Both the position numbers and the translations under genes were made by a program. From positions 1 to 64,000 of the forward strand of contig CALLMM010000033.1 in NCBI GenBank assembly GCA_938005745.1: a DNA stretch of 64,000 nucleotides. The letters run 5' to 3'. The notes beneath the pieces are model-generated. The model did no database searches and was not told where the DNA came from. It was given only the letters and a program-made list of their open reading frames with translations. Of the stretch, positions 1-64,000 are shown in pieces (the first letter of the stretch is position 1; each line of letters opens with the position of its first letter). Origin of the DNA: an uncultured Chthonomonadales bacterium (GTDB taxonomy: Bacteria; Armatimonadota; Chthonomonadetes; Chthonomonadales; CAJBBX01).

Positions 1-1511
1 GGCGAAAGGGATCCGACAAAACGCCAGTGCAGCCGCAGGTCTGCGTTCTGCACGATCCACCAGTCCGTCAGTCCGTATCGCGCCACCGCAAGCTGCATAT
101 GCTCCGGCGGCAGAAAACGGTCGTCGGGAAGCTGCGCGATCTCCATCAGATCATTCACTGTCTGCCGTCCGTTTTTCTGGCGGCTCGCCTCCCAGCCCGC
201 GAACAGGCGGTTGGGGATATGCTGCAGGCGGTCGAACTGCCAGCTGAGGCTGCGGAACGTGATCCAGCCCTCCTGCAGGCTCCAGCGTGAGCGCATCCGA
301 TCGCCGATCCGGTTGAGCGCGTCGAACAGGGGGCGGTCTCTGACATCCAGCAGCCCCTTCTGATAGAGCTGCACGCTGTAGCAGTCGCCGATAAGATCGC
401 GTCCGGAAGCCTGATGGAGCGCGGCATACAGATCGGCGGCGGTGATGTTCCAGTCCGCGACCGGCGGCTGTTTCGCCTTGCGCAGATCGAGCGCGGGAAA
501 GCGGGTCGCCGGCTGAACGGTTACCCGGGCATGCAGGGAGGCGTCTTTCGCGAAGCGGGCGTTGACGACGGCGTTGCGCGGAGACTGAAAACTGGTTCCC
601 TCGCCGGTGATGACGGCGGCGGTGAGGGGAGTGAACTCCCGGCTCGCTCCGGGAATCTGCACCGACACGCCGCAGCGCAGCGAGATGCGCCCCGGACTTG
701 CCTCCTGCAGCCGCAGTTCGACCGAGGCACGCATGCCGGGAATGGCGGCGGGCGGCAGTCCGCCGGGAAGCGGCTGAGTCGTGTTGATGGAGTAGCCGTT
801 CTCTTTGAGCAGGATGGAGACGGTGCGCTGGGTCTGAAGCACCCCGCGCTCCATCTCCGCAGAGAGCGGGCGCGCGCCTTCCATTGGTCCGAAGACGACG
901 GCGGAGCCGTTGAGCAGAGCGGTCTTATCGTCGGGGGTCAACTGATCGAACAACTGCACCAGCGCCCAGGTGGTTCCGCTCATCCTCTCTAGGGCGGGCT
1001 TCTCCTCCGGAGAGGCGGACTGTGCGCGCTCCGCCGCCTCGATTGGCGTGAGATGTCTATATTTTCGCAGCGCCTCGATGCCGCGATCCAGATTGTCCAG
1101 AGCCTCATGGAGGCTGCGCCGCCGAAGCTCCTCCTCCTCCTGCTGAGCGCGCCGCTCCTGAAACAGTTCGTAGCGGTATGCTCCCGGCACGCCGTCGCGC
1201 GCCCAGGAGAAGCGGAAATGGCGCGCGATCTGCAGCATGATGTCGCTGAGAGACCGCTCGTTGCAGAAGAGGGCGAGGTTATCGTCGGCGACGCTGCGCC
1301 CTGCGGTGAAGGCGATGCCGGTCTGCGCGCTGAGGGCGCGGCAGAAGTCGGCAAAGGAGTCGCCCGGCACCGCCAGCGTAACCTTTTGCGCCAGACGCGC
1401 GTCCTGCGCCGCCATCCTGCGAAACGCATCCAGACTGTCCTGTGCGGAGACGGCGTCTCCGACGAAACCGCCGAACATCAGAACGAAAAGAGCGATCCTC
1501 CCTCGCAGCAT
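1..1511 (-). CDS. Secreted STN/secretin-like protein, partial (C-terminus beyond window)
   Basis: An open frame runs from an ATG at 1511 without a stop to base 1, giving at least 503 residues. GAGGTG lies just upstream as the ribosome binding site. The first residues (MLRGRIALFVLMFGG...) are a signal peptide ending near AVSAQ. Residues about 35-90 read like an STN or secretin N-terminal domain: a pattern of 'VTLAVPGDSFADFCRAL', then 'GIAF', then 'LSDIMLQIARHF'. Arg- and Glu-rich helices follow, then further repeats of the same kind ('ITAADLYAALHQASGRDLI', 'PLFDALNRIGDR'). No enzymatic motif is visible. Such proteins are usually exported hypothetical proteins of unknown role. It is divergently transcribed from the ABC-F gene. 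Family assignment is tentative; the reading frame is secure because it stays open for 1.5 kb with protein-like composition. Confidence 0.75.
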   Translation of the reverse strand, partial: MLRGRIALFVLMFGGFVGDAVSAQDSLDAFRRMAAQDARLAQKVTLAVPGDSFADFCRALSAQTGIAFTAGRSVADDNLALFCNERSLSDIMLQIARHFRFSWARDGVPGAYRYELFQERRAQQEEEELRRRSLHEALDNLDRGIEALRKYRHLTPIEAAERAQSASPEEKPALERMSGTTWALVQLFDQLTPDDKTALLNGSAVVFGPMEGARPLSAEMERGVLQTQRTVSILLKENGYSINTTQPLPGGLPPAAIPGMRASVELRLQEASPGRISLRCGVSVQIPGASREFTPLTAAVITGEGTSFQSPRNAVVNARFAKDASLHARVTVQPATRFPALDLRKAKQPPVADWNITAADLYAALHQASGRDLIGDCYSVQLYQKGLLDVRDRPLFDALNRIGDRMRSRWSLQEGWITFRSLSWQFDRLQHIPNRLFAGWEASRQKNGRQTVNDLMEIAQLPDDRFLPPEHMQLAVARYGLTDWWIVQNADLRLHWRFVGSLS

Positions 1512-1586
1512 TCCACACCTCGCGCATATGATCATATTCCCGGCTCCCTGTGTGCGGAGGATACCGAACAGCCAATCTTCCGCTCT

Positions 1587-1615
1587 ATTGTAGAGCAGTT
1601 TGGCGCGCGGTGCAA
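1587..1615 (-). promoter_or_regulatory. Candidate promoter for the STN-like gene
   Basis: On the minus strand a TACAAT -10 (1592-1587) follows TTGCAC (1615-1610) after 17 bases. The -10 lies inside a small inverted repeat, GCTCTA-ttg-TAGAGC. The -35 is poor (three of six), so this is a moderate call. Confidence 0.4.
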
Positions 1616-1649
1616 GCGTCCGTCGCGCGTCCGCAGGGAGAAAGGGTGG

Positions 1650-1655
1650 TAAAAT
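1650..1655 (+). promoter_or_regulatory. -10-like element close to the ABC-F start
   Basis: TAAAAT ends 9 bases before the ATG at 1665. If used, transcription would begin only about 3 bases before the start codon, so the message would be nearly leaderless. That agrees with the absence of a Shine-Dalgarno sequence here. No good -35 is visible. Confidence 0.3.
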
Positions 1656-1664
1656 AGACGTGAT

Positions 1665-3614
1665 ATGAGTCTGTTGACCGTGAACAATCTGGAGAAGGCG
1701 TTCGGCGGCGATGTGATCTTTTCGGGGATCAGCTTTCGGCTGAACTGGCGGCAGAAGCTGGGGCTGGTCGGTCGAAACGGCTGCGGCAAGACCACGCTGC
1801 TGCGTATTCTGACCGGGCAGATGGAGGCGGATCGCGGCAGCGTCCGATACGCGCGGGGCGTCCGGTTCGGCTATCTGCGTCAGGAGCAGATGGTCGAGCA
1901 CGGCTGGACGGTGCGGCAGGAGGCGGTGGACGCCTTCGCGCCGGTGCTGGAGATGGAGCGTCGTCTGCTGGAGCTGCAGCAGGCGATGGCGGAGGCGAAC
2001 AGCGAGGATCATCTCCAGACAGTGATGGAGGAGTACGGCTTGCTGCACGACCGCTTCGAGGCGATGGGCGGCTATGAGAACCTGCGCGATATTCCGCAGG
2101 TGCTGCGCCGGCTCGGTTTCGATGAAGGGGACCTGGACAAGCCGACAGCGCGGCTCTCTGGGGGTGAGAAGACCCGGCTGGCGCTGGCGAAGCTGCTGCT
2201 CTCCGCGCCCGATGTGCTGCTGCTCGACGAGCCGACCAACCATCTAGATCTGCAGGCGACCGAGTGGCTGGAGGAGTTCCTGCACGATTTCGGCGGCGCG
2301 GTCATTCTTGTGTCGCACGACCGCTACTTTCTGGATCGCGTCGTCACCACCGTCGCGGAGCTGCAGAACGCCAGACTCACGCTCTATAACGGCAACTTCA
2401 GCGCCTACTGGACGCAGCGCGAGGCGAACCGCGCGCGTCAGGCGGAGATGCACGAGCGCGAGCAGCGCGAGATCGCCCGGCTGACCGAGTTTTTTGAGAA
2501 GTGGAAGAACACCCCCTCCAAAAAGAGTCAGGCGGTCATGCGTCTGCGCTGGGCGGAGCGTATCCGCGCCCACATGACGGAGCGCCCCGAGTCGTCCGGC
2601 AAGAGCATGCGGGTGAGCATCAAGCCGAAGACGACCAGCGGCAACGAGGTGGTGATCGCGGATCGGCTGACCAAGCGTTTTGGAGACCGGACCCTGTTTG
2701 AGGATCTGAACCTGCTGATCTGGCGGGGGCAGCGGGTCGGCGTGGTGGGACCCAACGGAGCCGGAAAGTCCACCTTCATTCGAATGCTGCTGGGCAAGGA
2801 GCAGCCGACCTCCGGGCATCTGCGGCTGGGAGCCAGCGTGACGGTCGGCTACTTCGCGCAGGAGGCGTCCGAACTCGATCTGGAGGCGACGGTGCTGGAG
2901 AATATGCTGCAGGTAGCGGAGATGCAGCCGCTAGAGGCGCGCACCCATCTGGGCAAGTTTCTCTTCAGCGGAGACGATGTCTTCCGCAGGGTGGCGGATC
3001 TCTCTGGCGGCGAAAAGAACAAGCTCGCGCTGGCGCAGCTGACCTATCTGCGCCCCAATCTGCTCATTCTGGACGAACCGACCAATCATCTGGACATCGC
3101 CTCTCGCGAGGCGTTGACCCGGATGCTGACGCAGTATGAGGGAACGTTGCTGCTGGTCTCCCATGATCGCTATCTGCTGGATCAGGTGACCAATAAGACG
3201 CTGGAGATTGCCGACGGCAGGGCGACCTTCTTCGACGGTCCGTATCGAGTCTATCGGGAGGAGAAGCGGCGTCTGAGCGAGCGGGAAGCGGTCGTAAAGC
3301 GGGAGGCGGCTGCGGAGCCTGCCGCTTCGTCGCGCCCGGCGGATCGCAACCCGCTGACCGCCGGCATGAACTCCTTCCAGTTGTCCCGAGAGCGCAAACG
3401 CGCTGTGAAGACGGTTTTAGAGACGGAGGCGCGCGTCTCGGAGACGGAGGACTGGCTGAAGCGGATCGAAGAGGCTCTGTCCGCGCCGATGCCCGGCGAC
3501 GATGTGGTGAAGCTGGCACGCGACTACGAACGCGCCCAGCGCGAACTGGAGGATGCGCTCAAAGCCTGGGAGGAGGCGGTTGAGTACGCTCAGAATATCG
3601 GAGCGAATGTGTAG
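1665..3614 (+). CDS. ABC-F family ATP-binding protein
   Basis: A 649-residue soluble protein with two ABC ATPase cassettes and no membrane segments, the layout of ABC-F translation factors (EttA/Uup type) that act at the ribosomal E site. The first cassette has Walker A GRNGCGKTT near residue 36, signature LSGGEKTRLAL near 164 and LLLDEPTNHLD near 184. The second has GPNGAGKST near 362, LSGGEKNKLAL near 446 and LILDEPTNHLD near 467. The basic inter-domain linker (about 235-300) fits the family's ribosome-contacting region. The charged, helical C-terminus (about 570-645) resembles the Uup coiled coil. No Shine-Dalgarno precedes the ATG. Peptide deformylase follows on the same strand, which suits a translation role. 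The exact subfamily cannot be fixed by eye. Confidence 0.93.
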   Translation: MSLLTVNNLEKAFGGDVIFSGISFRLNWRQKLGLVGRNGCGKTTLLRILTGQMEADRGSVRYARGVRFGYLRQEQMVEHGWTVRQEAVDAFAPVLEMERRLLELQQAMAEANSEDHLQTVMEEYGLLHDRFEAMGGYENLRDIPQVLRRLGFDEGDLDKPTARLSGGEKTRLALAKLLLSAPDVLLLDEPTNHLDLQATEWLEEFLHDFGGAVILVSHDRYFLDRVVTTVAELQNARLTLYNGNFSAYWTQREANRARQAEMHEREQREIARLTEFFEKWKNTPSKKSQAVMRLRWAERIRAHMTERPESSGKSMRVSIKPKTTSGNEVVIADRLTKRFGDRTLFEDLNLLIWRGQRVGVVGPNGAGKSTFIRMLLGKEQPTSGHLRLGASVTVGYFAQEASELDLEATVLENMLQVAEMQPLEARTHLGKFLFSGDDVFRRVADLSGGEKNKLALAQLTYLRPNLLILDEPTNHLDIASREALTRMLTQYEGTLLLVSHDRYLLDQVTNKTLEIADGRATFFDGPYRVYREEKRRLSEREAVVKREAAAEPAASSRPADRNPLTAGMNSFQLSRERKRAVKTVLETEARVSETEDWLKRIEEALSAPMPGDDVVKLARDYERAQRELEDALKAWEEAVEYAQNIGANV

Positions 3615-3686
3615 GCAGCTGCGTGCAGCCGGATGGCGCGCCGCACGCCTGCGCAGACGCATGACGAATACCCGGATGAGGAGTAT

Positions 3687-4259
3687 ATGACGACGATACC
3701 GAGGGTTGAACTGGAAGTGCCGGAGGATATTCGGCGACGCTGGGAGGAGCGGGGGGATCCGATTGTCAAGTATCCGGCAGAGGTGCTGAGGCAGACGGCA
3801 AAGCCGGTAGAGAAGCCGACGGCGGCGACGCGCGAACTGGTGGAGCGGATGAAGTCGGCAATGATCGTAGCGCGGGGCGTGGGGCTGGCGGCTCCGCAGA
3901 TGGGAGTCTCGGAGCGGGTGATCATCTATCAACTGCCGGAGGAGGGCGCGCCGCTGCGCGTCATCATCAATCCCCGGATCATCTCCATGAAGGGAGAGCA
4001 GGTGGGACCGGAGGGCTGTCTTTCGATCCCGATGCTGCAGGGCGATGTGCGACGCGCCCATGAGATCGTGGTGCGCGGGATAGATATGCTCGGTCGCCCG
4101 ATCAAGCGGCGCGCCTGCGAATTTGAAGCCCGGGTCATCCAGCATGAGGTAGATCATCTGGACGGGATTCTCTTTATGGACCGCGCCGAAGCGGGAACGC
4201 TCTACTGGCATCTGCCCGGCGACTCGGAAGAAGAAGAGGACGCCGCGCTGCACGAGTAG
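3687..4259 (+). CDS. def: Peptide deformylase
   Basis: Removes the N-formyl group from nascent proteins, using a catalytic metal. All three family motifs are present in order: GVGLAAPQ near residue 65, EGCLSIP near 112 and QHEVDHLDG near 151. The Cys of motif 2 and the two His of motif 3 bind the metal, and the Glu of HEVDH is the general base. I chose the ATG at 3687 because GATGAGGAG lies just before it. An in-frame ATG at 3633 would add 18 poorly conserved residues and has no ribosome binding site, but would sit closer to the ABC-F gene. The C-terminus ends in an acidic tail (SEEEEDAALHE). It is probably co-transcribed with the ABC-F gene. Confidence 0.95.
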   Translation: MTTIPRVELEVPEDIRRRWEERGDPIVKYPAEVLRQTAKPVEKPTAATRELVERMKSAMIVARGVGLAAPQMGVSERVIIYQLPEEGAPLRVIINPRIISMKGEQVGPEGCLSIPMLQGDVRRAHEIVVRGIDMLGRPIKRRACEFEARVIQHEVDHLDGILFMDRAEAGTLYWHLPGDSEEEEDAALHE

Positions 4260-4274
4260 CGGCGCGTAACCGGC

Positions 4275-4280
4275 TATAAT
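4275..4280 (+). promoter_or_regulatory. TATAAT -10 element before the isomerase-like gene
   Basis: A perfect TATAAT stands 74 bases before the chosen start at 4354. No convincing -35 lies 16-18 bases upstream, so the element may be weak or activator-dependent. Confidence 0.4.
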
Positions 4281-4353
4281 AAAAACGGTGCATACTCCGC
4301 GCCGATTTGTTGCTGTACTCCAAACCACTACGCTCGAGGAGGAGATTCAGAAG

Positions 4354-5361
4354 ATGGCTCGACCCGTCACGCTGTTTACCGGTCAGTGGGCTGATCTGCC
4401 GTTTGAGACGATTGCGGCGAAAGCCGCGCAGTTTGGATACGATGGCATTGAGCTGCCCTGCTGGGGCGATCACTTTGATGTGGGACTGGCGACCGGTCCC
4501 GATGCGGAAGCCTACTGCCGCTCCCGCCATGAGATCCTTGCCAGACACGGCTTGAAGTGCTATGCCATCAGCAACCACCTGGTGGGGCAGGCGGTGCTGG
4601 ACATCATTGATGAGCGGCACAAGTCCATTCTTCCGCCCCATGTCTGGGGAGACGGCGACCCGGCGGGCGTCAATCAGCGCGCCGCCGAAGAGATGAAGCG
4701 CACCGCGCAGGCGGCGAAGAATCTGGGCGTCAGCGTGGTGAACGGCTTCACCGGCTCCTCCATCTGGCACCTGCTCTACTCCTTCCCGCCGGTGCTGCCC
4801 GGACAGATTGAAGCCGGGTATCAGCTGCTCAACGAACGCTGGACGCCGATCCTGGATGTCTTTGCCGAGTGTGGCGTGAAGTTCGGGCTGGAGGTGCACC
4901 CGACCGAGATCGCCTTCGATATCGCCTCCGCGCAGCGCGCCATCGAGGCTCTCAACGGGCATCCGCAGTTCGGCTTCAACTACGATCCCAGCCATCTGGG
5001 CTATCAGGGCGTGGACTACGTGCGTTTCATCTACGAGTTCTCGGACCGCATCTTCCACGTGCATATGAAGGATGTCTACTGGTCGCCCGTGCCCAAACGC
5101 AGCGGCGTCTTCGGCGGACACCTGAACTTCGGCAACCCGGAGCGGTTCTGGGACTTCCGCTCGCTCGGACACGGCTCGGTGAACTTTGAGGAGATCATCC
5201 GCGCCCTCAACCACATCAACTATCAGGGACCGCTCTCCGTAGAGTGGGAGGACAGCGGCATGGATCGCGAGCATGGAGCGACCGAGGCGGCGGCGTTTGT
5301 CAAGCGCATTGACTTCAAGCCGTCCGAGGTTGCCTTCGACGCGGCGTTCGCGGACAAGTAG
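4354..5361 (+). CDS. Sugar phosphate isomerase/epimerase (xylose isomerase-like TIM barrel)
   Basis: The 335-residue protein begins [16 protein letters not shown] and has the AP-endonuclease-2/xylose-isomerase-like barrel pattern. '[10 protein letters not shown]' is strand 2, '[13 protein letters not shown]' carries the metal-binding Glu, 'FNYDPSHLG' the Asp and His, 'HVHMKDV' two further His, and '[14 protein letters not shown]' the final Glu. These ligands are those of divalent-metal sugar isomerases. AGGAGGAG, 9 bases before the ATG at 4354, decides the start over an ATG at 4288. The substrate cannot be read from the sequence; inositol-like or keto-sugar isomerisation is typical of the family. 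The gene follows def but has its own -10-like element. Confidence 0.88.
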
Positions 5362-5400
5362 ACGCGCGCGCTCCTGCGGCTGTCGCGCCCCAACGTCACC

Positions 5401-5435
5401 GATTCCCTCCTTCTGCGCGCGTGAAGGGGGGAATC
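5401..5435. terminator. 13-bp hairpin between the isomerase and DUF192 genes
   Basis: GATTCCCTCCTTC (5401-5413) pairs with GAAGGGGGGAATC (5423-5435), with one G-U pair and a 9-base loop. No U-run follows, so it is either a weak terminator of the isomerase gene or a leader structure of the DUF192 gene, whose ATG is 31 bases further on. Confidence 0.45.
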
Positions 5436-5466
5436 AATCTTATGGAAGACGGAAAAGGGAGTTGAG

Positions 5467-6051
5467 ATGAGGCGATATCTTCTGCTGGCGCTGCTGCTCT
5501 TCGCAGGCTGTTCGCGCCCCCCTTCGGCGATGCCGGCTGCGCCGACGCCCTCCGCCGCCGTCCAGGAGACGCCGCCTCCCGCTCCCTCAAGCGCGGCGCA
5601 GAAGCCCTCCGATCCGCCCGGTGAGCAGAAACCAGACTTCAACATCCATCGTCAGCATCAACTCTCCACGCTGGAGCGGGTTACGATCCGGGTGGGAAAG
5701 CATGCGCTGAAGGTCTGGGTAATGGATACGCAGAGCAAGCGGATGGAGGGGATGATGTTCCTGAGCGACGGGGAGGTGCAGCCGGATGAGGGGATGCTCT
5801 TCGTCTTTGCCGCGCCGGAGCCGCTCGGGTTCTGGATGAAGAACACCTATATCCCGCTGGATATCGCCTACCTAGACGCCGGAGGGCGTATTCTCAATGT
5901 TGCGGCGATGAAACCGCTGGATGAGATTTCCGTGCGGAGCCGGGGCGCGGCGAAGTATGCGCTGGAGATGAAGCAGGGCGCATTCAGACGGTTGGGAATA
6001 CGCGCCGGCATGCGCGTCGAGATTCCGCCGGGCGTGCGGGCAAAGGATTAG
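5467..6051 (+). CDS. DUF192 family lipoprotein
   Basis: The protein has 194 residues. The N-terminus MRRYLLLALLLFAGC is a lipoprotein signal with the lipobox ending at Cys15. A Pro/Ala-rich linker of about 40 residues follows, then a DUF192 domain. Domain hallmarks are 'RMEGMMFL', 'GMLFVF', 'FWMKNTYIPLDIAYLD' and 'ALEMKQG'. DUF192 proteins are small exported or surface beta-barrel-like domains of unknown biochemical function. GGGAG precedes the start. The hairpin upstream separates it from the isomerase gene, so it may be a single-gene unit. Confidence 0.9.
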   Translation: MRRYLLLALLLFAGCSRPPSAMPAAPTPSAAVQETPPPAPSSAAQKPSDPPGEQKPDFNIHRQHQLSTLERVTIRVGKHALKVWVMDTQSKRMEGMMFLSDGEVQPDEGMLFVFAAPEPLGFWMKNTYIPLDIAYLDAGGRILNVAAMKPLDEISVRSRGAAKYALEMKQGAFRRLGIRAGMRVEIPPGVRAKD

Positions 6052-6070
6052 CGGCGTAGGGGCGGCGGCT

Positions 6071-6265
6071 TCAGGGAAGCTGCGGGTTGCTGCTTCCCAG
6101 CAGGTAGAGGAGCCAGAGGATGCCCGCCACGCCGATCAACGCCGCCACCTCGATGGCGACCAGAATCTTGTCCCACCGATGCCGACGATCATAGGCGAAG
6201 TCGTCCATACAGGCGGGGCGGGGCGTCGTGCACAGTTCCAGCTCTTCCCGAAGAATCGGTTCCAT
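6071..6265 (-). CDS. Small single-pass membrane protein
   Basis: A 64-residue open frame begins MEPILREELELC. It has an acidic, Cys-containing N-terminus, an aromatic and basic stretch (DDFAYDRRHRWDK), and then one clear membrane helix at residues 34-56 (ILVAIEVAALIGVAGILWLL). The end is SSNPQLP. It converges on the DUF192 gene 19 bases away. The ribosome binding site is weak (AGGAC about 12 bases off). I do not recognise a family. The membrane helix and the isolated position with a structured leader support a real gene, but conservation cannot be tested here. Confidence 0.5.
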   Translation of the reverse strand: MEPILREELELCTTPRPACMDDFAYDRRHRWDKILVAIEVAALIGVAGILWLLYLLGSSNPQLP

Positions 6266-6280
6266 GGGCGGTAAGTCCTG

Positions 6281-6339
6281 ATTGCTGTGAGCGAATGGCT
6301 GAGCCAGGGGGCTTCACAGCCCCCGGCTCGGAAAGCAAT
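6281..6339 (-). promoter_or_regulatory. Nested hairpin in the leader of the small membrane protein gene
   Basis: Three nested stems share one axis: ATTGCT (6281-6286) with AGCAAT (6334-6339), GAGCC (6301-6305) with GGCTC (6325-6329), and GGGGGCT (6307-6313) with AGCCCCC (6318-6324), loop TCAC. It begins 16 bases upstream of the ATG at 6265. The rest of 6266-6452 is A+T-rich between 6375 and 6440 and shows no gene. It could be a leader RNA or protein-binding element; it matches no riboswitch class I can recognise. Confidence 0.4.
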
Positions 6340-6452
6340 AGAGATGTAAAAGAGCGGCGACAGCTTTTTCCGGAAGCTATATATTTATCATACCTAAATA
6401 TTTGGCGGTTGTCCAGAGAGACTGGATAATTTTTAACCGGGAGGGTCGGCAC

Positions 6453-7634
6453 CTATTTTGCCGGGGGGATCGGAAGATCGTAGAGGAGAATACGGTAGGT
6501 CCAGAGCCAGGCGAAGTCGGGGGGAGGCGTCTCAAACGAGTCGGCGACCGACAGCGCCAGCGTCAGCCGATCCTCCTGCGCGAGCCGCCCGCGCGCATCT
6601 CTGCCGAGCGCGGCGTTATGGTTGCGGCTCCATCCGGTGGTCTCCCTGCCGATCGTCGCCACCACGCGCCAGACGCCACGACCGGCACGCAGGTCTTCCG
6701 CCGCCATCTCCGCCACCTGCACATAGGAGGAGATGAAGCCGGGAAATCGGGTGTCTGTATGCAGCTCTCCCTCCCGCGTTATGTAGAGGCGTTTGCGGGA
6801 AGGGGAGAAGGCGAGGGAGATATTGCGGGGATAGGCGATCGGCTTTCCTCCGACGGTCGTCAGTCCGGCGGCAGGAACCCGTATCGGCGGGCTGAGGCGC
6901 GGTCCGGCGTCCATGTCGGAGAGGTCTGCCGTAACCATCTCCTGCCCATGCGTCTCCTCCCCGCGGGTGTAGCACAGGAGAGCCTTGCCGGCTCCGTCCA
7001 GCGAGACGGCGGCGGGCTGTCCGACGCCCCAGTAGCGGTAGACGGGGAATCCGTGCGCTTCGCCGATCCTGCCGCCTTCGGGGTGCGTCGTGTAGCGGAT
7101 AATCGGCTCCGGATACTTTCTCCAGGGACCCTCCAGACGGTTGGCGAACGCGACCCCCACCTGATTATGCGTGCTGCTCTCCGCGTCGCATCCCAGATAG
7201 AAGAGCGCGTATCGCCACGTCCTGCCCTGATAGCGGAAGCGTCCCGCCAGCGCCTCCGGATCGCAGACGTGCCGGCTGTCCCAGTCGGTCTTCGCCTCGC
7301 CGGGCGCAAGGATCGCCCGCTCCTCTCCCCACTGCCAGCCTGACCGCGTGCGCGTCCCGATCCGCAGGCAGAGGTAGTCGGTGACCGATCCCGGCTCGCG
7401 GTTGGCGCAGTAGAAGAGGTAGCGGCGTTTCCCGCCCTCCTCTTCGAGGAGAGAGGGCGCATAGGCGTAGGTGCGTTCGCGGGGATAAAATGCCGGTTCC
7501 ATACGCGGGACCGCATCCGGGTGGGGCGATGGCGTCTGCCCGCTCTGCCGGGACAGTCCGGCAGGCGGCAGGCAGAGGATCGCCGTCAGACAGAGCAGCG
7601 CAGGAAGAGGAGGGCGACCCCGAAGGCATCGCAT
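6453..7634 (-). CDS. Secreted beta-propeller-like protein, possibly glycosidase-related
   Basis: The 393-residue protein from the ATG at 7634 has a signal peptide (LPALLCLTAILCLPPAG). The body has regularly spaced 'YAPSLLEEEGGKRRYLFYC', 'RYALFYLGCD', 'NQVGVAFAN', 'PAAVSLDGAGKALLCYT' and 'RNISLAFSPSRKRLYITR' segments. This 'source-and-sink' W/Y-L-F-Y pattern resembles five-bladed propellers of GH43/32-like and DUF4185-like proteins. I cannot point to a confident catalytic triad. The start lies 20 bases after the stop of the upstream UroD-like gene, so it is the last gene of that operon. Function in glycan or plant-material metabolism is inferred only from the neighbours. Confidence 0.65.
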   Translation of the reverse strand: MRCLRGRPPLPALLCLTAILCLPPAGLSRQSGQTPSPHPDAVPRMEPAFYPRERTYAYAPSLLEEEGGKRRYLFYCANREPGSVTDYLCLRIGTRTRSGWQWGEERAILAPGEAKTDWDSRHVCDPEALAGRFRYQGRTWRYALFYLGCDAESSTHNQVGVAFANRLEGPWRKYPEPIIRYTTHPEGGRIGEAHGFPVYRYWGVGQPAAVSLDGAGKALLCYTRGEETHGQEMVTADLSDMDAGPRLSPPIRVPAAGLTTVGGKPIAYPRNISLAFSPSRKRLYITREGELHTDTRFPGFISSYVQVAEMAAEDLRAGRGVWRVVATIGRETTGWSRNHNAALGRDARGRLAQEDRLTLALSVADSFETPPPDFAWLWTYRILLYDLPIPPAK

Positions 7635-7653
7635 CTGTCCGCCCCGGATCATC

Positions 7654-8721
7654 CTACGTCTGCCGCCCGTAGCGCCACGCCTCGTCATACATGGCAAGGA
7701 TGTTTTCGAGGGGCGTGTTCGGCTGCAGGTTGTGGCAGGGAGCCACAATATAGCCCGTGCCGTCGCTTGCCAGCGTGTCTATGCAGGCGCGCACCTCGGC
7801 GCGCACCTCCTCCGGCGTGCCGAACGGCAGAATCCGCTGGTTTTCGACCCCGCCGTGAAAGCAGATGCGGTCGCCGAACTCCCGCTTCAGTTGCGCCCGA
7901 TCCATGCCGGGACAGGTCCACTGGATCGGATTGAGGATATCTATCCCCATCTCGACCAGACGCGGCAGGAAGACCCGGCAGCTTCCGTCGTCGTGATGGA
8001 AGACCTTGATGCCGAATGCATGACACAGGTTGATGAAACGCCGGTGATGCTCCGCATAGAAGGCGTCGTAGATCTTCGGGCTGATGAGCGGACCGGTCTG
8101 GCTCCCGAGATCGTCGGTTACCTGCGCCACATCAATCAAGCCGTCGCACGCCTCGAAAGCGCGCCGGTGATGCTCGTAGAAAAAGTCGCTGATACGGCGC
8201 AGGATCTCATGCGTGAACTCGGGATCGTCGTAGGGGTCCGTCAACGAGCGTTCCAGACCACGCAGAAGGTTATGATAGTAGAAGGGAGCCATGTAGCCGA
8301 ACGTGACCAGATGCGTTTTTCGCGCCTCCTGCGCCTGCGCGCGCATCTTGGAGTAGTCGAACCAGTCCGCCCGGGGCCAGCGGTAGCGGTCGAGGTCGTC
8401 TATCGTTTTCGCCTCCGCCAGCGGATAGAAGACCTGCTCCTCATAGATGCCGTCCGCGTAGGGAGTGCGACGCATCACCATGCCCCAGTAGTTCGCGCTC
8501 TCTCCCGGACCGACGGCGGGGGGCGCGGGACCGCAGTAGTCCGGCGCGATCCCGCGCGTCCCGTCAATGTGCAGCGCCGCCAGAATGTCCGCACCTTCGC
8601 TGAAGTGGGCGCGCAGCTTCTCCCATACCTCGGCGGTCGCCCAGATGTCGGTCGGGATGCGGTCTACCGGCTTGCGCTCTATGGCGGCGAGCATGCGCTC
8701 GCGTGCGTTCATCTCCTCCAT
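7654..8721 (-). CDS. UroD-like methyltransferase family protein A
   Basis: The 355-residue protein starts MEEMNARERMLAAIERKPVDRIP, the classic opening of uroporphyrinogen-decarboxylase-like proteins. Later segments are 'YDDPEFTHEILRRI', 'DVAQVTDDLGSQTG', 'FHHDDGSC', 'ILNPIQWTCPGMD', 'HGGVENQRILPFGTPEEV' and 'YIVAPCHNLQPNTPLENI'. The HHDDG region and the Cys of 'APC' sit where corrinoid methyltransferases of this fold place zinc ligands, so methyl transfer is likelier than porphyrin decarboxylation. No heme-pathway neighbours are present. The start overlaps the upstream stop as TGATG, and GAGG lies 7 bases before. Substrate unknown. Confidence 0.85.
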   Translation of the reverse strand: MEEMNARERMLAAIERKPVDRIPTDIWATAEVWEKLRAHFSEGADILAALHIDGTRGIAPDYCGPAPPAVGPGESANYWGMVMRRTPYADGIYEEQVFYPLAEAKTIDDLDRYRWPRADWFDYSKMRAQAQEARKTHLVTFGYMAPFYYHNLLRGLERSLTDPYDDPEFTHEILRRISDFFYEHHRRAFEACDGLIDVAQVTDDLGSQTGPLISPKIYDAFYAEHHRRFINLCHAFGIKVFHHDDGSCRVFLPRLVEMGIDILNPIQWTCPGMDRAQLKREFGDRICFHGGVENQRILPFGTPEEVRAEVRACIDTLASDGTGYIVAPCHNLQPNTPLENILAMYDEAWRYGRQT

Positions 8722-9950
8722 CACCGCGCCTCGATCAGGTCGCGCGTCATCTCGACCCATTTTCGCAGTCGGGGACGGTCTCCGTTGATCCGGTAGACAT
8801 CGCGGAAGATGATCTCCAGATTGCACCCGCGAAACGCCGCCAGCGTCTCGACGATGTCCTGCCGCAGAGCGTCCCAGTCGGGCGTGTCGCCGGAGATCGG
8901 CGCGGGGCGCGGCTTGCGCGAGAAGACGACGCTCCGCCCCGCCATCTCCGCCATCTTCGCTTTGTCGCACCAGGGAGAGATGGAGACGGCGCGAATGTGG
9001 GGGATCGCCGCGATGATCCGCTCCCAGCGGTCATGCACCGGCTCGCAGCAGCCGTAGTAGATCAGCCCGAACCTTTCGCAGACCGCCGCCATGCTGGGAA
9101 GGAAGAACTCGCCGAACATCCGGGGCGAGATGCAGACGGTCTCCTGCGACTCCATCCAGAGCCACAGGTCCTTCAGGCGCGCCGGTCCGGAGGAGGGCGG
9201 CGGGAGCGAGGTGGTGTAGCCGGGGCTTCCCGAACCGACGAAGGTCCAGAGGTTGTTCGATCCCAGCAGCCCCTCCCGCTCCATCCAGTCGAACATCGCC
9301 AGACGGTCATCGCGCAAATATGCCATGAGCCGGCGGATCGCCTCCGGTTCATCGTAGAGCCAGGTCAGCAGGCGGTCGTTGCCGATCAGCCGGTAGAGGT
9401 CGCTGGTGAGTCCGGCGTGAAGCGCGGTGGAGCCGTGCAGGACGACCGGCAGCAGATCGCCGAAAGTCTCCGTCAGACGCTCCGCCTTGCGGTTGGTGGA
9501 GGCGCGGTCCACCTCCCAGATTCGCGGCTGAAGCCGGTCTATTTCCTCGGGAGAGCGGATGGGGTGATCGAAGGCGTATCCGACATGCCCGCCCTGAACG
9601 TCCACCGCATGGGTCACGGGAATTTCCACACCGTGGCCGGTGGCGCGAATGTCCCATCCGATACGCCAGCAGGGTTCCACAACGGTATCGTCGCCGATCT
9701 CCTCCGCCTGCCGGATCGTTGCGAGCATACTCCCCTCCACGCTCCGGAGGAGGGGGTCTTCGCACTGAAGCTCCCGCTCCGACACGTAGTCCTCCAGCGT
9801 CCAGGTCTCAAACAGAACCATCGGACGCTCGGCGCGCAGGTCTTTCAGCGCGGTCCACTGCCGCCTGCGCTCCTGCATGATCGGCTGTTCGGCGATCTCT
9901 CTCCAGCGCGCCGCCAGGGCGCGTATGCGACTGCGATCCTTTGCTCGCAT
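8721..9950 (-). CDS. UroD-like methyltransferase family protein B
   Basis: A 409-residue, more divergent member of the UroD fold. Recognisable parts are 'TWTLEDYVSERELQCEDPLLR', 'HAVDVQGGHVGYAFDHPI', 'LHGSTALHAGLTSDLYRLIGNDRLLTWLYDEPEAI', 'GLIYYGCCEPVHDRW' and 'IRAVSISPWCDKAKMAEM'. The Gly-Cys-Cys-Glu motif is common in predicted corrinoid-linked family members. Its zinc-site residues differ from proteins A and C, so it should use another substrate or partner. The ATG at 9950 lies 19 bases after the SDR stop, and its stop overlaps the start of protein A, implying coupled translation. No corrinoid-binding protein is encoded nearby. Confidence 0.75.
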   Translation of the reverse strand: MRAKDRSRIRALAARWREIAEQPIMQERRRQWTALKDLRAERPMVLFETWTLEDYVSERELQCEDPLLRSVEGSMLATIRQAEEIGDDTVVEPCWRIGWDIRATGHGVEIPVTHAVDVQGGHVGYAFDHPIRSPEEIDRLQPRIWEVDRASTNRKAERLTETFGDLLPVVLHGSTALHAGLTSDLYRLIGNDRLLTWLYDEPEAIRRLMAYLRDDRLAMFDWMEREGLLGSNNLWTFVGSGSPGYTTSLPPPSSGPARLKDLWLWMESQETVCISPRMFGEFFLPSMAAVCERFGLIYYGCCEPVHDRWERIIAAIPHIRAVSISPWCDKAKMAEMAGRSVVFSRKPRPAPISGDTPDWDALRQDIVETLAAFRGCNLEIIFRDVYRINGDRPRLRKWVEMTRDLIEAR

Positions 9951-9969
9951 GGGTATGCCATCGTGCCGG

Positions 9970-10725
9970 CTACATGCCCGCCTGCGTGATTCTTCCGCCC
10001 GTAACCGGCAGGTATGCGCCGGTAACATAGGAAGCGAGGTCGCTCAGGAAGAAGACGCAGCCGTTGCCGATCTCCTCCGCGCTGCCGTGCCGCCGCAGCG
10101 GGAGGGTCTTGGCGAAGTTGCGCGATCCCTCCGATTCGGTGTTGACCTTCTCATCCGCCATCCAGCCGGGAGCCACCATATTGACGGTGATGTTCTCCGG
10201 ACCGAGTTCACACGCCAGCGAGCGCGACAGCCCCACCATCGCGCCCTTTCCCGCCATGTAGACCGACCAGCCGGCAGGGGCAAGGTTCCACAGCTCGGTG
10301 ACGATGTTCACGATCCGACCGCCGCCCTGCCGGTTGAAGACGGGACGCGCCGCAGTGATGGTGTTGACGACCGCCCTGCAGCCAAAATCGAAGGAGTTGG
10401 CGTAGTCTGCCCAGCTCGCTTCGCTCAGCGTGCCGCTCTGCCTTCCGGCGATCGCGTTATTGACCACGCCGTCCAGACGCCCGAACGTCTTCACCACAGC
10501 GTCTATCATGGCGGTTACGGCGTCCGGGTCGCGGACATCCGCACTGAACGCCTGCGCCTTCCCTCCCTCGGCGACGATCTGCGCGACCACCGCCTCCGCC
10601 TTCTCTTTGCTGGCGGAGTAGTTGACGGCGACGGTCGCTCCATGACGCGCCAGCACGCGCGAGATCGCCGCCCCGATGCCCCGTCCTCCGCCGGTTACCA
10701 GAACCACTTTTCCTGACAACAACAT
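9970..10725 (-). CDS. Short-chain dehydrogenase/reductase
   Basis: The 251-residue enzyme has the classical SDR pattern: cofactor motif TGGGRGIG at residues 11-18, Asp-Val at 63-64, NNA at 89-91 and the catalytic YxxxK as Tyr156 and Lys160. The usual catalytic Ser position reads IVTE, with Thr143 the only hydroxyl residue there. 'LACELGPENITVNMVAPGW' and 'TGAYLPVTGG' complete the fold. The best start is the ATG at 10725, preceded by GAGGAGG. It heads a four-gene minus-strand operon with two UroD-like proteins and a secreted propeller-like protein. The substrate is probably a sugar or alcohol, by context only. Confidence 0.92.
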   Translation of the reverse strand: MLLSGKVVLVTGGGRGIGAAISRVLARHGATVAVNYSASKEKAEAVVAQIVAEGGKAQAFSADVRDPDAVTAMIDAVVKTFGRLDGVVNNAIAGRQSGTLSEASWADYANSFDFGCRAVVNTITAARPVFNRQGGGRIVNIVTELWNLAPAGWSVYMAGKGAMVGLSRSLACELGPENITVNMVAPGWMADEKVNTESEGSRNFAKTLPLRRHGSAEEIGNGCVFFLSDLASYVTGAYLPVTGGRITQAGM

Positions 10726-10838
10726 GATCGCCTCCTCACTCTCTGAAAGATCGTTTCCGGACAAAACGGCTGTTGTCTCATCATTCGGCTTTCGGGGGAG
10801 GAACCCCTTTTTCGATGGGAGTCGGAGTGCGCAGCGGC

Positions 10839-11948
10839 TCAGTAGTCCCGATGCGCTTCATAGACCTCCAGGGCGTACCGGTAGCTGTCGTAGCGCACGT
10901 TCGGGGTGACGGAGTGATCGGTTCCGAAGACATACCGGGCGTTGCGCGCCTTCATGCCCTCGATAATCTCCGAGACGCCCCGGCGGATCGTCTCCCGGTC
11001 GTTGCTCTCCAGGATCCGCACGTCCAGCCCGCCGATGAATGCCAGATCGTCGCCGTACTGCTCGGCGAAGGCGAACAGATCGCATCCCGCCTTCACCTCC
11101 ATCGGGTTGAGCGCGTCGAACCCGGCTTCGACGATGAGGGGAAGGGCTTTCGTGATGCCGCCGCAGGAGTGCAGCACCACCGGCAGGTCGTATTCGTGGA
11201 AGAAGGCGACCAGTTCGGCAAAGTAGGGGAAGATAAGCTGCTGGAGGAGGCGGGGCGAGGCGAACAGACCGTTGCGGTATCCCAGGTCTTCATAGACCCA
11301 TATGCCGTCTGGCAGTCCCGCCTGCTCAAAGAGGGCGCGGTAGTGGGCTTTAAAGAAGTCGGTGTAGACGCGGTTGTAGTCGTGAATCCAGCCCGGATCG
11401 AGCGCGAGGCTCTCATACATGGTGATGTCGCCCATGCTCTGGCGCATCGTCTCGAAGATAAACAGGTGCCCGTAGAAGGTCCAGCGGTGTTCGGCGCGTC
11501 CGGCTTCCAGCGCGCGCCGGTGGGCGGGAATGTCCATGCGCTGCGGGTCCACCGACAGCAGATAGTGGCGATAGTCACGCTCCCAGATCTCCCGACTGGT
11601 CATCCGAAAGTCTATATGCTCCGGCGTGCCGGACTTATGCTTCCAGTATTTGAGCGCGGCGCCTGCCCCGTTACGCACCACCTGCCACTCGTCGGTCTCT
11701 TCCAGCACTTCGCGATAGCCGCGCAGGGGGTTCACATCGAACCATCCGCCGCAGGGACGCATATCGAAGCCGAAGAAGACCGCGGGATCTGCTGGAGGGG
11801 TCTCCGTGTCCGAGGGGCTGCCGTCGGCGGTCGGGTAGCCCTGATCGAGCCACAGGCGGGGCGTCTCGGGCCAGAAGTGGTCGAACAGCCCGACACGGTC
11901 CGGGCAGCCTTTGCGAAGCAGCTGGTTGATCCGCGTCTGTGAGTCCAT
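10839..11948 (-). CDS. UroD-like methyltransferase family protein C
   Basis: This 369-residue protein opens MDSQTRINQLLRKGCPDRVGLFDHFWPET, as UroD-like proteins do, after AGGAGGAG. Hallmarks are 'DFRMTSREIWERDY', 'IWVYEDLGYRNGLFASPRLL', 'PVVLHSCGGITKALP', 'ALNPMEVKAGCDLF', 'FIGGLDVRILESNDRETI' and 'YVFGTDHSVTPNV'. His-Ser-Cys matches the His-x-Cys zinc motif of MtaA-type methylcobamide methyltransferases, but the usual late Cys is replaced in 'FGTDHS'. It lies 113 bases upstream of the SDR operon and downstream of the tRNA genes. It is the third family member within 4.3 kb. Confidence 0.87.
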   Translation of the reverse strand: MDSQTRINQLLRKGCPDRVGLFDHFWPETPRLWLDQGYPTADGSPSDTETPPADPAVFFGFDMRPCGGWFDVNPLRGYREVLEETDEWQVVRNGAGAALKYWKHKSGTPEHIDFRMTSREIWERDYRHYLLSVDPQRMDIPAHRRALEAGRAEHRWTFYGHLFIFETMRQSMGDITMYESLALDPGWIHDYNRVYTDFFKAHYRALFEQAGLPDGIWVYEDLGYRNGLFASPRLLQQLIFPYFAELVAFFHEYDLPVVLHSCGGITKALPLIVEAGFDALNPMEVKAGCDLFAFAEQYGDDLAFIGGLDVRILESNDRETIRRGVSEIIEGMKARNARYVFGTDHSVTPNVRYDSYRYALEVYEAHRDY

Positions 11949-11975
11949 GATCTCCTCCTGATCAGGAATCGAAAC

Positions 11976-12008
11976 GGCGCTCCCGCCGGATCCGCCGGCA
12001 GGAGCGCC
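11976..12008 (-). terminator. Hairpin after the tRNA genes
   Basis: GGCGCTCC (11976-11983) pairs with GGAGCGCC (12001-12008). The intervening bases form a further G+C-rich stem. On the minus strand GTTTC follows, a poor U-tract, so termination of the tRNA transcript is probably incomplete and could feed UroD-like gene C. Confidence 0.45.
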
Positions 12009-12117
12009 TGAAGATGCGAAGGGAGCCGCTGTCCCGTTCAGAGAGTTTCCGGCAGGATGCTTTTTCGTCTGGCATGGGAGCAGGGTTCGGGAAAAGGCGG
12101 CGTGAGGAAGCAGGGAA

Positions 12118-12189
12118 AGCGGGAGACGGGTTTCGAACCCGCGACCTCCTCCTTGGCAAGGAGGCGCTCTACCACTGAGCTACTCCCGC
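12118..12189 (-). tRNA. tRNA-Gly (GCC)
   Basis: Acceptor strands GCGGGAG/CTCCCGC, D stem GCTC/GAGC, anticodon stem CCTCC/GGAGG with loop TTGCCAA, and T arm GCGGG-TTCGAAA-CCCGT all pair. The anticodon is GCC and the discriminator is U. The 3' CCA is not encoded. It is transcribed after tRNA-Leu, 19 bases downstream of it. Confidence 0.97.
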
Positions 12190-12208
12190 ATCGCTCTTTA
12201 CGGCGCGG

Positions 12209-12292
12209 TGGTGGGCGAGAGGAGAGTCGAACTCCTACGCCTTTCGGCACTAGTTCCTAAGACTAGCGTGTCTGCCATTCCACCACTCGCCC
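12209..12292 (-). tRNA. tRNA-Leu (TAG)
   Basis: A class II tRNA with acceptor GGGCGAG/CTCGCCC, anticodon stem CTAGT/ACTAG enclosing CTTAGGA (anticodon TAG), a long variable arm (GCC-GAAA-GGC) and T arm AGGAG-TTCGACT-CTCCT-like pairing. The discriminator is A and CCA is encoded (12209-12211). It is the first gene of a two-tRNA unit. Confidence 0.96.
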
Positions 12293-12329
12293 GATGGGAT
12301 ACGGCACGGCTGATCAGACAACGGAAGAG

Positions 12330-12358
12330 ATTATATCACGCTCTGGTTTCCCTGTCAA
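12330..12358 (-). promoter_or_regulatory. Perfect sigma70 promoter of the tRNA-Leu/tRNA-Gly unit
   Basis: On the minus strand TTGACA (12358-12353) and TATAAT (12335-12330) are separated by exactly 17 bases. Both hexamers match consensus. The -35 lies just past the end of the glycosidase gene stop codon at 12363. Confidence 0.9.
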
Positions 12359-12362
12359 GGCT

Positions 12363-15300
12363 TTATCGCACTGGAATCAGGGCGCGAAACAGCGCGCCGT
12401 TCTCCATCCGCGCATTCCATATGTCCGCCTGCTCGTCCGTGTCGTAGGTCCAGTGCAGAAAGCCGACGAATCCCCTTTCCAGTACGCGCCGGATGTGCTT
12501 CGTCAGCAGGTCTGCCGCCCGCTCCGCCGTTGGGACCGCGCCTTTGAAGACTCCGCACTCTCCCATCAGGATCGGTTTCCCGGCGTGCCGGCAGGCTTCG
12601 CGCACCGCCTCCCATTCGACGCTCTTCAAGTCGCGCTCCAGGCTCGCCTCATCGAGTGAGTAGAGATGGATGTCCAGATAGGAGAGGCGGGTCTGCGCCA
12701 GCGCCAGCGGGCGCGCGGGAAAGCGCGGGTCGGGACTGCGGTCCTGTGTGAGGCGGCTCGGACCGGTGCGACCGACGGCGGCGAACGTGAAGACGTTCGC
12801 GCTGATCATCGCCTCCGGGTCCACACGGCGAACCGCCTCAACGCAGGCGTCCGCTAGCGCCTGCGTTCCGGCGTCCGCCAGTCGCTGCAGGTCGTCGTCG
12901 GAGGTCAGAGAGTAGCTCTTTCCCTGAAAGACGACCGATCCGTGCCGGGTGGAGAAGGGCGGCTTCGTCGCCATCAGATGGGTCTCGTTGTCCAGTTCAT
13001 AGGCGAAGACAGTGGAGAGCAGCCCCCGATCATGCCGCACAATGGCGGCGGCGAAGTCCGCCATATACCGCGCTTTGGCGGCGATGAATCCCGGATGCAG
13101 CAGCGCGAGGTTTCCGCCCTCTACTCCAGCAGGCCCGGGCTGATCCGGACGATACGGAGGCGTATCGGGCAGGTAGCACATGGCGAAGATCACATAGAGG
13201 CGAAGCCGGCGGGCGCGGGCAAGAAAGTCGCAGACGTTCGCCATATAGGCGGGGGACAGCTCCTGCGCCTCTTTCGTCGCCACGCTGCCCGCGTTCGGCA
13301 TCGGATCTATGAAGACACGGACGGTGTTGAAGCCGTTTGCGGCGATGTCGGCGAGAGCCGCTTCGACCCTCTCCGGGCGGTAGCTGTTCGGGTTGAAGGT
13401 GTCGTGCCAGAGATAGCCCACATCGCGTGTCCGGATGTAGTTGAAGCCCCGCGGGCGGAAGACCTTTCCGGTCTTCGCTTCGACGAACTGTCCGCTGCGC
13501 GCCGTGATGCGCGGCAGAGGAGTGGATTTCGCGGGGGCGGGCTTGACCACAATCATGATCCCGTCGCGCGCCGGCACCTCCGCAATAACCGGGAATCTGC
13601 GTCCGTCGGCGGCGGGCATCGCGACGCAACCGCCGGGAGTCGTCTGCTGCAGGCTCCACCGGTTCGCCCTGCCCATAGCGTATCGGTCGGCGTCCAGCAG
13701 GAGGGAGATGCGGTGTGGGCGGGTATCGGCGTTGGCGACAAGCAGGGCGTAGCTGCCGTCTCGCCCTCTCCAGAGCGCAGCGTGGACGGCTTTGAGGGTT
13801 ACCTCGCGGTCTCCCTGCCAGGTGTTCCAGCGTCCGGTGAGATCGGGAAGATCGTTCTGGGGGCGTAGGATGGCGAGCAGTTCGCCGTAGACCAGGTAGT
13901 CGCCGGCGATCGCGCGCAGCCGCGCCAGGCGTCCCTGAAACTCCAGCTTGGCGGCATGTTCCGGCGCGATGATGTCCGCGCCCTCCCATCCAAGCTGAGT
14001 CCCCCAGACGAAATCGCGCGCCTGACAGAGAGCGAACGCCGTATCTCCGCCCGCTAGGGCGCGATTGCTGGCGAAGTAGAGCGTGTAGCCGCTGTAGACC
14101 GCCGTGGTCATCGGAATCTCGTGTTGTTCGCGGGGAGTCCAGGTGAGGAAGGCGTCCACATTGTCCATATACGGTTCGGCGTCGTTCTCGGTGGTCAGCC
14201 CGACCTGCCGCTCCGCCGAAGCCGCCCATCGCTTGATGGGGGTGAGCATCTGGCGATAGCCGTCCACCCACCAGCGCCCGGAGCCGAGGGGATGCCCGTG
14301 TACCGGATCGAAGCAGAGGCGCGGCGGGGCGGAGGCGATCTGATCGAGATAGACGGCGTTGACCCCGTACTCCTCACCCAGACGCCGGATGATCTGCGCC
14401 ACCCGCTCCTGCCAGAAGGCTTGCGTCGGACACATCACCGCCAGCTTCGCGCCGGAGCCGTACTCTTCGATGACGGGGTTGCCCTGCGGGTCCTTCGCGC
14501 TGTGAGGCTTTGCCTGCGGGAACTCCCGATTGCCGGAATCCCAGAGGCGAGCGTTCATGTAGGGCATCACCGTCACGCCCTCGCGCTGCAGTTCCGCCAC
14601 GCCCTCTGCAAAGCCGGGCTTGACGGGGAAGTAGGCGGGGTAGTCGGTATCGAACGGGATCTGATGCCAGTTGTACCAGTGTACGCCGACTGGCGCGCCG
14701 ACCGCCTGCGCGAACCGGCGCACCGTCGGAACCACCTGCTCCCGGTCTCCCCATCCGACGATCCAGGCGCAGACCTTTTTCATCGCCTCCGGAACGTCGC
14801 TCCGTTTTGCCAGAGGACCCTTTTTCGTCCAGGGAGCCGACTTTAACGCCCAGGCGCGGTACCGCTTGCAGCCGACGATCCAGTCGCCGCGATAGACTCC
14901 GAGGGCGAAGGCGTAGGGAGCGTTCCAGCTGCTGCCGGGCTGTCCCATGTTCTCCGCCCAGGTGTTCACGTGAAACTCGCCCCCGGGCGTCAGCGAGAAC
15001 TGCTTGGGGCGCGCGTCGGGATCGTGCGCCGCCAGATAGAGACCGCGATCGCCCTCCAGCAGCAGCATGAATTGCATCGGCATGTTGTGCGAGGGGTACT
15101 CTCCGGCGATGGTCTGTGTCGCTGCGGCGTAGAGTTCGCCCCAGTTGCCGCGCCCGATGGCGATGTCCGCCTTACCCGCCTCTGCGATCGGCGCGATCAC
15201 CGGAAACTGCACGCCCCACAGCCCGGACTGCCGGCTGCGGTTGCTTACCCACAGCCGCATCTGCGCCGTATCACCGGACGAGCTGAGACGACAGGAGACG

Positions 15301-15641
15301 CGCGCCGAAAACGCGCCCGGCTCCTCCGGCAGATTCACGCGCTCCCAGCGCAGAATAATCTCGCCGGACCTGGTCTCTATCTTCGGAGGAGCTGCCTGCG
15401 CGTTGTCCATTTTGACTTCGCTGCCGTCTGCGCGGCGAAAGGTCAGCCGCCACAGCAGGGGCTTGGGCTCGACGCGGCGCATAAAGGCGTGTCCGTTCGA
15501 TCCGACGATGGCGGCGAGACCGCCCGTCTGCGGGCTGAACTCCAGCGTTAAGCCGTTTCCGGTGATCTGCATGGCGGTTCCTTTCTCAGTGAGTGAGAGG
15601 CATAATAGCGATGTCAGAATGAGAGCTGCTTGCAGCTTCAT
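12363..15641 (-). CDS. Secreted two-barrel glycoside hydrolase-like protein (DUF6259-like plus GH5-like)
   Basis: A 1,092-residue protein with signal peptide MKLQAALILTSLLCLSL. Residues about 25-300 form a beta-rich domain. Residues about 300-600 form a first barrel: 'GVHWYNWHQIPFD', 'VMPYMNARLWDSG', 'VNAVYLDQIAS' (candidate nucleophile Asp) and 'LTTENDAEPYMDN' (candidate acid Glu), as in DUF6259/GH36-like proteins. From about residue 715, 'RGFNYIRTRDVGYLW' opens a second, clan-A barrel with 'VFAYELDNETHL' and 'PILMGECGVFKG', the expected acid/base and nucleophile Glu positions of GH5-like enzymes. GAGG precedes the ATG. It is divergent from the GH10 gene. Substrate is unknown; plant cell wall glycans fit the neighbour. 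Confidence 0.82.
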   Translation of the reverse strand: MKLQAALILTSLLCLSLTEKGTAMQITGNGLTLEFSPQTGGLAAIVGSNGHAFMRRVEPKPLLWRLTFRRADGSEVKMDNAQAAPPKIETRSGEIILRWERVNLPEEPGAFSARVSCRLSSSGDTAQMRLWVSNRSRQSGLWGVQFPVIAPIAEAGKADIAIGRGNWGELYAAATQTIAGEYPSHNMPMQFMLLLEGDRGLYLAAHDPDARPKQFSLTPGGEFHVNTWAENMGQPGSSWNAPYAFALGVYRGDWIVGCKRYRAWALKSAPWTKKGPLAKRSDVPEAMKKVCAWIVGWGDREQVVPTVRRFAQAVGAPVGVHWYNWHQIPFDTDYPAYFPVKPGFAEGVAELQREGVTVMPYMNARLWDSGNREFPQAKPHSAKDPQGNPVIEEYGSGAKLAVMCPTQAFWQERVAQIIRRLGEEYGVNAVYLDQIASAPPRLCFDPVHGHPLGSGRWWVDGYRQMLTPIKRWAASAERQVGLTTENDAEPYMDNVDAFLTWTPREQHEIPMTTAVYSGYTLYFASNRALAGGDTAFALCQARDFVWGTQLGWEGADIIAPEHAAKLEFQGRLARLRAIAGDYLVYGELLAILRPQNDLPDLTGRWNTWQGDREVTLKAVHAALWRGRDGSYALLVANADTRPHRISLLLDADRYAMGRANRWSLQQTTPGGCVAMPAADGRRFPVIAEVPARDGIMIVVKPAPAKSTPLPRITARSGQFVEAKTGKVFRPRGFNYIRTRDVGYLWHDTFNPNSYRPERVEAALADIAANGFNTVRVFIDPMPNAGSVATKEAQELSPAYMANVCDFLARARRLRLYVIFAMCYLPDTPPYRPDQPGPAGVEGGNLALLHPGFIAAKARYMADFAAAIVRHDRGLLSTVFAYELDNETHLMATKPPFSTRHGSVVFQGKSYSLTSDDDLQRLADAGTQALADACVEAVRRVDPEAMISANVFTFAAVGRTGPSRLTQDRSPDPRFPARPLALAQTRLSYLDIHLYSLDEASLERDLKSVEWEAVREACRHAGKPILMGECGVFKGAVPTAERAADLLTKHIRRVLERGFVGFLHWTYDTDEQADIWNARMENGALFRALIPVR

Positions 15642-15739
15642 GGCGTTACCTCACGGATGGACATCATCTTCGCTTTCGGCAGGAAACTTGACGAAAGGTT
15701 GTGAAAAAGATCGCAGACATGAGCAAAGAGAGGACCGAA

Positions 15740-17572
15740 ATGCGACTACGCCTGTTTGTATCCGCCTGTCTGCTGTTTGGCGCGGCTTCCGCGTTGTCGG
15801 GGCAGAGTGCCGATCCCGGCATGACCGGCTATCTCGCGCAGATACGCCGTCTGCTGCCGACGCCGGGCGAAACCTGGTTCGATCCCTCCGACCTGAGCCG
15901 TATCAGCGTGGGGGGCGTGCCGCAGTATGCGCGCGCCTCCATCGTTGCGGTCGAGGGTCAGCCGTTCCAGAGAGCGGTACGGGCGGAGGTGCATATGCGG
16001 GGCGAAACCCCCTACAGCTCGCAGTTACAGTTTCCGGCGAACGCCCGTCCGATCAGGAAAGGCGACGTGATCTTCTTTACATTCAACATCCGATGCCTGC
16101 ATTCCCGCCATGAATCGGGAGAGGGAGTCTGGGCGATGTATCTGCAGAGCAACGGTCCGCCCTGGACGACCTACTACTCCACGCAGGGCAGTGCGGGAAG
16201 AGCCTGGCGTCGCTGCTACTACTACACGGTGGCCGAGCGGGACTTTGCGCCTGACGAGGTCGGGCTGACGTTTCATATCTCTCAGAACGCCCAGACGCTA
16301 GAGTTCGGCGGGATGATCGTGCTGAATCTGGGTTCGCTGGCGGACGCCTCGCGCCTGCCGGTTACGCGCCTGACCTATCCGGGGAGCGAGCCAAACGCCC
16401 CCTGGCGCAGAGCGGCGGCGCAGCGAATCGAGCGGTACAGAAAAGGGAGCCTTTCTGTGCAGGTTACCGACCGGCGCGGCAGACCGCTCTCCGGCGCGCG
16501 CGTCTCGGTGCGCATGAAACGCCACGCCTATGAGTTCGGCTCCTTTGCCGAGCAGCCGATCCTTGCCAACACACCGGACGGCGCGAAGTACCGGGAGTGG
16601 TTTCTGAAGCTCTACAACAAGGCGACCTGCCCCATGTATAACGCCGACTGGGGATGGGAGAGTCCGCAGTCACGGAAGGACTATCTGGGGATCGCCGAAT
16701 GGCTGCAGAAGAACCGGATTCCCACCAAAGCCCATGTGCTGATCTATCCCGGCTGGCAGTTCATGCCGACCCGCTGGAAGTCGCTGGAGAAGGACCCGCC
16801 CGCCCTGCGCCAGGCGATCTACGCCCACATCCGCGAGATCATGGCTGCCACCGCGCGGTTCCGTTTTGCCGGCTGGGATATCATCAACGAGACCCGCGAC
16901 CTGCGCGACCTGCCCGCCGTCTTCGGCAGCGACGTGATCTATGCGGACATCTTCAAGCAGGCGCGTGCGGCAAACGCCCACTCCCGGTTCTTCATCAATG
17001 AGAACACCATTCTGACCAACGGCGGGCAGACGGAGCTTCAGCAGGAGATCTACGAGCGGATGATCCGGTATCTGCTGGATCAGGGAGCGGCGGTGGAAGC
17101 CATCGGGATGCAGGGGCATATGGGCGAGTCGCTGACCCCTCCGGAGCGCGTGGTGCAGATACTCGACCGCTTCGCCCGGTTCAAACTGCCCATCCAGATC
17201 ACCGAATGGGACCTGCCGACCCGCGATGAGATCACGCAGGCGGCGTATACCCGCGACTTCATGACCGCCTTCTTCAGCCACCCCGCCACCACCGGCTTCA
17301 CCATGTGGGGATTCTGGGAGGGGCACATGTGGCAGCCTCTGGGCGCGATGATCCGCAAAGACTGGAGCCTCAAGCCCAACGGCAGAGCCTATCTCGATCT
17401 CGTCTACCGGGAGTGGTGGACGAACGCGGACGGGAAGACGGATCGGCGAGGAGGTTATGCCGTGCGCGGATTTCTGGGCGACTATGCGGTGACGGTAACC
17501 CATCGCGGGAAGAGCAGAACGGTTCCGGTCTCGCTGAAGCGTCCCGGCACGCGGGTAACGATCGCGTTATAG
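15740..17572 (+). CDS. GH10 endo-1,4-beta-xylanase-like secreted enzyme
   Basis: The 610-residue protein starts with signal peptide MRLRLFVSACLLFGAASALSG. An N-terminal carbohydrate-binding-like beta-sandwich (about 60-230) precedes a GH10 barrel (about 240-560). 'WDIINETRDL' carries the acid/base Glu384 and 'IQITEWDLP' the nucleophile Glu489, both in canonical context. 'YNADWGWESPQ', 'IPTKAHVLIYPGW' and 'AIGMQGHMG' are further GH10 landmarks. A short beta domain ends the protein. I chose the ATG at 15740 because AGAGGA lies before it and the signal peptide starts there; 15701 would add 13 residues. It converges with the P-loop gene, overlapping by 6 bases. Confidence 0.92.
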   Translation: MRLRLFVSACLLFGAASALSGQSADPGMTGYLAQIRRLLPTPGETWFDPSDLSRISVGGVPQYARASIVAVEGQPFQRAVRAEVHMRGETPYSSQLQFPANARPIRKGDVIFFTFNIRCLHSRHESGEGVWAMYLQSNGPPWTTYYSTQGSAGRAWRRCYYYTVAERDFAPDEVGLTFHISQNAQTLEFGGMIVLNLGSLADASRLPVTRLTYPGSEPNAPWRRAAAQRIERYRKGSLSVQVTDRRGRPLSGARVSVRMKRHAYEFGSFAEQPILANTPDGAKYREWFLKLYNKATCPMYNADWGWESPQSRKDYLGIAEWLQKNRIPTKAHVLIYPGWQFMPTRWKSLEKDPPALRQAIYAHIREIMAATARFRFAGWDIINETRDLRDLPAVFGSDVIYADIFKQARAANAHSRFFINENTILTNGGQTELQQEIYERMIRYLLDQGAAVEAIGMQGHMGESLTPPERVVQILDRFARFKLPIQITEWDLPTRDEITQAAYTRDFMTAFFSHPATTGFTMWGFWEGHMWQPLGAMIRKDWSLKPNGRAYLDLVYREWWTNADGKTDRRGGYAVRGFLGDYAVTVTHRGKSRTVPVSLKRPGTRVTIAL

Positions 17573-18184
17573 GCGTCGGGTCTGGCAGGCTTCGTACCAG
17601 TCGTAGAGGGAGAAGAGGATCAGGCGGAGATTGCCCTGATGCCGGGCGTACAGGTCGTTCAGGAGCGCGTCGGAGGGTCTCTCAACCTGCCAGCCGTCGA
17701 GCAGATAGTCGGCAATCTGGCGCGTCATCTCCAGGGTGATCCCGGCGCGCCAGAGGGTGGGAAAGCCCATGTCCCGATGCGCGGCGACCAGCAAGCCGAT
17801 CCCCCGGCGTCGGCAGAGGGCGCGCAGATAGAGACGACGCCACGCCGGATGCGACTCCCATTCGTCCGCAAAGAGGCAGGAGGCGTTCGCAAAACGGGGC
17901 GCAGAGGGAGATCGGAAGGCGCAGACGCGCCAGCCGAGCACGCGGGCGGTCAGCGCCAGATGAGAGAGGAGGGCGGACTTTCCGGAGCCGTGCGGACCGA
18001 TGATCTGCCCCTGCATGCCGATGTCGGCAAAGGTCTGCAGCAGCGATTGCAGGCTCTGACCTTCTGACAGGAAGAAGGGGATCGCGCCCGGCTGCACCCG
18101 TTCCGAACAGAATGGGTTGCGCGGCGCGCCGAGAAAGCGCAGGCTCTGTGCCGGTCTGCGGGCGGTCAGCGGTGCTCTGTCCAA
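17567..18184 (-). CDS. Small P-loop ATPase of an arrestin-like operon
   Basis: The 205-residue protein starts with TTG, preceded at good spacing by AGGAGG. 'GPHGSGKSALLSHLAL' near residue 63 is a Walker A motif, and 'ASCLFADEWE' near 101 looks like Walker B with Asp-Glu. 'LLVAAHRDMGFPTLW' resembles a sensor region. The N-terminus 'RNPFCSERVQPGAIPF' recalls ExeA/TniB-type AAA proteins in which an early segment leads to the P-loop. The gene overlaps the arrestin-like gene by 19 bases, so the two are translationally coupled. No partner helicase, nuclease or secretion genes are adjacent. Biological role unknown. Confidence 0.8.
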   Translation of the reverse strand: MDRAPLTARRPAQSLRFLGAPRNPFCSERVQPGAIPFFLSEGQSLQSLLQTFADIGMQGQIIGPHGSGKSALLSHLALTARVLGWRVCAFRSPSAPRFANASCLFADEWESHPAWRRLYLRALCRRRGIGLLVAAHRDMGFPTLWRAGITLEMTRQIADYLLDGWQVERPSDALLNDLYARHQGNLRLILFSLYDWYEACQTRRL

Positions 18185-18564
18185 TGCGCCTCCTGTCCGG
18201 ATGTGAGGGTGAAACCCTCTTCATAGGTCAGATCGCGCCCGCGCCGCATATCGGCTTTGACCCGCACGCACCAGTGGATCTTCAGCAGAAAGCCGTAATA
18301 GGTGAGCGGGAGGGGAGGCAGGATGACCGAGAAGGGGAAGTCCGGACCGCCCCGCAGGTCGAGCGTCTCGGAATAGGCGATCCCCTCATCCCGGTCGCCC
18401 TTGCCTTCGGTGAACCAGAGCACCTGCATCGTTACCGACTTCAGCTCATCCCGCCGCATTCCGTGCAGCATAATCGTTCCCGCCAGCGGTTCGCCGGGGC
18501 GATAGACGCGCTTGTTGTCGTGCAGACGAACCTGAATCAGAGGAAAGGACTCGGAGTACTGCAT
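18166..18564 (-). CDS. Arrestin-like (Spo0M/DSCR3-type) beta-sandwich protein
   Basis: A 132-residue protein from the ATG at 18564 after AGAGGAGG. 'IQVRLHDNKRVYRPGEPLAGTIML' is the signature opening of arrestin-like N domains, where 'YRPGExLxGxV' forms strand pairs. 'KSVTMQVLWFTEGKGDRDEG' and 'DFPFSVILPPLPLTYYGFLLKIHWCVRVKAD' match the later strands, including the conserved Pro-Pro turn. Such domains mediate protein-protein contacts; no enzymatic residues are seen. Its start overlaps the stop of the upstream gene (TGATG), and its end overlaps the ATPase gene, making a tight three-gene unit. Confidence 0.8.
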   Translation of the reverse strand: MQYSESFPLIQVRLHDNKRVYRPGEPLAGTIMLHGMRRDELKSVTMQVLWFTEGKGDRDEGIAYSETLDLRGGPDFPFSVILPPLPLTYYGFLLKIHWCVRVKADMRRGRDLTYEEGFTLTSGQEAHWTEHR

Positions 18565-19265
18565 CAGAACCTCCTCTGCGGTTCGGGCGGAGCGACGCAC
18601 AGGGTGAAGTCGAAGTTGAAGTCGGGCCAGCGGATCACCTCCCCCTTCACGTTCAGCCTCCAGACGATCCGGTTGTTGCTCGCTTCAAAGCTGTGCATGG
18701 CGTCCGCGGGGATCTGCAGTTCGAAATGCTGCTCCAGCGGTCGGGTCAGGGTGGTAGTAACCGGACCCGTCTCGATCAACGGCTGATCCAGCAGGGTGTT
18801 CGATTCGTGGTAGGTGTCGGTGCCGCGCCGGTAGGTGATCTTCTCCTCGCACACCAGGCGGACGAGGAAGTTATTCAACGGCAGCGCGCCGTGCTGCGCG
18901 ATATAGGCGCGTACCCGCTCCCCCGGAACCAGGATCGTCTTTTCGATCTCCACAACAGTCTCCCGCACCCGGATCGCCAGCAGGATGCTGCGCAGGAGCA
19001 GGACGAGTAGGACCAAACCCACCACGACAAAAGGGATCAGGAACAGGGTCAGGATGATGTCTCCCTGTCCCCTCTGCCATCCGCTGACCATGTTCAGTAA
19101 GAAGATGCTGACGATCCCGTTCCAGAATAGGCAGAGAATGGGCAGGCAGCCGATCTCCGCCGCGCGCGACCCTCCGGCTTTCAAGCGCGCGGCATAGAGA
19201 CGTCCCTGCTCCGCCCGGATCGCGGGCAGCAGGGTATTCGACGGGGGGATGGCTTGTCGGGGCAT
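18564..19265 (-). CDS. Two-TM membrane protein with arrestin-like soluble domain
   Basis: The 233-residue protein has a basic N-terminus, two membrane helices (about 39-60 and 70-95) and a C-terminal domain of about 130 residues with beta-strand periodicity. 'LVPGERVRAYIAQHGALPLNNFLVRLVCEEKITYR', 'TTTLTRPLEQHFELQIPADAMHSFEASNNRIVWRLNVKGEV' and 'DFNFDFTLCV' recall arrestin-like or DUF3592-type domains, and the pattern is related to the next gene. The start is 5 bases after the DUF1080 stop. A membrane-anchored adaptor working with the soluble arrestin-like protein and ATPase is a reasonable inference. Family membership is not certain. Confidence 0.75.
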   Translation of the reverse strand: MPRQAIPPSNTLLPAIRAEQGRLYAARLKAGGSRAAEIGCLPILCLFWNGIVSIFLLNMVSGWQRGQGDIILTLFLIPFVVVGLVLLVLLLRSILLAIRVRETVVEIEKTILVPGERVRAYIAQHGALPLNNFLVRLVCEEKITYRRGTDTYHESNTLLDQPLIETGPVTTTLTRPLEQHFELQIPADAMHSFEASNNRIVWRLNVKGEVIRWPDFNFDFTLCVAPPEPQRRF

Positions 19266-19270
19266 GGCGA

Positions 19271-20026
19271 TCAGTAGCGCTGCGCCCCCTGAAGGGGCAG
19301 CGGCTGGATCCAGATGTTGCGATACTCTACCCGATTGCCGTGATCCTGCAGGACGATAGGACCCGGATCTTTCAGTTCTCCGAACCGCATTCCCCAGGTG
19401 GGGCGGGCGATCTCGACATTGTTATGGATGACGATGCCGTTCTGCAGGACGGTAACCCGCGCCTTTTCGGTCTGATTGCCCTGCTCGTCGTAGCGGGGCG
19501 CGCGATAGATGATATCGTAGGTCTGCCACTCCATCGGCGGCTTGCAGGCGTTGATCAGGGGAGCGTGCTGATTATAGATGGCTCCGCAGTCGCCCCGTCC
19601 CACCTCCGGCAGTCCATAGGAGTCGAGCACCTGCACCTCGTAGCGTCCCTGCAGGAAGACGCCGCTGTTGCCCCGCGCCTGTCCCCGCACGTTTTCGGGC
19701 ATCTTCGGCGTGCGAAACTCCAGATGCAGTTGAAAGTCCGTGAACTTCTCGCGGGTAACGACATCGCCGCCGCGTGAGACCATCGCCCCGTCGCTGACGG
19801 GCCAGGCGGCGTCTCTGCCGTCTATGCGCATCCAGTTCTTTTTCAGCTCCTCCTCCTTGCCGCTGAAGAGGACAATCTTCTCTTTCGTGGCCGCCGCGTC
19901 CTGTTTCGGCTCTCCCGCCTGCGCCGTTTTCGCGGTGTTGACTGCCAGCCAGCCGCAGACGACCGCGGCAAGTCCGCCTCCCAGTGCCAGCAGGCGGTTC
20001 CGGCTCACTCCTGTTCTCCTCATCAT
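19271..20026 (-). CDS. DUF1080 (3-keto-disaccharide hydrolase-like) secreted protein
   Basis: The 251-residue protein has an N-terminal signal or anchor (RLLALGGGLAAVVCGWLAV) and a DUF1080 concanavalin-like sandwich. Signatures are 'IVLFSGKEEELKKNW', 'DFQLHLEFRTPKMPENVRGQARGNSGVFLQGRYEVQVLDS', 'CGAIYNQHAPLINACKPPMEWQTYDIIYRAPRYD' and 'ARVTVLQNGIVIHNNVE'. Some members of the family hydrolyse 3-keto-glycosides; many are unassigned. It sits 35 bases downstream of the M42 peptidase and 5 bases upstream of the membrane arrestin-like gene, so it may head or bridge that operon. Confidence 0.9.
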   Translation of the reverse strand: MMRRTGVSRNRLLALGGGLAAVVCGWLAVNTAKTAQAGEPKQDAAATKEKIVLFSGKEEELKKNWMRIDGRDAAWPVSDGAMVSRGGDVVTREKFTDFQLHLEFRTPKMPENVRGQARGNSGVFLQGRYEVQVLDSYGLPEVGRGDCGAIYNQHAPLINACKPPMEWQTYDIIYRAPRYDEQGNQTEKARVTVLQNGIVIHNNVEIARPTWGMRFGELKDPGPIVLQDHGNRVEYRNIWIQPLPLQGAQRY

Positions 20027-20061
20027 CGCTTCCCTTTTCGTGGTGTGTGGTTGAAACTCGT

Positions 20062-21123
20062 TCAGAGCGGCGTCCAGTCCATGTCGGGAGTAACGCGCTC
20101 GCAGAAGCCCGCCATCAGCCGGGCGGCGTTCTCGATGTCGTCCAGGTTCATCACTTCGGACGGGGTATGCATATAGCGCAGGGGAACGCCGATCAAGCCG
20201 GTCGCCATCCCCGCGCGGCTGATCTGCATGGCGTTGGCGTCGGTGCCGGTTCCGCCGGGAGCCGCGTTCACCTGATACGGGATCTCCAGCTCCTGTGCGG
20301 TCCGTGTCAGCAATTCAAACACGCGGGGGTTGATATTGGCTCCGCGCGTGATGATGGGACCGTTGCCCAGCCGGATGTCGCCGACGCGCTTCCTCTCCGC
20401 GCCGGGAAAGTCCATTGCGTGGCCGACATCGGTCGCCAGACCCACCAGCGGGTCCACGCCATAGGCGCTGGCGCGTGCGCCCCGCAGCCCGATCTCCTCC
20501 TGTACGGTCGAGACGGCGTAGACTGCCGCCTTCAGGTCGGTGTCTGCCAGCAGCCGCAGCGCCTCCGCGACCACGAAGACGCCCATCTTGTTATCGAAAC
20601 TGCGCGCCGTGCAGAGGCTTCCCAGCAGCGGCTGCATCTCCTGCGCGTAGGTGATGCAGTCGCCGATGGAGACCAGCGACTCCGCCTCCTTGCGGTCTTT
20701 TGCGCCGATGTCAATCCAGAGATCATCCAGCTTGACGCTCTTGCCCCGCTCCTCCGTCTCCATCAGGTGAACGGCGCGCCGTCCCAGCACGCCGAGTATC
20801 GGTCCGGAGGCGGTATGAACGTGAACCCGCTGCCCGACCGTCACGACCGGATCGTGCCCGCCGATCGAACCGAAATAGATCATGCCGTCTTCGCTGATGT
20901 AGCGCACCTGAAAGCCGATCTCGTCGGCATGTCCCGCCAGCATAATGCGCGGGCTGCCCCCCGGGTTTCGCACGGCGATGACGTTGCCCATCACATCGGT
21001 TCGCACCTCGTCCGCGCAGGCGGAGACCGCCTCCCGATAGACACGCTGCACCGCCTGTTCATAGCCGGAGGGTCCCGGCGTGTCCACCAGCCGCTTCAAA
21101 AAAAGATACGATTCTCCTCGCAT
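20062..21123 (-). CDS. M42 family metallo-aminopeptidase (glutamyl aminopeptidase/endoglucanase family)
   Basis: The 353-residue protein has the M42 dinuclear metal pattern in order: 'LAGHADEIGF' (His ligand and catalytic Asp), 'ARSFDNKMGVFV' (bridging Asp), 'TVQEEIGLRGA' (catalytic Glu and ligand Glu), 'ATDVGHAMDFPG' (Asp ligand) and 'RYMHTPSEVMNLDDI' (His ligand). 'GGTGTDANAMQIS' is typical too. M42 enzymes are dodecameric cytoplasmic aminopeptidases. Length matches the family. A 144-base gap with two hairpins separates it from the NTF2-like gene upstream. Confidence 0.95.
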   Translation of the reverse strand: MRGESYLFLKRLVDTPGPSGYEQAVQRVYREAVSACADEVRTDVMGNVIAVRNPGGSPRIMLAGHADEIGFQVRYISEDGMIYFGSIGGHDPVVTVGQRVHVHTASGPILGVLGRRAVHLMETEERGKSVKLDDLWIDIGAKDRKEAESLVSIGDCITYAQEMQPLLGSLCTARSFDNKMGVFVVAEALRLLADTDLKAAVYAVSTVQEEIGLRGARASAYGVDPLVGLATDVGHAMDFPGAERKRVGDIRLGNGPIITRGANINPRVFELLTRTAQELEIPYQVNAAPGGTGTDANAMQISRAGMATGLIGVPLRYMHTPSEVMNLDDIENAARLMAGFCERVTPDMDWTPL

Positions 21124-21224
21124 TCCCTTCTCTTCTCTTACCGGCGGTACGCGCCGGTCTCAGCGTTACATGCGTCCGCTTCGCACTGAGTAGTTCGACA
21201 GAGTGCGGCGTATTCCTGCCCTGT

Positions 21225-21249
21225 GCGCCCGATCCCGGGAATCGGGCGC
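21225..21249. terminator. 9-bp G+C-rich hairpin after the NTF2-like gene
   Basis: GCGCCCGAT (21225-21233) pairs with ATCGGGCGC (21241-21249) around a CCCGGGA loop. A second hairpin, ACCGGCG with CGCCGGT, lies at 21140-21158. Neither has a U-run, so termination strength is uncertain. Confidence 0.4.
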
Positions 21250-21267
21250 ATCGCGGCGTTGGGGGCG

Positions 21268-21693
21268 TCAGGCGGGAGCCGGCGAACGGTGGAAGTGCGC
21301 CATCTTCCATGCGCCGTTGATTCGAACGTAGACGCGGGTCTCGTTGAAGGTGGTCCAGCGCGGTCTGCCGTTGTCGTCGTAGGTCATCAGGCGGGTATAG
21401 GTAACGATGCCGGTATCGCCGTAGAGCTGCACCTGCGGGTTGAGTATATCGAACCGGGCGGGGCGGTTGGCGGGATCCCGCGCCATCAGGCGAATGAGCG
21501 ACAGGTGAAACTCCACGCCGTCTATCCGATAGGGGCAGACATCCTCAAAGCAGGTCAGGTCTGGGGCGCAGAGAGCGGCATAGGTCTCCGCGTCGCCCTG
21601 ATGAATGGCGTCGAGCATCAGCCAGGTCGTAACCAGCAGTTCGCGCTGCTCCGCGCTGAACCCCATCGCCTGAATAACAGCCTCTTCAATCAT
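21268..21693 (-). CDS. NTF2-like (CaMKII association-domain/SnoaL type) protein
   Basis: The 141-residue protein matches the cone-shaped NTF2-like fold: helix 'LLVTTWLMLDAIHQGDAETYAALCAPDLTCFE', then 'YRIDGVEFHLSLIRL', then strands 'PQVQLYGDTGIVTYTRLMTYDDNGRPRWTTFNETRVYVRINGAWKMAHFHRSPA'. The last motif, 'W.MAHFHRS', is the signature of calcium/calmodulin-kinase-II association-like bacterial proteins. These are often small stand-alone domains of unknown ligand. AGGAGAGGA precedes the ATG. It is divergent from nrdR. Confidence 0.87.
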   Translation of the reverse strand: MIEEAVIQAMGFSAEQRELLVTTWLMLDAIHQGDAETYAALCAPDLTCFEDVCPYRIDGVEFHLSLIRLMARDPANRPARFDILNPQVQLYGDTGIVTYTRLMTYDDNGRPRWTTFNETRVYVRINGAWKMAHFHRSPAPA

Positions 21694-21879
21694 CGGTCTG
21701 ATCCTCTCCTTGGTGATGATGCGCTAGATTCGCGGTCGGGGCGGCTTTCCCCTCTTCGTCCGGCTTTCTGCCGCCTGTTGATAGTCTGGATGAGATGTTG
21801 TATACTATTTGTAGTAGTTTTCACCAAAGATGAACGCCATATGTTGTGAAAATCGGCGAAAAAACTGCCTGCGAACCTC

Positions 21880-21908
21880 TTGACAGCCCATATATAGGGT
21901 GCTATTAT
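21880..21908 (+). promoter_or_regulatory. Consensus sigma70 promoter of nrdR-nrdJ
   Basis: TTGACA (21880-21885) and TATTAT (21903-21908) are 17 bases apart. Start of transcription would be near 21915, 41 bases before the nrdR ATG. The spacer itself contains a CATATATAG core that resembles a NrdR box. Confidence 0.85.
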
Positions 21909-21932
21909 GCTCGCAGCCACTAGATGTAGGAG
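21885..21932. promoter_or_regulatory. Pair of NrdR-box-like operators
   Basis: The known NrdR box is a 16-mer with core CwATATATwG. Box 1 (21885-21900) has CcATATATAG, matching nine of ten core positions. Box 2 (21917-21932) has CTAgATgTAG, matching eight of ten. The boxes are 32 bases apart, three helical turns, the spacing seen for cooperative NrdR binding. Box 1 lies between -35 and -10; box 2 covers the transcription start region. The gene directly downstream is nrdR itself. Confidence 0.7.
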
Positions 21933-21955
21933 CCTGCGAGCGCGAGGCGACTGCC

Positions 21956-22417
21956 ATGCGATGTCCGTTCTGTGGTTCCAAAGAAGACAGAGTGCTCGAC
22001 TCCCGCGAGTCGCAGGAGGGCGACACCATCCGCCGCCGCCGCGAGTGCAAGGGCTGCGGGCGGCGTTTCACCACCTTTGAACAGATCGAAGAGATGGCGC
22101 TGTTCGTGGTGAAGAAGAGCGGTCGGCGCGAGCCGTTCAATCGGGAGAAGCTGCTGCACGGCATGCGTCTCGCCTGTACCGGTCGTCCGGTCAGCATCGA
22201 GACGCTGGAGCAGATCGCCAGCGACATCGAGCGGAAGTTGTATAACCGGCTGGAGCGCGAGATTCCTTCGCGAGAGATCGGCGACATGGTGATGGATCAG
22301 CTCCGGGTCCTGGATCAGGTGGCTTATGTGCGCTTTGCATCCGTCTACAGGCATTTTGAGGACGCCACCGAGTTCCGGCGGATCCTCAAGGAGTTGACCA
22401 GTCGCAATAAACCTTGA
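21956..22417 (+). CDS. nrdR: Transcriptional repressor NrdR
   Basis: The 153-residue protein starts [19 protein letters not shown] after a GAGG site. The N-terminal zinc ribbon has CPFC and CKGCGRRF pairs, which bind the DNA. The following ATP-cone ('[22 protein letters not shown]', '[18 protein letters not shown]') senses ATP and dATP. Length equals the family norm of about 150. It lies 40 bases upstream of the class II reductase gene and behind two NrdR-box-like sites, so it should repress its own operon when dATP is high. Confidence 0.97.
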
Positions 22418-22457
22418 TTTTTCGTGACCGGAGGACAGGGAAGGAGTACACAAGCCG

Positions 22458-25400
22458 ATGCAGGACCCGAATATAGAGCAGACCGACATGATGGCGGCGA
22501 TGGAGGAGGAGCAGGCTGCCGCACGCGAATCGGAGACCGAGAAGGCGTCTGGCGCGCGCGCCGGCGGCGGCCGCAAGTCCAGAGCGCCGGGATTGAAGAT
22601 TTCGCGCCGCTTCACCGAGGCGGGAGAGGATGTCTGGAACTCCGTTGAGTGGGAGAAGCGTACCGCCGCGATCACCGATGAGCAGGGAAACGTCGTCTTC
22701 GAGCAGACCGATATTGACGCGCCGAAAACCTGGACACAGCTGGCGGTCAAGGTGGTCGCCTCCAAATACTTCCGGGGACATATCGGGACGCCGGAGCGCG
22801 AAAACAGCGTACGGCAGCTGATTCAGCGGGTCTCCTACACCATCTCTGACTGGGGCAAGGCGCAGGGCTACTTCGCCTCCGACGCCGACTACCTCGCCTT
22901 CCGCGATGAACTGACCCATATCCTGCTGCACCAGAAAGCCGCCTTCAACTCGCCGGTCTGGTTCAATGTGGGACTGGCGGATCAGCCCCGCCCGCAGTGT
23001 TCCGCCTGTTTCATCAACTCCGTGCAGGACACGATGGACAGCATCCTGACGCTGGCGAAGACCGAGGGAATGCTGTTCAAGTACGGCTCCGGAACCGGAA
23101 CCAACTTCTCTACCCTGCGCTCTTCGCGCGAGCGGCTGCAGGGCGGCGGAACCGCCTCGGGACCGGTCTCCTTCATGCGCGGCTACGACTCGTTTGCCGG
23201 CGTGATCAAGTCGGGCGGAAAGACGCGCCGCGCGGCGAAGATGGTGATCCTCAACGTGGACCACCCGGACATCGTCTCCTTCATCACCTGCAAGGCGGAG
23301 GAGGAGAAGAAGGCGTGGGCGCTGATTGATGCCGGCTACAACGGCAACTTCAACGTTCCGGGCGGAGCCTACGACAGCGTCTCCTACCAGAACGCCAACC
23401 ACTCCGTGCGCGTGACCGACGAGTTCATGAACGCCTATCTCAACAACGGCGTCTGGCACACGCGCAACGTGCTGGACGGCACGGTGGCGGATACCTATCA
23501 GGCGCGCGATCTGATGCGTCTGATTGCCGAGAGCGCGTGGATCTGCGGCGATCCCGGGATGCAGTACGACACCACGATCAACCGATGGCACACCTGCAAG
23601 AACACCGACCGCATCCATGCCAGCAACCCCTGCTCGGAGTATATGTTCCTCAACGACAGCGCGTGCAACCTCGCCTCGCTGAACCTGATGAAGTTCCGCC
23701 GCCCCGACGGCGAGTTCGATGTGGAGAGCTTCAAGCACGCCTGCCGGATCATGATCACGGCGCAGGAGATCCTGGTAGACAACGCCTCCTATCCGACCGA
23801 AGCCATCGAGAAGAACAGCCACGACTATCGTCCGCTGGGGCTGGGCTACGCCAATCTGGGCGCGCTGCTGATGTCGCGCGGACTGGCGTATGACAGCGAC
23901 GCCGGGCGCGCGCTCGCCGGCGCCATCACCGCCATCATGACGGGCGAAGCCTACTACCAGTCGGCGATCATCGCCCGCGATCACGGCGGTCCCTTCCGGG
24001 GGTTTGAGCCGAACCGCGAACCGTTCCTGGAGGTGATGCGCATGCATCGCGCCGCGGTCGAGGGGATTGAGGAGCGGTATGTCCCGGGCGATATGATGCA
24101 GGCGGCGCGCACCAGCTGGGACAACGCCATCGCCCTGGGCGAAAAGTACGGCTACCGCAACGCGCAGGCAACCGTACTTGCGCCTACCGGATGTCTGGTG
24201 GACGGAACGCTGGTCATCACGGACCGCGGATTGATGCGCCTGCGCCGTCTGGGGAATATTCACGGTCCGCAGTGGCAGGACGTATCGTTCAAGGTGTTAA
24301 CCGATGAGGGCGAACAGGACGCCACGCGGTTCTACGTGAACGGCATGGAGGACACCCGCCGCATTGTAACCCGATGCGGGTACGCCATTCAGGGCACGCT
24401 GAAGCACCGGATCAAGGTGGTGGACGTCGTCACCGGATCGCTGCGATGGAAGCGTTTCGCCGATATCGCCCCCGGCGACATCGTGGCTCTCTCGATGGGC
24501 GAGATGATCGGATCGCCCCGGACGGTTTCGCTGCCGCCGCTTGGCGAAGAGTACTGGACGGGCGACTACACCACCCGCGTCCCGCGAACGATGACGCCGG
24601 AACTGGCGGAGCTGATCGGCTACTTTATGGGAGACGGCTCCATTCACTCCAAAGGACCGCGCTTCTGCGTTACCAGCTCGGATCGCGATGTGGCGGACCG
24701 CATCTGCAGCCTGCTGGAGTCTCTGTTCAATCTCAAAGCGCATGTGATCGAGCAGCAGGACTATCGTGAGATCTCCGTCCACTCCGTTCCGCTGGCTCTC
24801 TGGTGGGAAGCCTGCGGCTTCACCAAGAGAACTCCTGATGCCGAGCATAGGGGCAAGGGGTATCTTCCCTGCATTCCGGACGCCGTTCTGGCGACGAACG
24901 ATCCGACGGTCTACGGAGCGTTTCTGCGAGGGCTGTTTGAGGCGGATGGAACGGTAACGGGGAGCATCCCCTGCTGGAGCACCGTGCATAGAGAGTTTTC
25001 GGAGGAGGTCAAGACGCTGCTGCTGGCGCTCGGAATACCGACGACCACCCGGCAGGAGACGACCGGCTGGAGCCAGGCTCCCCTCTATGTTCTCAGACCG
25101 CGCAACAAAGCGTATGCGGAACGCTTCCTCTCTGTCGTGGGCTTCATCGGCGCTCGAAAGCGCGAGGCGGTATCCGTCAGCCGCGCCGAACAGTCCGCTC
25201 GATATGACTATGTCTATCTCGATCCGGCGGTGATCGAGGAGCTGCTGCCTGGCAGCGAAAACCTGCGTAATGCGATCCGACTGTCTGCGAAGCGGCATCA
25301 GGGAGCCATCACCCGACGGGCGGCGGAGCATCTCTATGCGCAGACCGGCGATCCGCGCGTGGCGAAGGCGCTGCGCTTCTTCTACGATACGGTCGCTGTC

Positions 25401-26666
25401 AACGAGGACGGAGGAGAGCAGCTGACCTACGATCTCTCGGTGCCGTCCAATGTCACCTATATCGCGGGCGGCTTTATCTCGCACAACACCATCGGCTTCA
25501 TGATGGACTGCGACACAACCGGCATCGAGCCGGACATCGCCATCGTGAAGTACAAGAACCTGGTGGGCGGCGGCGTGATGAAGATCGTCAACAACACCGT
25601 GCCGGAGGCGCTTCAGCGTCTGGGCTACTCGCCGCAGCAGGTCTCCGCCATCGTCGAATACATTGACCGGCATGACACCATCGAGGGCGCGCCCGGACTG
25701 AAGCCAGAGCATCTGCCGGTCTTCGACTGCGCCTTCAAGCCCGCCAACGGAACCCGTTCGATCCACTACATGGGGCATGTGAAGATGATGGCGGCGGCGC
25801 AGCCGTTCATCTCCGGCGCGATCTCCAAGACGGTGAATATGCCCCATGAGGCGACGCCGGAAGATATTATGGGCGTCTATGTGGAGGGATGGCGTCTCGG
25901 TCTGAAAGCCATTGCCATCTACCGCGACGGCTCCAAACGCACCCAGCCGCTGGTGACCAAAAAGACGGAGACGGAGAAGAGCGCAAAGACGGCGGAGGAG
26001 ACCCCGAAGATGACAGCGGCGCCCGCGCCGGCTTCGGCGACGCAGAACGCGCCGGCTCCGGAGTTCCGTCCCATCCGGCGCAAGCTGCCGGATGAGCGGC
26101 GCTCCATCACCCATAAGTTCAGCATCGCGGGGCATGAGGGCTACATCACCGTCGGGATGTATGACGACGGGACGCCCGGTGAGATCTTCCTGACGATGAG
26201 CAAGGAGGGGTCGACCATCTCCGGCCTGATGGACACCCTGGCAACGATGACCTCGCTGGCGCTGCAGTACGGCGTGCCGTTGGAGACGCTGGTGAACAAG
26301 TTCGCCCACACCCGCTTCGAGCCGTCCGGAATCACGCCGAACCCGAACATCCGCTTCGCCAAGTCCATTCCTGACTATATCTTCCGCTGGCTCGGAACCA
26401 AGTTCCTGCCGGCGGAGGCGCAGCCTCCGGCAGAGACCCGATCCCTCAACGGAGAGACGCCGGTGATCGAGGCACCTGCCGACGCTCCGTCGGCTCCCTC
26501 CGCCTCTGCGGCTCCGCCCTCGGGCGGCTCCTTCACGGCGCGGGAGCGCGAAATCTTCCAGCTTCAGGCGGATGCGCCTGCCTGCGCGGAGTGCGGCGCG
26601 CTGATGGTTCGCAACGGCGCCTGTTACAAATGCCTCAACTGCGGCTCCGTCTTCGGCTGCTCGTAA
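22458..26666 (+). CDS. nrdJ: B12-dependent class II ribonucleotide reductase containing an intein
   Basis: The precursor has 1,402 residues; removing the intein leaves 970. It reduces ribonucleotides using adenosylcobalamin. Landmarks are 'QCSACFINSV' (active-site Cys), 'KYGSGTGTNFS', 'NPCSEYMFL' with the radical-site Cys392, 'ATVLAPTG' followed after splicing by 'TIGFMMDCDTTGIEP', and 'KAIAIYRDGSK'. A TSCPD domain covers about 1215-1310. Ala/Pro linkers flank it, and the C-terminus has CAEC, CYKC and CGSVFGC, probably the swinging dithiol or zinc ribbon region. AAGGAG stands upstream of the ATG. Expression should be controlled with nrdR. No class I reductase genes are seen in the window, so this may be a main reductase. 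Confidence 0.96.
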   Translation: MQDPNIEQTDMMAAMEEEQAAARESETEKASGARAGGGRKSRAPGLKISRRFTEAGEDVWNSVEWEKRTAAITDEQGNVVFEQTDIDAPKTWTQLAVKVVASKYFRGHIGTPERENSVRQLIQRVSYTISDWGKAQGYFASDADYLAFRDELTHILLHQKAAFNSPVWFNVGLADQPRPQCSACFINSVQDTMDSILTLAKTEGMLFKYGSGTGTNFSTLRSSRERLQGGGTASGPVSFMRGYDSFAGVIKSGGKTRRAAKMVILNVDHPDIVSFITCKAEEEKKAWALIDAGYNGNFNVPGGAYDSVSYQNANHSVRVTDEFMNAYLNNGVWHTRNVLDGTVADTYQARDLMRLIAESAWICGDPGMQYDTTINRWHTCKNTDRIHASNPCSEYMFLNDSACNLASLNLMKFRRPDGEFDVESFKHACRIMITAQEILVDNASYPTEAIEKNSHDYRPLGLGYANLGALLMSRGLAYDSDAGRALAGAITAIMTGEAYYQSAIIARDHGGPFRGFEPNREPFLEVMRMHRAAVEGIEERYVPGDMMQAARTSWDNAIALGEKYGYRNAQATVLAPTGCLVDGTLVITDRGLMRLRRLGNIHGPQWQDVSFKVLTDEGEQDATRFYVNGMEDTRRIVTRCGYAIQGTLKHRIKVVDVVTGSLRWKRFADIAPGDIVALSMGEMIGSPRTVSLPPLGEEYWTGDYTTRVPRTMTPELAELIGYFMGDGSIHSKGPRFCVTSSDRDVADRICSLLESLFNLKAHVIEQQDYREISVHSVPLALWWEACGFTKRTPDAEHRGKGYLPCIPDAVLATNDPTVYGAFLRGLFEADGTVTGSIPCWSTVHREFSEEVKTLLLALGIPTTTRQETTGWSQAPLYVLRPRNKAYAERFLSVVGFIGARKREAVSVSRAEQSARYDYVYLDPAVIEELLPGSENLRNAIRLSAKRHQGAITRRAAEHLYAQTGDPRVAKALRFFYDTVAVNEDGGEQLTYDLSVPSNVTYIAGGFISHNTIGFMMDCDTTGIEPDIAIVKYKNLVGGGVMKIVNNTVPEALQRLGYSPQQVSAIVEYIDRHDTIEGAPGLKPEHLPVFDCAFKPANGTRSIHYMGHVKMMAAAQPFISGAISKTVNMPHEATPEDIMGVYVEGWRLGLKAIAIYRDGSKRTQPLVTKKTETEKSAKTAEETPKMTAAPAPASATQNAPAPEFRPIRRKLPDERRSITHKFSIAGHEGYITVGMYDDGTPGEIFLTMSKEGSTISGLMDTLATMTSLALQYGVPLETLVNKFAHTRFEPSGITPNPNIRFAKSIPDYIFRWLGTKFLPAEAQPPAETRSLNGETPVIEAPADAPSAPSASAAPPSGGSFTAREREIFQLQADAPACAECGALMVRNGACYKCLNCGSVFGCS
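24192..25487 (+). other. In-frame intein with LAGLIDADG homing endonuclease in nrdJ
   Basis: Precursor residues 579-1010 (432 residues) interrupt the conserved APTG/TIGFMMD site. The intein starts with Cys ('CLVDGTLVITDRGLMRL', block A), has block B 'GTLKH' (the TxxH motif), and ends 'YIAGGFISHN' with penultimate His and final Asn; Thr is the +1 extein residue. Two LAGLIDADG-type motifs, 'ELIGYFMGDGS' near 717 and 'FLRGLFEADGT' near 821, retain both acidic residues, so the endonuclease may be active. All splicing residues are present, and the frame is intact. Boundaries are given to the codon. Confidence 0.96.
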
Positions 26667-26677
26667 GAGGATCCTGT

Positions 26678-26703
26678 GCGGGGAGGAGCGCGCTCCTCCC
26701 CGC
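26678..26703. terminator. Perfect 26-base palindrome after nrdJ
   Basis: GCGGGGAGGAGCG is followed directly by its exact reverse complement CGCTCCTCCCCGC. As RNA it would form a long stem with a minimal loop. It lies 11 bases after the nrdJ stop and has no U-run, so it may act as a 3' stabilising structure or weak terminator. Confidence 0.5.
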
Positions 26704-26730
26704 AGGCGCGGACAGAGGCGGGAGATGCCG

Positions 26731-27117
26731 ATGCTGAGAATCGTGGAAGTTCACGCCGGAAACTCGGTCAGCGGGGAGTATATCGTCCTGCAGAATCAGG
26801 GATTGACCACGCAGTCGTTGCGCGGATGGGTGCTCTGCGCGGACTGCTACCTGTATGGCGATCCCGCAGCCGCCTCCGACGCCATGTTCATCTTCACGCA
26901 GGATGTTCCCATCAAGCCCTATATGCGCGTCGTTCTCTTCACGGGCAGGGGCGAAGACGGCTGGTACTCCACGGTGGACGGGAAGCGAGCCTACGTCGCC
27001 TACTGGGGACGGACGGAGAAGGTGTGGTCGCACGCGGGCGCAGTGCATCTCCTGCAGCCTGCGTCCTCACATCGAATTGTGCATATGTCTGAAAAGGAGG
27101 CGTCTGCGCCCCTGTAG
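26731..27117 (+). CDS. Stand-alone lamin-tail-domain (LTD) protein
   Basis: The 128-residue protein starts MLRIVEVHAGNSVSGEYIVLQNQG; 'L.I.E.....G..SGEYIVLQN.G...L.GW.L.D' is the LTD pattern. 'AMFIFTQDVPIKPYMRVVLFTGRGEDGW' and 'YVAYWGRTEKVWSHAGAVHLLQ' finish the immunoglobulin-like fold. LTDs normally sit in larger secreted proteins or nucleases, while this one stands alone without a signal peptide. GGGAG fits the ATG at 26731 better than the one at 26725. It follows nrdJ by 64 bases across a palindrome and ends before a strong terminator. Function unknown. Confidence 0.82.
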   Translation: MLRIVEVHAGNSVSGEYIVLQNQGLTTQSLRGWVLCADCYLYGDPAAASDAMFIFTQDVPIKPYMRVVLFTGRGEDGWYSTVDGKRAYVAYWGRTEKVWSHAGAVHLLQPASSHRIVHMSEKEASAPL

Positions 27118-27155
27118 ATGCGCTGAAGCGGAAAACCTCGAAGACAGTCACTCTG

Positions 27156-27189
27156 CGGGACGCGCCGGAATGCGTCCCGTTTTTTTTTG
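27156..27189 (+). terminator. Rho-independent terminator after the LTD gene
   Basis: CGGGACGC (27156-27163) pairs with GCGTCCCG (27172-27179), loop GCCGGAAT, followed by ten T. It closes the nrdR-nrdJ-LTD transcription unit. Confidence 0.92.
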
Positions 27190-27268
27190 CAGCTGAGACG
27201 GATAAAGCCATCAGACCGGGGCGGAACGCCCCGGTCGGAGGGTTGCAGCGACGCAGTAAGTGGCTGTA

Positions 27269-28636
27269 TTATCTTCGTGAGGAGCGGCGGCTGGTCGCGG
27301 GAGCGGGAGGGCGCAGACGCTCCGGCGCGTTGTTGGGCATGCGCTCGACAAGCTGATTGGGACGTCCCGGACGCTTCTTGATCACGAACGAGTCGTAGAG
27401 GGCGCCGGTCGCCGTGCGCGCCTCATACTCCAGCGTATCGCCGTTGATGTGGATGATCTGGTAGAGCTGCGTATCCTCGGCGACGCGCTTCATCCAGCTC
27501 TGCCGGTTCAGGTTGTACATCTTAGGACCGCTGACAGAGACCACATAGACGGTTCCGCTCTTCGGGTCGTTGGTATTGACGCCCAGGTTATAGTTACTGC
27601 GCGCGTAGGTGTGATCGTGTCCCTGCAGCACTAGATCCACACGGTACTTATCGAGGATCGGCTTCCAGGCGGCGCGCAGCTCCGGATTGTCGCGGTTCTT
27701 CGCGCTGGAAAAGATGGGATGATGGAAGGTGAGGATCGTCCATCGGTTCGGGTTGTTCTTCAGCACCGACTCAAGCCATGGAGTCTGTTCATCGCGCATT
27801 TCGTTGGAGTTGAGGGAGATGATGCGGACGCCCTGATAGTCCAGGTAGTAACAGGTCTCTTCCAAGCCTGAGACACCGTTTTCCGGCAGCGCAAACTGCG
27901 GACGCCAGTGTTTGGAGAGCTGCCGGACGTTTCTCTCGCCTTCGCGGACGGAGGCGTATTCGTGATTACCGGGGGTCGGGATGCTGGGGATCATGGCGTT
28001 GACCCACCCGGCGCCATAGAACCACTCGCCCCACTCCGCATCGTTGTTGGCGCGGTTTATGAGGTCTCCCGCGTGGATGATGAACCGGGCGCGCGGACTA
28101 TCGGAGAAGGCTTCGCGCGCCACCCGCGACCAGAGCGATTTGATATCGTTCTGCGCGTCTCCAAAGTAGATAAAGGAGAACGGCTCCGGCTTATCGCTGG
28201 CGGTGCGGAAGTGAATCCACTCGCTCCAGTTGGTTCCGTCGCCCACGCGATAGACGTATTTCGTGCTGGGCGTGAGGTTCTCAAACCGCGCGGTGTGGTA
28301 GTGCGCCGTTCCTAGGTCGGTGGTGAGGGGAGTGGTAACGGCGTTGACGGTCTGGATGCGGTCGGTGAACTTGGGACCGGGGTCGGCGGTGGTGATCTGC
28401 GCGATGGCTTCCGTGACGCTGGTATCGGTGCGCCAGGTGACCGACTGCGTACGCGCGGGATCGCCCTGCCAGGTCAGAATGATCCGGTCGGGCACGGCGG
28501 TGGGGCGGTAGAGTTCCGCCGGGGGGACCGGGGCGGGGGGGCGTTTTGCGCGAGGCGCTTCCTCGTGCGCGAAGACGGGAACCGCAAGGATCAGCAGGAT
28601 CAGCATCCAATGCTGGTAACGCAGGGAACGTTTCAT
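27269..28636 (-). CDS. Secreted purple-acid-phosphatase-like metallophosphoesterase
   Basis: The 455-residue protein from the ATG at 28636 (AGGAG nearby) has signal peptide MLILLILAVPVFA. A fibronectin-like PAP N-domain ('IILTWQGDPARTQSVTWRT', 'HTARFENLTPSTKYVYRVGDG', 'WIHFRTA') precedes the phosphoesterase domain. Metal motifs in order are 'FIYFGDAQND', 'IIHAGDLINR', 'TPGNHEYA', 'TFHHPIFS' and 'QGHDHTYARSNY'. This order is that of dinuclear acid phosphatases. A Pro/Arg-rich tail ends the protein. Role is probably phosphate release outside the cell. It is divergent from the Nif3 gene. Confidence 0.93.
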   Translation of the reverse strand: MKRSLRYQHWMLILLILAVPVFAHEEAPRAKRPPAPVPPAELYRPTAVPDRIILTWQGDPARTQSVTWRTDTSVTEAIAQITTADPGPKFTDRIQTVNAVTTPLTTDLGTAHYHTARFENLTPSTKYVYRVGDGTNWSEWIHFRTASDKPEPFSFIYFGDAQNDIKSLWSRVAREAFSDSPRARFIIHAGDLINRANNDAEWGEWFYGAGWVNAMIPSIPTPGNHEYASVREGERNVRQLSKHWRPQFALPENGVSGLEETCYYLDYQGVRIISLNSNEMRDEQTPWLESVLKNNPNRWTILTFHHPIFSSAKNRDNPELRAAWKPILDKYRVDLVLQGHDHTYARSNYNLGVNTNDPKSGTVYVVSVSGPKMYNLNRQSWMKRVAEDTQLYQIIHINGDTLEYEARTATGALYDSFVIKKRPGRPNQLVERMPNNAPERLRPPAPATSRRSSRR

Positions 28637-28803
28637 CCGGGCATACTCCTGTGGGGTGAGCAAGAAGTGACGGTGAAGAGGGCGTGAAACCCAAATGTTT
28701 GTCGCTACTATATATTACCTGCGGCTTCCCTTCTCTCCGGGCAGGGGATAGAGCGGGAAATGTTAAATTTTGAATAAATCTGGAGCTTATGAGGGGTAGT
28801 TCC

Positions 28804-29556
28804 ATGCATTGTAGAGAGCTGGTCGCCTACCTGGACGAGTATCTGGCGCTGGCGGAGGTGCCGGACTTCCCGGACGCCTTCAACGGTCTGCAGGTGGAGG
28901 GACGCGCGGAGGTTCAGCGGGTGGCGGTGGCAGTGGACGCCTGCCAGGCGACGATTGATCAGGCGGTCATGCGCGAAGCCGATATGCTTCTGGTGCATCA
29001 CGGGCTGTTCTGGGGGCAGCATGCGCCGGTCACCGGAGCCTACTACCGCCGCCTCTCCGCGCTGATCAAGAACGATCTGTCGCTCTACTCCTGCCATCTT
29101 CCGCTGGACGCACACCCGGAGGTCGGCAACAACCATGTGCTGGCGCGTCAACTGGGGCTGACGGTCGGCGGCATGTTCGCGGAGCGGGAGGGCGCGTCGC
29201 TGGGAGTCTGGGCGGACACGCAGCTGCCGCTGTCGGAACTGGTTCGCCGCGTGGAGGAGACCCTGAACGTGCAGCCGCTGGTGATCCCGACCGGTCCGGC
29301 GACGGCGCGCAGGATCGGAATCATTACCGGAGGAGCGGCCAGTTATATCGGCGAAGCCGCCCGGATCGGCTGCGACACCTTTCTGACCGGCGAGGGAGCG
29401 CACCACACCTATTTCGAGGCGGAGGAGCAGGGGATCAACCTGATCTACGCCGGACACTACGCGACGGAGACGGTGGGCGTCCGGGCGCTGGCGGCGCATC
29501 TGGAGCGGCAGTTCGGTCTGGAGACCCTCTTCCTGCACCATCCGACCGGTCTGTAG
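28804..29556 (+). CDS. Nif3-like dinuclear metal centre hexameric protein (short form)
   Basis: The 250-residue protein has all metal ligands of the Nif3/YbgI (DUF34) family: 'LLVHHGLFWG' (His-His), 'SCHLPLDAHP' (Asp) and 'YAGHYATETVGV' (His and Glu). 'FNGLQVEGR', 'GGAASYI' and 'FLTGEGAHH' are further signatures. GTP cyclohydrolase activity or metal-dependent housekeeping roles have been proposed for the family, and the true role is unclear. AGGGGT precedes the ATG at 28804; 28789 is possible. The next gene follows by 15 bases. A second, degenerate family member lies at 62772-63911. Confidence 0.94.
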   Translation: MHCRELVAYLDEYLALAEVPDFPDAFNGLQVEGRAEVQRVAVAVDACQATIDQAVMREADMLLVHHGLFWGQHAPVTGAYYRRLSALIKNDLSLYSCHLPLDAHPEVGNNHVLARQLGLTVGGMFAEREGASLGVWADTQLPLSELVRRVEETLNVQPLVIPTGPATARRIGIITGGAASYIGEAARIGCDTFLTGEGAHHTYFEAEEQGINLIYAGHYATETVGVRALAAHLERQFGLETLFLHHPTGL

Positions 29557-29571
29557 GGAAGGAGACTGCGC

Positions 29572-30630
29572 TTGCGCCCGACGCTGCGCCCGGAAGGGCT
29601 GCTGGAGCATCTTGCCCTCCATCTGAACCTGGCTCCGACGCCCGTCGCCGAGGCGATGTTCGGCATGGCGACGACCCGCGTGGTGATGGCGGGCGTAACC
29701 CTGGGCGTCTATGCGGAACTGGCGCAGGGAGCGGCTTCCCCGGAGGAGGTCGCGTCGCGTCGCGGACTGGATACGTCCGGGACGCGGCATCTTCTGGAGT
29801 GTCTGGCGGCGCTGGGACATGTGGGGCGTCGGGATACGCGCTACGCGCTGACGCGGGTCTCCCGCCGCTGGCTGGATCCCGCCTCCCCGACCTATGTGGG
29901 AGGTTTTCTGGAGTTTCACTACGATCAGTGGGACTGGTGGGCAAAACTGGAGGAGGCGGTTCGCAGCGGGCGGAGCTTTGAGATTCACGACTTCGGACCG
30001 GACGACCCGCGCTGGCGCCGCTACATCGTGGCGATGTTTCAACTGGCGCGCCTCTCCGCCCCCGAGGTGGCGCGCTCCCTCCGACTGCCGCCGGAGCCGC
30101 AGAGCCTGCTCGATCTAGGGGGAGGACACGGCTGGTTCGCCGCCGAGATCTGCCGCCGCCATCCGACCCTGACGGCGACGGTGCTCGATCTGCCCGGCAG
30201 CGCGCGGATCGGAAGAGAGATCATCGCGGAGGCGGGCATGAGCCGCCGGGTGATTCATCGGGAGGGCGATCTTCTGACGGACGACCTCGGCGGTCCGCAT
30301 GACGGCGTGCTCTGCTTTCAGATCATTCATCACCTGACGCCGGAGCAGAACCTGGCTCTGTTTGAGCGCGTCCGCGCCGCGCTGAAACCCGGCGGAATCT
30401 TTGCCGTGCTCGACTACTTCACGCCTGCCGCCGACCGAAAACCCGACTCCGCTGCCTTTCTTGGTCTGCACTTCTACCTGACCTCAACCGCCGCCACCTA
30501 TGCGGAGGACGATCTGCGCGGCTGGCTGCGCCAGGCGGGTTTCGAGCCGCCTCGCCGTATCCGGCTGCGCCGGCTGCCCATACAGGCGCTGTTTGAGGCG
30601 CGAGCCTCATCCTCTGGGGTTACCGCTTGA
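29572..30630 (+). CDS. O-methyltransferase (SAM-dependent, acetylserotonin OMT-like)
   Basis: The 352-residue enzyme starts with TTG after AAGGAG. An N-terminal dimerisation winged-helix domain ('MFGMATTRVVMAGVTLGVYAELA', 'SGTRHLLECLAALGHVGRRDTRYALT') precedes a Rossmann fold with SAM motif 'LLDLGGGHGWFAAE', 'TVLDLPG', 'REGDLLTDDLGGPHDGVLCFQIIHHL' and 'LKPGGIFAVLDYF'. The His-His of 'QIIHHL' sits where family members carry a catalytic His. Substrate is unknown, typically a small phenolic or polyketide. It is co-transcribed with Nif3 and overlaps trmB tail-to-tail by 11 bases. Confidence 0.92.
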   Translation: MRPTLRPEGLLEHLALHLNLAPTPVAEAMFGMATTRVVMAGVTLGVYAELAQGAASPEEVASRRGLDTSGTRHLLECLAALGHVGRRDTRYALTRVSRRWLDPASPTYVGGFLEFHYDQWDWWAKLEEAVRSGRSFEIHDFGPDDPRWRRYIVAMFQLARLSAPEVARSLRLPPEPQSLLDLGGGHGWFAAEICRRHPTLTATVLDLPGSARIGREIIAEAGMSRRVIHREGDLLTDDLGGPHDGVLCFQIIHHLTPEQNLALFERVRAALKPGGIFAVLDYFTPAADRKPDSAAFLGLHFYLTSTAATYAEDDLRGWLRQAGFEPPRRIRLRRLPIQALFEARASSSGVTA

Positions 30631-31294
30631 GCAGTTCAAAGCGCAGGATCGGCAGTCCCTTCGCCTGCCAGGTCTTCTGGAACCGGGAGGCGACCGGAAA
30701 GTCCCATCCGGTCAGGAATCGTTCCGCGTGTCGTTTCCGAAAACGCGGATCCGCCTCCGCCGTCTCCAGCATCTCCCAGAAGAGCGCCTCCACATCGGTC
30801 ATGACGCTGAGCAGCCCGTCCGGTTCCAGCGCATGATGCGCGATATCCAGAAAATGGGCGTCAAAGAGGCGGTGTTTGCGGTATCTGGGCTGCATGTGCG
30901 GGTCGGGAAAGTGCAGATAGAGGGCGCGCAGGGAGCTGGGAGCCAGCAGGGGAGCGGCGAGACGAAAGTCCGCGCAGAGAAACAGCAGGTTGTTCAGGGC
31001 GAGGCCAGCGGCGGTCTGCGCCGCGTACCGGAGAGCCTTCGGGGAGATCTCTACGCCGACAAAGTTGATGGCGGGGTAGCGAGGAGCCAGCGCGCAAAGG
31101 AACTCGCCCGTCCCGCAGCCGACCTCCATCTCCATCGGCGCATCGCTGCCGAAGAGCGAGCGCGAGTCGAGGCAGGGAAAGAGATCGGGCGTACGGTAGA
31201 GCGCGTCGGCGGGAAAGAACCGCAGATAGCGGTTCTGCCCGGCTTCCGGGAGGATCGGCGTCTGAATACGGCGGCTGTAGCGTCCACGGGGCAT
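30620..31294 (-). CDS. trmB: tRNA (guanine-N7-)-methyltransferase
   Basis: The 224-residue protein methylates N7 of G46 in tRNA using SAM. 'MEMEVGCGTGEFLCALA' is the SAM motif, 'FVGVEISPKALRYA' motif II, 'LHFPDPHMQPRYRKHRLF' the signature with the catalytic region, and 'TDVEALFWEML' follows. Length is normal. The gene starts 8 bases after the PRC/MgtE/CBS gene on the same strand, and the two are probably co-transcribed. Confidence 0.95.
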   Translation of the reverse strand: MPRGRYSRRIQTPILPEAGQNRYLRFFPADALYRTPDLFPCLDSRSLFGSDAPMEMEVGCGTGEFLCALAPRYPAINFVGVEISPKALRYAAQTAAGLALNNLLFLCADFRLAAPLLAPSSLRALYLHFPDPHMQPRYRKHRLFDAHFLDIAHHALEPDGLLSVMTDVEALFWEMLETAEADPRFRKRHAERFLTGWDFPVASRFQKTWQAKGLPILRFELLKR

Positions 31295-31302
31295 CGGCGG
31301 CG

Positions 31303-32574
31303 CTACTCGTCGTTGACGGTAACCTGCGGCAGCCTGCGGCGGCGTTCCGGCGGCAGCAGACGTTCCATCATATCGTCTACCGTGATGATGCCAACCAGCC
31401 TGCCGTCCTCCTCGACCACCGGGATCGCGAGCAGATTGTATCGGGAGATGATGTGCGCTACCTCATCCGCGTGGTCGCTGGTGTAGACGGAGCGGACATT
31501 CTGCACCATCACATCGGAGATGTGGGTCTCCGGGTCCGCCACGATCAGGTCTCGCAGGGAGATCACGCCGACCAGACGATTGTCGTCGTCCGTCACATAG
31601 ACATAGTAGATCGTCTCGGCTTTGGGAGCCAGTTCGCGCAGACGTTGAATGGTCTGCTCGGCGGTCATGCGCGTCGGGATCGCGATGAACTCCGTCGTCA
31701 TCAAGCCGCCTGCCGTCTCTTCGCCGTAGGCGAGAAGCTCCTTGACATCCGCTGCCTCTTCCGGCTCCATATGCTCGAGCAGCTCTTCGGTTCTCTCTTC
31801 CGAGAGATCGGCAAGGACGTCGGCGGCGGCGTCCGGATCCATCTCTTCGAGGATGTCCGCCGCCCGGGTCTCCTCCAGTGTCTCCATCACCTCGGCGGCG
31901 GTCTCGTCCTCCATCTCCTCCAGGGTATCGGCGGCGGTCTCCACGTCCAACGCTTCCATTACTTCGGCGCGCTGCTGTGGCGTGAGCTGCTCCACGATGT
32001 CGGCGATGTCGGCGGGATGCAGGCGTGCGATCTTCTCATGCGGCACTTTAAGCTTGATCCGCCCGCCGCCCGCGCTGCCCGGCTCCAGCGTCTCCACATC
32101 GTCCCAGGCGATCAGGTTCGACTGGAGCGGCTTGCCGATCAGCTTTGCCAGCGTCTCCACCGGCGCGCCCAGTCCGCTGCGGCGCACCAGCGCCCGCAGG
32201 CTGGCGTCCACGCCGACCACGCAGTGCTGATCCCCGCAAGCCGCCAGCCGCACATCGTTCACCCGGATCACGCGGTAGTCGTGCACATCCACGATCTGCT
32301 TGTCCAGAATGTCGCGCTGCAGACGCATGTCGTCGGAGGAGGGCTTATAGTTTTCGAGGGAGGTCAGGGGGGCGCGCAGATGGATGCCGTCCTCTCTGAT
32401 CTCGGCGTCTTCCAGCGAGTACCATCCCTCTCTCTGCTTGCCTTTGAGGAAGAGGGCGGTCAGCGTCGGCAGTCGTCCCCCCTGCTTGGCGATGGCGTCC
32501 ATCACCCGCGCCACGCGCCTGCCGTCCGGGTCATAAACAGGCTTTCCGAGTATCTCCGTCAGGTACTTCAGCAT
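31303..32574 (-). CDS. PRC-barrel/MgtE_N/CBS protein without a transporter domain
   Basis: The 423-residue soluble protein has two PRC-barrel-like segments (about 1-160: 'ILGKPVYDPDGRRVARV', 'IVDVHDYRVIRVNDVRL'), then the MgtE N-domain superhelix (about 175-275; repeated 'ADIADIVEQLTPQQRAEVMEAL', 'AADTLEEMEDETAAEVME', 'AADVLADLSEERTEEL'), then two CBS domains (about 285-405). In MgtE the N-domain and CBS pair gate a Mg2+ channel, but no membrane helices occur here. It is probably a Mg2+ or nucleotide sensor regulating something else. The acidic N-domain repeats fit Mg2+ binding. Confidence 0.9.
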   Translation of the reverse strand: MLKYLTEILGKPVYDPDGRRVARVMDAIAKQGGRLPTLTALFLKGKQREGWYSLEDAEIREDGIHLRAPLTSLENYKPSSDDMRLQRDILDKQIVDVHDYRVIRVNDVRLAACGDQHCVVGVDASLRALVRRSGLGAPVETLAKLIGKPLQSNLIAWDDVETLEPGSAGGGRIKLKVPHEKIARLHPADIADIVEQLTPQQRAEVMEALDVETAADTLEEMEDETAAEVMETLEETRAADILEEMDPDAAADVLADLSEERTEELLEHMEPEEAADVKELLAYGEETAGGLMTTEFIAIPTRMTAEQTIQRLRELAPKAETIYYVYVTDDDNRLVGVISLRDLIVADPETHISDVMVQNVRSVYTSDHADEVAHIISRYNLLAIPVVEEDGRLVGIITVDDMMERLLPPERRRRLPQVTVNDE

Positions 32575-32637
32575 CTGAACGTTCGCCCCGAATCGAAAAG
32601 AGTATCAGCCAGATTATATCCGGCGCTGCCCCGCCTG

Positions 32638-34425
32638 TCAAATGGCGGCGGCTGGCTCGCTGCGCCCCTCTCGCTGCGCGACGTACTGGTAGAGGTGATG
32701 GACGATCTGCTTCACGCCGTAGCCGCTGCGAAGGAGCAGGAAGTGCCCGCCGGCTTCCCGGATCCACTCGCGCCCCTTCTCGCTGATGTCGTGCCCCGCG
32801 AAGTTCTTGACCACGATGAGGACATCGGCTTTCATGATATCCGCTTTAAATTTGGTGACCCGGTCGCTCTTCTTGCTCGCCAGCCACAAAGCCTCAGAGA
32901 ACCCCAGCATCTCCTTCAGTTCATCGCAGTTTCGCGGACGCGGAACCCCGCCCAGAATAAGCAGCCGCTTTCCGGCAGCAAACTCCGCGACGCGCGCGAT
33001 ATACTCCCGCAGTTCCGACTCCGACGGCTCTTCCCCTTCCTCCTCGTCCTCCTCGTCTGTGGTATCCGGGTCCAGTCCCAGCCGCCGGCGCTGATCCAGT
33101 ACCGCCTCCAGAAATTTGGCGTATCGGCTCTCGCCGTCCAGCAGCGTCGGCGCATGCTCCAGCAGCGCGGTGCGCACCGTAACATTGGAGGGAGGGACGG
33201 AAGCCGCAATGCAGTCGTCCAGAAGACTGAACAGCTCCACCTGCACGTCGAGCAGGTTTTCGTCCGTAATCGGCTGATCCCGCATACGTTCGCCCCACGC
33301 CTGAACCGCTTCGATGGCGGCGGTTTTTCGCGCGACCTTCTCCTCCGTTTCGACGGCGCGGTTCCACTCCCGTACCGCCTTCTCCCACTCCTCCTGCCGT
33401 TTCGCGTCGTAGCACTCCAGTTTGGCGTCCCCGATGTTGTGGGTCAGCGAGGCTACGACGCCGACGCGGCTCGCGGCTTCGCGCAGATCCTGGTAGAGGT
33501 CCGACTGCAGCCTGTCGTGCCCCTGATACTTCTCCAGCAGACGGTAGAGGCGGGTCTGTCCGGCGATCAGCGTGTTGATGAGACTGTTGCGTGTGGACAT
33601 ATCCAGCTTCTCCTGGTGTGCGATGTACCACTGTCGCTTCTCCTCCACATCCGCCGCCGCTTCGTAGCGGTCGGCGAGAGCCGTCCACTCGTCGGAGGTC
33701 AGGCAGCCATCGCGGGATGACCAGCAGGTTTCGTTAAATGGCAGGCTCTCATCCATATCGCCCTGGAAGAAGCGCGCCATCAGAATGCTGTCCCGCATGC
33801 CGTTGATCCGCTCCTGCAGATCGTTCAGAACGCCCTGCTCTCTCGCCTCTGCATGGACCGCCCCCAGCGCGCAGAACAGAGCGCGCAGGCGGAACCCGCG
33901 CTGTCGGGTCAGAGACTGACCGTTTGACTCATTCTCACCGCCTGACTTCTCCCATCTATCCTCGATCTCATCGAGCTTCTGCGTCATCTGCTGGACAAGC
34001 GCCTGCCGCTCCTCATCGGACAGGGCGGGGAACTCCGGTTCGGCGGGGGACTCCGGTTCGGCGGCGGCAGCTGCCGGCTCCGCCGGAGGCGCGGCAGGCT
34101 CTTCCGCGGGCGGCTCAGCGTGCGGCATCGCCGCCTGCGGCTCTGCAGTCAACTCCTCCTGCAGCGAGGAGAGGCGCATTCTGAACTCGCGCAGGAGCGA
34201 ATCCAGTTCAGAGGCGATCTCCGTATCCTCATCTGCCTGCGCCTCCGCCAGTTCCCGTTCAATCTTTACAATCGCATCCTGCAGATGTTTCTGTCTCTGG
34301 CGCTGCAGACGCCGGTGCAGCCGGCGCGACCGCACGCCGGCGAGGTAGCTGTCCACCGCGTCCGGAAATGTCAGGAGGCTCTCCATGACGGCGGTCTGTG
34401 CAAACTGTTCCAGTTCCTGTAGCAT
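32638..34425 (-). CDS. Coiled-coil protein with DUF2325-like C-terminal domain
   Basis: The 595-residue protein starts MLQELEQFAQTAVMESLL after AGGAG. Residues about 40-110 are charged coiled coil (RLQRQRQKHLQDAIVKIERELAEAQAD region), then a Pro/Ala/Glu-rich linker (about 115-150), then a long all-helical region to about 460. An acidic stretch (DEEDEEEGEE) precedes the C-terminal 100 residues: 'KRLLILGGVPRPRNCDELKEML', 'MKADVLIVVKNFAGHD' and 'HFLLLRSGYGVKQIVHHLYQY'. This Rossmann-like pattern resembles DUF2325, usually found at the ends of uncharacterised proteins. I do not recognise the remainder. The preceding 259-base gap contains a TTGACA but no gene I can support. Confidence 0.72.
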   Translation of the reverse strand: MLQELEQFAQTAVMESLLTFPDAVDSYLAGVRSRRLHRRLQRQRQKHLQDAIVKIERELAEAQADEDTEIASELDSLLREFRMRLSSLQEELTAEPQAAMPHAEPPAEEPAAPPAEPAAAAAEPESPAEPEFPALSDEERQALVQQMTQKLDEIEDRWEKSGGENESNGQSLTRQRGFRLRALFCALGAVHAEAREQGVLNDLQERINGMRDSILMARFFQGDMDESLPFNETCWSSRDGCLTSDEWTALADRYEAAADVEEKRQWYIAHQEKLDMSTRNSLINTLIAGQTRLYRLLEKYQGHDRLQSDLYQDLREAASRVGVVASLTHNIGDAKLECYDAKRQEEWEKAVREWNRAVETEEKVARKTAAIEAVQAWGERMRDQPITDENLLDVQVELFSLLDDCIAASVPPSNVTVRTALLEHAPTLLDGESRYAKFLEAVLDQRRRLGLDPDTTDEEDEEEGEEPSESELREYIARVAEFAAGKRLLILGGVPRPRNCDELKEMLGFSEALWLASKKSDRVTKFKADIMKADVLIVVKNFAGHDISEKGREWIREAGGHFLLLRSGYGVKQIVHHLYQYVAQREGRSEPAAAI

Positions 34426-34684
34426 CGCGTCTCTCCTGTTGTCGCCCCTACCGGCGCATCCGCGCCGCTGAACGCCGCTTCGGTCGGCGTCACTGTCAAA
34501 AGAGCGTTCCTCTGCTGTAATGATTCGCTCTCGGAAGCCGATTTGCGACGGACGTTTTTCATGCTGACTCAGGACTGTTACTCGTCGGAGAGGATTCAGA
34601 CAGGAAAAGCCTGCTCGCTTTGAGGGCATACGGGAATCTCAGAGAGTTGCAGGCGCGGCTGCGGGAGGAGAGACCGGAGGCGTC

Positions 34685-36532
34685 TTACCGACGCGACGCC
34701 TTCCAGTCCGAGAGCGAGGTGATGCGCGGCGGCGGCGTATCGGAGAGGCGCGCCGGACGGATCAGCACAACGATGCGGCAGGAGGTTACCTTCTCCGGCA
34801 GACGCACGCGCAGCTTCATGATTCCGGTGTTGGGGTTCTGGGGAGGCGGCTGCGCGGCGGAGACTACCTCGAAGACGCTGCTCTCCGGCTCGAGCAGAAG
34901 CGCCTCTAAATCGGCGGTGTTCGGCTGACTCAGGACTGCGCGCCTGCCGGATAGCTGTATCCCGGCGGGCGTGTGCATCTGCCAGACCGCCTCAACCGGC
35001 TCCGCCGCTTCGATCTCATCCTGGATCAGGACGGCTTTCCGGTCGAGCAGGGCGACCCCGCGCCAGACGCGGCGGGCTTTCCCGGCATATCCGGCGGTCA
35101 GGTCTGCCACCGCATGGGCGCGCCGGGGCGTGGAGGAGAAGGCGAGAATGGGGGCGCGCGCCGTCGTTACCTGGTTGGCGTGATCCAGCAGCAGCGTGTT
35201 ATGCCCCTCCGTGCGGTTGCGGTAGTAGATCCAGCGCTGGGTCTGGCTGAAGTATCCGGGCAGGTCGTAGTCGTCGCGTCCCAGGTCTACCGCCCAGCGC
35301 GCGCCTTCTGCGTCCAGCACGAAGGTTCCCAGGTCGAGGTGGCTGTGATTGGCGCGGTTGTCGCCTCCCTTGAATCCGACGAAGAGCGCGTTCGGGTCCT
35401 CCCATGCGCTTCTGAAAAAGACCACGCCGATCCCCTGATAGTGCGCGTCCAGCGGGATTTTCGCCGATTTCGGACCGCCCCCTTTCGAATCGAACCAGAG
35501 GAGATCGAGCGGGGAGGGGTTGACTGCGGACTGTCGCTGCATCCAGGCGAACAGCGGTCGGCGGAACTTGCGCGCTAGCCAGAACAGTTCACTCGCATTT
35601 CCTAGCCTGTCGCCGCCGTCGGCGTAGTTGAAGGTGCGTCCGGTCGGTCCGGTGAAGTGGAGAGGGAAGAGACCCGTTGCGGAAAAACCGGGCATTCGGC
35701 TCAGCCCGAAGTCGGTTCCGAGCGCGCTCTCCAGTCCCGCGAGCATAAAGACGTTATACTGCGTGGCGTAGCGCCAGTAGCCCGGTCCCTCCGCCCAGCC
35801 TCCGTCCGGCGCGTAGCTTGCCATCGCCTTTTTGACGGCGTTCAGGCTGCGCCCGAGGATATAGGCGGCAAGCTCCGGCTCTTCGTCGGCGACTGCCAGC
35901 GCGCCGATGGTTATCCCGCCGTTGCAGACCTGATTCCAGTTGTGCTCCACGTTCAGCCACCATGGCTGTCGTCCCTCGATGGGCAGGGAGGGCTTCAGTC
36001 CGAGGTTCACAATGGCGTTACGCAGGACGGCGCGCTCTTCCGGAGTGAGGAAGTCGTAGAGCCAGTCGTAGCCGATGGCGACGGCGTGGGTCATCTCCGC
36101 CGTGTCCAGGAAGTGGATCGGGTTCCAGTTGGAGAAGGCACAGACGGTCAGAAGCTCCGTGCGGGCGCGTTCGGCGAAGCGCCGGTCTCCCTCCAGCCGG
36201 TACATCAGCGCCAGGAGGTAGATTCGATCCAGAGCGAGGCGGCTCTGATGCAGCATCCTATATCCGATCAGTTTGCGCTCGACCGGCGGCTCCTGCAGAA
36301 CCCTCTCAGCCCGCTGCCTCAGCAGGTCGCGCCATCGCTGCGCCAGCGGTTCGCGTCGGATCGTCTCTTGCAGACGCCGCAACTCCTCTGCAGTCGCGAT
36401 CAGGCGGGGGTGCTCGCGGCGCAGCGACTGCAGACGCGCGCGATCCTCATCGGAGGGGACAGGCGGGGGAGCCTGCCCGCAGGCAGCGATCCCGGAAAGC
36501 AGGAGAAACAGCGCCAGCAGCGTGATAGCCAT
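34685..36532 (-). CDS. Heparinase II/III-like polysaccharide lyase lipoprotein
   Basis: The 615-residue protein has signal MAITLLALFLLLSGIAAC, with the lipobox Cys at residue 18. An alpha/alpha toroid (about 50-370) contains 'AVAIGYDWLYDFLTPEERAVLRNAI' and 'VEHNWNQVCNGGITIGALAV', typical of lyase family N-domains (Asn, His). The C-terminal beta domain has 'NHSHLDLGTFVLDAEGARWAVDLG' and 'EGHNTLLLDHANQ', the heparinase II/III signature. Substrate may be a uronic-acid polysaccharide such as alginate or heparin-like glycans. AAGGAG precedes the ATG at 36532. It probably sits on the outer surface or periplasmic side of a membrane. Confidence 0.9.
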   Translation of the reverse strand: MAITLLALFLLLSGIAACGQAPPPVPSDEDRARLQSLRREHPRLIATAEELRRLQETIRREPLAQRWRDLLRQRAERVLQEPPVERKLIGYRMLHQSRLALDRIYLLALMYRLEGDRRFAERARTELLTVCAFSNWNPIHFLDTAEMTHAVAIGYDWLYDFLTPEERAVLRNAIVNLGLKPSLPIEGRQPWWLNVEHNWNQVCNGGITIGALAVADEEPELAAYILGRSLNAVKKAMASYAPDGGWAEGPGYWRYATQYNVFMLAGLESALGTDFGLSRMPGFSATGLFPLHFTGPTGRTFNYADGGDRLGNASELFWLARKFRRPLFAWMQRQSAVNPSPLDLLWFDSKGGGPKSAKIPLDAHYQGIGVVFFRSAWEDPNALFVGFKGGDNRANHSHLDLGTFVLDAEGARWAVDLGRDDYDLPGYFSQTQRWIYYRNRTEGHNTLLLDHANQVTTARAPILAFSSTPRRAHAVADLTAGYAGKARRVWRGVALLDRKAVLIQDEIEAAEPVEAVWQMHTPAGIQLSGRRAVLSQPNTADLEALLLEPESSVFEVVSAAQPPPQNPNTGIMKLRVRLPEKVTSCRIVVLIRPARLSDTPPPRITSLSDWKASRR

Positions 36533-36650
36533 AGCCGATTCGCTCCTTTTTCGATACTCAGCCTCTCCTCTCTTTTTCGCAGCGGAGCGCGACGCTCCTG
36601 CAGGCATTCACAGACGAAAACCGGGAAAGCAGCCTGCCTGCGCCGGACGC

Positions 36651-36680
36651 AAAAAAAGAGGGCAGCCGAAGCAGCTGCCC
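36651..36680 (-). terminator. Rho-independent terminator after fliL
   Basis: On the minus strand GGGCAGC and GCTGCCC form a 7-bp stem around CGAAGCA (36667-36673 on the plus strand), followed by TCTTTTTTT. It ends the ispG-side fliL transcript just after the stop at 36688. Confidence 0.9.
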
Positions 36681-36687
36681 GCCCTGA

Positions 36688-37173
36688 CTACTGTGCGGCA
36701 AAGTTGATAAAGTATATCTTGACGACCTTCTCTTCCCCCAGCTCCTCGTTAATCTTATTCACCATCTCCTCCCGCAGCTTCTCTCTCCCCGCCTGAGTGG
36801 AGATATCTTCCAGCGTTTTGGTGGTCAGCACGGAGAGCATGGCGTCGCGGATCGGCGCGATCTCCTCCTCCATCTTCTTTTCGCTCAAACCCTTCTTCAG
36901 CCCGACCGCGAAGGTGGCGCGCAGATAGTGGTTGTTGCCCCCGGCAAGATTCAGCAGGAACTCTTCCAGCTGGAGCTTCTCCCCGACCTCTTCAGACTTC
37001 TTGTCATGCTTCTCGTGCCCCTCCTTGCCTCCTCCGGGCTTGCCTCCTCCTCCAAAGAAGACCTTCCCGACGATGAGCACATTCATGATAAGAATCAAGC
37101 CGATGACCGCAAACAGGGGCATTTTTCCACCCCCTGCCTTGTGCTCCTTCTGGGGTTTCTCTTTCTCCGCCAT
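36688..37173 (-). CDS. fliL: FliL family flagellar basal body-associated protein
   Basis: The 161-residue protein from the ATG at 37173 (GAGAGG nearby) has a Lys-rich cytoplasmic start, one membrane helix (about 17-40, 'LFAVIGLILIMNVLIVG'), a Gly/Lys linker and a FliL domain. Domain signatures are 'EEFLLNLAGGNNHYLRATFAVGL', 'APIRDAMLSVLTTKTLEDISTQAGREKLREEMVNKIN' and 'VVKIYFINFAAQ'. FliL supports the stator ring of flagellar motors. No other flagellar gene occurs in the window, so the assignment to a motor is inferred from the family alone. Terminated by its own hairpin. Confidence 0.88.
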   Translation of the reverse strand: MAEKEKPQKEHKAGGGKMPLFAVIGLILIMNVLIVGKVFFGGGGKPGGGKEGHEKHDKKSEEVGEKLQLEEFLLNLAGGNNHYLRATFAVGLKKGLSEKKMEEEIAPIRDAMLSVLTTKTLEDISTQAGREKLREEMVNKINEELGEEKVVKIYFINFAAQ

Positions 37174-37315
37174 GTCGCCTCTCCTCATCCTCCATATCCC
37201 GACGTTCCCGGGCAGACAGGGCTGCGCGAGAACAGACCAGGTATTTATTCCATAACTGGAGGAAAACGACGGGGGAGAAGCTCCCTGTAGAAATACGGGG
37301 ATTTCTAAAACGAAT

Positions 37316-37344
37316 CCCCGCGCAGCCGGGAGAGGCGCGCGGGG
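37316..37344 (-). terminator. Terminator-like hairpin after ispG
   Basis: CCCCGCGC (37316-37323) pairs with GCGCGGGG (37337-37344). On the minus strand the stem is followed by ATTCGTTTT, a delayed U-tract. A second small hairpin, TAGAAAT with ATTTCTA, lies at 37288-37307. The 179 bases between ispG and fliL hold no gene. Confidence 0.55.
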
Positions 37345-37352
37345 AGGCGCGA

Positions 37353-38624
37353 TTACGAACGCAGGGGGATGCTCACGCCGGACTGTATCCGGTCGGCGAA
37401 GCCTTTCGGCGGCTCGGGCGGGGTCCAGCCCTCCGGCGGATCCTGCCATCTGCCGTCGGCTTTGATCAGGTTGATCAGCTCCTCAACGCCCTGCTCCTGC
37501 GGAACGGTCTTGACCGGCTCGCGCTTGCGGTAGAGCGTGATCATGCCTCCCGCTTTGCCGACATAGCCGTAGTCGGCGTCCGCCATCTCGCCCGGACCGT
37601 TGACGATACAGCCCATGACGGCGATATCCAGCCCGACCAGATGACCCGTCGCAGACTTGACAGCGTGGAGCACGGTCGGCAGGTCGAACTTGGTGCGTCC
37701 GCAGGAGGGGCAGGCGATAAACTCGACCTTCGTCTTTCGCAGACCGAGCGACTGCAGAATATCGTAGCAGACCGGAAGCTCCTCGATCGGGTCTTCCGCC
37801 AGCGAGACCCGGATCGTGTCGCCGATGCCTTCCGCCAGCAGCGTGGCGATGCCCGCCGTGCTCTTGATTCGCGCATACATGCCGTCGCCCGCCTCGGTGA
37901 CGCCCAGATGCAGGGGGTAGTCCATCCCCTCCGCATCCATCCGCTGCACCATCAGGCGATTCGCCGCCAGCATGATCGGGACGCGGCTCGCCTTCAGAGA
38001 GACTACCAGGTTATGGAAGTTGTGCCGCGCGCAGATACGAAGATACTCCATCGCGGACTCCACCATGCCTTCCGGCGTATCGCCGTACATCACCGTCAGA
38101 CGCTCGGAGAGGCTGCCATGATTGACCCCGATACGCATGGCGATGTCGCGGGCTTTACAGGCTTCGATCACCGGCAGCAGACTAGCTTCGATGGCTTCCA
38201 ACTCCTCCTCGACCTCCGCCGGGGAGTAATCTACCTCACGATTGACCCGCTTGCGAAAGACGAACAGCCCCGGATTGAGGCGCACTTTATCCACATAGCG
38301 GGCGACCTCCACGGCGATATCGCTGCCCTGATGATGCACATCGGCGACCAGCGGCACATCCATATACCGCTTTTTCAGTTCCGCTTTGATCTCCGCTAGG
38401 CACTTCGCCTCCGCCAGATTCGGCGTGGTAACCCGCACGATCTCCGATCCGGCTTTATGCATGGCGATGATCTGCTCGACCGCCGCCGGCACGTTATGGG
38501 TCTCTTCGGTTATCATGGACTGCACGACAATCGGATGATTGCCGCCAATGTAGACTCGGCTTTCGGACTCTCCGACGCGCACGGCGCGGGTTTTGCGCCG
38601 CGGGTAGGTGATCTGTTCCGGCAT
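37353..38624 (-). CDS. ispG: 4-hydroxy-3-methylbut-2-en-1-yl diphosphate synthase (flavodoxin-type)
   Basis: The 423-residue protein catalyses the penultimate step of the MEP isoprenoid pathway with a [4Fe-4S] cluster. '[26 protein letters not shown]' and '[14 protein letters not shown]' open the barrel, 'RIGVNHGSL' follows, and the cluster site is '[11 protein letters not shown]' together with '[12 protein letters not shown]'. The three Cys ligands and the following Glu are all present. The start at 38624 has GGAGAG upstream; ATGs at 38639 and 38657 lack one. A TATAAT lies at 38658-38663 on the minus strand, so it is an independent unit. Confidence 0.96.
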
Positions 38625-38657
38625 CCTGCTTCTCTCCATCGCACAAAGGGTTAGCAC

Positions 38658-38700
38658 ATTATAGCACGCGACGCTCCCGCCTCCGGAGAGGGGGAGCGTC
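38658..38700 (-). promoter_or_regulatory. ispG -10 element and adjacent hairpin
   Basis: On the minus strand TATAAT (38663-38658) lies 34 bases before the ispG start. Just upstream GACGCTCC (38670-38677) pairs with GGAGCGTC (38693-38700), likely the terminator or read-through barrier after the alpha-galactosidase gene. No clear -35 remains beside the hairpin. Confidence 0.5.
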
Positions 38701-38732
38701 TATAGGGGCTTGTCGCCGTCTGCCCCACAGGA

Positions 38733-39851
38733 TCAAACTATCGGGGTCAGGCGAATCAGAACGACGCTGTGCGGGGCGACGAAGGCGGAGAAGCTTCCTC
38801 GGTGCTCGCCCAGGTCCTCGCCGCTCCAGAGGTCTTCGACCCGGCAGGCGCGCCGGTCGTGCAGTCCGAGCGATTCCCAGGCGACGGCGATCTTGCGTCC
38901 CCAGCTTTCGTGGCGGTTGAACAGTCCGACGGCGACCGACCCGTCCGCCAGCTGCTTCATCCAGACCTCGAACTTATCCCACTCCTGCCCGACGCGAAAG
39001 CCCTGTCTGCCCAGCGGGTCCTGATTGACCGCGATCACCCGCCGATTCGTCAGTATCTCGCGCGTGGCGTCGGTCATATTCCGCACGTCGCAGCCGATCA
39101 TCAGCGGGGCTGCCAGCAGGCACCAGAGGCTGAAATGAACGCGGTACTCCTCATCGGTGCAGCCTCCCTTCGCGACGTTGCCCTTGCCATACATCCCTAC
39201 GATCAGCATATCGGGATCGTTCCAGTGGTCGGGACCGGCGTAGCGTTCCAGCCCGTTCTGCCCGAAACCGATCCGCTCCATGCTCTCCCAGGAGTCCTCG
39301 ATGTCGCCGGTGGTGCGCCACATCTGCGCTCCCACGCCGGCAGCCCACTCCCAGGGCTTGTTGGAACCCCACTCGCAGACGCTGTAGAGGATCGGGCGTC
39401 CGGTCATACGCAGTGCCTGACCCATCCGGCGATAGAGCGTCGGTCCGTCGGTTCCGGCGGGCTTGTAGCAGAAGTCGTACTTGAGGAAGTCCACGCCCCA
39501 TTCCGCGAAGGTGCGGGCGTCCGTCTCTTCATAGCCGTAACTGGCGGGTTTGCCGGCGCAGGTGTGCGATCCGGCGCAGGAGTAGATGCCGAACTTGAGA
39601 CCTTTGCTGTGGACATAGTCGGCGAGGGCTTTGATGCCGTGCGGAAACTTCGCGGGATCGTGCGTCAGGCGTCCGTCGGAGTCGCGTTCATCCGCCTCCC
39701 ACAGATCGTCTATCACGACGTACTGATAGCCCGCCTCTTTCAGACCCTGTTCGAGGAAGGCGTCGGCAGTCTCCCGGATCAGCGTTTCGTGGATTTCAGA
39801 GCCAAAGGTGTTCCAGCTATTCCAGCCCATCGGCGGGGTAGGGGCGATCAC
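38733..39851 (-). CDS. GH27 alpha-galactosidase
   Basis: The 372-residue enzyme has no signal peptide and begins MIAPTPPMGWNSWNTF, the GH27 opening. 'YQYVVIDDLWE' binds substrate, 'DFLKYDFCYK' contains nucleophile Asp126, and 'WRTTGDIEDSW' has Arg179 and acid/base Asp183. 'DHWNDPDMLIVGM' and 'WCLLAAPLMIGCDVR' are family hallmarks. A C-terminal beta domain finishes the protein. It would cleave terminal alpha-galactosides from oligosaccharides, here in the cytoplasm unless exported otherwise. It follows the FxLYD-like gene by 87 bases. Confidence 0.95.
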   Translation of the reverse strand: MIAPTPPMGWNSWNTFGSEIHETLIRETADAFLEQGLKEAGYQYVVIDDLWEADERDSDGRLTHDPAKFPHGIKALADYVHSKGLKFGIYSCAGSHTCAGKPASYGYEETDARTFAEWGVDFLKYDFCYKPAGTDGPTLYRRMGQALRMTGRPILYSVCEWGSNKPWEWAAGVGAQMWRTTGDIEDSWESMERIGFGQNGLERYAGPDHWNDPDMLIVGMYGKGNVAKGGCTDEEYRVHFSLWCLLAAPLMIGCDVRNMTDATREILTNRRVIAVNQDPLGRQGFRVGQEWDKFEVWMKQLADGSVAVGLFNRHESWGRKIAVAWESLGLHDRRACRVEDLWSGEDLGEHRGSFSAFVAPHSVVLIRLTPIV

Positions 39852-39938
39852 GGCGGTGTCCTTTCAGCGCGCGCGTGCCGACAGGGGAGGTCGGCAGATA
39901 CGCCTCTATCTTCACCGCCGGAGACCGCCTCTCCTGCG

Positions 39939-40451
39939 TCAGCCAGCGGGTTCCTGTATCTTTGCCGGAACCGTCGCCCCGAGGAGATGGCGAAACCGGA
40001 GCCGGTAGGAGGCGAAGGGGGTCGTCTCCCGGATATGGATGCGGAAGGGGGAGGATTCGCCCGGACGCAGCGAGAGCAGCTCCAGCAGCGCGGTCTCCAC
40101 GCCGCGCAGGCGTCCCTGTTCGTCGAAGGTCTCGGCGATCGCCTCCAGCGAGGAGAGCGTCTTTCCGGAGATGTTCTCCGCTTCTCCCAGAACGGTTACG
40201 TAGCCCTGCTGGCGATGCGCCTGTGCGCAGCGCACGGCGATCTGAGGAGGGGCGGCGTGAACGACTGCCGACGGCTCCTGCAGGAGCGGCAGGGACGCGC
40301 TCTCCGGCCGCGAGACGCGCAGGGAGGAGAACCCGATCCCCAGCGCCACTCCCGCTCCGAGCAGCAGGGCGCGGCGAAGCCACAGGGAGAGAGCCGCCGT
40401 CTCTCTTCGTGCGAAGCAGGCGGAGTTGCTCATTCGCAGGTAGGCGCTCAT
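39939..40451 (-). CDS. Membrane-anchored FxLYD-like protein
   Basis: The 170-residue protein has an N-terminal membrane helix (about 27-46, 'RRALLLGAGVALGIGFSSL') and a C-terminal immunoglobulin-like domain: 'VTVLGEAENISGKTLSSLEAIAETFDEQGRLRG' and 'LLSLRPGESSPFRIHI'. The pattern 'G.v.N.s...l....a...fD..G......' is that of FxLYD domains, which are exported and bind unknown partners. AAGGAGG precedes the ATG at optimal spacing and a consensus-like promoter lies at 40483-40512. Function unknown. Confidence 0.75.
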   Translation of the reverse strand: MSAYLRMSNSACFARRETAALSLWLRRALLLGAGVALGIGFSSLRVSRPESASLPLLQEPSAVVHAAPPQIAVRCAQAHRQQGYVTVLGEAENISGKTLSSLEAIAETFDEQGRLRGVETALLELLSLRPGESSPFRIHIRETTPFASYRLRFRHLLGATVPAKIQEPAG

Positions 40452-40482
40452 CGAAATCCTCCTTCCATAGCAGAACAGGGTA

Positions 40483-40512
40483 AGTATAACTAATTTAGCA
40501 TATATAAGTCAA
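40483..40512 (-). promoter_or_regulatory. Promoter of the FxLYD-like gene
   Basis: On the minus strand TTGACT (40512-40507) and TATACT (40488-40483) are 18 bases apart, 32 bases before the start codon. It is back to back with the metF promoter. Confidence 0.75.
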
Positions 40513-40548
40513 CCACTTTATGACGGTATTTCGGAGACCGGGATCGGG

Positions 40549-40578
40549 TTGACAGGCTTTCGGTGCGGTTGGTATAGT
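40549..40578 (+). promoter_or_regulatory. Promoter of metF
   Basis: TTGACA (40549-40554) and TATAGT (40573-40578) are 18 bases apart. The metF ATG follows 52 bases after the -10. Divergent from the preceding promoter. Confidence 0.8.
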
Positions 40579-40630
40579 AGATGCCTGACCTTCTACTCGC
40601 ACCGTCAGGCGCAGACAGGAAACAGGTTTT

Positions 40631-41548
40631 ATGCATATTCGCGATATTTTTACGCGGGACAGAACGACGTTCAGTTTTGAGTTCTTCCCTCCGAAAACGG
40701 ACGGCGAGTCCGAGCAGCTTTTTCAGACCATCGCCGAACTCGAACCCCTGCAGCCCTCCTTCGTGTCGGTTACCTACGGTGCGGGCGGCTCGACGCGGCA
40801 GCGCACGCACGACCTGGTGGTACGCATCTCGGAGACGACCGGCTGCGTCCCCATCCCGCATCTGACCTGCGTCTGTCACAGCCAGGAGGAGATACAGAAC
40901 ATCCTCGAACGCTATGCGGAGCACGGCATCGCGAATATCCTCGCTCTGGGGGGCGACCCGCCGAAGCAGATGGCGAACTATGACCGCTCGCAGGACGCCT
41001 TCCCCTATGCGGCGGATCTGGTGCGGTTTATTCGGAAGTTCAATGAAAGCGGTCTTCATCCCGATCCGCGGGGCTTCGGGATCGGCGTCGCCGGCTTCCC
41101 GGAGGGGCATCCCGCCACGCAGAACCGCCTGAAAGAGATGGACTATCTGAAGGCGAAGGTGGAGGCGGGCGCAGACTACATCGTAACGCAGCTCTTCTTC
41201 GATAACCGGGACTTCTACGACTTTCGGGAGCGGTGCGAACTGGTCGGGATCCGGGTTCCCATCATCGCGGGGATCATGCCGGTTACGTCCGAGAAGGGGC
41301 TGAAGCGGATGGCGGAACTGGCGCTGGGGGCGCGGTTCCCGGCGCGGCTGCTTCGGGCGATCGCACGCTGCGACGGGGATGAGGAGTACGTGAAGCGGGT
41401 GGGCATCCAGTGGGCGACCGAGCAGTGCCGCGACCTGCTGGATAACCAGGTGAACGGCATCCACTTCTATACGCTGAACCGCTCGACGGCGACCCGGGAG
41501 ATATACGCCAGTCTGGGCGTGAAGGATTCGCGAATGCTGCGCCGTTGA
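40631..41548 (+). CDS. metF: Methylenetetrahydrofolate reductase
   Basis: The 305-residue FAD enzyme reduces 5,10-methylene-THF to 5-methyl-THF for methionine synthesis. 'FSFEFFPPKTDG' contains the catalytic Glu, 'FVSVTYGAGGSTRQRT' and 'PHLTCVCHSQEEI' bind folate and FAD, 'ILALGGDPPK' and 'FGIGVAGFPEGHP' follow, and 'DYIVTQLFFDNRDF' and 'PIIAGIMPVTS' are standard. Length is typical. Coupling to B12-dependent methionine synthase would fit a cell that also uses B12 for nucleotide reduction. Ends before a terminator. Confidence 0.96.
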   Translation: MHIRDIFTRDRTTFSFEFFPPKTDGESEQLFQTIAELEPLQPSFVSVTYGAGGSTRQRTHDLVVRISETTGCVPIPHLTCVCHSQEEIQNILERYAEHGIANILALGGDPPKQMANYDRSQDAFPYAADLVRFIRKFNESGLHPDPRGFGIGVAGFPEGHPATQNRLKEMDYLKAKVEAGADYIVTQLFFDNRDFYDFRERCELVGIRVPIIAGIMPVTSEKGLKRMAELALGARFPARLLRAIARCDGDEEYVKRVGIQWATEQCRDLLDNQVNGIHFYTLNRSTATREIYASLGVKDSRMLRR

Positions 41549-41559
41549 GCGGCTCGCGT

Positions 41560-41606
41560 AAAAAACCCGTCCGCCCCGGCGAAGGTCGCCGAGGCGGACA
41601 TTTTTT
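41560..41606. terminator. Bidirectional terminator between metF and ctaF
   Basis: GTCCGCC (41569-41575) pairs with GGCGGAC (41593-41599), with a six-base T-run on the plus side and an A-run before the stem. It can end both metF and the minus-strand oxidase operon. Confidence 0.88.
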
Positions 41607-41622
41607 CACTCTTCTGACGGAA

Positions 41623-41997
41623 TCAGTGTCCGTGATCGGAGTCGCTGATCTTCGGCTGAGTCAGCGTGATCGGAGGCTCCCACTGCTTGGGCGCGGGAAC
41701 GTTGAGGTTGCGCGTCCAGTAGTCCCCAAACGCGATAAACAACAGTAGAAACCAAACGAAACCTGCCGCGGCGTATATCCATGTCAGGCGGGTGCTGAAC
41801 CGCACATGCATGAAGTAGAGGATGACCAGCAGCGCCTTCACAACGGCGATCGTCAGGGCGACCACGTTGTTGAGAATGCCGAAGTTCTGCAGCGCCGCCA
41901 CATAGGTGAGCACCAGAAGCACCATCAACAGAACGAAGACGGTGACGTAGACCCGGATCGGCAGGATATGGTGACTGCTGTGTTCGTCATGCGTCAT
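41623..41997 (-). CDS. ctaF: Cytochrome c oxidase subunit IV (prokaryotic)
   Basis: The 124-residue protein has a His-rich start (MTHDEHSSHH) and three membrane helices: 'VYVTVFVLLMVLLVLTYVAAL', 'NVVALTIAVVKALLVILYFMHV' and 'WIYAAAGFVWFLLLFIA'. The central 'VALTIAVVKALLVILYFMHVR' motif is the COX4_pro signature. It is the last gene of the respiratory cluster, 9 bases after ctaE. Small subunit IV helps assembly or stability of the haem-copper oxidase. Confidence 0.9.
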   Translation of the reverse strand: MTHDEHSSHHILPIRVYVTVFVLLMVLLVLTYVAALQNFGILNNVVALTIAVVKALLVILYFMHVRFSTRLTWIYAAAGFVWFLLLFIAFGDYWTRNLNVPAPKQWEPPITLTQPKISDSDHGH

Positions 41998-42006
41998 CGG
42001 TTCACC

Positions 42007-42741
42007 TCAGTGCAGGGGGATGAGATAGAAGAGCGGGAACAGGAAGATCCAGACCACATCCACAAAGTGCCAGTAGAGCGCAGCCATCTCGGTGGGTATG
42101 TAGTCATCCACCACATGGTGGTGCCCCTTCAGGATCATAAAGGCGAGCGGCGTCAGGATCAGGATGCCTACCAGAACGTGGATGCCGTGCAGTCCGGTCA
42201 TGGCGAAGTAGAGACCGAAGAAGAGCTGCGCCCGCTCCACCGTCACCTGCTCTTTCGCTTCCGGGCTGGCGGAGGCGGGCAGTTCAAAGGTGAAGTTGGG
42301 TCCGGGCACATGCCCGACTTTGAACTTGTGCCCGTACTCAAAGCCTTTGATCACCAGGAAGCCGAAGGCGCAGAGCACCGTCAGGAAAAGCCAGGTAGCC
42401 GCGAGCTTGCGTCGGTTCAGCTTGTGGTAGTGCACCGCCAGCACCACGAAGAAGCTGCTGGTCAGCAGGATGAAGGTGTTGGTCAGTCCCAGCGGGATGT
42501 CCAGCATCTTATGCGCCTCGATGAAGACCAGCGGGTACTTCCAGCGGTAGACCGCGTAGGCAAGGAACAGCGCGCCGAAGAACATGATCTCCGTCACGAG
42601 GAAAGCCCACATCCCCACGATATAGGACTCGTTCTGCTGCTCGATGTCCTCGAACTGGTGATGTACCGGACCGTGTTCATCTTGCGCCGCCACAGCGGCG
42701 GTATGCTCGTGCACTGCGCCCTGAGTCGCTTCAATCGCCAT
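42007..42741 (-). CDS. ctaE: Cytochrome c oxidase subunit III
   Basis: The 244-residue protein has five to seven membrane helices. 'MWAFLVTEIMFFGALFLAYAVYR' carries the conserved Glu of helix III-type subunits, and 'GLTNTFILLTSSFFVVLAVHYHK', 'LTVLCAFGFLVIKGFEYGHK', 'FFGLYFAMTGLHGIHVLVGILIL' and 'ALYWHFVDVVWIFLFPLFYLI' are typical. The ATG lies 2 bases after the ctaD stop. It stabilises the catalytic core against turnover inactivation. Confidence 0.95.
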   Translation of the reverse strand: MAIEATQGAVHEHTAAVAAQDEHGPVHHQFEDIEQQNESYIVGMWAFLVTEIMFFGALFLAYAVYRWKYPLVFIEAHKMLDIPLGLTNTFILLTSSFFVVLAVHYHKLNRRKLAATWLFLTVLCAFGFLVIKGFEYGHKFKVGHVPGPNFTFELPASASPEAKEQVTVERAQLFFGLYFAMTGLHGIHVLVGILILTPLAFMILKGHHHVVDDYIPTEMAALYWHFVDVVWIFLFPLFYLIPLH

Positions 42742-42743
42742 GC

Positions 42744-44438
<1,695 letters not shown>

Positions 44439-44441
44439 CTG

Positions 44442-45548
44442 TTACATACTCCCCGTGGGCGTGGTCTGCGTGCCGGGTGTGACCGAGGAAGGCGTCTGAT
44501 CCGACGGCGCGGGGGCGGAGCCGTTGGGCGCGGCGCGCTCCGGAGCGGCAGGCGCGCTCCCTGAAGCGGGCGGCGTCTGTCCTCCGGCGGGAGCCGCCGG
44601 GCGCGAGCCGAGCGACTTCATATAGGCGATCAGGTGGAGAATCTTCTCCTCCGAGAGATTGGAGTACTCCGGCATGATCGGCTCATAACCCACGTTCATC
44701 TTGTTGTAAGGCTTGATCAGCGACTCGCGCAGGTAAGAGTCGTCGGCGAGGACAGTCTGCTCTCTCCCGCCGATCTTGACGCGCACCTGCCGGTTATAGA
44801 TGCCGTAGAGAGAGGGACCGCGCGGTCCGTCCACCGCGCCATGGCAGTTGCCGCAGGCAAGCTCATTATAGAGCTTCTCCCCCGCCTTCTCCATCGTCAG
44901 CTTTTCGTTGTAGCCCTTCTGTCCGCCGCTGGCAAGCCACCTCTCGTACTCCGACGGCTCCAGCACGTAGACGTAGCCTCCCATCTCCGAGTGCTGGGTT
45001 CCGCAGTACTCCGTGCACCAGAGGTTGTACTTGCCGGGCACCGTTGGCTTGAACCAGAGGTAGGTGTAGCGTCCCGGCAGGACATCCTGCTTCACCCGAA
45101 AGGAGGGAAGATACATGCTGTGAATGACATCCTGCGAGATCATGGTCAGCTTGATCGGCTTGCCTGCCGGAACGTGCAGCTCGTTGTTTTCGCGCACGCC
45201 GTTGGGGTGCTGCATGTGCCACATCCACTGCTTGCCGATCACGAAGATGTCAATCGCGTCCTGCGGCGGCTTGCGCGTGTCGGCATACAGATAGGCGGAC
45301 CAGGCGAAGATGCCGATACCCAGCAGCAGCGGCACCACCGACCAGGCGATCTCAATCCGCAGATCGTGATCGTGGGCGTTCTTGCGGCTGGCTTTCGAGC
45401 CGCGCCGATAGTAGATTGCCAGAAAGACGAACAGCGCCGGGACCAGCAGCGTGAACACGACCGTCAGGAACGTAATCGCAAAGAACAGCAGGTCGTGCTG
45501 AAGCGCGTAGTCTGATGCCTGCGGCGGCATGATTGGGAAATTCCACAT
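44442..45548 (-). CDS. ctaC: Cytochrome c oxidase subunit II with fused cytochrome c (caa3-type)
   Basis: The 368-residue subunit has two N-terminal membrane helices (about 20-45 and 70-90) and a cupredoxin domain with the CuA site: 'DVIHSMYLPSF' (His) and 'WCTEYCGTQHSEMGG' (two Cys, His, Met). A cytochrome c domain follows, with haem motif CGNCH near residue 235 and 'MPEYSNLSEEKILHLIAYMKSL'. That fusion defines caa3 oxidases. A Pro/Ala/Ser/Thr-rich tail of about 60 residues ends the protein. It accepts electrons, presumably from ActA/ActE, and passes them to CuA. Confidence 0.96.
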   Translation of the reverse strand: MWNFPIMPPQASDYALQHDLLFFAITFLTVVFTLLVPALFVFLAIYYRRGSKASRKNAHDHDLRIEIAWSVVPLLLGIGIFAWSAYLYADTRKPPQDAIDIFVIGKQWMWHMQHPNGVRENNELHVPAGKPIKLTMISQDVIHSMYLPSFRVKQDVLPGRYTYLWFKPTVPGKYNLWCTEYCGTQHSEMGGYVYVLEPSEYERWLASGGQKGYNEKLTMEKAGEKLYNELACGNCHGAVDGPRGPSLYGIYNRQVRVKIGGREQTVLADDSYLRESLIKPYNKMNVGYEPIMPEYSNLSEEKILHLIAYMKSLGSRPAAPAGGQTPPASGSAPAAPERAAPNGSAPAPSDQTPSSVTPGTQTTPTGSM

Positions 45549-45566
45549 AAAAGTGCCAGCTCCCGT

Positions 45567-46445
45567 TTATGAGGCGGTCCACATGCCGGGATCGTCCTTG
45601 ACTCCGGGACGTCCCAGCGCGGTGCGCCGATAGCGATACGACATGTAGGCAACGCTGAACACCACAATGAGCAGGGTTGCCGAACCGAATACCTGCAGAG
45701 AACGGATTACGTCGAGCGTGTATTTTCCGGTAAGCGGATCGAAGACCATGCAGCCGAAGAAGATCGGTTCGACCATCGAGCCGATCTTATTGACTTTCGC
45801 CGTCTCCAGAGAGGCGCGCAGGTCCTTCGGCTGGTAGTTAAATCCGTAGAAGTACTGCGATGTCTTGCCGGTCGGCGTCAGGACGATGATGCCTGCCGGA
45901 TGATTGAAGGTGTCCCGCTCCTCATCATAGACATAGTGATAGCCGATGGCGTCCGCCAGCCGATCAATGGAAGACTTCTCGCCGGTCAGAAAGTGCCATC
46001 CTGCGGCGGCTTGCGGCTTCTCCAGCTTCTGAAGGCACTCCTGCTTGCGCTCCATCGCGTGTTCGGGGGTCTCTTTCGGGGCGATGCTGACGATCACCGC
46101 CTCGAAGCCGTTTCCCGGCACAATCTCCCCTTTTTTGAAGGTCTTGGTCAAGCCGTTGAGGATCTCGGTGCAGCTGCCGGTGCAGCGATAGAAGATCAAC
46201 GCCAGCACGACCGGCTTCTTGCCGAAGTACTGCGCCAGACGCACGCTCTTGCCGTTCTCGTCTTTGAACTCCAGATCGAGCGGGATGGGGGTGTCCAGCT
46301 TCTGATCGAGCCGGACCCGCGTGTCGGTATTGCCGCGAATGGGGTCGCCGCTGGAGCGCTGCGCCTGCGCGGAGGAGGCTCCCAGCGACATCGCGACTCC
46401 CAGCGATGCCAGTATGAGATTTTTAACGGTAGTTGTGCGACTCAT
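45567..46445 (-). CDS. SCO1/SenC-type copper chaperone with extra C-terminal membrane helix
   Basis: The 292-residue protein has signal peptide 'LILASLGVAMSLGASSAQA'. The thioredoxin-like domain has 'FYRCTGSCTEILNGL' with CxxxC copper ligands and 'DTFNHPAGIIVLTPTGK' with the His. Sco proteins deliver Cu to CuA of subunit II, here encoded directly downstream. The C-terminus adds a helix (about 247-268, 'SATLLIVVFSVAYMSYRY'), so the protein is anchored twice or only at the end if the signal is cleaved. ATG at 46445 is chosen because the signal peptide starts there. Confidence 0.93.
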   Translation of the reverse strand: MSRTTTVKNLILASLGVAMSLGASSAQAQRSSGDPIRGNTDTRVRLDQKLDTPIPLDLEFKDENGKSVRLAQYFGKKPVVLALIFYRCTGSCTEILNGLTKTFKKGEIVPGNGFEAVIVSIAPKETPEHAMERKQECLQKLEKPQAAAGWHFLTGEKSSIDRLADAIGYHYVYDEERDTFNHPAGIIVLTPTGKTSQYFYGFNYQPKDLRASLETAKVNKIGSMVEPIFFGCMVFDPLTGKYTLDVIRSLQVFGSATLLIVVFSVAYMSYRYRRTALGRPGVKDDPGMWTAS

Positions 46446-46464
46446 CGTAATGAACCTGCTCTTT

Positions 46465-46866
46465 TCAGGGCGCGACGCCATTGACCGGCGTCGCAGAGGT
46501 GGTCTGCTGCGACAGCTTCTGCGCCTGAAGCTCCATCGCGCGGGTGATCGGGATATGCGCGTGCTCGGCGTCCACCTCGCGATAGGAGGTCAGCTCCTTC
46601 TCCTCCGCGGCGCGCAGCGTGACGATATCTTTGCGCGGATTCGCCTGCAGAACCGGCTGCGGGGGCATTCGACTCATGTCGGGCGTGGTGGTGACGACGC
46701 GCTCCGGCGGAACCATCGCCAGATAGATCCCCAGCGTAACCAACGAGCTGACGATACCGAAAACAAAGAACCAGATGATCGCCTTGGTGATGGTGGGGAG
46801 CGAGACGTCGCGCGTCTCGTACCCCATTCTGGTCAGGGGATCCAGGTTGTTCTCCTGCTTACGCAT
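46465..46866 (-). CDS. One-TM hypothetical protein of the ACIII-caa3 cluster
   Basis: The 133-residue protein has one membrane helix (about 27-51, 'ITKAIIWFFVFGIVSSLVTLGIYLA') and a soluble, Pro- and Gln-rich tail of about 80 residues: 'PPERVVTTTPDMSRMPPQPVLQANPRKDIVTLRAAEEKEL', ending 'QKLSQQTTSATPVNGVAP'. The tail segment 'LQANPRKDIVTLRAAEEKELTSY' resembles the start of Act and cytochrome-associated small subunits. It overlaps actF by 8 bases and precedes sco by 19, so it is certainly co-expressed. Best guess: accessory subunit of the supercomplex. No characterised family is recognised. Confidence 0.82.
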   Translation of the reverse strand: MRKQENNLDPLTRMGYETRDVSLPTITKAIIWFFVFGIVSSLVTLGIYLAMVPPERVVTTTPDMSRMPPQPVLQANPRKDIVTLRAAEEKELTSYREVDAEHAHIPITRAMELQAQKLSQQTTSATPVNGVAP

Positions 46867-47923
46867 GGTCTAACGCCTCCTGCAAGCGCGGGTCATGGGT
46901 CGGCAGCGGAGAACGCTGCTTCAACTGCCAGAAGAAGAAGCCCATCCACAGCGCGCCTATCGCCAGAAATACGATCGGATCGGTTGCCCGGATGCTGAAG
47001 CCGTCGGGGCGAAGCACAGGAATGATCTGCCAGAAGATGTCCACAATACGCCATACGAGAATCCACCCGGCAATCATCATCAGGTTGCGCGTTTTCGCCT
47101 TCACGGAGGGGATCAGCAGCAGCAGGAACGGGACGAAGAACTGACCGAACAGCATCGCGGTCGGGAGCCAGTTCCAGCCTCCCTTGTTGCGCTTGATGTA
47201 GTAGGGGATCAGTTCCGGCAGATTCGCCGACCAGATGATCAGGTACTGCGAGAAGGAGAGATATGCCCACAGCAGCGTGAACGCCAGCAGGATATTGCCC
47301 AGATCGCGGGTCAGCGCAGGGTTCACCACCTCCGAGTAGGGCTTCTGGCTCGCTCTCCAGGTGAGCAGGAAGATGGCGAACGCCATCGCGGTCAGCGCCT
47401 GACTCGCCATGTAGAGGAAGCCGAACATGGTGGAGGACCAGTGCGCATCCAGCGACATCACCCAGTCTGTGGAAGCAAAGGTGACGGTCACGGCGTAGGC
47501 GATGATGGCGGGCGCGCTCAGGTTCGTCCGCTTCTGCGCGTAGCGGGAATCGCCGGTCTTCTCCTGCAGTCTTGTCCATTTGATCAGGAGCCAGGAGATC
47601 AGGATCCAGACGGCAAAGTAGAGCGCGAAACGCGCCGCGAAGAACCAGAGCTGATAGTATCCGGCGCGGTGCTGCAGGATCGGGTCCTTCGCGACCTCGT
47701 CCGGGCGCGCCCAGGGATACAGGTAGGGCAGACCGGCGAAGACGACCAGAAACAGCACGCCCATCAGCACCAGGGTCATCGAGCCGGCTTCCAGGAAGCG
47801 CAGGATCGGCAGCCCCCACTTGCCCCGAATGGTGTGATGCAGCAGCATCAGCCCGAAGCATCCCAGCGACAGGCTGACCCAGAAGATTAGCGAAAACAGA
47901 TAGGACTGAAACAGATTACTCAT
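46859..47923 (-). CDS. actF: Alternative complex III subunit ActF
   Basis: The 354-residue membrane protein from the ATG at 47923 has about ten helices and overlaps actE by 8 bases. 'LHHTIRGKWGLPILRFLEAGS', 'HRAGYYQLWFFAARFALYFAVWILIS', 'ASTDWVMSLDAHWSSTMFGFLYMASQ', 'WAYLSFSQYLIIWSANLPELIPYY' and 'MLFGQFFVPFLLLLIPSVK' match the quinol:cytochrome c oxidoreductase ActF family. It is distantly related to ActC and probably forms the second membrane module of the complex. GAGG precedes the start. Confidence 0.93.
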   Translation of the reverse strand: MSNLFQSYLFSLIFWVSLSLGCFGLMLLHHTIRGKWGLPILRFLEAGSMTLVLMGVLFLVVFAGLPYLYPWARPDEVAKDPILQHRAGYYQLWFFAARFALYFAVWILISWLLIKWTRLQEKTGDSRYAQKRTNLSAPAIIAYAVTVTFASTDWVMSLDAHWSSTMFGFLYMASQALTAMAFAIFLLTWRASQKPYSEVVNPALTRDLGNILLAFTLLWAYLSFSQYLIIWSANLPELIPYYIKRNKGGWNWLPTAMLFGQFFVPFLLLLIPSVKAKTRNLMMIAGWILVWRIVDIFWQIIPVLRPDGFSIRATDPIVFLAIGALWMGFFFWQLKQRSPLPTHDPRLQEALDHA

Positions 47924-48572
47924 TGTGCGCAGCCTCACTCTCCGACGGCTTCTGTCCGGCTTCCTGCAGTCTGCGCCGGTCGTCCTCGTTCAGAAGCGAT
48001 TTCGGCGCGCGCTGGCTCAACTGAAGCGCGCGAATATAGGCGGCGATCGCCCAGCGGTCCTCGTACTCCGGGACGCGGTAGACGGCGGGGTACATGGTTC
48101 CGAAGCCCCGGGTTATCACGTCAAAAAAGTGCCCGACCGGGATATTGCGCAGACGGTCCGAGTGGTAGCTGGCGGGGGGGCGTTTTTCGCTGAAGCCCCG
48201 CTGCGCGATCATGCCTTTGCCGTCTCCCACCCGACCGTGGCAGGGCGAGCAGGCGATATCGAAACGCTCGCGCCCCCGCTCCAGCATCTTCGCGGGGCTT
48301 TCGAACTTCGCGATGGCGGCGGCGGGGATCGTCTCGACCAGCTTGCCGTTGACCAGTCCCGTCGTGTAGGCTTCATCGGTGTTCAACTGACCGAGCGCCA
48401 CCGTATTGGCAACCTTCGGACGCGAAGCCTGTCTGTCCGGGAAGAAGTCGCTCTCCTGCAGCGGCTTGACCTTCGGTTGAATCCACATATCGGTGTGGCA
48501 GCCTGTCAGCAGGAGCAGCCCGGAGGCGACGGCTGCCGCTTTCAAGATCGTCGTGATGCGTTGGGATGCCAT
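47916..48572 (-). CDS. actE: Alternative complex III monohaem cytochrome c subunit ActE
   Basis: The 218-residue lipoprotein has signal 'AAAVASGLLLLTGC' with lipobox Cys, then one haem motif 'CSPCHGRVGDGKGMI'. 'QPKVKPLQESDFFPDRQASRP' and 'FDVITRGFGTMYPAVYRVPEYEDRWAIAAYIRALQLSQ' (with an axial Met) are typical. It is the likely electron exit toward the caa3 oxidase. Adjacent to actD by 11 bases and overlapping actF. Confidence 0.94.
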   Translation of the reverse strand: MASQRITTILKAAAVASGLLLLTGCHTDMWIQPKVKPLQESDFFPDRQASRPKVANTVALGQLNTDEAYTTGLVNGKLVETIPAAAIAKFESPAKMLERGRERFDIACSPCHGRVGDGKGMIAQRGFSEKRPPASYHSDRLRNIPVGHFFDVITRGFGTMYPAVYRVPEYEDRWAIAAYIRALQLSQRAPKSLLNEDDRRRLQEAGQKPSESEAAHNE

Positions 48573-48583
48573 CCTCTCTCCCT

Positions 48584-49162
48584 CTATTTCTCCACGTCGG
48601 ATACGGCTGTCGGATGCAGCCCTTCCAGATAGCGGCGGGTCTCCACGCGGTCGAATTTCGGATCAGCCGCCTCGATGCACAGAAAGAACTTATTCTGCGA
48701 CGCCTTGTCGAAGTTGGGGGCGTTGAAGATCGGGTGATGCGGTCGGGGCAAGCCGTTGAGGGCGAGCATCCCGAACGCCGCGCCAAAGGAGGCGAACAGG
48801 ATCGTCAGTTCGTAGGTCGCCGGGAAGAACGAGGGGATGCTCATGAGCGGGCGTCCTCCCACGTTCATCGGGTAGTCAATCACGGTGGTGTAGATCTGCA
48901 GTCCGGCTCCGGTGAGCGCGCCGAGCACGCCGCCGAGGAAGGTGATCAGTCCTACCCGCCCCTCTTTGAACCCGATGGCTTCCGGCATGCCATGGATCGG
49001 AAACGGGGAGTAGGCGTCTATCTTCCGATACCCGGCGGCGTAGGTCTGCTGCGCGGCATGGAGCAGGTCGTCGGCGTGATCGAACTCGGCAACCATTCCG
49101 TAGAGATTGGCGCGCGGCTGCGCCGACTCGGCTTCGTGAACATGTATCTCTTGCGTGGACAT
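48584..49162 (-). CDS. actD: Alternative complex III subunit ActD (DUF3341)
   Basis: The 192-residue protein has two membrane helices. 'NLYGMVAEFDHADDLLHAAQQTYAAGYRKIDAYSPFPIHGMPEAIGF' is the DUF3341 opening; 'GLITFLGGVLGALTGAGLQIYTTVIDYPMNVGGRPLMSIPSFFPATYELTILFASFGAAFGMLAL' follows. It is a structural subunit of the quinol oxidoreductase. It starts 2 bases after actC and shares the first residues MSTQE with actC, a local coincidence or partial duplication of the ribosome-binding context. Confidence 0.95.
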   Translation of the reverse strand: MSTQEIHVHEAESAQPRANLYGMVAEFDHADDLLHAAQQTYAAGYRKIDAYSPFPIHGMPEAIGFKEGRVGLITFLGGVLGALTGAGLQIYTTVIDYPMNVGGRPLMSIPSFFPATYELTILFASFGAAFGMLALNGLPRPHHPIFNAPNFDKASQNKFFLCIEAADPKFDRVETRRYLEGLHPTAVSDVEK

Positions 49163-49164
49163 GG

Positions 49165-50613
<1,449 letters not shown>

Positions 50614-50618
50614 CGTTC

Positions 50619-53600
50619 TTACTCCGTCGCAATCCTGGGATTCGGATTTCTCAGTTTCGCCAGATAGGTGGTTCGCGGGCGAGTGCCAAGCTCCTCGAGC
50701 AGTCCGTACATATGCGGCTGCCGGCGCAGCTTGCTGATCTCGCTGTTCGGATCGTTCAGGTCGCCAAAGTGGATGACATTGGTCGGACAGGCGGACTGGC
50801 AGGCGGTGATCACCTCGCCGTCTTTAATCTCGCGGTTAGCCTTCTTGGCTGCGATGCGCGCCGCATTGATCCGCTGCACGCAGTAGGTGCACTTCTCCAT
50901 CACGCCCCGCCCGCGCACCGTCACATTCGGGTTCGCCAGCAGCTTCTTGATCGGGATATCGTGGTGGTTGGCGTAGTTGAGGAAGTTGAACCGGCGCACC
51001 TTGTACGGGCAGTTATTGGAGCAGTAGCGCGTGCCCACGCAGCGATTGTAGACCATCTGATTCAGCCCTTCATGGCTGTGGACGGTCGCCGCCACGGGAC
51101 AGACCGGCTCGCAGGGAGCCTGCTCGCAGTGCATGCAGGTAACCGGCTGCGGGGTCATCTGCGGGTTGTCCAGATCGGAACCGGTATAGTAGCGGTCAAT
51201 GCGAATCCACTGCATGGCGCGCTGTCGTTTCACCTGATCCTTGCCGATGACCGGGATATTGTTCTCCGACTGGCAGGCGATCACGCAGGCGTTGCAGCCG
51301 ATGCAGCTGTTGAGGTCAATCGCCATCGCCCATTTGTAAGCGCCCTTGCCCTCCCACTTGAACTCGTCGGGATTGTAGAGAGTAGCTTTGGTGTCCATGT
51401 GGGCGGAGTGACCGTGCTCGTGCTCCAGATGCGGGTCCTTGAGGAACTCCGCCAGCGTGCCTTCGCGAATGATGTCGCGTCCGCGCTCGGTCAGCACCTC
51501 ATTGGTCTTGATGCTGTGATGATACTCCGTGCCGACAAGGTCGTGCTGACCGATCAGCTTCTTGATCTGCAGACCGTAGCCGAACCAGGGCGCGTCGCTG
51601 GTGCGAAGCGCATAGGCGTTGAAGCCGATCTCATTTCCGAAGCTGCCGGCGCGGGTGCGGCCGTAACCGAGCTGAACGGTGACGGTGTCCTCGGGCTGAC
51701 CGGGCAGGATCCAGACCGGAGCGACCACCGTGCGTCCCCGGTAGTTCAACTGCAGCCGGTCGCCTTTGGTCAGGTTGTTTTTAGCGGCGGTTTTGATGCT
51801 GACGATCGCCACATTGTCCCAGGTCAGCTTGGTCATGGGCTTGGGAAGCTCCTGCAGCCAGCCGTTGTTGGCGAAGCGTCCGTCCAGAATGGTCGGGTCG
51901 GGCTGGAACTGGATCGCCATCCCCTGCGGCGCGGGCGCGGGAGCCTGCGCCTGATAGTTCATGTTGACCTGTACGGCGGCATCCACCGGCAGAGCCGTGT
52001 TCGGCACCACTCCGTCATGCAGCACCTCTTTCCACCAGGCATCGAACTTTGCGGGAATGCGCTGCTGGCGGTAGCGCTGCAGCCAGGTCTGGCGCACCAG
52101 CTCGTAGCCGCCTTTCGGCAGGGGCGTGGTGATCGCCTCCAGCAGCTCGAGGGCGGAGCGTCCGTTGAAGAGCGGCTCGATCAACGGCTGAATGATCGAA
52201 GCCGTGCCGTCGTATGCCAGCGCATCGCCCCACGCCTCCAGGAAGTGCGCCTCGGGGACATGCCACTGACACAGCTCCGCCGTCTCGTCCTGATAGAAGC
52301 CCAGATGCACGGTGAAGTGCAGCAGGCTGCCGTCGGGGGCGGCGGCGCGGGCGAACTTATCGAGCGCCTCTTTGAAGTTGATGTCCGCGGGGGCATGGTA
52401 GACCGGGTTTCCGCCGAGGATCAGGAGCGTATCCGCCTGACCGGAGTTCAGCGCATCCGTTACCTCCCGCAGCGAGGCGGCGCTGTCCACGTAGCCGGGC
52501 TGATCGGGAGCCTTCTGCAGAACCGGCGCGGTGATCCGCACCGATTGACCGATGTTGCCCAGCGCCTGGTTGATCGCCAGCGCGAGCGCGTGAACCACCG
52601 GCGGCTGCGAGTCGCCCGCCACAACCAGCGTCGTTCCCTGCGGCGCGCTCTTCAGGTCGTTCACGATCTCGTCCACGATACCGTTCCACTTCGCTTCGTC
52701 GAGGTTGGTCGGCGGCTGATAGGGGGCGGTCTGCACGCTGACGCCCAGTTTCTGCGCGACAGCGCGCGCCACGCCCTCGATGTCCGCCGGACGCAGCGAC
52801 CAGCGATGATCGGCGACGAAGGAGGCGGGCGAAGGCGTCGTCTCGATAACGTAGAGCCGGTTCATCTTCTGCGCTCCTTCGCGCACCTTGCGCTTCTCCG
52901 CAAAGTCGCGCGCGTAACGGACGCTGCCCGGCAGGTCGGTGAGGAAGTTGCAGTCCAGCGACAGGATGATGTCGGCTTTCGAAAAGTCGTAGTAGACGTT
53001 GGCATCCTTACCGAGCGCCATCTTCACGCCCGCATGGACATTGTCGCGCGCCAGCGGTTCAAACTGCCGCCACTTCGCCTGCGGGAATTCACGCTGAATC
53101 TTCGCCATCATCGCGGCGAGGGTGGGCGAGGAGACGCTCTCCGTCAGGATCCATAGCCCCGCTCCCTGCCGCTCTTTCAGCTTCGCCATGCGCGGGCGCG
53201 CCTGCGCCAGGAAGGCGTCCCAGTAGTCCATCTCCCCCTTGTTGACCAGGTTCTGCGAGCGGTCCGGGTCGTAGAGGTGATAGATGGAAGCCAGCGAGAA
53301 GATGTCCACGGAGCCGGGGTTCGCCGGATGGTTACGGTTGCCGGGGAGCGCGGCGGGACTTGCCGGGTGCTTCGGGTTGCCTTCGATCTTTGTCGGGCGT
53401 CCCTCGTGGCTCTCGACCAGCAGCCCGGTCGCATAGCCGCCGCGCGTGCAGGCGGTGGCATACCAGAGGGGGATGCCCTGCACCATCTCTTCCGGGGCGG
53501 TGACGTAGGGGACGATCTTCTCCTGCGGCAGATAGCGGCATCCGGTCATACCCGCCAGCGCCAGCGACAGTCCGACCAGCTTCACGAAGTCGCGGCGGTC

Positions 53601-53774
53601 CAGCTGCGCGTTGAACGGACGGGCGTGCTGAGGAAACTCGTTCTCCAGAAACTCCTGGAACTCTTTCGTTTCGGCAACTTCCTCCAGGCTGCGCCAGTAT
53701 CGCGGTCCTCTGGCTTCGGCTAAGCGCTGGCGGATTGCCGCCAGATCAAGGATGTGCTTTTTCTCTTCGTTCAT
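50619..53774 (-). CDS. actB: Alternative complex III iron-sulfur subunit ActB
   Basis: A 1,051-residue protein combining a molybdopterin-oxidoreductase-like domain and a ferredoxin domain. The N-terminus has 'RRDFVKLVGLSLALAGMTGC', a Tat-like signal ending in a lipobox-type Cys. The first 650 residues resemble the catalytic subunit fold, which in ACIII carries no Mo cofactor. The last 280 carry Cys clusters 'CIGCNACVIACQ', 'CMHCEQAPCEPVCP', 'CVGTRYCSNNCP' and 'CTYCVQRI', with 'CQSACP' afterwards, suitable for four Fe-S clusters. It transfers electrons from ActC to ActA. Length agrees with the family. Confidence 0.95.
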   Translation of the reverse strand: MNEEKKHILDLAAIRQRLAEARGPRYWRSLEEVAETKEFQEFLENEFPQHARPFNAQLDRRDFVKLVGLSLALAGMTGCRYLPQEKIVPYVTAPEEMVQGIPLWYATACTRGGYATGLLVESHEGRPTKIEGNPKHPASPAALPGNRNHPANPGSVDIFSLASIYHLYDPDRSQNLVNKGEMDYWDAFLAQARPRMAKLKERQGAGLWILTESVSSPTLAAMMAKIQREFPQAKWRQFEPLARDNVHAGVKMALGKDANVYYDFSKADIILSLDCNFLTDLPGSVRYARDFAEKRKVREGAQKMNRLYVIETTPSPASFVADHRWSLRPADIEGVARAVAQKLGVSVQTAPYQPPTNLDEAKWNGIVDEIVNDLKSAPQGTTLVVAGDSQPPVVHALALAINQALGNIGQSVRITAPVLQKAPDQPGYVDSAASLREVTDALNSGQADTLLILGGNPVYHAPADINFKEALDKFARAAAPDGSLLHFTVHLGFYQDETAELCQWHVPEAHFLEAWGDALAYDGTASIIQPLIEPLFNGRSALELLEAITTPLPKGGYELVRQTWLQRYRQQRIPAKFDAWWKEVLHDGVVPNTALPVDAAVQVNMNYQAQAPAPAPQGMAIQFQPDPTILDGRFANNGWLQELPKPMTKLTWDNVAIVSIKTAAKNNLTKGDRLQLNYRGRTVVAPVWILPGQPEDTVTVQLGYGRTRAGSFGNEIGFNAYALRTSDAPWFGYGLQIKKLIGQHDLVGTEYHHSIKTNEVLTERGRDIIREGTLAEFLKDPHLEHEHGHSAHMDTKATLYNPDEFKWEGKGAYKWAMAIDLNSCIGCNACVIACQSENNIPVIGKDQVKRQRAMQWIRIDRYYTGSDLDNPQMTPQPVTCMHCEQAPCEPVCPVAATVHSHEGLNQMVYNRCVGTRYCSNNCPYKVRRFNFLNYANHHDIPIKKLLANPNVTVRGRGVMEKCTYCVQRINAARIAAKKANREIKDGEVITACQSACPTNVIHFGDLNDPNSEISKLRRQPHMYGLLEELGTRPRTTYLAKLRNPNPRIATE

Positions 53775-53831
53775 AGTCTGGCTACCTGGCAGAGGAGGCG
53801 CTGACGCGCCTCTCTGCGCCTGAGGACCTCC

Positions 53832-54587
53832 TTAGCGGTGACAGATCCAGCAGTCGTCGAGTTGCTTGACCTTGATGTTGTACTTCTCCACCAGCTTGCG
53901 TCCCTCTTCAATCATGGCGGCGGAACGGTTGGGCGCGTTGCCCCGCAGAAGCGCGACCTCTTCGCGGGTAATGCCCTTATCCGAGACGATCTTCTGGTCG
54001 GGGATGACCGGCGCGTTGGTCTGGTACTTGGCGTAGAGGTTGAAGACCTCTTCCTTCGGGCGGATGTAGTTCTCCGGGTTGCGATGGCACTGCAGACACC
54101 AGGACATATGGAACGGCTGCGCCTTGTAGGTCATGTTCATGTTCTGAACCGGTCCATGGCAGATGTTGCAGCTGATCCCCTTCTGCACATGGATGCTGTG
54201 ATTGAAGTAGACGTAGTCCGGCACCTTGTTCAGGAGGTTCCACTTGAGGGGCGCGCCGGTCGCAAAGCTCTGACGCACCGGCTCCAGCAGCGGGCTGTTC
54301 GTCCAGATCTGCGAGTGGCAGGTCATACAGGTCTGCGTCGGCGGAACGCCGGCGTATGCCGACTTCTCGACCGAGGTGTGGCAGAAGCGGCAGTCGATCC
54401 CCAGTTCATAGGCATGATGGTTATGGCTGAAGAAGACGGGCTGATCTACCGCGATGTTCACCTTCGTGTTGTAGGGCGAACGGGTGATCTGGGATGCCGC
54501 CAGCAGCACCACGAAAGGCAGAGCAATCGAACAGAGCAGACTTGCGCGGGCGATCGTGTTGGTTGCCGGTCCAAAGAGTTGAGCCAT
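53832..54587 (-). CDS. actA: Alternative complex III pentahaem cytochrome c ActA
   Basis: The 251-residue protein has one N-terminal membrane helix (about 14-33) and five CxxCH motifs: CRFCH (66-70), CMTCH, CNICH, CLQCH and CWICH at the very end. 'QPVFFSHNHHAYELGIDCRFCHTSVEKSAYAGVPPTQTCMTCH' is typical, as is 'YVYFNHSIHVQKGISCNICHG'. Five haems match known ActA. The ATG at 54587 follows GGAG; 54644 would add 19 residues. It is the first act gene, 135 bases after the ctaA-ctaB gene. Confidence 0.96.
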   Translation of the reverse strand: MAQLFGPATNTIARASLLCSIALPFVVLLAASQITRSPYNTKVNIAVDQPVFFSHNHHAYELGIDCRFCHTSVEKSAYAGVPPTQTCMTCHSQIWTNSPLLEPVRQSFATGAPLKWNLLNKVPDYVYFNHSIHVQKGISCNICHGPVQNMNMTYKAQPFHMSWCLQCHRNPENYIRPKEEVFNLYAKYQTNAPVIPDQKIVSDKGITREEVALLRGNAPNRSAAMIEEGRKLVEKYNIKVKQLDDCWICHR

Positions 54588-54722
54588 AGAGTCGCTCCAG
54601 CTTTCTTGAAGACTTCCGCCTGTCGCGCCCGTCATAACGGGCACGGGCGAGTGATAGTGTACTATTGCCTGCGTCCGCCGGGCGCAAAAAACCCCCCGAC
54701 TTCAGACGCGCCGGATAACGGA

Positions 54723-56561
54723 TCAGAATTTGATGGCGCGATCCACCGCCATGATCAAAAACAGCAGCGCCAGATACGCCATCGAGTAGTGGAACAGCAC
54801 GCTCGCCTGCCGCCGCTCCGGTCGCTGATAGAGCTGAACGCTTCGCAGCAGCAGCGCGGCGTTCAGCAGCACTGCGCCCACGAAGTAGATCCAGCCGACC
54901 TCGCGCTGGAAGAGAGGCAGCACCGAGATAATGACCGTCAGAACCGCATAGCAGGCGATCTGGATCACGGTAACCCGTTCGCCCAGCACGACCGGCAGCA
55001 TCGGAATGCCTGCCTTCGCGTAGTCCTCTTTGATCAGCAGCGCCAGCGCCCAGAAGTGCACCGGCGTCCAGAAAAAGATCAGCGCAAAGAGCACCCATGC
55101 CAGCGGGCTGAGGCTGTTGGTAACCGCCGCCCAACCGACCAGGGGCGGAAAGGCGCCCGCAGCCCCGCCGATCACAATGTTATGCCAGGTCGTTCGCTTC
55201 AGCGCGAGGGTGTAGATGATCACGTAGAAAAGCAGTCCCGACAACGCCATCATCGCCGACAGGACGTTGGCGACGCCGGCAAGCAGGAGGAAGGAGCCGA
55301 CCGCCAGCGTCAGTCCGAACAGCAGCGCGTTTTGGGAGGAGATCGTCTGCGTGACGGTGGGACGCTTGGAAGTGCGCGCCATCCGCACGTCTATATCCCG
55401 ATCTATCACCATATTGATGGCGTTCGCCGCCCCTGCCGCCATATAGCCGCCCGCCGCCACCGCCAGCAGCAGCCACAGCCCGGGCCAGCCGCCCTTCGCA
55501 ATGAACATCGCCGCAAGCGCGGTGAAGAGCAGCAGGCTGATGACGCGCGGCTTGGTCAGGGCGACATAGTCTCTCCAGGTGACGCGCCCGGCTCCCAGAA
55601 GGGGAGAGGGCGCGCCTCGCAGTCCGTCGGTCTCGCGGGCGTCTCTTCGGGGCGCGCCCTCCGCCAGCGCATTGGCGGAGAGCATGACCATGCTGATCCA
55701 GAGCAGGTCTGCCAGCAGCAGATGCGAAAGCTGCATGTAGATCGGAGCCTTGAGCCAGACGTTCATGAAGCCGTGCCCGATCTGCACAAAGTAGAGCGTC
55801 CCGATGCAGCCCGCCCAGTAGCGCACCTGCGCCCCCGGACGGGAGTGGCTGACCAGCCCGGCGACCAGCGCGAGATAGAGACCGACCGCGATGGCGATAA
55901 AGGGATGGAACAGGCGCAGGCGGTAGAGGAAGTGCGAATCTCCCGCCAGACCGCGCTCGATCGCTTCGACGGTATTTTTCACCGGGAAGAGCGTGTCGCC
56001 GAGCGCGGTGACGGCTCCGCTCATCCCCACAAAGATCATCGCGAGGATGCCCAGCCCCAGCGCCCAGGCGATCGGTCCCTGTCCCTTCAGGCGGATCGGA
56101 GACGCGCCGCTCGACCAGTGCGCGGTCAGGGCAAGCGCCCCCAGTAGCAGGAAGGTGTTCGCCAGGTGCAGCGCCATCGCCACCGCGCGTTCGGCGGAGG
56201 AGTTGTGCGCTACCAGTTCAAAGAGCACCAGACCGGCTCCGAGCAGCGCCTCCAGCAGCGTGAAGAGCAGTGAATAGAGCGCGCCTTTGCGAACGATATG
56301 CCCGGAGGGATAGGCGCGAAACGCCCAGTAGACCAGACCGAGCACCAGCAGCAGCACCAGTCCGCTCGACAGCCGGTGCGAAAACTCGATCAGCAGCGCA
56401 ACATCTTTGGGTGTCGGGATCACCTTCCCGTCACACAGGGGCCAGTGACTGCCGCATCCTGCGCCCGAGCCGGTGGCGCGAACATACGCGCCCCAGAGGA
56501 TCACCAGGAGGTTGTAGATCAGCACTCCCCACGCAAACAGAGCAAACCGGGACCTGCTCAT
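54723..56561 (-). CDS. ctaA-ctaB: Fused heme A synthase and protohaem IX farnesyltransferase
   Basis: A single 612-residue frame joins two heme A biosynthesis enzymes. Residues 1-300 are CtaA/Cox15-like with eight helices, four His positions (62, 132, 219, 280) and the loop '[10 protein letters not shown]'. Residues about 328-612 are CtaB/Cox10-like: '[15 protein letters not shown]' and 'NMVIDRDID' with Asn383, Asp387 and Asp391 (prenyl transferase NxxxDxxxD), then 'SKRP'. CtaB makes heme O and CtaA oxidises it to heme A, so the fusion runs in reverse pathway order. It leads the cluster for the heme A oxidase. Confidence 0.96.
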
Positions 56562-56721
56562 TTAGGAAATCATCTCCCCGGACGCCGGAGCGCGTCCGAA
56601 CGGAAACCGCAGTCGGTCAAAATCTGTGAATTGTGCCTTATTTCACGAAGTCGCGTAAATTTTTTTCCTGCCACCGTCATTGTAGCGGAAGGAGAAAAGG
56701 GTTATCAGCGAGGACTGTGTC

Positions 56722-56750
56722 ATCATACACCATTTCTTAGCGTGAGTCAA
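56722..56750 (-). promoter_or_regulatory. Promoter of the ctaA-ctaB/act/cta cluster
   Basis: On the minus strand TTGACT (56750-56745) and TATGAT (56727-56722) are 17 bases apart. It is the only good promoter upstream of the cluster and could drive the fourteen-kilobase operon. Confidence 0.72.
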
Positions 56751-56869
56751 TACCGTTTTATTAAGATTTTTTAATCTTCCAATGGTTGTAGTTGACAGCA
56801 TTTGTCGCTTAATCGCACTCCCCGTAACGATGCCGCCCGTCCTCTTCTCTCTGCGGATGCCGCGCAGGG

Positions 56870-56875
56870 TATAAT
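56870..56875 (+). promoter_or_regulatory. TATAAT -10 element of ndk
   Basis: A perfect TATAAT ends 46 bases before the ndk ATG. The 17-base -35 position reads CTCTCT, a poor match. Confidence 0.5.
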
Positions 56876-56921
56876 GGCAGGGGCTTTGCCCGATAAGCCA
56901 TCTCATAATGGAGGAGCCAGT

Positions 56922-57335
56922 ATGGAGCGAACATTTGTTATGGTGAAACCCGACGGCGTGGAGCGTCGTCTGGTGGGAGAGATAATTCGACGTTTTGAGA
57001 ACCGCGGTCTGCGGCTGGTGGGCTTGAAGCTGCTGCAGCCCGGCCGCGCGCTGGCGGAGAAGCACTACGCCGTCCATCGCGAAAAGCCCTTCTTTCAGGA
57101 ACTCGTGGATTTTATCACGGGAGGTCCGGTCGTGGCGATGGTCTGGGAGGGAAATCAGGCGATTCTGCTGGTGCGAAACATGATGGGCGCGCTCAAGCCG
57201 GAGAACGCGCAGCCCGGCACGATCCGCGGAGACTACACCACCGATATTCAGACCAATCTGGTGCACGGTTCTGACGCCCCGGAGACCGCGCAGAGCGAGA
57301 TCGCGCTCTGGTTTAAGCCGGAAGAGCTGCTCTGA
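56922..57335 (+). CDS. ndk: Nucleoside diphosphate kinase
   Basis: The 137-residue protein exchanges gamma-phosphates between nucleoside tri- and diphosphates. '[21 protein letters not shown]', '[30 protein letters not shown]' and '[32 protein letters not shown]' cover the active site; the His of 'NLVHGSD' is the phosphorylated residue. GGAGGAG lies 7 bases before the ATG. Length is the family standard. It feeds dNTP pools made by NrdJ. Confidence 0.97.
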
Positions 57336-57357
57336 CCGGCGGCACAAAGAGGCATCC

Positions 57358-57396
57358 GGCGCGGCGGCGGGTCTCTGCCCGATCGCCCGCCGCGCC
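57358..57396. terminator. G+C-rich hairpin after ndk
   Basis: GGCGCGGCGG (57358-57367) pairs with CCGCCGCGCC (57387-57396). Pyrimidines but no T-run follow, so it is a weak terminator or a 3' stabilising structure. Confidence 0.5.
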
Positions 57397-57431
57397 TCTT
57401 CTCATATCAGGGTCGCTCACAGGAGGGGGGC

Positions 57432-58172
57432 ATGCAGCCTCTGGATCGGGATTCGCTGCGCAGGCTGCGCCAGGCGCGGCAGCAGATCGGCGTCGGGGTC
57501 GCCCTGGAGCAGGCGCAGATGGACGCACTGCTGGCGGAGTGGACGCCGCTGGCGCAGCCGGATGAGAAAGATATGTCGGAGTTCTTTGGCGTCGCGCTGC
57601 CCGACGGCTCGCTGACCGGCGTCTCGGGACCGCGCTGGATTTTTCACCTGTTCGGTCTGCTGCATCGCGCTGCGCATGTCGGTTTGACGTCTCCCGGCGG
57701 TCTGGTGCTTCTGCAGCGACGCGCCGCGACCAAGATGGACTGGCCCAACGCCTGGGATATGGCGGCGGCGGGGCATGTCCCGCTCTATCCCAACGGAAGG
57801 GAGATGCGCTTTGAGGAGGGCGCAAAGAAGGAGATCGAGGAGGAGCTGGGGCTGGCGTCGCTGGAGCTGGGCGAGCTGCTGCAGGAGGGGCAGCTCTGCC
57901 CAATCGGCGCGCCCTACTACAGCTTCGACATGGATGAGACCCGCAACCCGCCCTTCTATAACGCCGAGGTCCGGCAGGTGTTCGGCGCGACCCTCAATGA
58001 GGCGGGCATGTCGCGCCTGCGCCCGGACTACGAGGAGCTTTCCGGCCTCTACTTCTGCACGGTGGAGAACGCCTGGGGCATTCTGACGCAGCAGAGCGCG
58101 GCGACGGGGCTGCTCTACTCGCTGCCGCGCTATCTGGACTGGCTCGTGAAGAAGGATTTTCGCATCCTGTAG
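57432..58172 (+). CDS. Nudix hydrolase, isopentenyl-diphosphate isomerase-like
   Basis: The 246-residue protein has a 'WPNAWDMAAAGHV' approach and 'EEGAKKEIEEELGL' (about 128-141), the core of a Nudix box. The canonical REUxEExGU reads KEIEEELGL, Lys replacing Arg, and the spacing back to the box Gly is longer by a few residues than the standard motif. N-terminal 70 residues are helical and not recognised. Related proteins hydrolyse nucleoside diphosphate derivatives or act on isoprenoid diphosphates. AGGAGG precedes the ATG. Confidence 0.86.
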   Translation: MQPLDRDSLRRLRQARQQIGVGVALEQAQMDALLAEWTPLAQPDEKDMSEFFGVALPDGSLTGVSGPRWIFHLFGLLHRAAHVGLTSPGGLVLLQRRAATKMDWPNAWDMAAAGHVPLYPNGREMRFEEGAKKEIEEELGLASLELGELLQEGQLCPIGAPYYSFDMDETRNPPFYNAEVRQVFGATLNEAGMSRLRPDYEELSGLYFCTVENAWGILTQQSAATGLLYSLPRYLDWLVKKDFRIL

Positions 58173-58347
58173 CCGGGAATGGCGCCCGCCGGCGTCTGCC
58201 TTTTGTGAAAAAGGCTGAACCGAAAACTATTTTCTCCGTCTAAATATCTGCGTTTTCCTGTAGTATGAATCAAGGGCAGCCTGCAGAGAGGCAGTCTTCT
58301 CACCGCTCCGCATTTGCTGCGAACCTGTTCAGGAAGGAGGGGATAAG

Positions 58348-59760
58348 ATGCGTTTCCCCAACCGGACCGGGCGTCTCTGTGCCCCATGGCTGATGATGGC
58401 TGCGCTGATCATCCTGCCTTTCGGGATCGGCGTCACTCTGTTGTGGAGCAGCCCCGTCGCCGCCGATTCGCGCTCCGGCAGGTCTCCCGCCCGCGTAACC
58501 TACGCGCGCGACGTTGCGCCGATCCTGCAGAAGAACTGCATGTCCTGTCATCGTCCCGGCGAGGTGGCGCCGTTCTCGCTCACCGGCTACGAGGATGCCC
58601 GCAAACGGGCTAAGCAGATCGCCGTCGTAACGAAGAGCCGCGTCATGCCCCCCTGGAAAGCCGAGTCCAACGGCGAGTTTCATGACGAGATGAAGCTGAC
58701 CGAATCGGAGATCGCGACGCTGTCCGCCTGGGCGGAGAATGGCGCGCCGATGGGCAACCCGAAAGAGCTTCCGCCCAACCCGAAGTTCTCCTCCGGCTGG
58801 CATCTGGGCGAGCCGGATGTGGTCTTTGATATCGGGGGGGACTACGAACTGCCGGCGGAGGGGAGCGATGTCTACCGTAACTTCGTGATCCCGACCAGCT
58901 TCCCGGAGGATCGCTGGATATCCGCGATGGAGGTGCGGCCCGGCAACCGCGCCGTGGTGCATCACGTGCTGGTCTTCACCGACACCTCCGGCACGGCGCG
59001 CAAACTGGACGCGAAGGACCCGGGTCCCGGCTACAGCACCTTCGGGGGCGTCGGGTTCCTGCCTGCGGGCGGGCTGGGAGGCTGGGCGCCGGGCAATCTT
59101 CCCCGACATCTGCCCGACGGGGTCGGCAGCCTGCTGCCGAAGGGCGCCGATCTGGTGCTGCAGGTTCACTACAATATGAGCGGCAAACCGGAAAAAGATC
59201 GGACGAAGATCGGTCTGCACTTTGCCCGCAAGCCGGTGGATAAGCATCTGCGCATCTTCCCGCTGATCGCGCCGTTCCTTCGCATTCCGCCGGGCGATAA
59301 GAACCACGTGGTCGAGGCGAGCTTCCCGGTTCCGATGGCTGTGCAGGTGCTTCAGGTAACGCCGCATATGCACCTGCTGGGGCGGGAGATGACGGTGACG
59401 GCGACCCTCCCCGACAGAACGCAGAAGCGGATTGTCTATGTACCGGACTGGGATTTCAACTGGCAGAACACCTACTCGTTCAAAGAGCCGCTGAACCTGC
59501 CTGCCGGCGCCTGGCTGAAGCTGCGCGCCCGATATGACAACTCGGAGGAGAACCCGCGCAATCCCAGCCGTCCGCCAAAGCTGGTCACCTGGGGCGAGAA
59601 GACGACCGACGAGATGTGCATCGCGTTCATCGCCTATACCGTCAATGCGGAGAGCCTGACGAAGGGCAGAAGCGTGAGCGGTCTGCTGCGGCAGGGGCGC
59701 GCCCGGCTGGAGCGCGCTCGCGCCTTTCTGCAGCCGCCTGCGGGTCGTCGAGAACGGTAG
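58348..59760 (+). CDS. Secreted cytochrome c / PHM-type copper monooxygenase fusion protein 1
   Basis: The 470-residue protein has a membrane signal (about 15-35). A cytochrome c domain follows, with haem motif 'CMSCHRPGEVAPFSL' near residue 64 and 'MPPWKAESNGEFHDE' with a putative axial Met. From about 150 to 430 it is like copper type II ascorbate-dependent (peptidylglycine hydroxylating) monooxygenases: 'AVVHHVLVFTDTSG' (His pair, first copper), 'HYNMSGKP' and 'VTPHMHLLGREM' (HxH, second copper). A C-terminal Arg-rich tail ends it. The haem could supply electrons in place of ascorbate. Natural substrate unknown. AGGAGG precedes the ATG. A paralogue follows 102 bases later. Confidence 0.87.
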   Translation: MRFPNRTGRLCAPWLMMAALIILPFGIGVTLLWSSPVAADSRSGRSPARVTYARDVAPILQKNCMSCHRPGEVAPFSLTGYEDARKRAKQIAVVTKSRVMPPWKAESNGEFHDEMKLTESEIATLSAWAENGAPMGNPKELPPNPKFSSGWHLGEPDVVFDIGGDYELPAEGSDVYRNFVIPTSFPEDRWISAMEVRPGNRAVVHHVLVFTDTSGTARKLDAKDPGPGYSTFGGVGFLPAGGLGGWAPGNLPRHLPDGVGSLLPKGADLVLQVHYNMSGKPEKDRTKIGLHFARKPVDKHLRIFPLIAPFLRIPPGDKNHVVEASFPVPMAVQVLQVTPHMHLLGREMTVTATLPDRTQKRIVYVPDWDFNWQNTYSFKEPLNLPAGAWLKLRARYDNSEENPRNPSRPPKLVTWGEKTTDEMCIAFIAYTVNAESLTKGRSVSGLLRQGRARLERARAFLQPPAGRRER

Positions 59761-59862
59761 CGGTCGGAAAAAACGGCTCGGCGGGATCGGTATATCCTTT
59801 CACTCTCGTATAGACTGATAAATCTCGTGGCGTACCATACTGAACGGCTGCAGGAGATAAGC

Positions 59863-61728
59863 ATGAGGTGGAGACACGGGCGGGCGGCTCTGCGCCCCAG
59901 CCTGATGATACTGGCGATGGGCATGGCGGGGCTGCTGACCCTGGCGTTGACCGGCAGCGCACGCACCGTATCCCGTATCGCGGTCGGAAATCGTCCGGCG
60001 GACATCGCTTTCCGCGATCTCGCCGGCGGGAGTCATACGCTGCATGCGACGGACAACCGACCCGCCGTCTATCTGTTTCTTTCGACCCAGTGCCCGGCGG
60101 CGAAAGCCTACTCGCCCCGCATCGTCGCGCTGGAGAAGGCGTACCGCGCAAAAGGGGTTCGGGTCTTTGGAGTCTTTTCCAACGTCAATGAAGGTGCGCA
60201 GGAGATCGCGGCGCATGCGAAGGAGCGAAACTACGTCTTCCCCATCGTGCGAGACAACGGCGCGCTGGCGAAGCGGCTCGGTGCATTGATGACGCCGGAG
60301 GCGGTGCTGCTCGATGCAAAGGGCGTGATCCGCTATCGGGGACGCATTGACGACAATGCCGACGCAGCGCGCGTACGCTCCCGTGACCTGCAGAACGCGC
60401 TGGATTCGGTGCTGGCGGGCAAGCTGGTGGCGAGACCGGAGACGAAGGTGGTCGGCTGCACGATTCGCCCCGCCATGCCGGCTGCGAGCGCGAAGAACGC
60501 GAAGTTCACCTTTGCCCGCGACGTCGCGCCGATTATTCAGAAGAACTGCCTGCCCTGCCATCGCTCCGGCGCAGTCGCTCCCTTCTCGCTGGAGACCTAT
60601 CAGCAGGCGGCAGCGTGGGCTTCCCTTATCAAGGACACGACGCAGGCGCGTCGCATGCCCCCCTGGAAAGCCGAGTCCAACGGCGAGTTTCACAATGAGA
60701 TGCGCCTGACCGAATCGGAGATCGCGACGCTGGCGGCATGGGCGGACAGCGGCGCGCCGATGGGCAGCCCGAAAGAGCTTCCGCCCAACCCGAAGTTCTC
60801 CTCCGGCTGGATGCTGGGCGAGCCGGATGCGGTGCTGGAGCCGTCCGAACCCTATCATCTGGCGGCGGAGGGGCGGGATGTCTATCAGTGTTTCGTCTTT
60901 CCGACCAACTTTGAGGCGGACCGCTTCATCTCCGCGCTGGAGGCGAAGCCGGGCAATAACGCGGTGGTGCATCACGTGATCGCCTGGCTGGACACCACCG
61001 GAACCGCGCGCCGGCTCGATGCGCAGGAGCCTGGTCCTGGCTACCGCTCCAACGGCGGCTTCCCCGGCTTCGTTCCGGCGGGCTTTCTGGGCGGCTGGGC
61101 GCCCGGCAACCTGCCCTTCACCGCCCCGCAGGGAACCGGCGTCCATATCCCGAAAGGCGCGGACATCGTGCTGGAGGTTCACTACCACTCCAACGGCAAG
61201 CCGCAGACCGATAAGACGAAGATCGGGCTGCACTTCACGAAGGGTCCGGTGCAGCGGACGGTTCGCGCCGCGTTTCTGGCGAACCCGATGTTTGTGATCC
61301 CCGCCGGGGCGAAGGACTATCCGGTCTTTGCCAGCATGAACGTGCCGCAGGACATCACGGTGCTGGGGGTGATGCCGCACATGCACCTGCTGGGAAAGCA
61401 GATCACGGTCACCGCGATCAAGCCGGACGGTCAGAAGCGGCGGATGGTGCATGTGCCGCGCTGGGACTTCAACTGGCAGACGACCTACAGCTACAAAGAG
61501 CCGCTGCTGCTGGAGAAGGGGTCGCGCGTGCGTGTGGATGCCCGCTACGACAACTCGGAGGACAATCCCAACAACCCCAGTCGTCCGCCGAAGCCGGTGG
61601 GGTGGGGCGAGCAGACGACCGATGAGATGTGTCTGGCGATCGTCATGTATACGATCAACGGGGAGGATCTGACGCAGGGAGTGAAGGCTCCCCGCCTGAA
61701 CTACTTTGAGATCGGACGCGGACAGTAA
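59863..61728 (+). CDS. Secreted redoxin / cytochrome c / PHM-type copper monooxygenase fusion protein 2
   Basis: The 621-residue protein has a signal segment (about 10-32), a thioredoxin-like redoxin domain (about 40-195; 'RPAVYLFLSTQCPAAKAYSPR' has a single Cys where redoxins have CxxC), a cytochrome c domain with 'CLPCHRSGAVAPFS' near 241, then the copper monooxygenase domains with 'AVVHHVIAWLDTTG', 'HYHSNGKP' and 'MPHMHLLGKQIT'. The first domain is absent from its neighbour, otherwise the two are paralogous throughout. AGGAG fits the ATG at 59863; a GTG at 59827 is less likely. It converges on the dehydrogenase gene before a strong terminator. Confidence 0.88.
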   Translation: MRWRHGRAALRPSLMILAMGMAGLLTLALTGSARTVSRIAVGNRPADIAFRDLAGGSHTLHATDNRPAVYLFLSTQCPAAKAYSPRIVALEKAYRAKGVRVFGVFSNVNEGAQEIAAHAKERNYVFPIVRDNGALAKRLGALMTPEAVLLDAKGVIRYRGRIDDNADAARVRSRDLQNALDSVLAGKLVARPETKVVGCTIRPAMPAASAKNAKFTFARDVAPIIQKNCLPCHRSGAVAPFSLETYQQAAAWASLIKDTTQARRMPPWKAESNGEFHNEMRLTESEIATLAAWADSGAPMGSPKELPPNPKFSSGWMLGEPDAVLEPSEPYHLAAEGRDVYQCFVFPTNFEADRFISALEAKPGNNAVVHHVIAWLDTTGTARRLDAQEPGPGYRSNGGFPGFVPAGFLGGWAPGNLPFTAPQGTGVHIPKGADIVLEVHYHSNGKPQTDKTKIGLHFTKGPVQRTVRAAFLANPMFVIPAGAKDYPVFASMNVPQDITVLGVMPHMHLLGKQITVTAIKPDGQKRRMVHVPRWDFNWQTTYSYKEPLLLEKGSRVRVDARYDNSEDNPNNPSRPPKPVGWGEQTTDEMCLAIVMYTINGEDLTQGVKAPRLNYFEIGRGQ

Positions 61729-61741
61729 GTCGCCGCAGCGT

Positions 61742-61779
61742 AGAGAGCCGGGCTGTCCGGGAGGGCAGCCCGGCTCTCT
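61742..61779. terminator. 14-bp bidirectional terminator hairpin
   Basis: AGAGAGCCGGGCTG (61742-61755) pairs perfectly with CAGCCCGGCTCTCT (61766-61779). It lies between two convergent genes and has only a short T stretch. Confidence 0.72.
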
Positions 61780-61786
61780 CTGTATT

Positions 61787-62782
61787 TCAGGGGCGTGCGA
61801 ATCTCGTTACGGCGGGATCCACGGGGTGGGGAAGCGGAAGCCCCTGCAGCCCGGCGACCAGATTCTCCGCCGCCAGTACCGCCATGCGGGTGCGTGTGGC
61901 GATGGAGGCGGAGCCGATATGCGGCAGCAGAACCACGTTATCCAGCTGCAGGAGCGGATCGGTGAGGGGCAGGGGTTCCACCTCGAACACATCCAGCCCC
62001 GCCGCCGCGATCTGTCTGCGTTTCAGCGCCTCGTAGAGCGCAGCCTGATCCACCACCGGTCCGCGGGAGGTGTTGATGAAAATGGCGGAGGGCTTCATGC
62101 GCGCAAACTGCTGCGCGCCCATCAGGTGGCGGGTCTGCGGGGTGAGCGGGGTGTGCACGGTGACAAAGTCGCTCTGGCTCAACAGGGTTCCCAGGTCTGC
62201 AAACTGCGCCCCGAAGTTCTGCTCCGCCGCCTCACTGCGCTGCGCGTCCGTGTAGAGGATGTTCATCTCAAAGCCGTGCGCCCGCCGCGCCACCTCATAC
62301 CCGATGCGCCCCATGCCGATGATTCCCAGGGTCGCGTGGTGCACGTCGGGTCCGGTCAGGAGCATCGGAGACCAGGTCTGCCAGGCTCCGGAGCGGGCGT
62401 AGCGGTCCGCCTCGACGATACGCCGCGCCGCCGCCAGCAGCAGGGCAAAGGTCAGGTCGGCGGTCGTCTCGGTCAGTACGCCGGGCGTGTTGCCGACGGG
62501 AATGCCCCGCGCGGAGCAGGCTGCCACATCTATGTTATCAAATCCTACCGCCATCTGACTCACGACCCGCAGGTTGGGTGCGTTGTCCAAAAGCTCCGCG
62601 TCAATGCGGTCGGTCAGCAGGCAGAGCAGCCCCTCCGCTGCGCGCACCTTCTCCAGAAGAACGGCGCGCGGGGGAGGCATCTCCTCCTGCCAGACCTCCG
62701 CTGCGGAGGCGGAGTGGATGATCTCCATGGCGGCATCGGGAAGACGACGGGTGACGAAGACGCAGGGCAGATTACTGGACAT
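61787..62782 (-). CDS. D-isomer specific 2-hydroxyacid dehydrogenase (glyoxylate/hydroxypyruvate reductase-like)
   Basis: The 331-residue enzyme starts MSSNLPCVFVTRRLP after GGAG. 'QMAVGFDNIDVAACSARGIPVGNTPGVLTETTADL' is the substrate-domain motif; 'LGIIGMGRIGYEVARR' the NAD-binding loop; 'MKPSAIFINTSRGPVVDQAALYEAL' has the catalytic Arg-containing region, 'AAGLDVFEVEPLP' the Glu, and 'VVLLPHIGSASIATR' the catalytic His. It reduces glyoxylate-like 2-oxoacids with NAD(P)H. It overlaps the Nif3-like gene by 11 bases and is likely co-expressed with it. Confidence 0.93.
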   Translation of the reverse strand: MSSNLPCVFVTRRLPDAAMEIIHSASAAEVWQEEMPPPRAVLLEKVRAAEGLLCLLTDRIDAELLDNAPNLRVVSQMAVGFDNIDVAACSARGIPVGNTPGVLTETTADLTFALLLAAARRIVEADRYARSGAWQTWSPMLLTGPDVHHATLGIIGMGRIGYEVARRAHGFEMNILYTDAQRSEAAEQNFGAQFADLGTLLSQSDFVTVHTPLTPQTRHLMGAQQFARMKPSAIFINTSRGPVVDQAALYEALKRRQIAAAGLDVFEVEPLPLTDPLLQLDNVVLLPHIGSASIATRTRMAVLAAENLVAGLQGLPLPHPVDPAVTRFARP

Positions 62783-63911
62783 AGAGGATCTCCACGCCAT
62801 CGGAATCGAAGGTGTCTCGCAGCTGCATGCATAACTGCTGCAGACCGGGGGAGAGGGAGGCGGCATAGCCGACATCAATGATGACGGTGGTGCCGCTGTC
62901 CGCCAGCGCGAAATCTTGCGGTGACGCGCTGCCGGTGATGAAGGCGCCGGCTCCGGAGCGGCGCGCCTGCCAGAAAAGCCCGTCGCACGCGCCGCTTGCC
63001 ACCGCCAGCGAAGAGACGGGAAAATCGGAGTGGTGCGAGCAGCGGATGGAGTCGGTCTCCAGCGCATCCTGAACCTGCGCCAGCACCGTGTCCATCGCCA
63101 CCGTCAGGGGCAGTTCGCCCATGCGCCCGCGTCCGTAGACGACTCCGGGATTGCGAATCACGTAGACATCGTAGGCGACCTCTTCATACGGATGGGCGTC
63201 CAGCACCGCCGCGATCACGCCCTGCAGCTCTCGCTGGGGAACTACCATCTCGATCCGTATCTCTTCGACCGTCTCCATGCGTCCCACCGCGCCGATGGTC
63301 GGTTCGGCTCCTTCGCGGGGCAGGAAGGTTCCCCGTCCCTGCGTCTCGAAGGAGCAGTGGCTGTAGTTGCCGATATTTCCGGCTCCCGCCTCCGCCGCCG
63401 CGTTTCGGACGCGCTCGACCGCGTTGCGCGGGGTGAAGACGGCGATCTTGTACTGCGGCTCGAAGTTGGTGGGGCGCAGCATGGAGGTTGCCGCCAGCCC
63501 CAGCCGCTCCGCCAGCGCGTCGTCGAATCCGCCCGGCGCGGCGGCGAAACTGTTGGGCAGGACATAGAAGCTGATCCGGTTCTCCAGCAGATAGGAGAGC
63601 TTCGCGCCGACGGGATCATCGAGCCGAACCGCCATGATCGGCGTGGTCAGCAGGGGGGCGTAGGTCAGCAGCAGCGACTGTTTGCGGGAGGCGGCGGTAG
63701 AGAGCGCGCTCTGCGTGGGCATCGGCGAGACGACCACCGTCTTCACCTCCGCCGAAGAGGAGCCGGCTTGCAGTCCCCACGGCTCTTCCGGCACGGAGAG
63801 CCAGGGCGGCGCCAGATACTCCAGAAAATCGCTGATCTCGGCGACGCTGACCGAGCGGCGTCTGCGTCGCCGTGTCCGCTCTTCGGACATCTCTCCCGGT
63901 TTGCGGTTCAT
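62772..63911 (-). CDS. Degenerate Nif3/YqfO-type protein lacking metal ligands
   Basis: A 379-residue protein with Nif3 N domain, a CutA-like insert (about 155-260: 'KIAVFTPRNAVERVRNAAAEAGAGNIGNYSHCSFETQGRGTFLP' and 'HPYEEVAYDVYVIRN') and Nif3 C domain, the YqfO layout. Canonical 'HHP' reads 'LLLTYAPLLTTPI', 'HLPLD' reads 'VLPNSFAA', and 'DAGHYGTE' reads 'DVGYAASL'. All dinuclear metal ligands appear lost, while the surrounding fold is well kept. The start at 63911 fits GGGAG 7 bases upstream; 63890 is possible. It is co-transcribed with the dehydrogenase. Role perhaps structural or regulatory, by analogy with catalytically dead paralogues. Confidence 0.85.
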   Translation of the reverse strand: MNRKPGEMSEERTRRRRRRSVSVAEISDFLEYLAPPWLSVPEEPWGLQAGSSSAEVKTVVVSPMPTQSALSTAASRKQSLLLTYAPLLTTPIMAVRLDDPVGAKLSYLLENRISFYVLPNSFAAAPGGFDDALAERLGLAATSMLRPTNFEPQYKIAVFTPRNAVERVRNAAAEAGAGNIGNYSHCSFETQGRGTFLPREGAEPTIGAVGRMETVEEIRIEMVVPQRELQGVIAAVLDAHPYEEVAYDVYVIRNPGVVYGRGRMGELPLTVAMDTVLAQVQDALETDSIRCSHHSDFPVSSLAVASGACDGLFWQARRSGAGAFITGSASPQDFALADSGTTVIIDVGYAASLSPGLQQLCMQLRDTFDSDGVEILYVQ

Positions 63912-64000
63912 CGCGCCGCTCCCGCGCAGCGGTGACGCGCTGCACCCGTGATGCCGTGGCGCGCTGCACCTGCGCTGCAACCGGAGGAGAGGGAAAGAGC

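Follow-up and report, generated by a model that had tools for sequence, protein, structure and literature searches.

The three UroD-like proteins encoded together in the window, the 64,000-nucleotide stretch of DNA that was analysed, are best explained as accessory corrinoid-linked methyltransferases that would demethylate their own substrates onto one carrier encoded elsewhere in the genome and maintained by RACo (probability about 0.55). UroD-A, UroD-B and UroD-C would be of the methyltransferase-I type and probably differ in the methylated compound that they use; the acceptor would be the Co(I) corrinoid bound to a single stand-alone carrier protein, encoded at C1 ~447.2 kb. A single RACo would keep this carrier active, and either the MtaA-like protein of the C1 cluster or its homocysteine methyltransferase would unload it. 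We infer that these three copies use the C1 carrier and that the methyl group passes from the substrate to the carrier, not in the reverse direction. The substrates would be of the O-methyl type, because the His-x-Asp of UroD-A replaces the His-Cys-Cys of S-methyltransferases, and methylated sugars or aromatics are possible candidates.

The five-gene run and its conservation

The cluster of three UroD-like proteins, an SDR and a propeller described in the sequence-only reading was confirmed as five consecutive minus-strand ORFs, in the order UroD-C, SDR, UroD-B, UroD-A and secreted propeller. The intergenic gaps are 113 bases (C/SDR), 19 (SDR/B), -1 (B/A) and 1 (A/propeller). The reported one-base overlap between UroD-B and UroD-A was also found, a single base being common to the stop of the former and the start of the latter (GTGATGG; TGATG). 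Under random placement, the occurrence of 3 of the 29 UroD-type genes of the source genome inside five consecutive genes has a P of ~0.008, and UroD-type genes are also clustered elsewhere in this genome. A strong GC stem-loop (11976-12008, minus strand), detected by a consensus scan between tRNA-Gly and UroD-C and having a weak T-run, probably marks the boundary between tRNA unit and operon, as judged from its letters. A DUF6259/GH5-like protein and a GH10 xylanase are encoded near the operon.

The SDR-family oxidoreductase (9970-10725, minus strand, 251 aa) matched PF13561 (5e-52) and PF00106 (1e-44), and all of the NCBIfam cut-offs shown stayed above its scores; it may oxidise an exposed hydroxyl. 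The last gene (6453-7652, minus strand) encodes a propeller-type protein, distantly GH43/GH117-like, which had no match in the Pfam search and matched PDB 3p2n (E 2e-4), a 3,6-anhydro-L-galactosidase, and 3qz4 (E 1.7e-3). Its N-terminus suggests that it is secreted. It is probably co-transcribed with the UroDs, but a functional tie to them was not supported.

According to the sequence-only reading, these five genes would form one dedicated pathway, their products jointly processing plant-derived methoxy compounds or methylated glycans. The tight operon-like run, the resemblance of the propeller to glycosidase propellers and the two glycan-related genes close by speak in favor of this proposal. 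Nevertheless, when the five-gene set was sought in 100 relatives, with A, B, C and the propeller as the genes to be traced, no conservation of the set was found, which is the outcome that the reading itself had named as refuting it. In the relatives examined, the A, B and C orthologues (50-68% identical) lay apart on different contigs, adjoining unrelated genes, and the propeller orthologues were present also in genomes without UroDs. In the loci read, the neighbours of the A, B and C orthologues had nothing in common and included no corrinoid carrier; likewise, a Pfam tally of these neighbours across the phylum gave no family in common beyond pairs or triples. Hence, a conserved five-gene neighbourhood was ruled out by the orthologue survey, and a dedicated pathway, which neither the scattered orthologues nor the propeller of UroD-free genomes support, appears very improbable.

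Family, fold and putative metal sites of the UroD-like proteins

The curated cut-off of the Pfam URO-D family (PF01208, 23.9 bits) was passed only by UroD-A (7654-8721, minus strand, 355 aa; 96.2 bits) and UroD-C (10839-11948, minus strand, 369 aa; 56.1 bits). UroD-B (8721-9950, minus strand, 409 aa), whose start is the in-frame ATG at 9950 (MRAKDR), scored 15.7 bits, so it is placed in the superfamily by its predicted fold. Its AlphaFold model (pLDDT 96.6) retrieved human UROD (E 1.6e-8) and MtaA (5.7e-5) in Foldseek with probability 1.00, with TM-scores of 0.43-0.57 by query length; UroD-B is thus, on its model, a protein of the UroD fold, belonging to a distant family. The model of UroD-A (pLDDT 96.0) gave UROD at 5e-14 and MtaA at 4.7e-13. 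The earlier description of three paralogues of one fold therefore held at the profile level for A and C, and for B through the predicted fold. A recent tandem duplication was ruled out, since A and C belong to different clades and B falls short of the PF01208 profile; the three proteins are ancient distinct subfamilies. The clade mates of UroD-C are UroDs that adjoin B-family genes in three loci of Fibrobacterota and Bacillota (L167, L183 and L197; support 100/99).

A role in heme biosynthesis was also ruled out. The fold is common to HemE and the UroD-like proteins, but the scores against TIGR01464 were far under its cut-off of 302.95 bits (A 16.7, C 22.4, no match for B), and none of the 26 PF01208 matches of the source genome exceeded this value.

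The motifs noted from the letters were present as described: HHDDG at residue 242 of UroD-A, YGCCE at residue 299 of UroD-B and HSCGG at residue 260 of UroD-C. Nevertheless, the late Cys proposed as third ligand of UroD-A (APCHNLQ, residue 327) did not stand, since in an ungapped alignment the third zinc ligand of MtaA (APGCGIAPMTP) falls on the His of P-C-H and not on the preceding Cys. UroD-C also carries a His at this position (TDHS, within GTDHS). The putative metal sites would thus read His-x-Asp...His in A, His-x-Cys...His in C and YGCCE in B, and none of the three shows the His-x-Cys...Cys zinc ligands of the S-methyltransferase UroDs (MtaA, Mlp). UroD-A matched TIGR01463 (4e-15), the MtaA/CmuA family, and the MtaA structure (PDB 4ay7), with ~16-18% identity in the structural alignment; its zinc ligands differ, however, and coenzyme M is not expected as its partner. 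The TIGR01463 cut-off (235.4 bits) was missed by A (56 bits) and C (20.8 bits). In the UroD-B family, which is unnamed and spread over many phyla, the conservation analysis found the YGCC(E/D) motif invariant. No description of a Cys-Cys-Glu metal site was found for the UroD superfamily, in which zinc-free relatives such as CdmB exist (PMC13222342).

These ligands bear on the possibility that the proteins, instead of carrying out O-demethylation, serve S-/Se-methyl metabolism or the salvage of methionine, the role put forward for the type 1 mlp clusters. UroD-C keeps the His-x-Cys, the C1 cluster holds a homocysteine methyltransferase and an MtaA-like HxC...C protein, and a combination of several UroDs, a corrinoid protein and an activase is likewise found in the mlp clusters (PMC10418091). 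On the other hand, the His-x-Asp of A, the Cys-Cys-Glu of B and the His in the third position of A and C contrast with the near-invariant His-Cys-Cys of the Mlps (PMC10418091), and this alternative was considered improbable.

Corrinoid machinery of the genome and its co-occurrence with UroDs

The window operon contains no corrinoid protein, no activase and no methyl acceptor or second methyltransferase, which speaks against the corrinoid-linked explanation, as does the lack of carrier genes around the orthologues. The previous statement that no corrinoid protein is near was correct for the locus, but it does not extend to the genome, in which a single corrinoid-methyltransferase supercluster was located at C1:447-464 kb. 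It includes a corrinoid protein (C1:447188), MtaB (529 bits), a UroD that overlaps a B-family gene by 4 bases, a homocysteine methyltransferase, DUF1638, several UroDs, an MtaA-like protein with the full HxC...C and RACo (C1:463349), with A/B-like paralogues among its members. Both a carrier and its reductive activase are therefore encoded by the source genome, as is generally expected for corrinoid methyltransferases.

Across 101 Armatimonadota genomes, RACo was present in 70/72 of those with UroD-family proteins and in 0/29 of those without them (Fisher P 3e-23). A stand-alone corrinoid protein was found, among the matches listed, in at least 61/72 and 0/29, respectively (P 1e-16); the 11 UroD-positive genomes without one among these matches include some incomplete genomes. 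Kinship was handled in these statistics by within-family comparison only, and the pattern recurred within the families f1, f3 and f24. The B family was detected in 52 genomes, all of them RACo-positive (52/52). The Wood-Ljungdahl pathway does not explain RACo and was ruled out as its reason for most genomes, since a strong CdhD match was missing from 55/70 RACo-positive genomes; the source genome also lacks CdhD. The co-occurrence could reflect a common (e.g., anaerobic) lifestyle instead of a direct partnership.

The contig search with the UroD-B sequence alone gave no match, and a profile search yielded the loci of its family; the YGCC(E/D) family comprised at least 585 loci from many phyla in one collection scan. 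In another phylum, a B-family gene adjoins a pterin methyltransferase and a corrinoid protein (L141). Other arrangements were B-corrinoid-UroD-UroD-HcyMT (L167), B-UroD-corrinoid (L197) and B-UroD with a UroD/corrinoid fusion (L194). AraC/LacI-type regulators, RhaT, GH106, GH127 and GH35 also adjoin B-family genes elsewhere; that some of these genes have sugar-type regulators and rhamnose transporters as neighbours is compatible, on slender grounds, with methylated sugars.

The same neighbours could also fit UroD-like proteins that are TIM-barrel lyases, decarboxylases or isomerases of sugars or sugar acids and transfer no methyl group, the corrinoid-linked paralogues being unrepresentative. 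The many superfamily members here without canonical ligands (e.g., Asp-x-Asp) and the lack of corrinoid neighbours around the A, B and C orthologues agree with this alternative. It was judged rather unlikely in view of the RACo distribution, with the B family confined to RACo-positive genomes, and of the loci with a UroD/corrinoid fusion or with corrinoid, HcyMT or pterin-methyltransferase genes as direct neighbours. Methyl transfer, already proposed as the general role in the sequence-only reading, is the best supported function at the family level, with paralogues, including B-family genes, beside corrinoid proteins, MtaB, HcyMT, pterin methyltransferase and RACo in this genome and other phyla and the co-occurrence with RACo in 101 genomes.

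Comparison with known systems and implications

The earlier statement that no pathway of this composition is described went too far, since UroD corrinoid demethylases and multi-UroD clusters have been published (PMC10418091, PMC13222342, PMC8630106). MtvB, OdmB, VdmB, MtoB and CdmB, corrinoid O-demethylases and dehalogenases, likewise belong to the UroD superfamily (PMC13222342, PMC8630106), and the B-family gene of L141 has the same three-component layout. The window operon, likened by description to the MtvB/OdmB/CdmB systems, differs from them in lacking a carrier and a second methyltransferase. The C1 cluster is comparable to the type 1 mlp clusters, with several UroDs, a corrinoid protein and a Ram/RACE activase (Kountz and Balskus, PMC10418091), whereas the window operon, having no carrier, activase or His-Cys-Cys site, is not a cluster of this type.

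A precedent for carrier sharing is found in Ruegeria pomeroyi (MtgBCDE), where a single MtgC takes part both in the demethylation of glycine betaine and in the synthesis of methionine, together with RamA and DUF1638 (PMC12478193). Helper genes of the same kinds occur in the C1 cluster, but the demethylase of Ruegeria is MtgB, not a UroD protein, while dozens of UroD-family candidates exist here. No stand-alone pterin methyltransferase of the Mtg kind was recognised here. No literature on corrinoid methyltransferases or UroD expansion in Armatimonadota was found.

A wider proposal, put forward tentatively, is that one carrier and one RACo form a hub for tens of scattered UroD-family methyltransferases, each specific for a methylated compound of its own from plants or microbes and B using a Cys-Cys-Glu metal site, in Armatimonadota and the other phyla with the B family. 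Because the family coincides so sharply with one activase, the idea of dozens of UroDs per genome and one B12 carrier can be tested directly. If true, the YGCC(E/D) family, whose window member lies below the Pfam cut-off, would add a new group to these enzymes, and many "uroporphyrinogen decarboxylase" annotations would stand for proteins that together demethylate methylated compounds from plants, algae or microbes.

Layout and conservation of the UroD operon

The gene cluster described by the sequence-only reading was confirmed. Its five minus-strand genes were, in transcription order, UroD-C (11948-10839), an SDR oxidoreductase (10725-9970), UroD-B (9950-8721), UroD-A (8721-7654) and a probably secreted propeller protein (7652-6453), with intergenic gaps of 113, 19, -1 and 1 bases, one base being common to the UroD-B stop and the UroD-A start (GTGATGG). 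Since a tRNA-Leu and tRNA-Gly pair with its own perfect sigma-70-like promoter (TTGACA-17-TATAAT, 12358-12330) lies upstream on the minus strand (12118-12358), between a GH gene and the operon, and a GC stem-loop is also present upstream (12008-11976), the five genes probably form a separate transcription unit. The GH gene, directly upstream of the tRNA pair (12363-15641, minus strand), encodes a 1092-aa protein with DUF6259 and GH5-like (Cellulase) domains; a GH10 xylanase, distantly matched by a bifunctional xylanase/feruloyl esterase model, is encoded at 15701-17572 (plus strand).

Within the genome, chance placement of the three UroD genes was unlikely (three of 29 genes within five genes, P about 0.008). 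The cluster was real, but the single pathway of three UroDs, SDR and propeller read into it was not conserved across relatives. When neighbourhood conservation, proposed with that reading as its refuting test, was analyzed, orthologues of UroD-A, UroD-B and UroD-C (up to 68, 63 and 64% identity, respectively) were found in many relatives on different contigs, and their flanking genes shared no common family beyond pairs or triples. A UroD gene adjoined a gene of the B family (UroD-B relatives with the YGCC(E/D) motif) in only a handful of about 60 loci of the phylum. Propeller orthologues were detected in 10 of 100 relatives, including two Armatimonadota genomes (G034 and G046) without a UroD-A match. 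On account of these scattered orthologues, unshared flanks and UroD-A-free propeller genomes, the five-gene set looks lineage-specific.

Fold and putative metal sites

UroD-A (96.2 bits) and UroD-C (56.1 bits) exceeded the Pfam URO-D cut-off of 23.9, whereas UroD-B fell below it (15.7 bits); the propeller had no match in the Pfam search. The predicted model of UroD-B (pLDDT 96.6) matched human UROD (E 1.6e-8) and MtaA 4ay8 (5.7e-5), and that of UroD-A (pLDDT 96.0) matched UROD (5e-14) and MtaA (4.7e-13), with a weaker match to cobalamin-independent methionine synthase (1e-6).

The MtaA reference carries LHICGN and, later, APGCGIAPMTP; the counterparts in UroD-A are FHHDDG and APCHNLQPNTP. In this ungapped alignment the third MtaA ligand position is His in UroD-A, and the late Cys previously taken as a ligand lies one residue before it. 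The third position is also His in UroD-C (LHSCGG and GTDHSVTP). UroD-B has YGCCE, and both Cys were invariant in 62/62 B-family relatives within the phylum; they were also invariant, followed by Glu or Asp, in 74/74 of a wider set that was gathered by a pattern containing YGCC, so only the first count is independent of the search. Since many further variants (His-x-Cys, His-x-Asp, Asp-x-Asp) occur in the same genome, where one protein in C1 keeps the full MtaA ligand set, the three versions in the operon sample a diversity that spans the genome. The superfamily's characterised S-methyltransferases have a His-Cys-Cys site, and O-methyltransferases have carboxylates or non-coordinating residues in place of one or both Cys (PMC10418091), by which comparison the putative site of UroD-A points towards oxygen-bound methyl groups.

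Carrier and activase in the genome and the phylum

The 4.26-Mb draft genome (94% complete) to which the window belongs, as contig 33, has 26 PF01208 matches and three B-family genes. No HemE above the TIGR01464 cut-off was found in it; if the organism makes heme, it must do so by a different pathway or with genes absent from the draft. PF02607, the methyltransferase-type B12 domain, was detected in three proteins: one MetH-sized (1236 aa), one of 347 aa and one small stand-alone carrier (C1:447188). The carrier begins a 17-kb cluster (G000:C1:447179-464050, locus L001:2180-19051) that also contains MtaB (529 bits), several UroDs, a homocysteine methyltransferase, DUF1638, the corrinoid activase RACo and an MtaA-like protein, and in which a UroD and a B-family gene overlap by four bases. 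As pterin-binding enzymes were limited to one further frame, presumably FolP, besides the MetH-sized protein, homocysteine or another thiol is the more likely methyl acceptor than folate via a dedicated second methyltransferase. In Ruegeria, demethylation and methionine synthesis proceed via one carrier, with RamA and DUF1638 (PMC12478193).

A set of 101 Armatimonadota genomes was split by a UroD-A match at E ≤ 0.001 (72 with, 29 without). RACo (PF14574) was present in 70 of the 72 positive genomes and in 0/29 negative ones, the two exceptions being a genome of 64% completeness and another that has just one UroD match. Among the matches listed, a stand-alone corrinoid protein, defined as PF02607 in a frame of 200-300 aa, was found in at least 61/72 versus 0/29. 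The split recurred inside three families (f1, f3 and f24) and is therefore not one deep divide; anaerobic life or another shared cause may nevertheless underlie the co-occurrence. B-family genes occurred in 52 genomes, every one RACo-positive. The Wood-Ljungdahl corrinoid iron-sulfur protein CdhD was rejected as the reason for RACo in most genomes, since it matched strongly in only 15/70 RACo-positive genomes and was absent from the window's own.

The B family in other phyla and overall reading

The B-family profile yielded at least 585 confirmed loci, and 80 were kept, from Planctomycetota, Verrucomicrobiota, Spirochaetota, Chloroflexota, Bacillota, Bacteroidota, Latescibacterota and others. 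A same-strand UroD directly adjoined the B-family gene in 13/67 loci outside Armatimonadota. Corrinoid proteins were near it at four loci, with a pterin methyltransferase and a carrier (L141), a carrier, two UroDs, a homocysteine methyltransferase and a UroD-thioredoxin fusion (L167), a UroD and a carrier (L197), or a UroD and a UroD-carrier fusion laid out like CmuA (L194). The first fusion, from a Chitinivibrionales corrinoid cluster (L167:10971-12683), has a UroD domain (193 bits) followed by Thioredoxin_3; the second, from a Spirochaetes MAG (L194:8981-10828), joins a UroD domain to a complete corrinoid carrier in 615 aa.

UroD-C fell in one clade (100/99) with UroDs near B-family genes in L167, L183 and L197, so the pairing of B and C recurs outside the phylum in a small number of cases. 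The 88 B-family neighbours included AraC/LacI/GntR-type regulators, two RhaT transporters and single GH106, GH127 and GH35 genes, which hints at sugar-linked substrates but does not prove them.

On the account with the best support, UroD-A, UroD-B and UroD-C are accessory corrinoid-linked methyltransferases, with putative substrate, direction and partner, which would use the carrier and activase encoded elsewhere in their genome. Methyl transfer, as first proposed, is retained and a conserved dedicated pathway is not. Most genomes had, among the matches listed, one or two stand-alone carriers versus tens of UroD candidates. This kind of mechanism is already known; the novelty lies in the B family and in the apparent hub, in which one carrier would serve dozens of enzymes.
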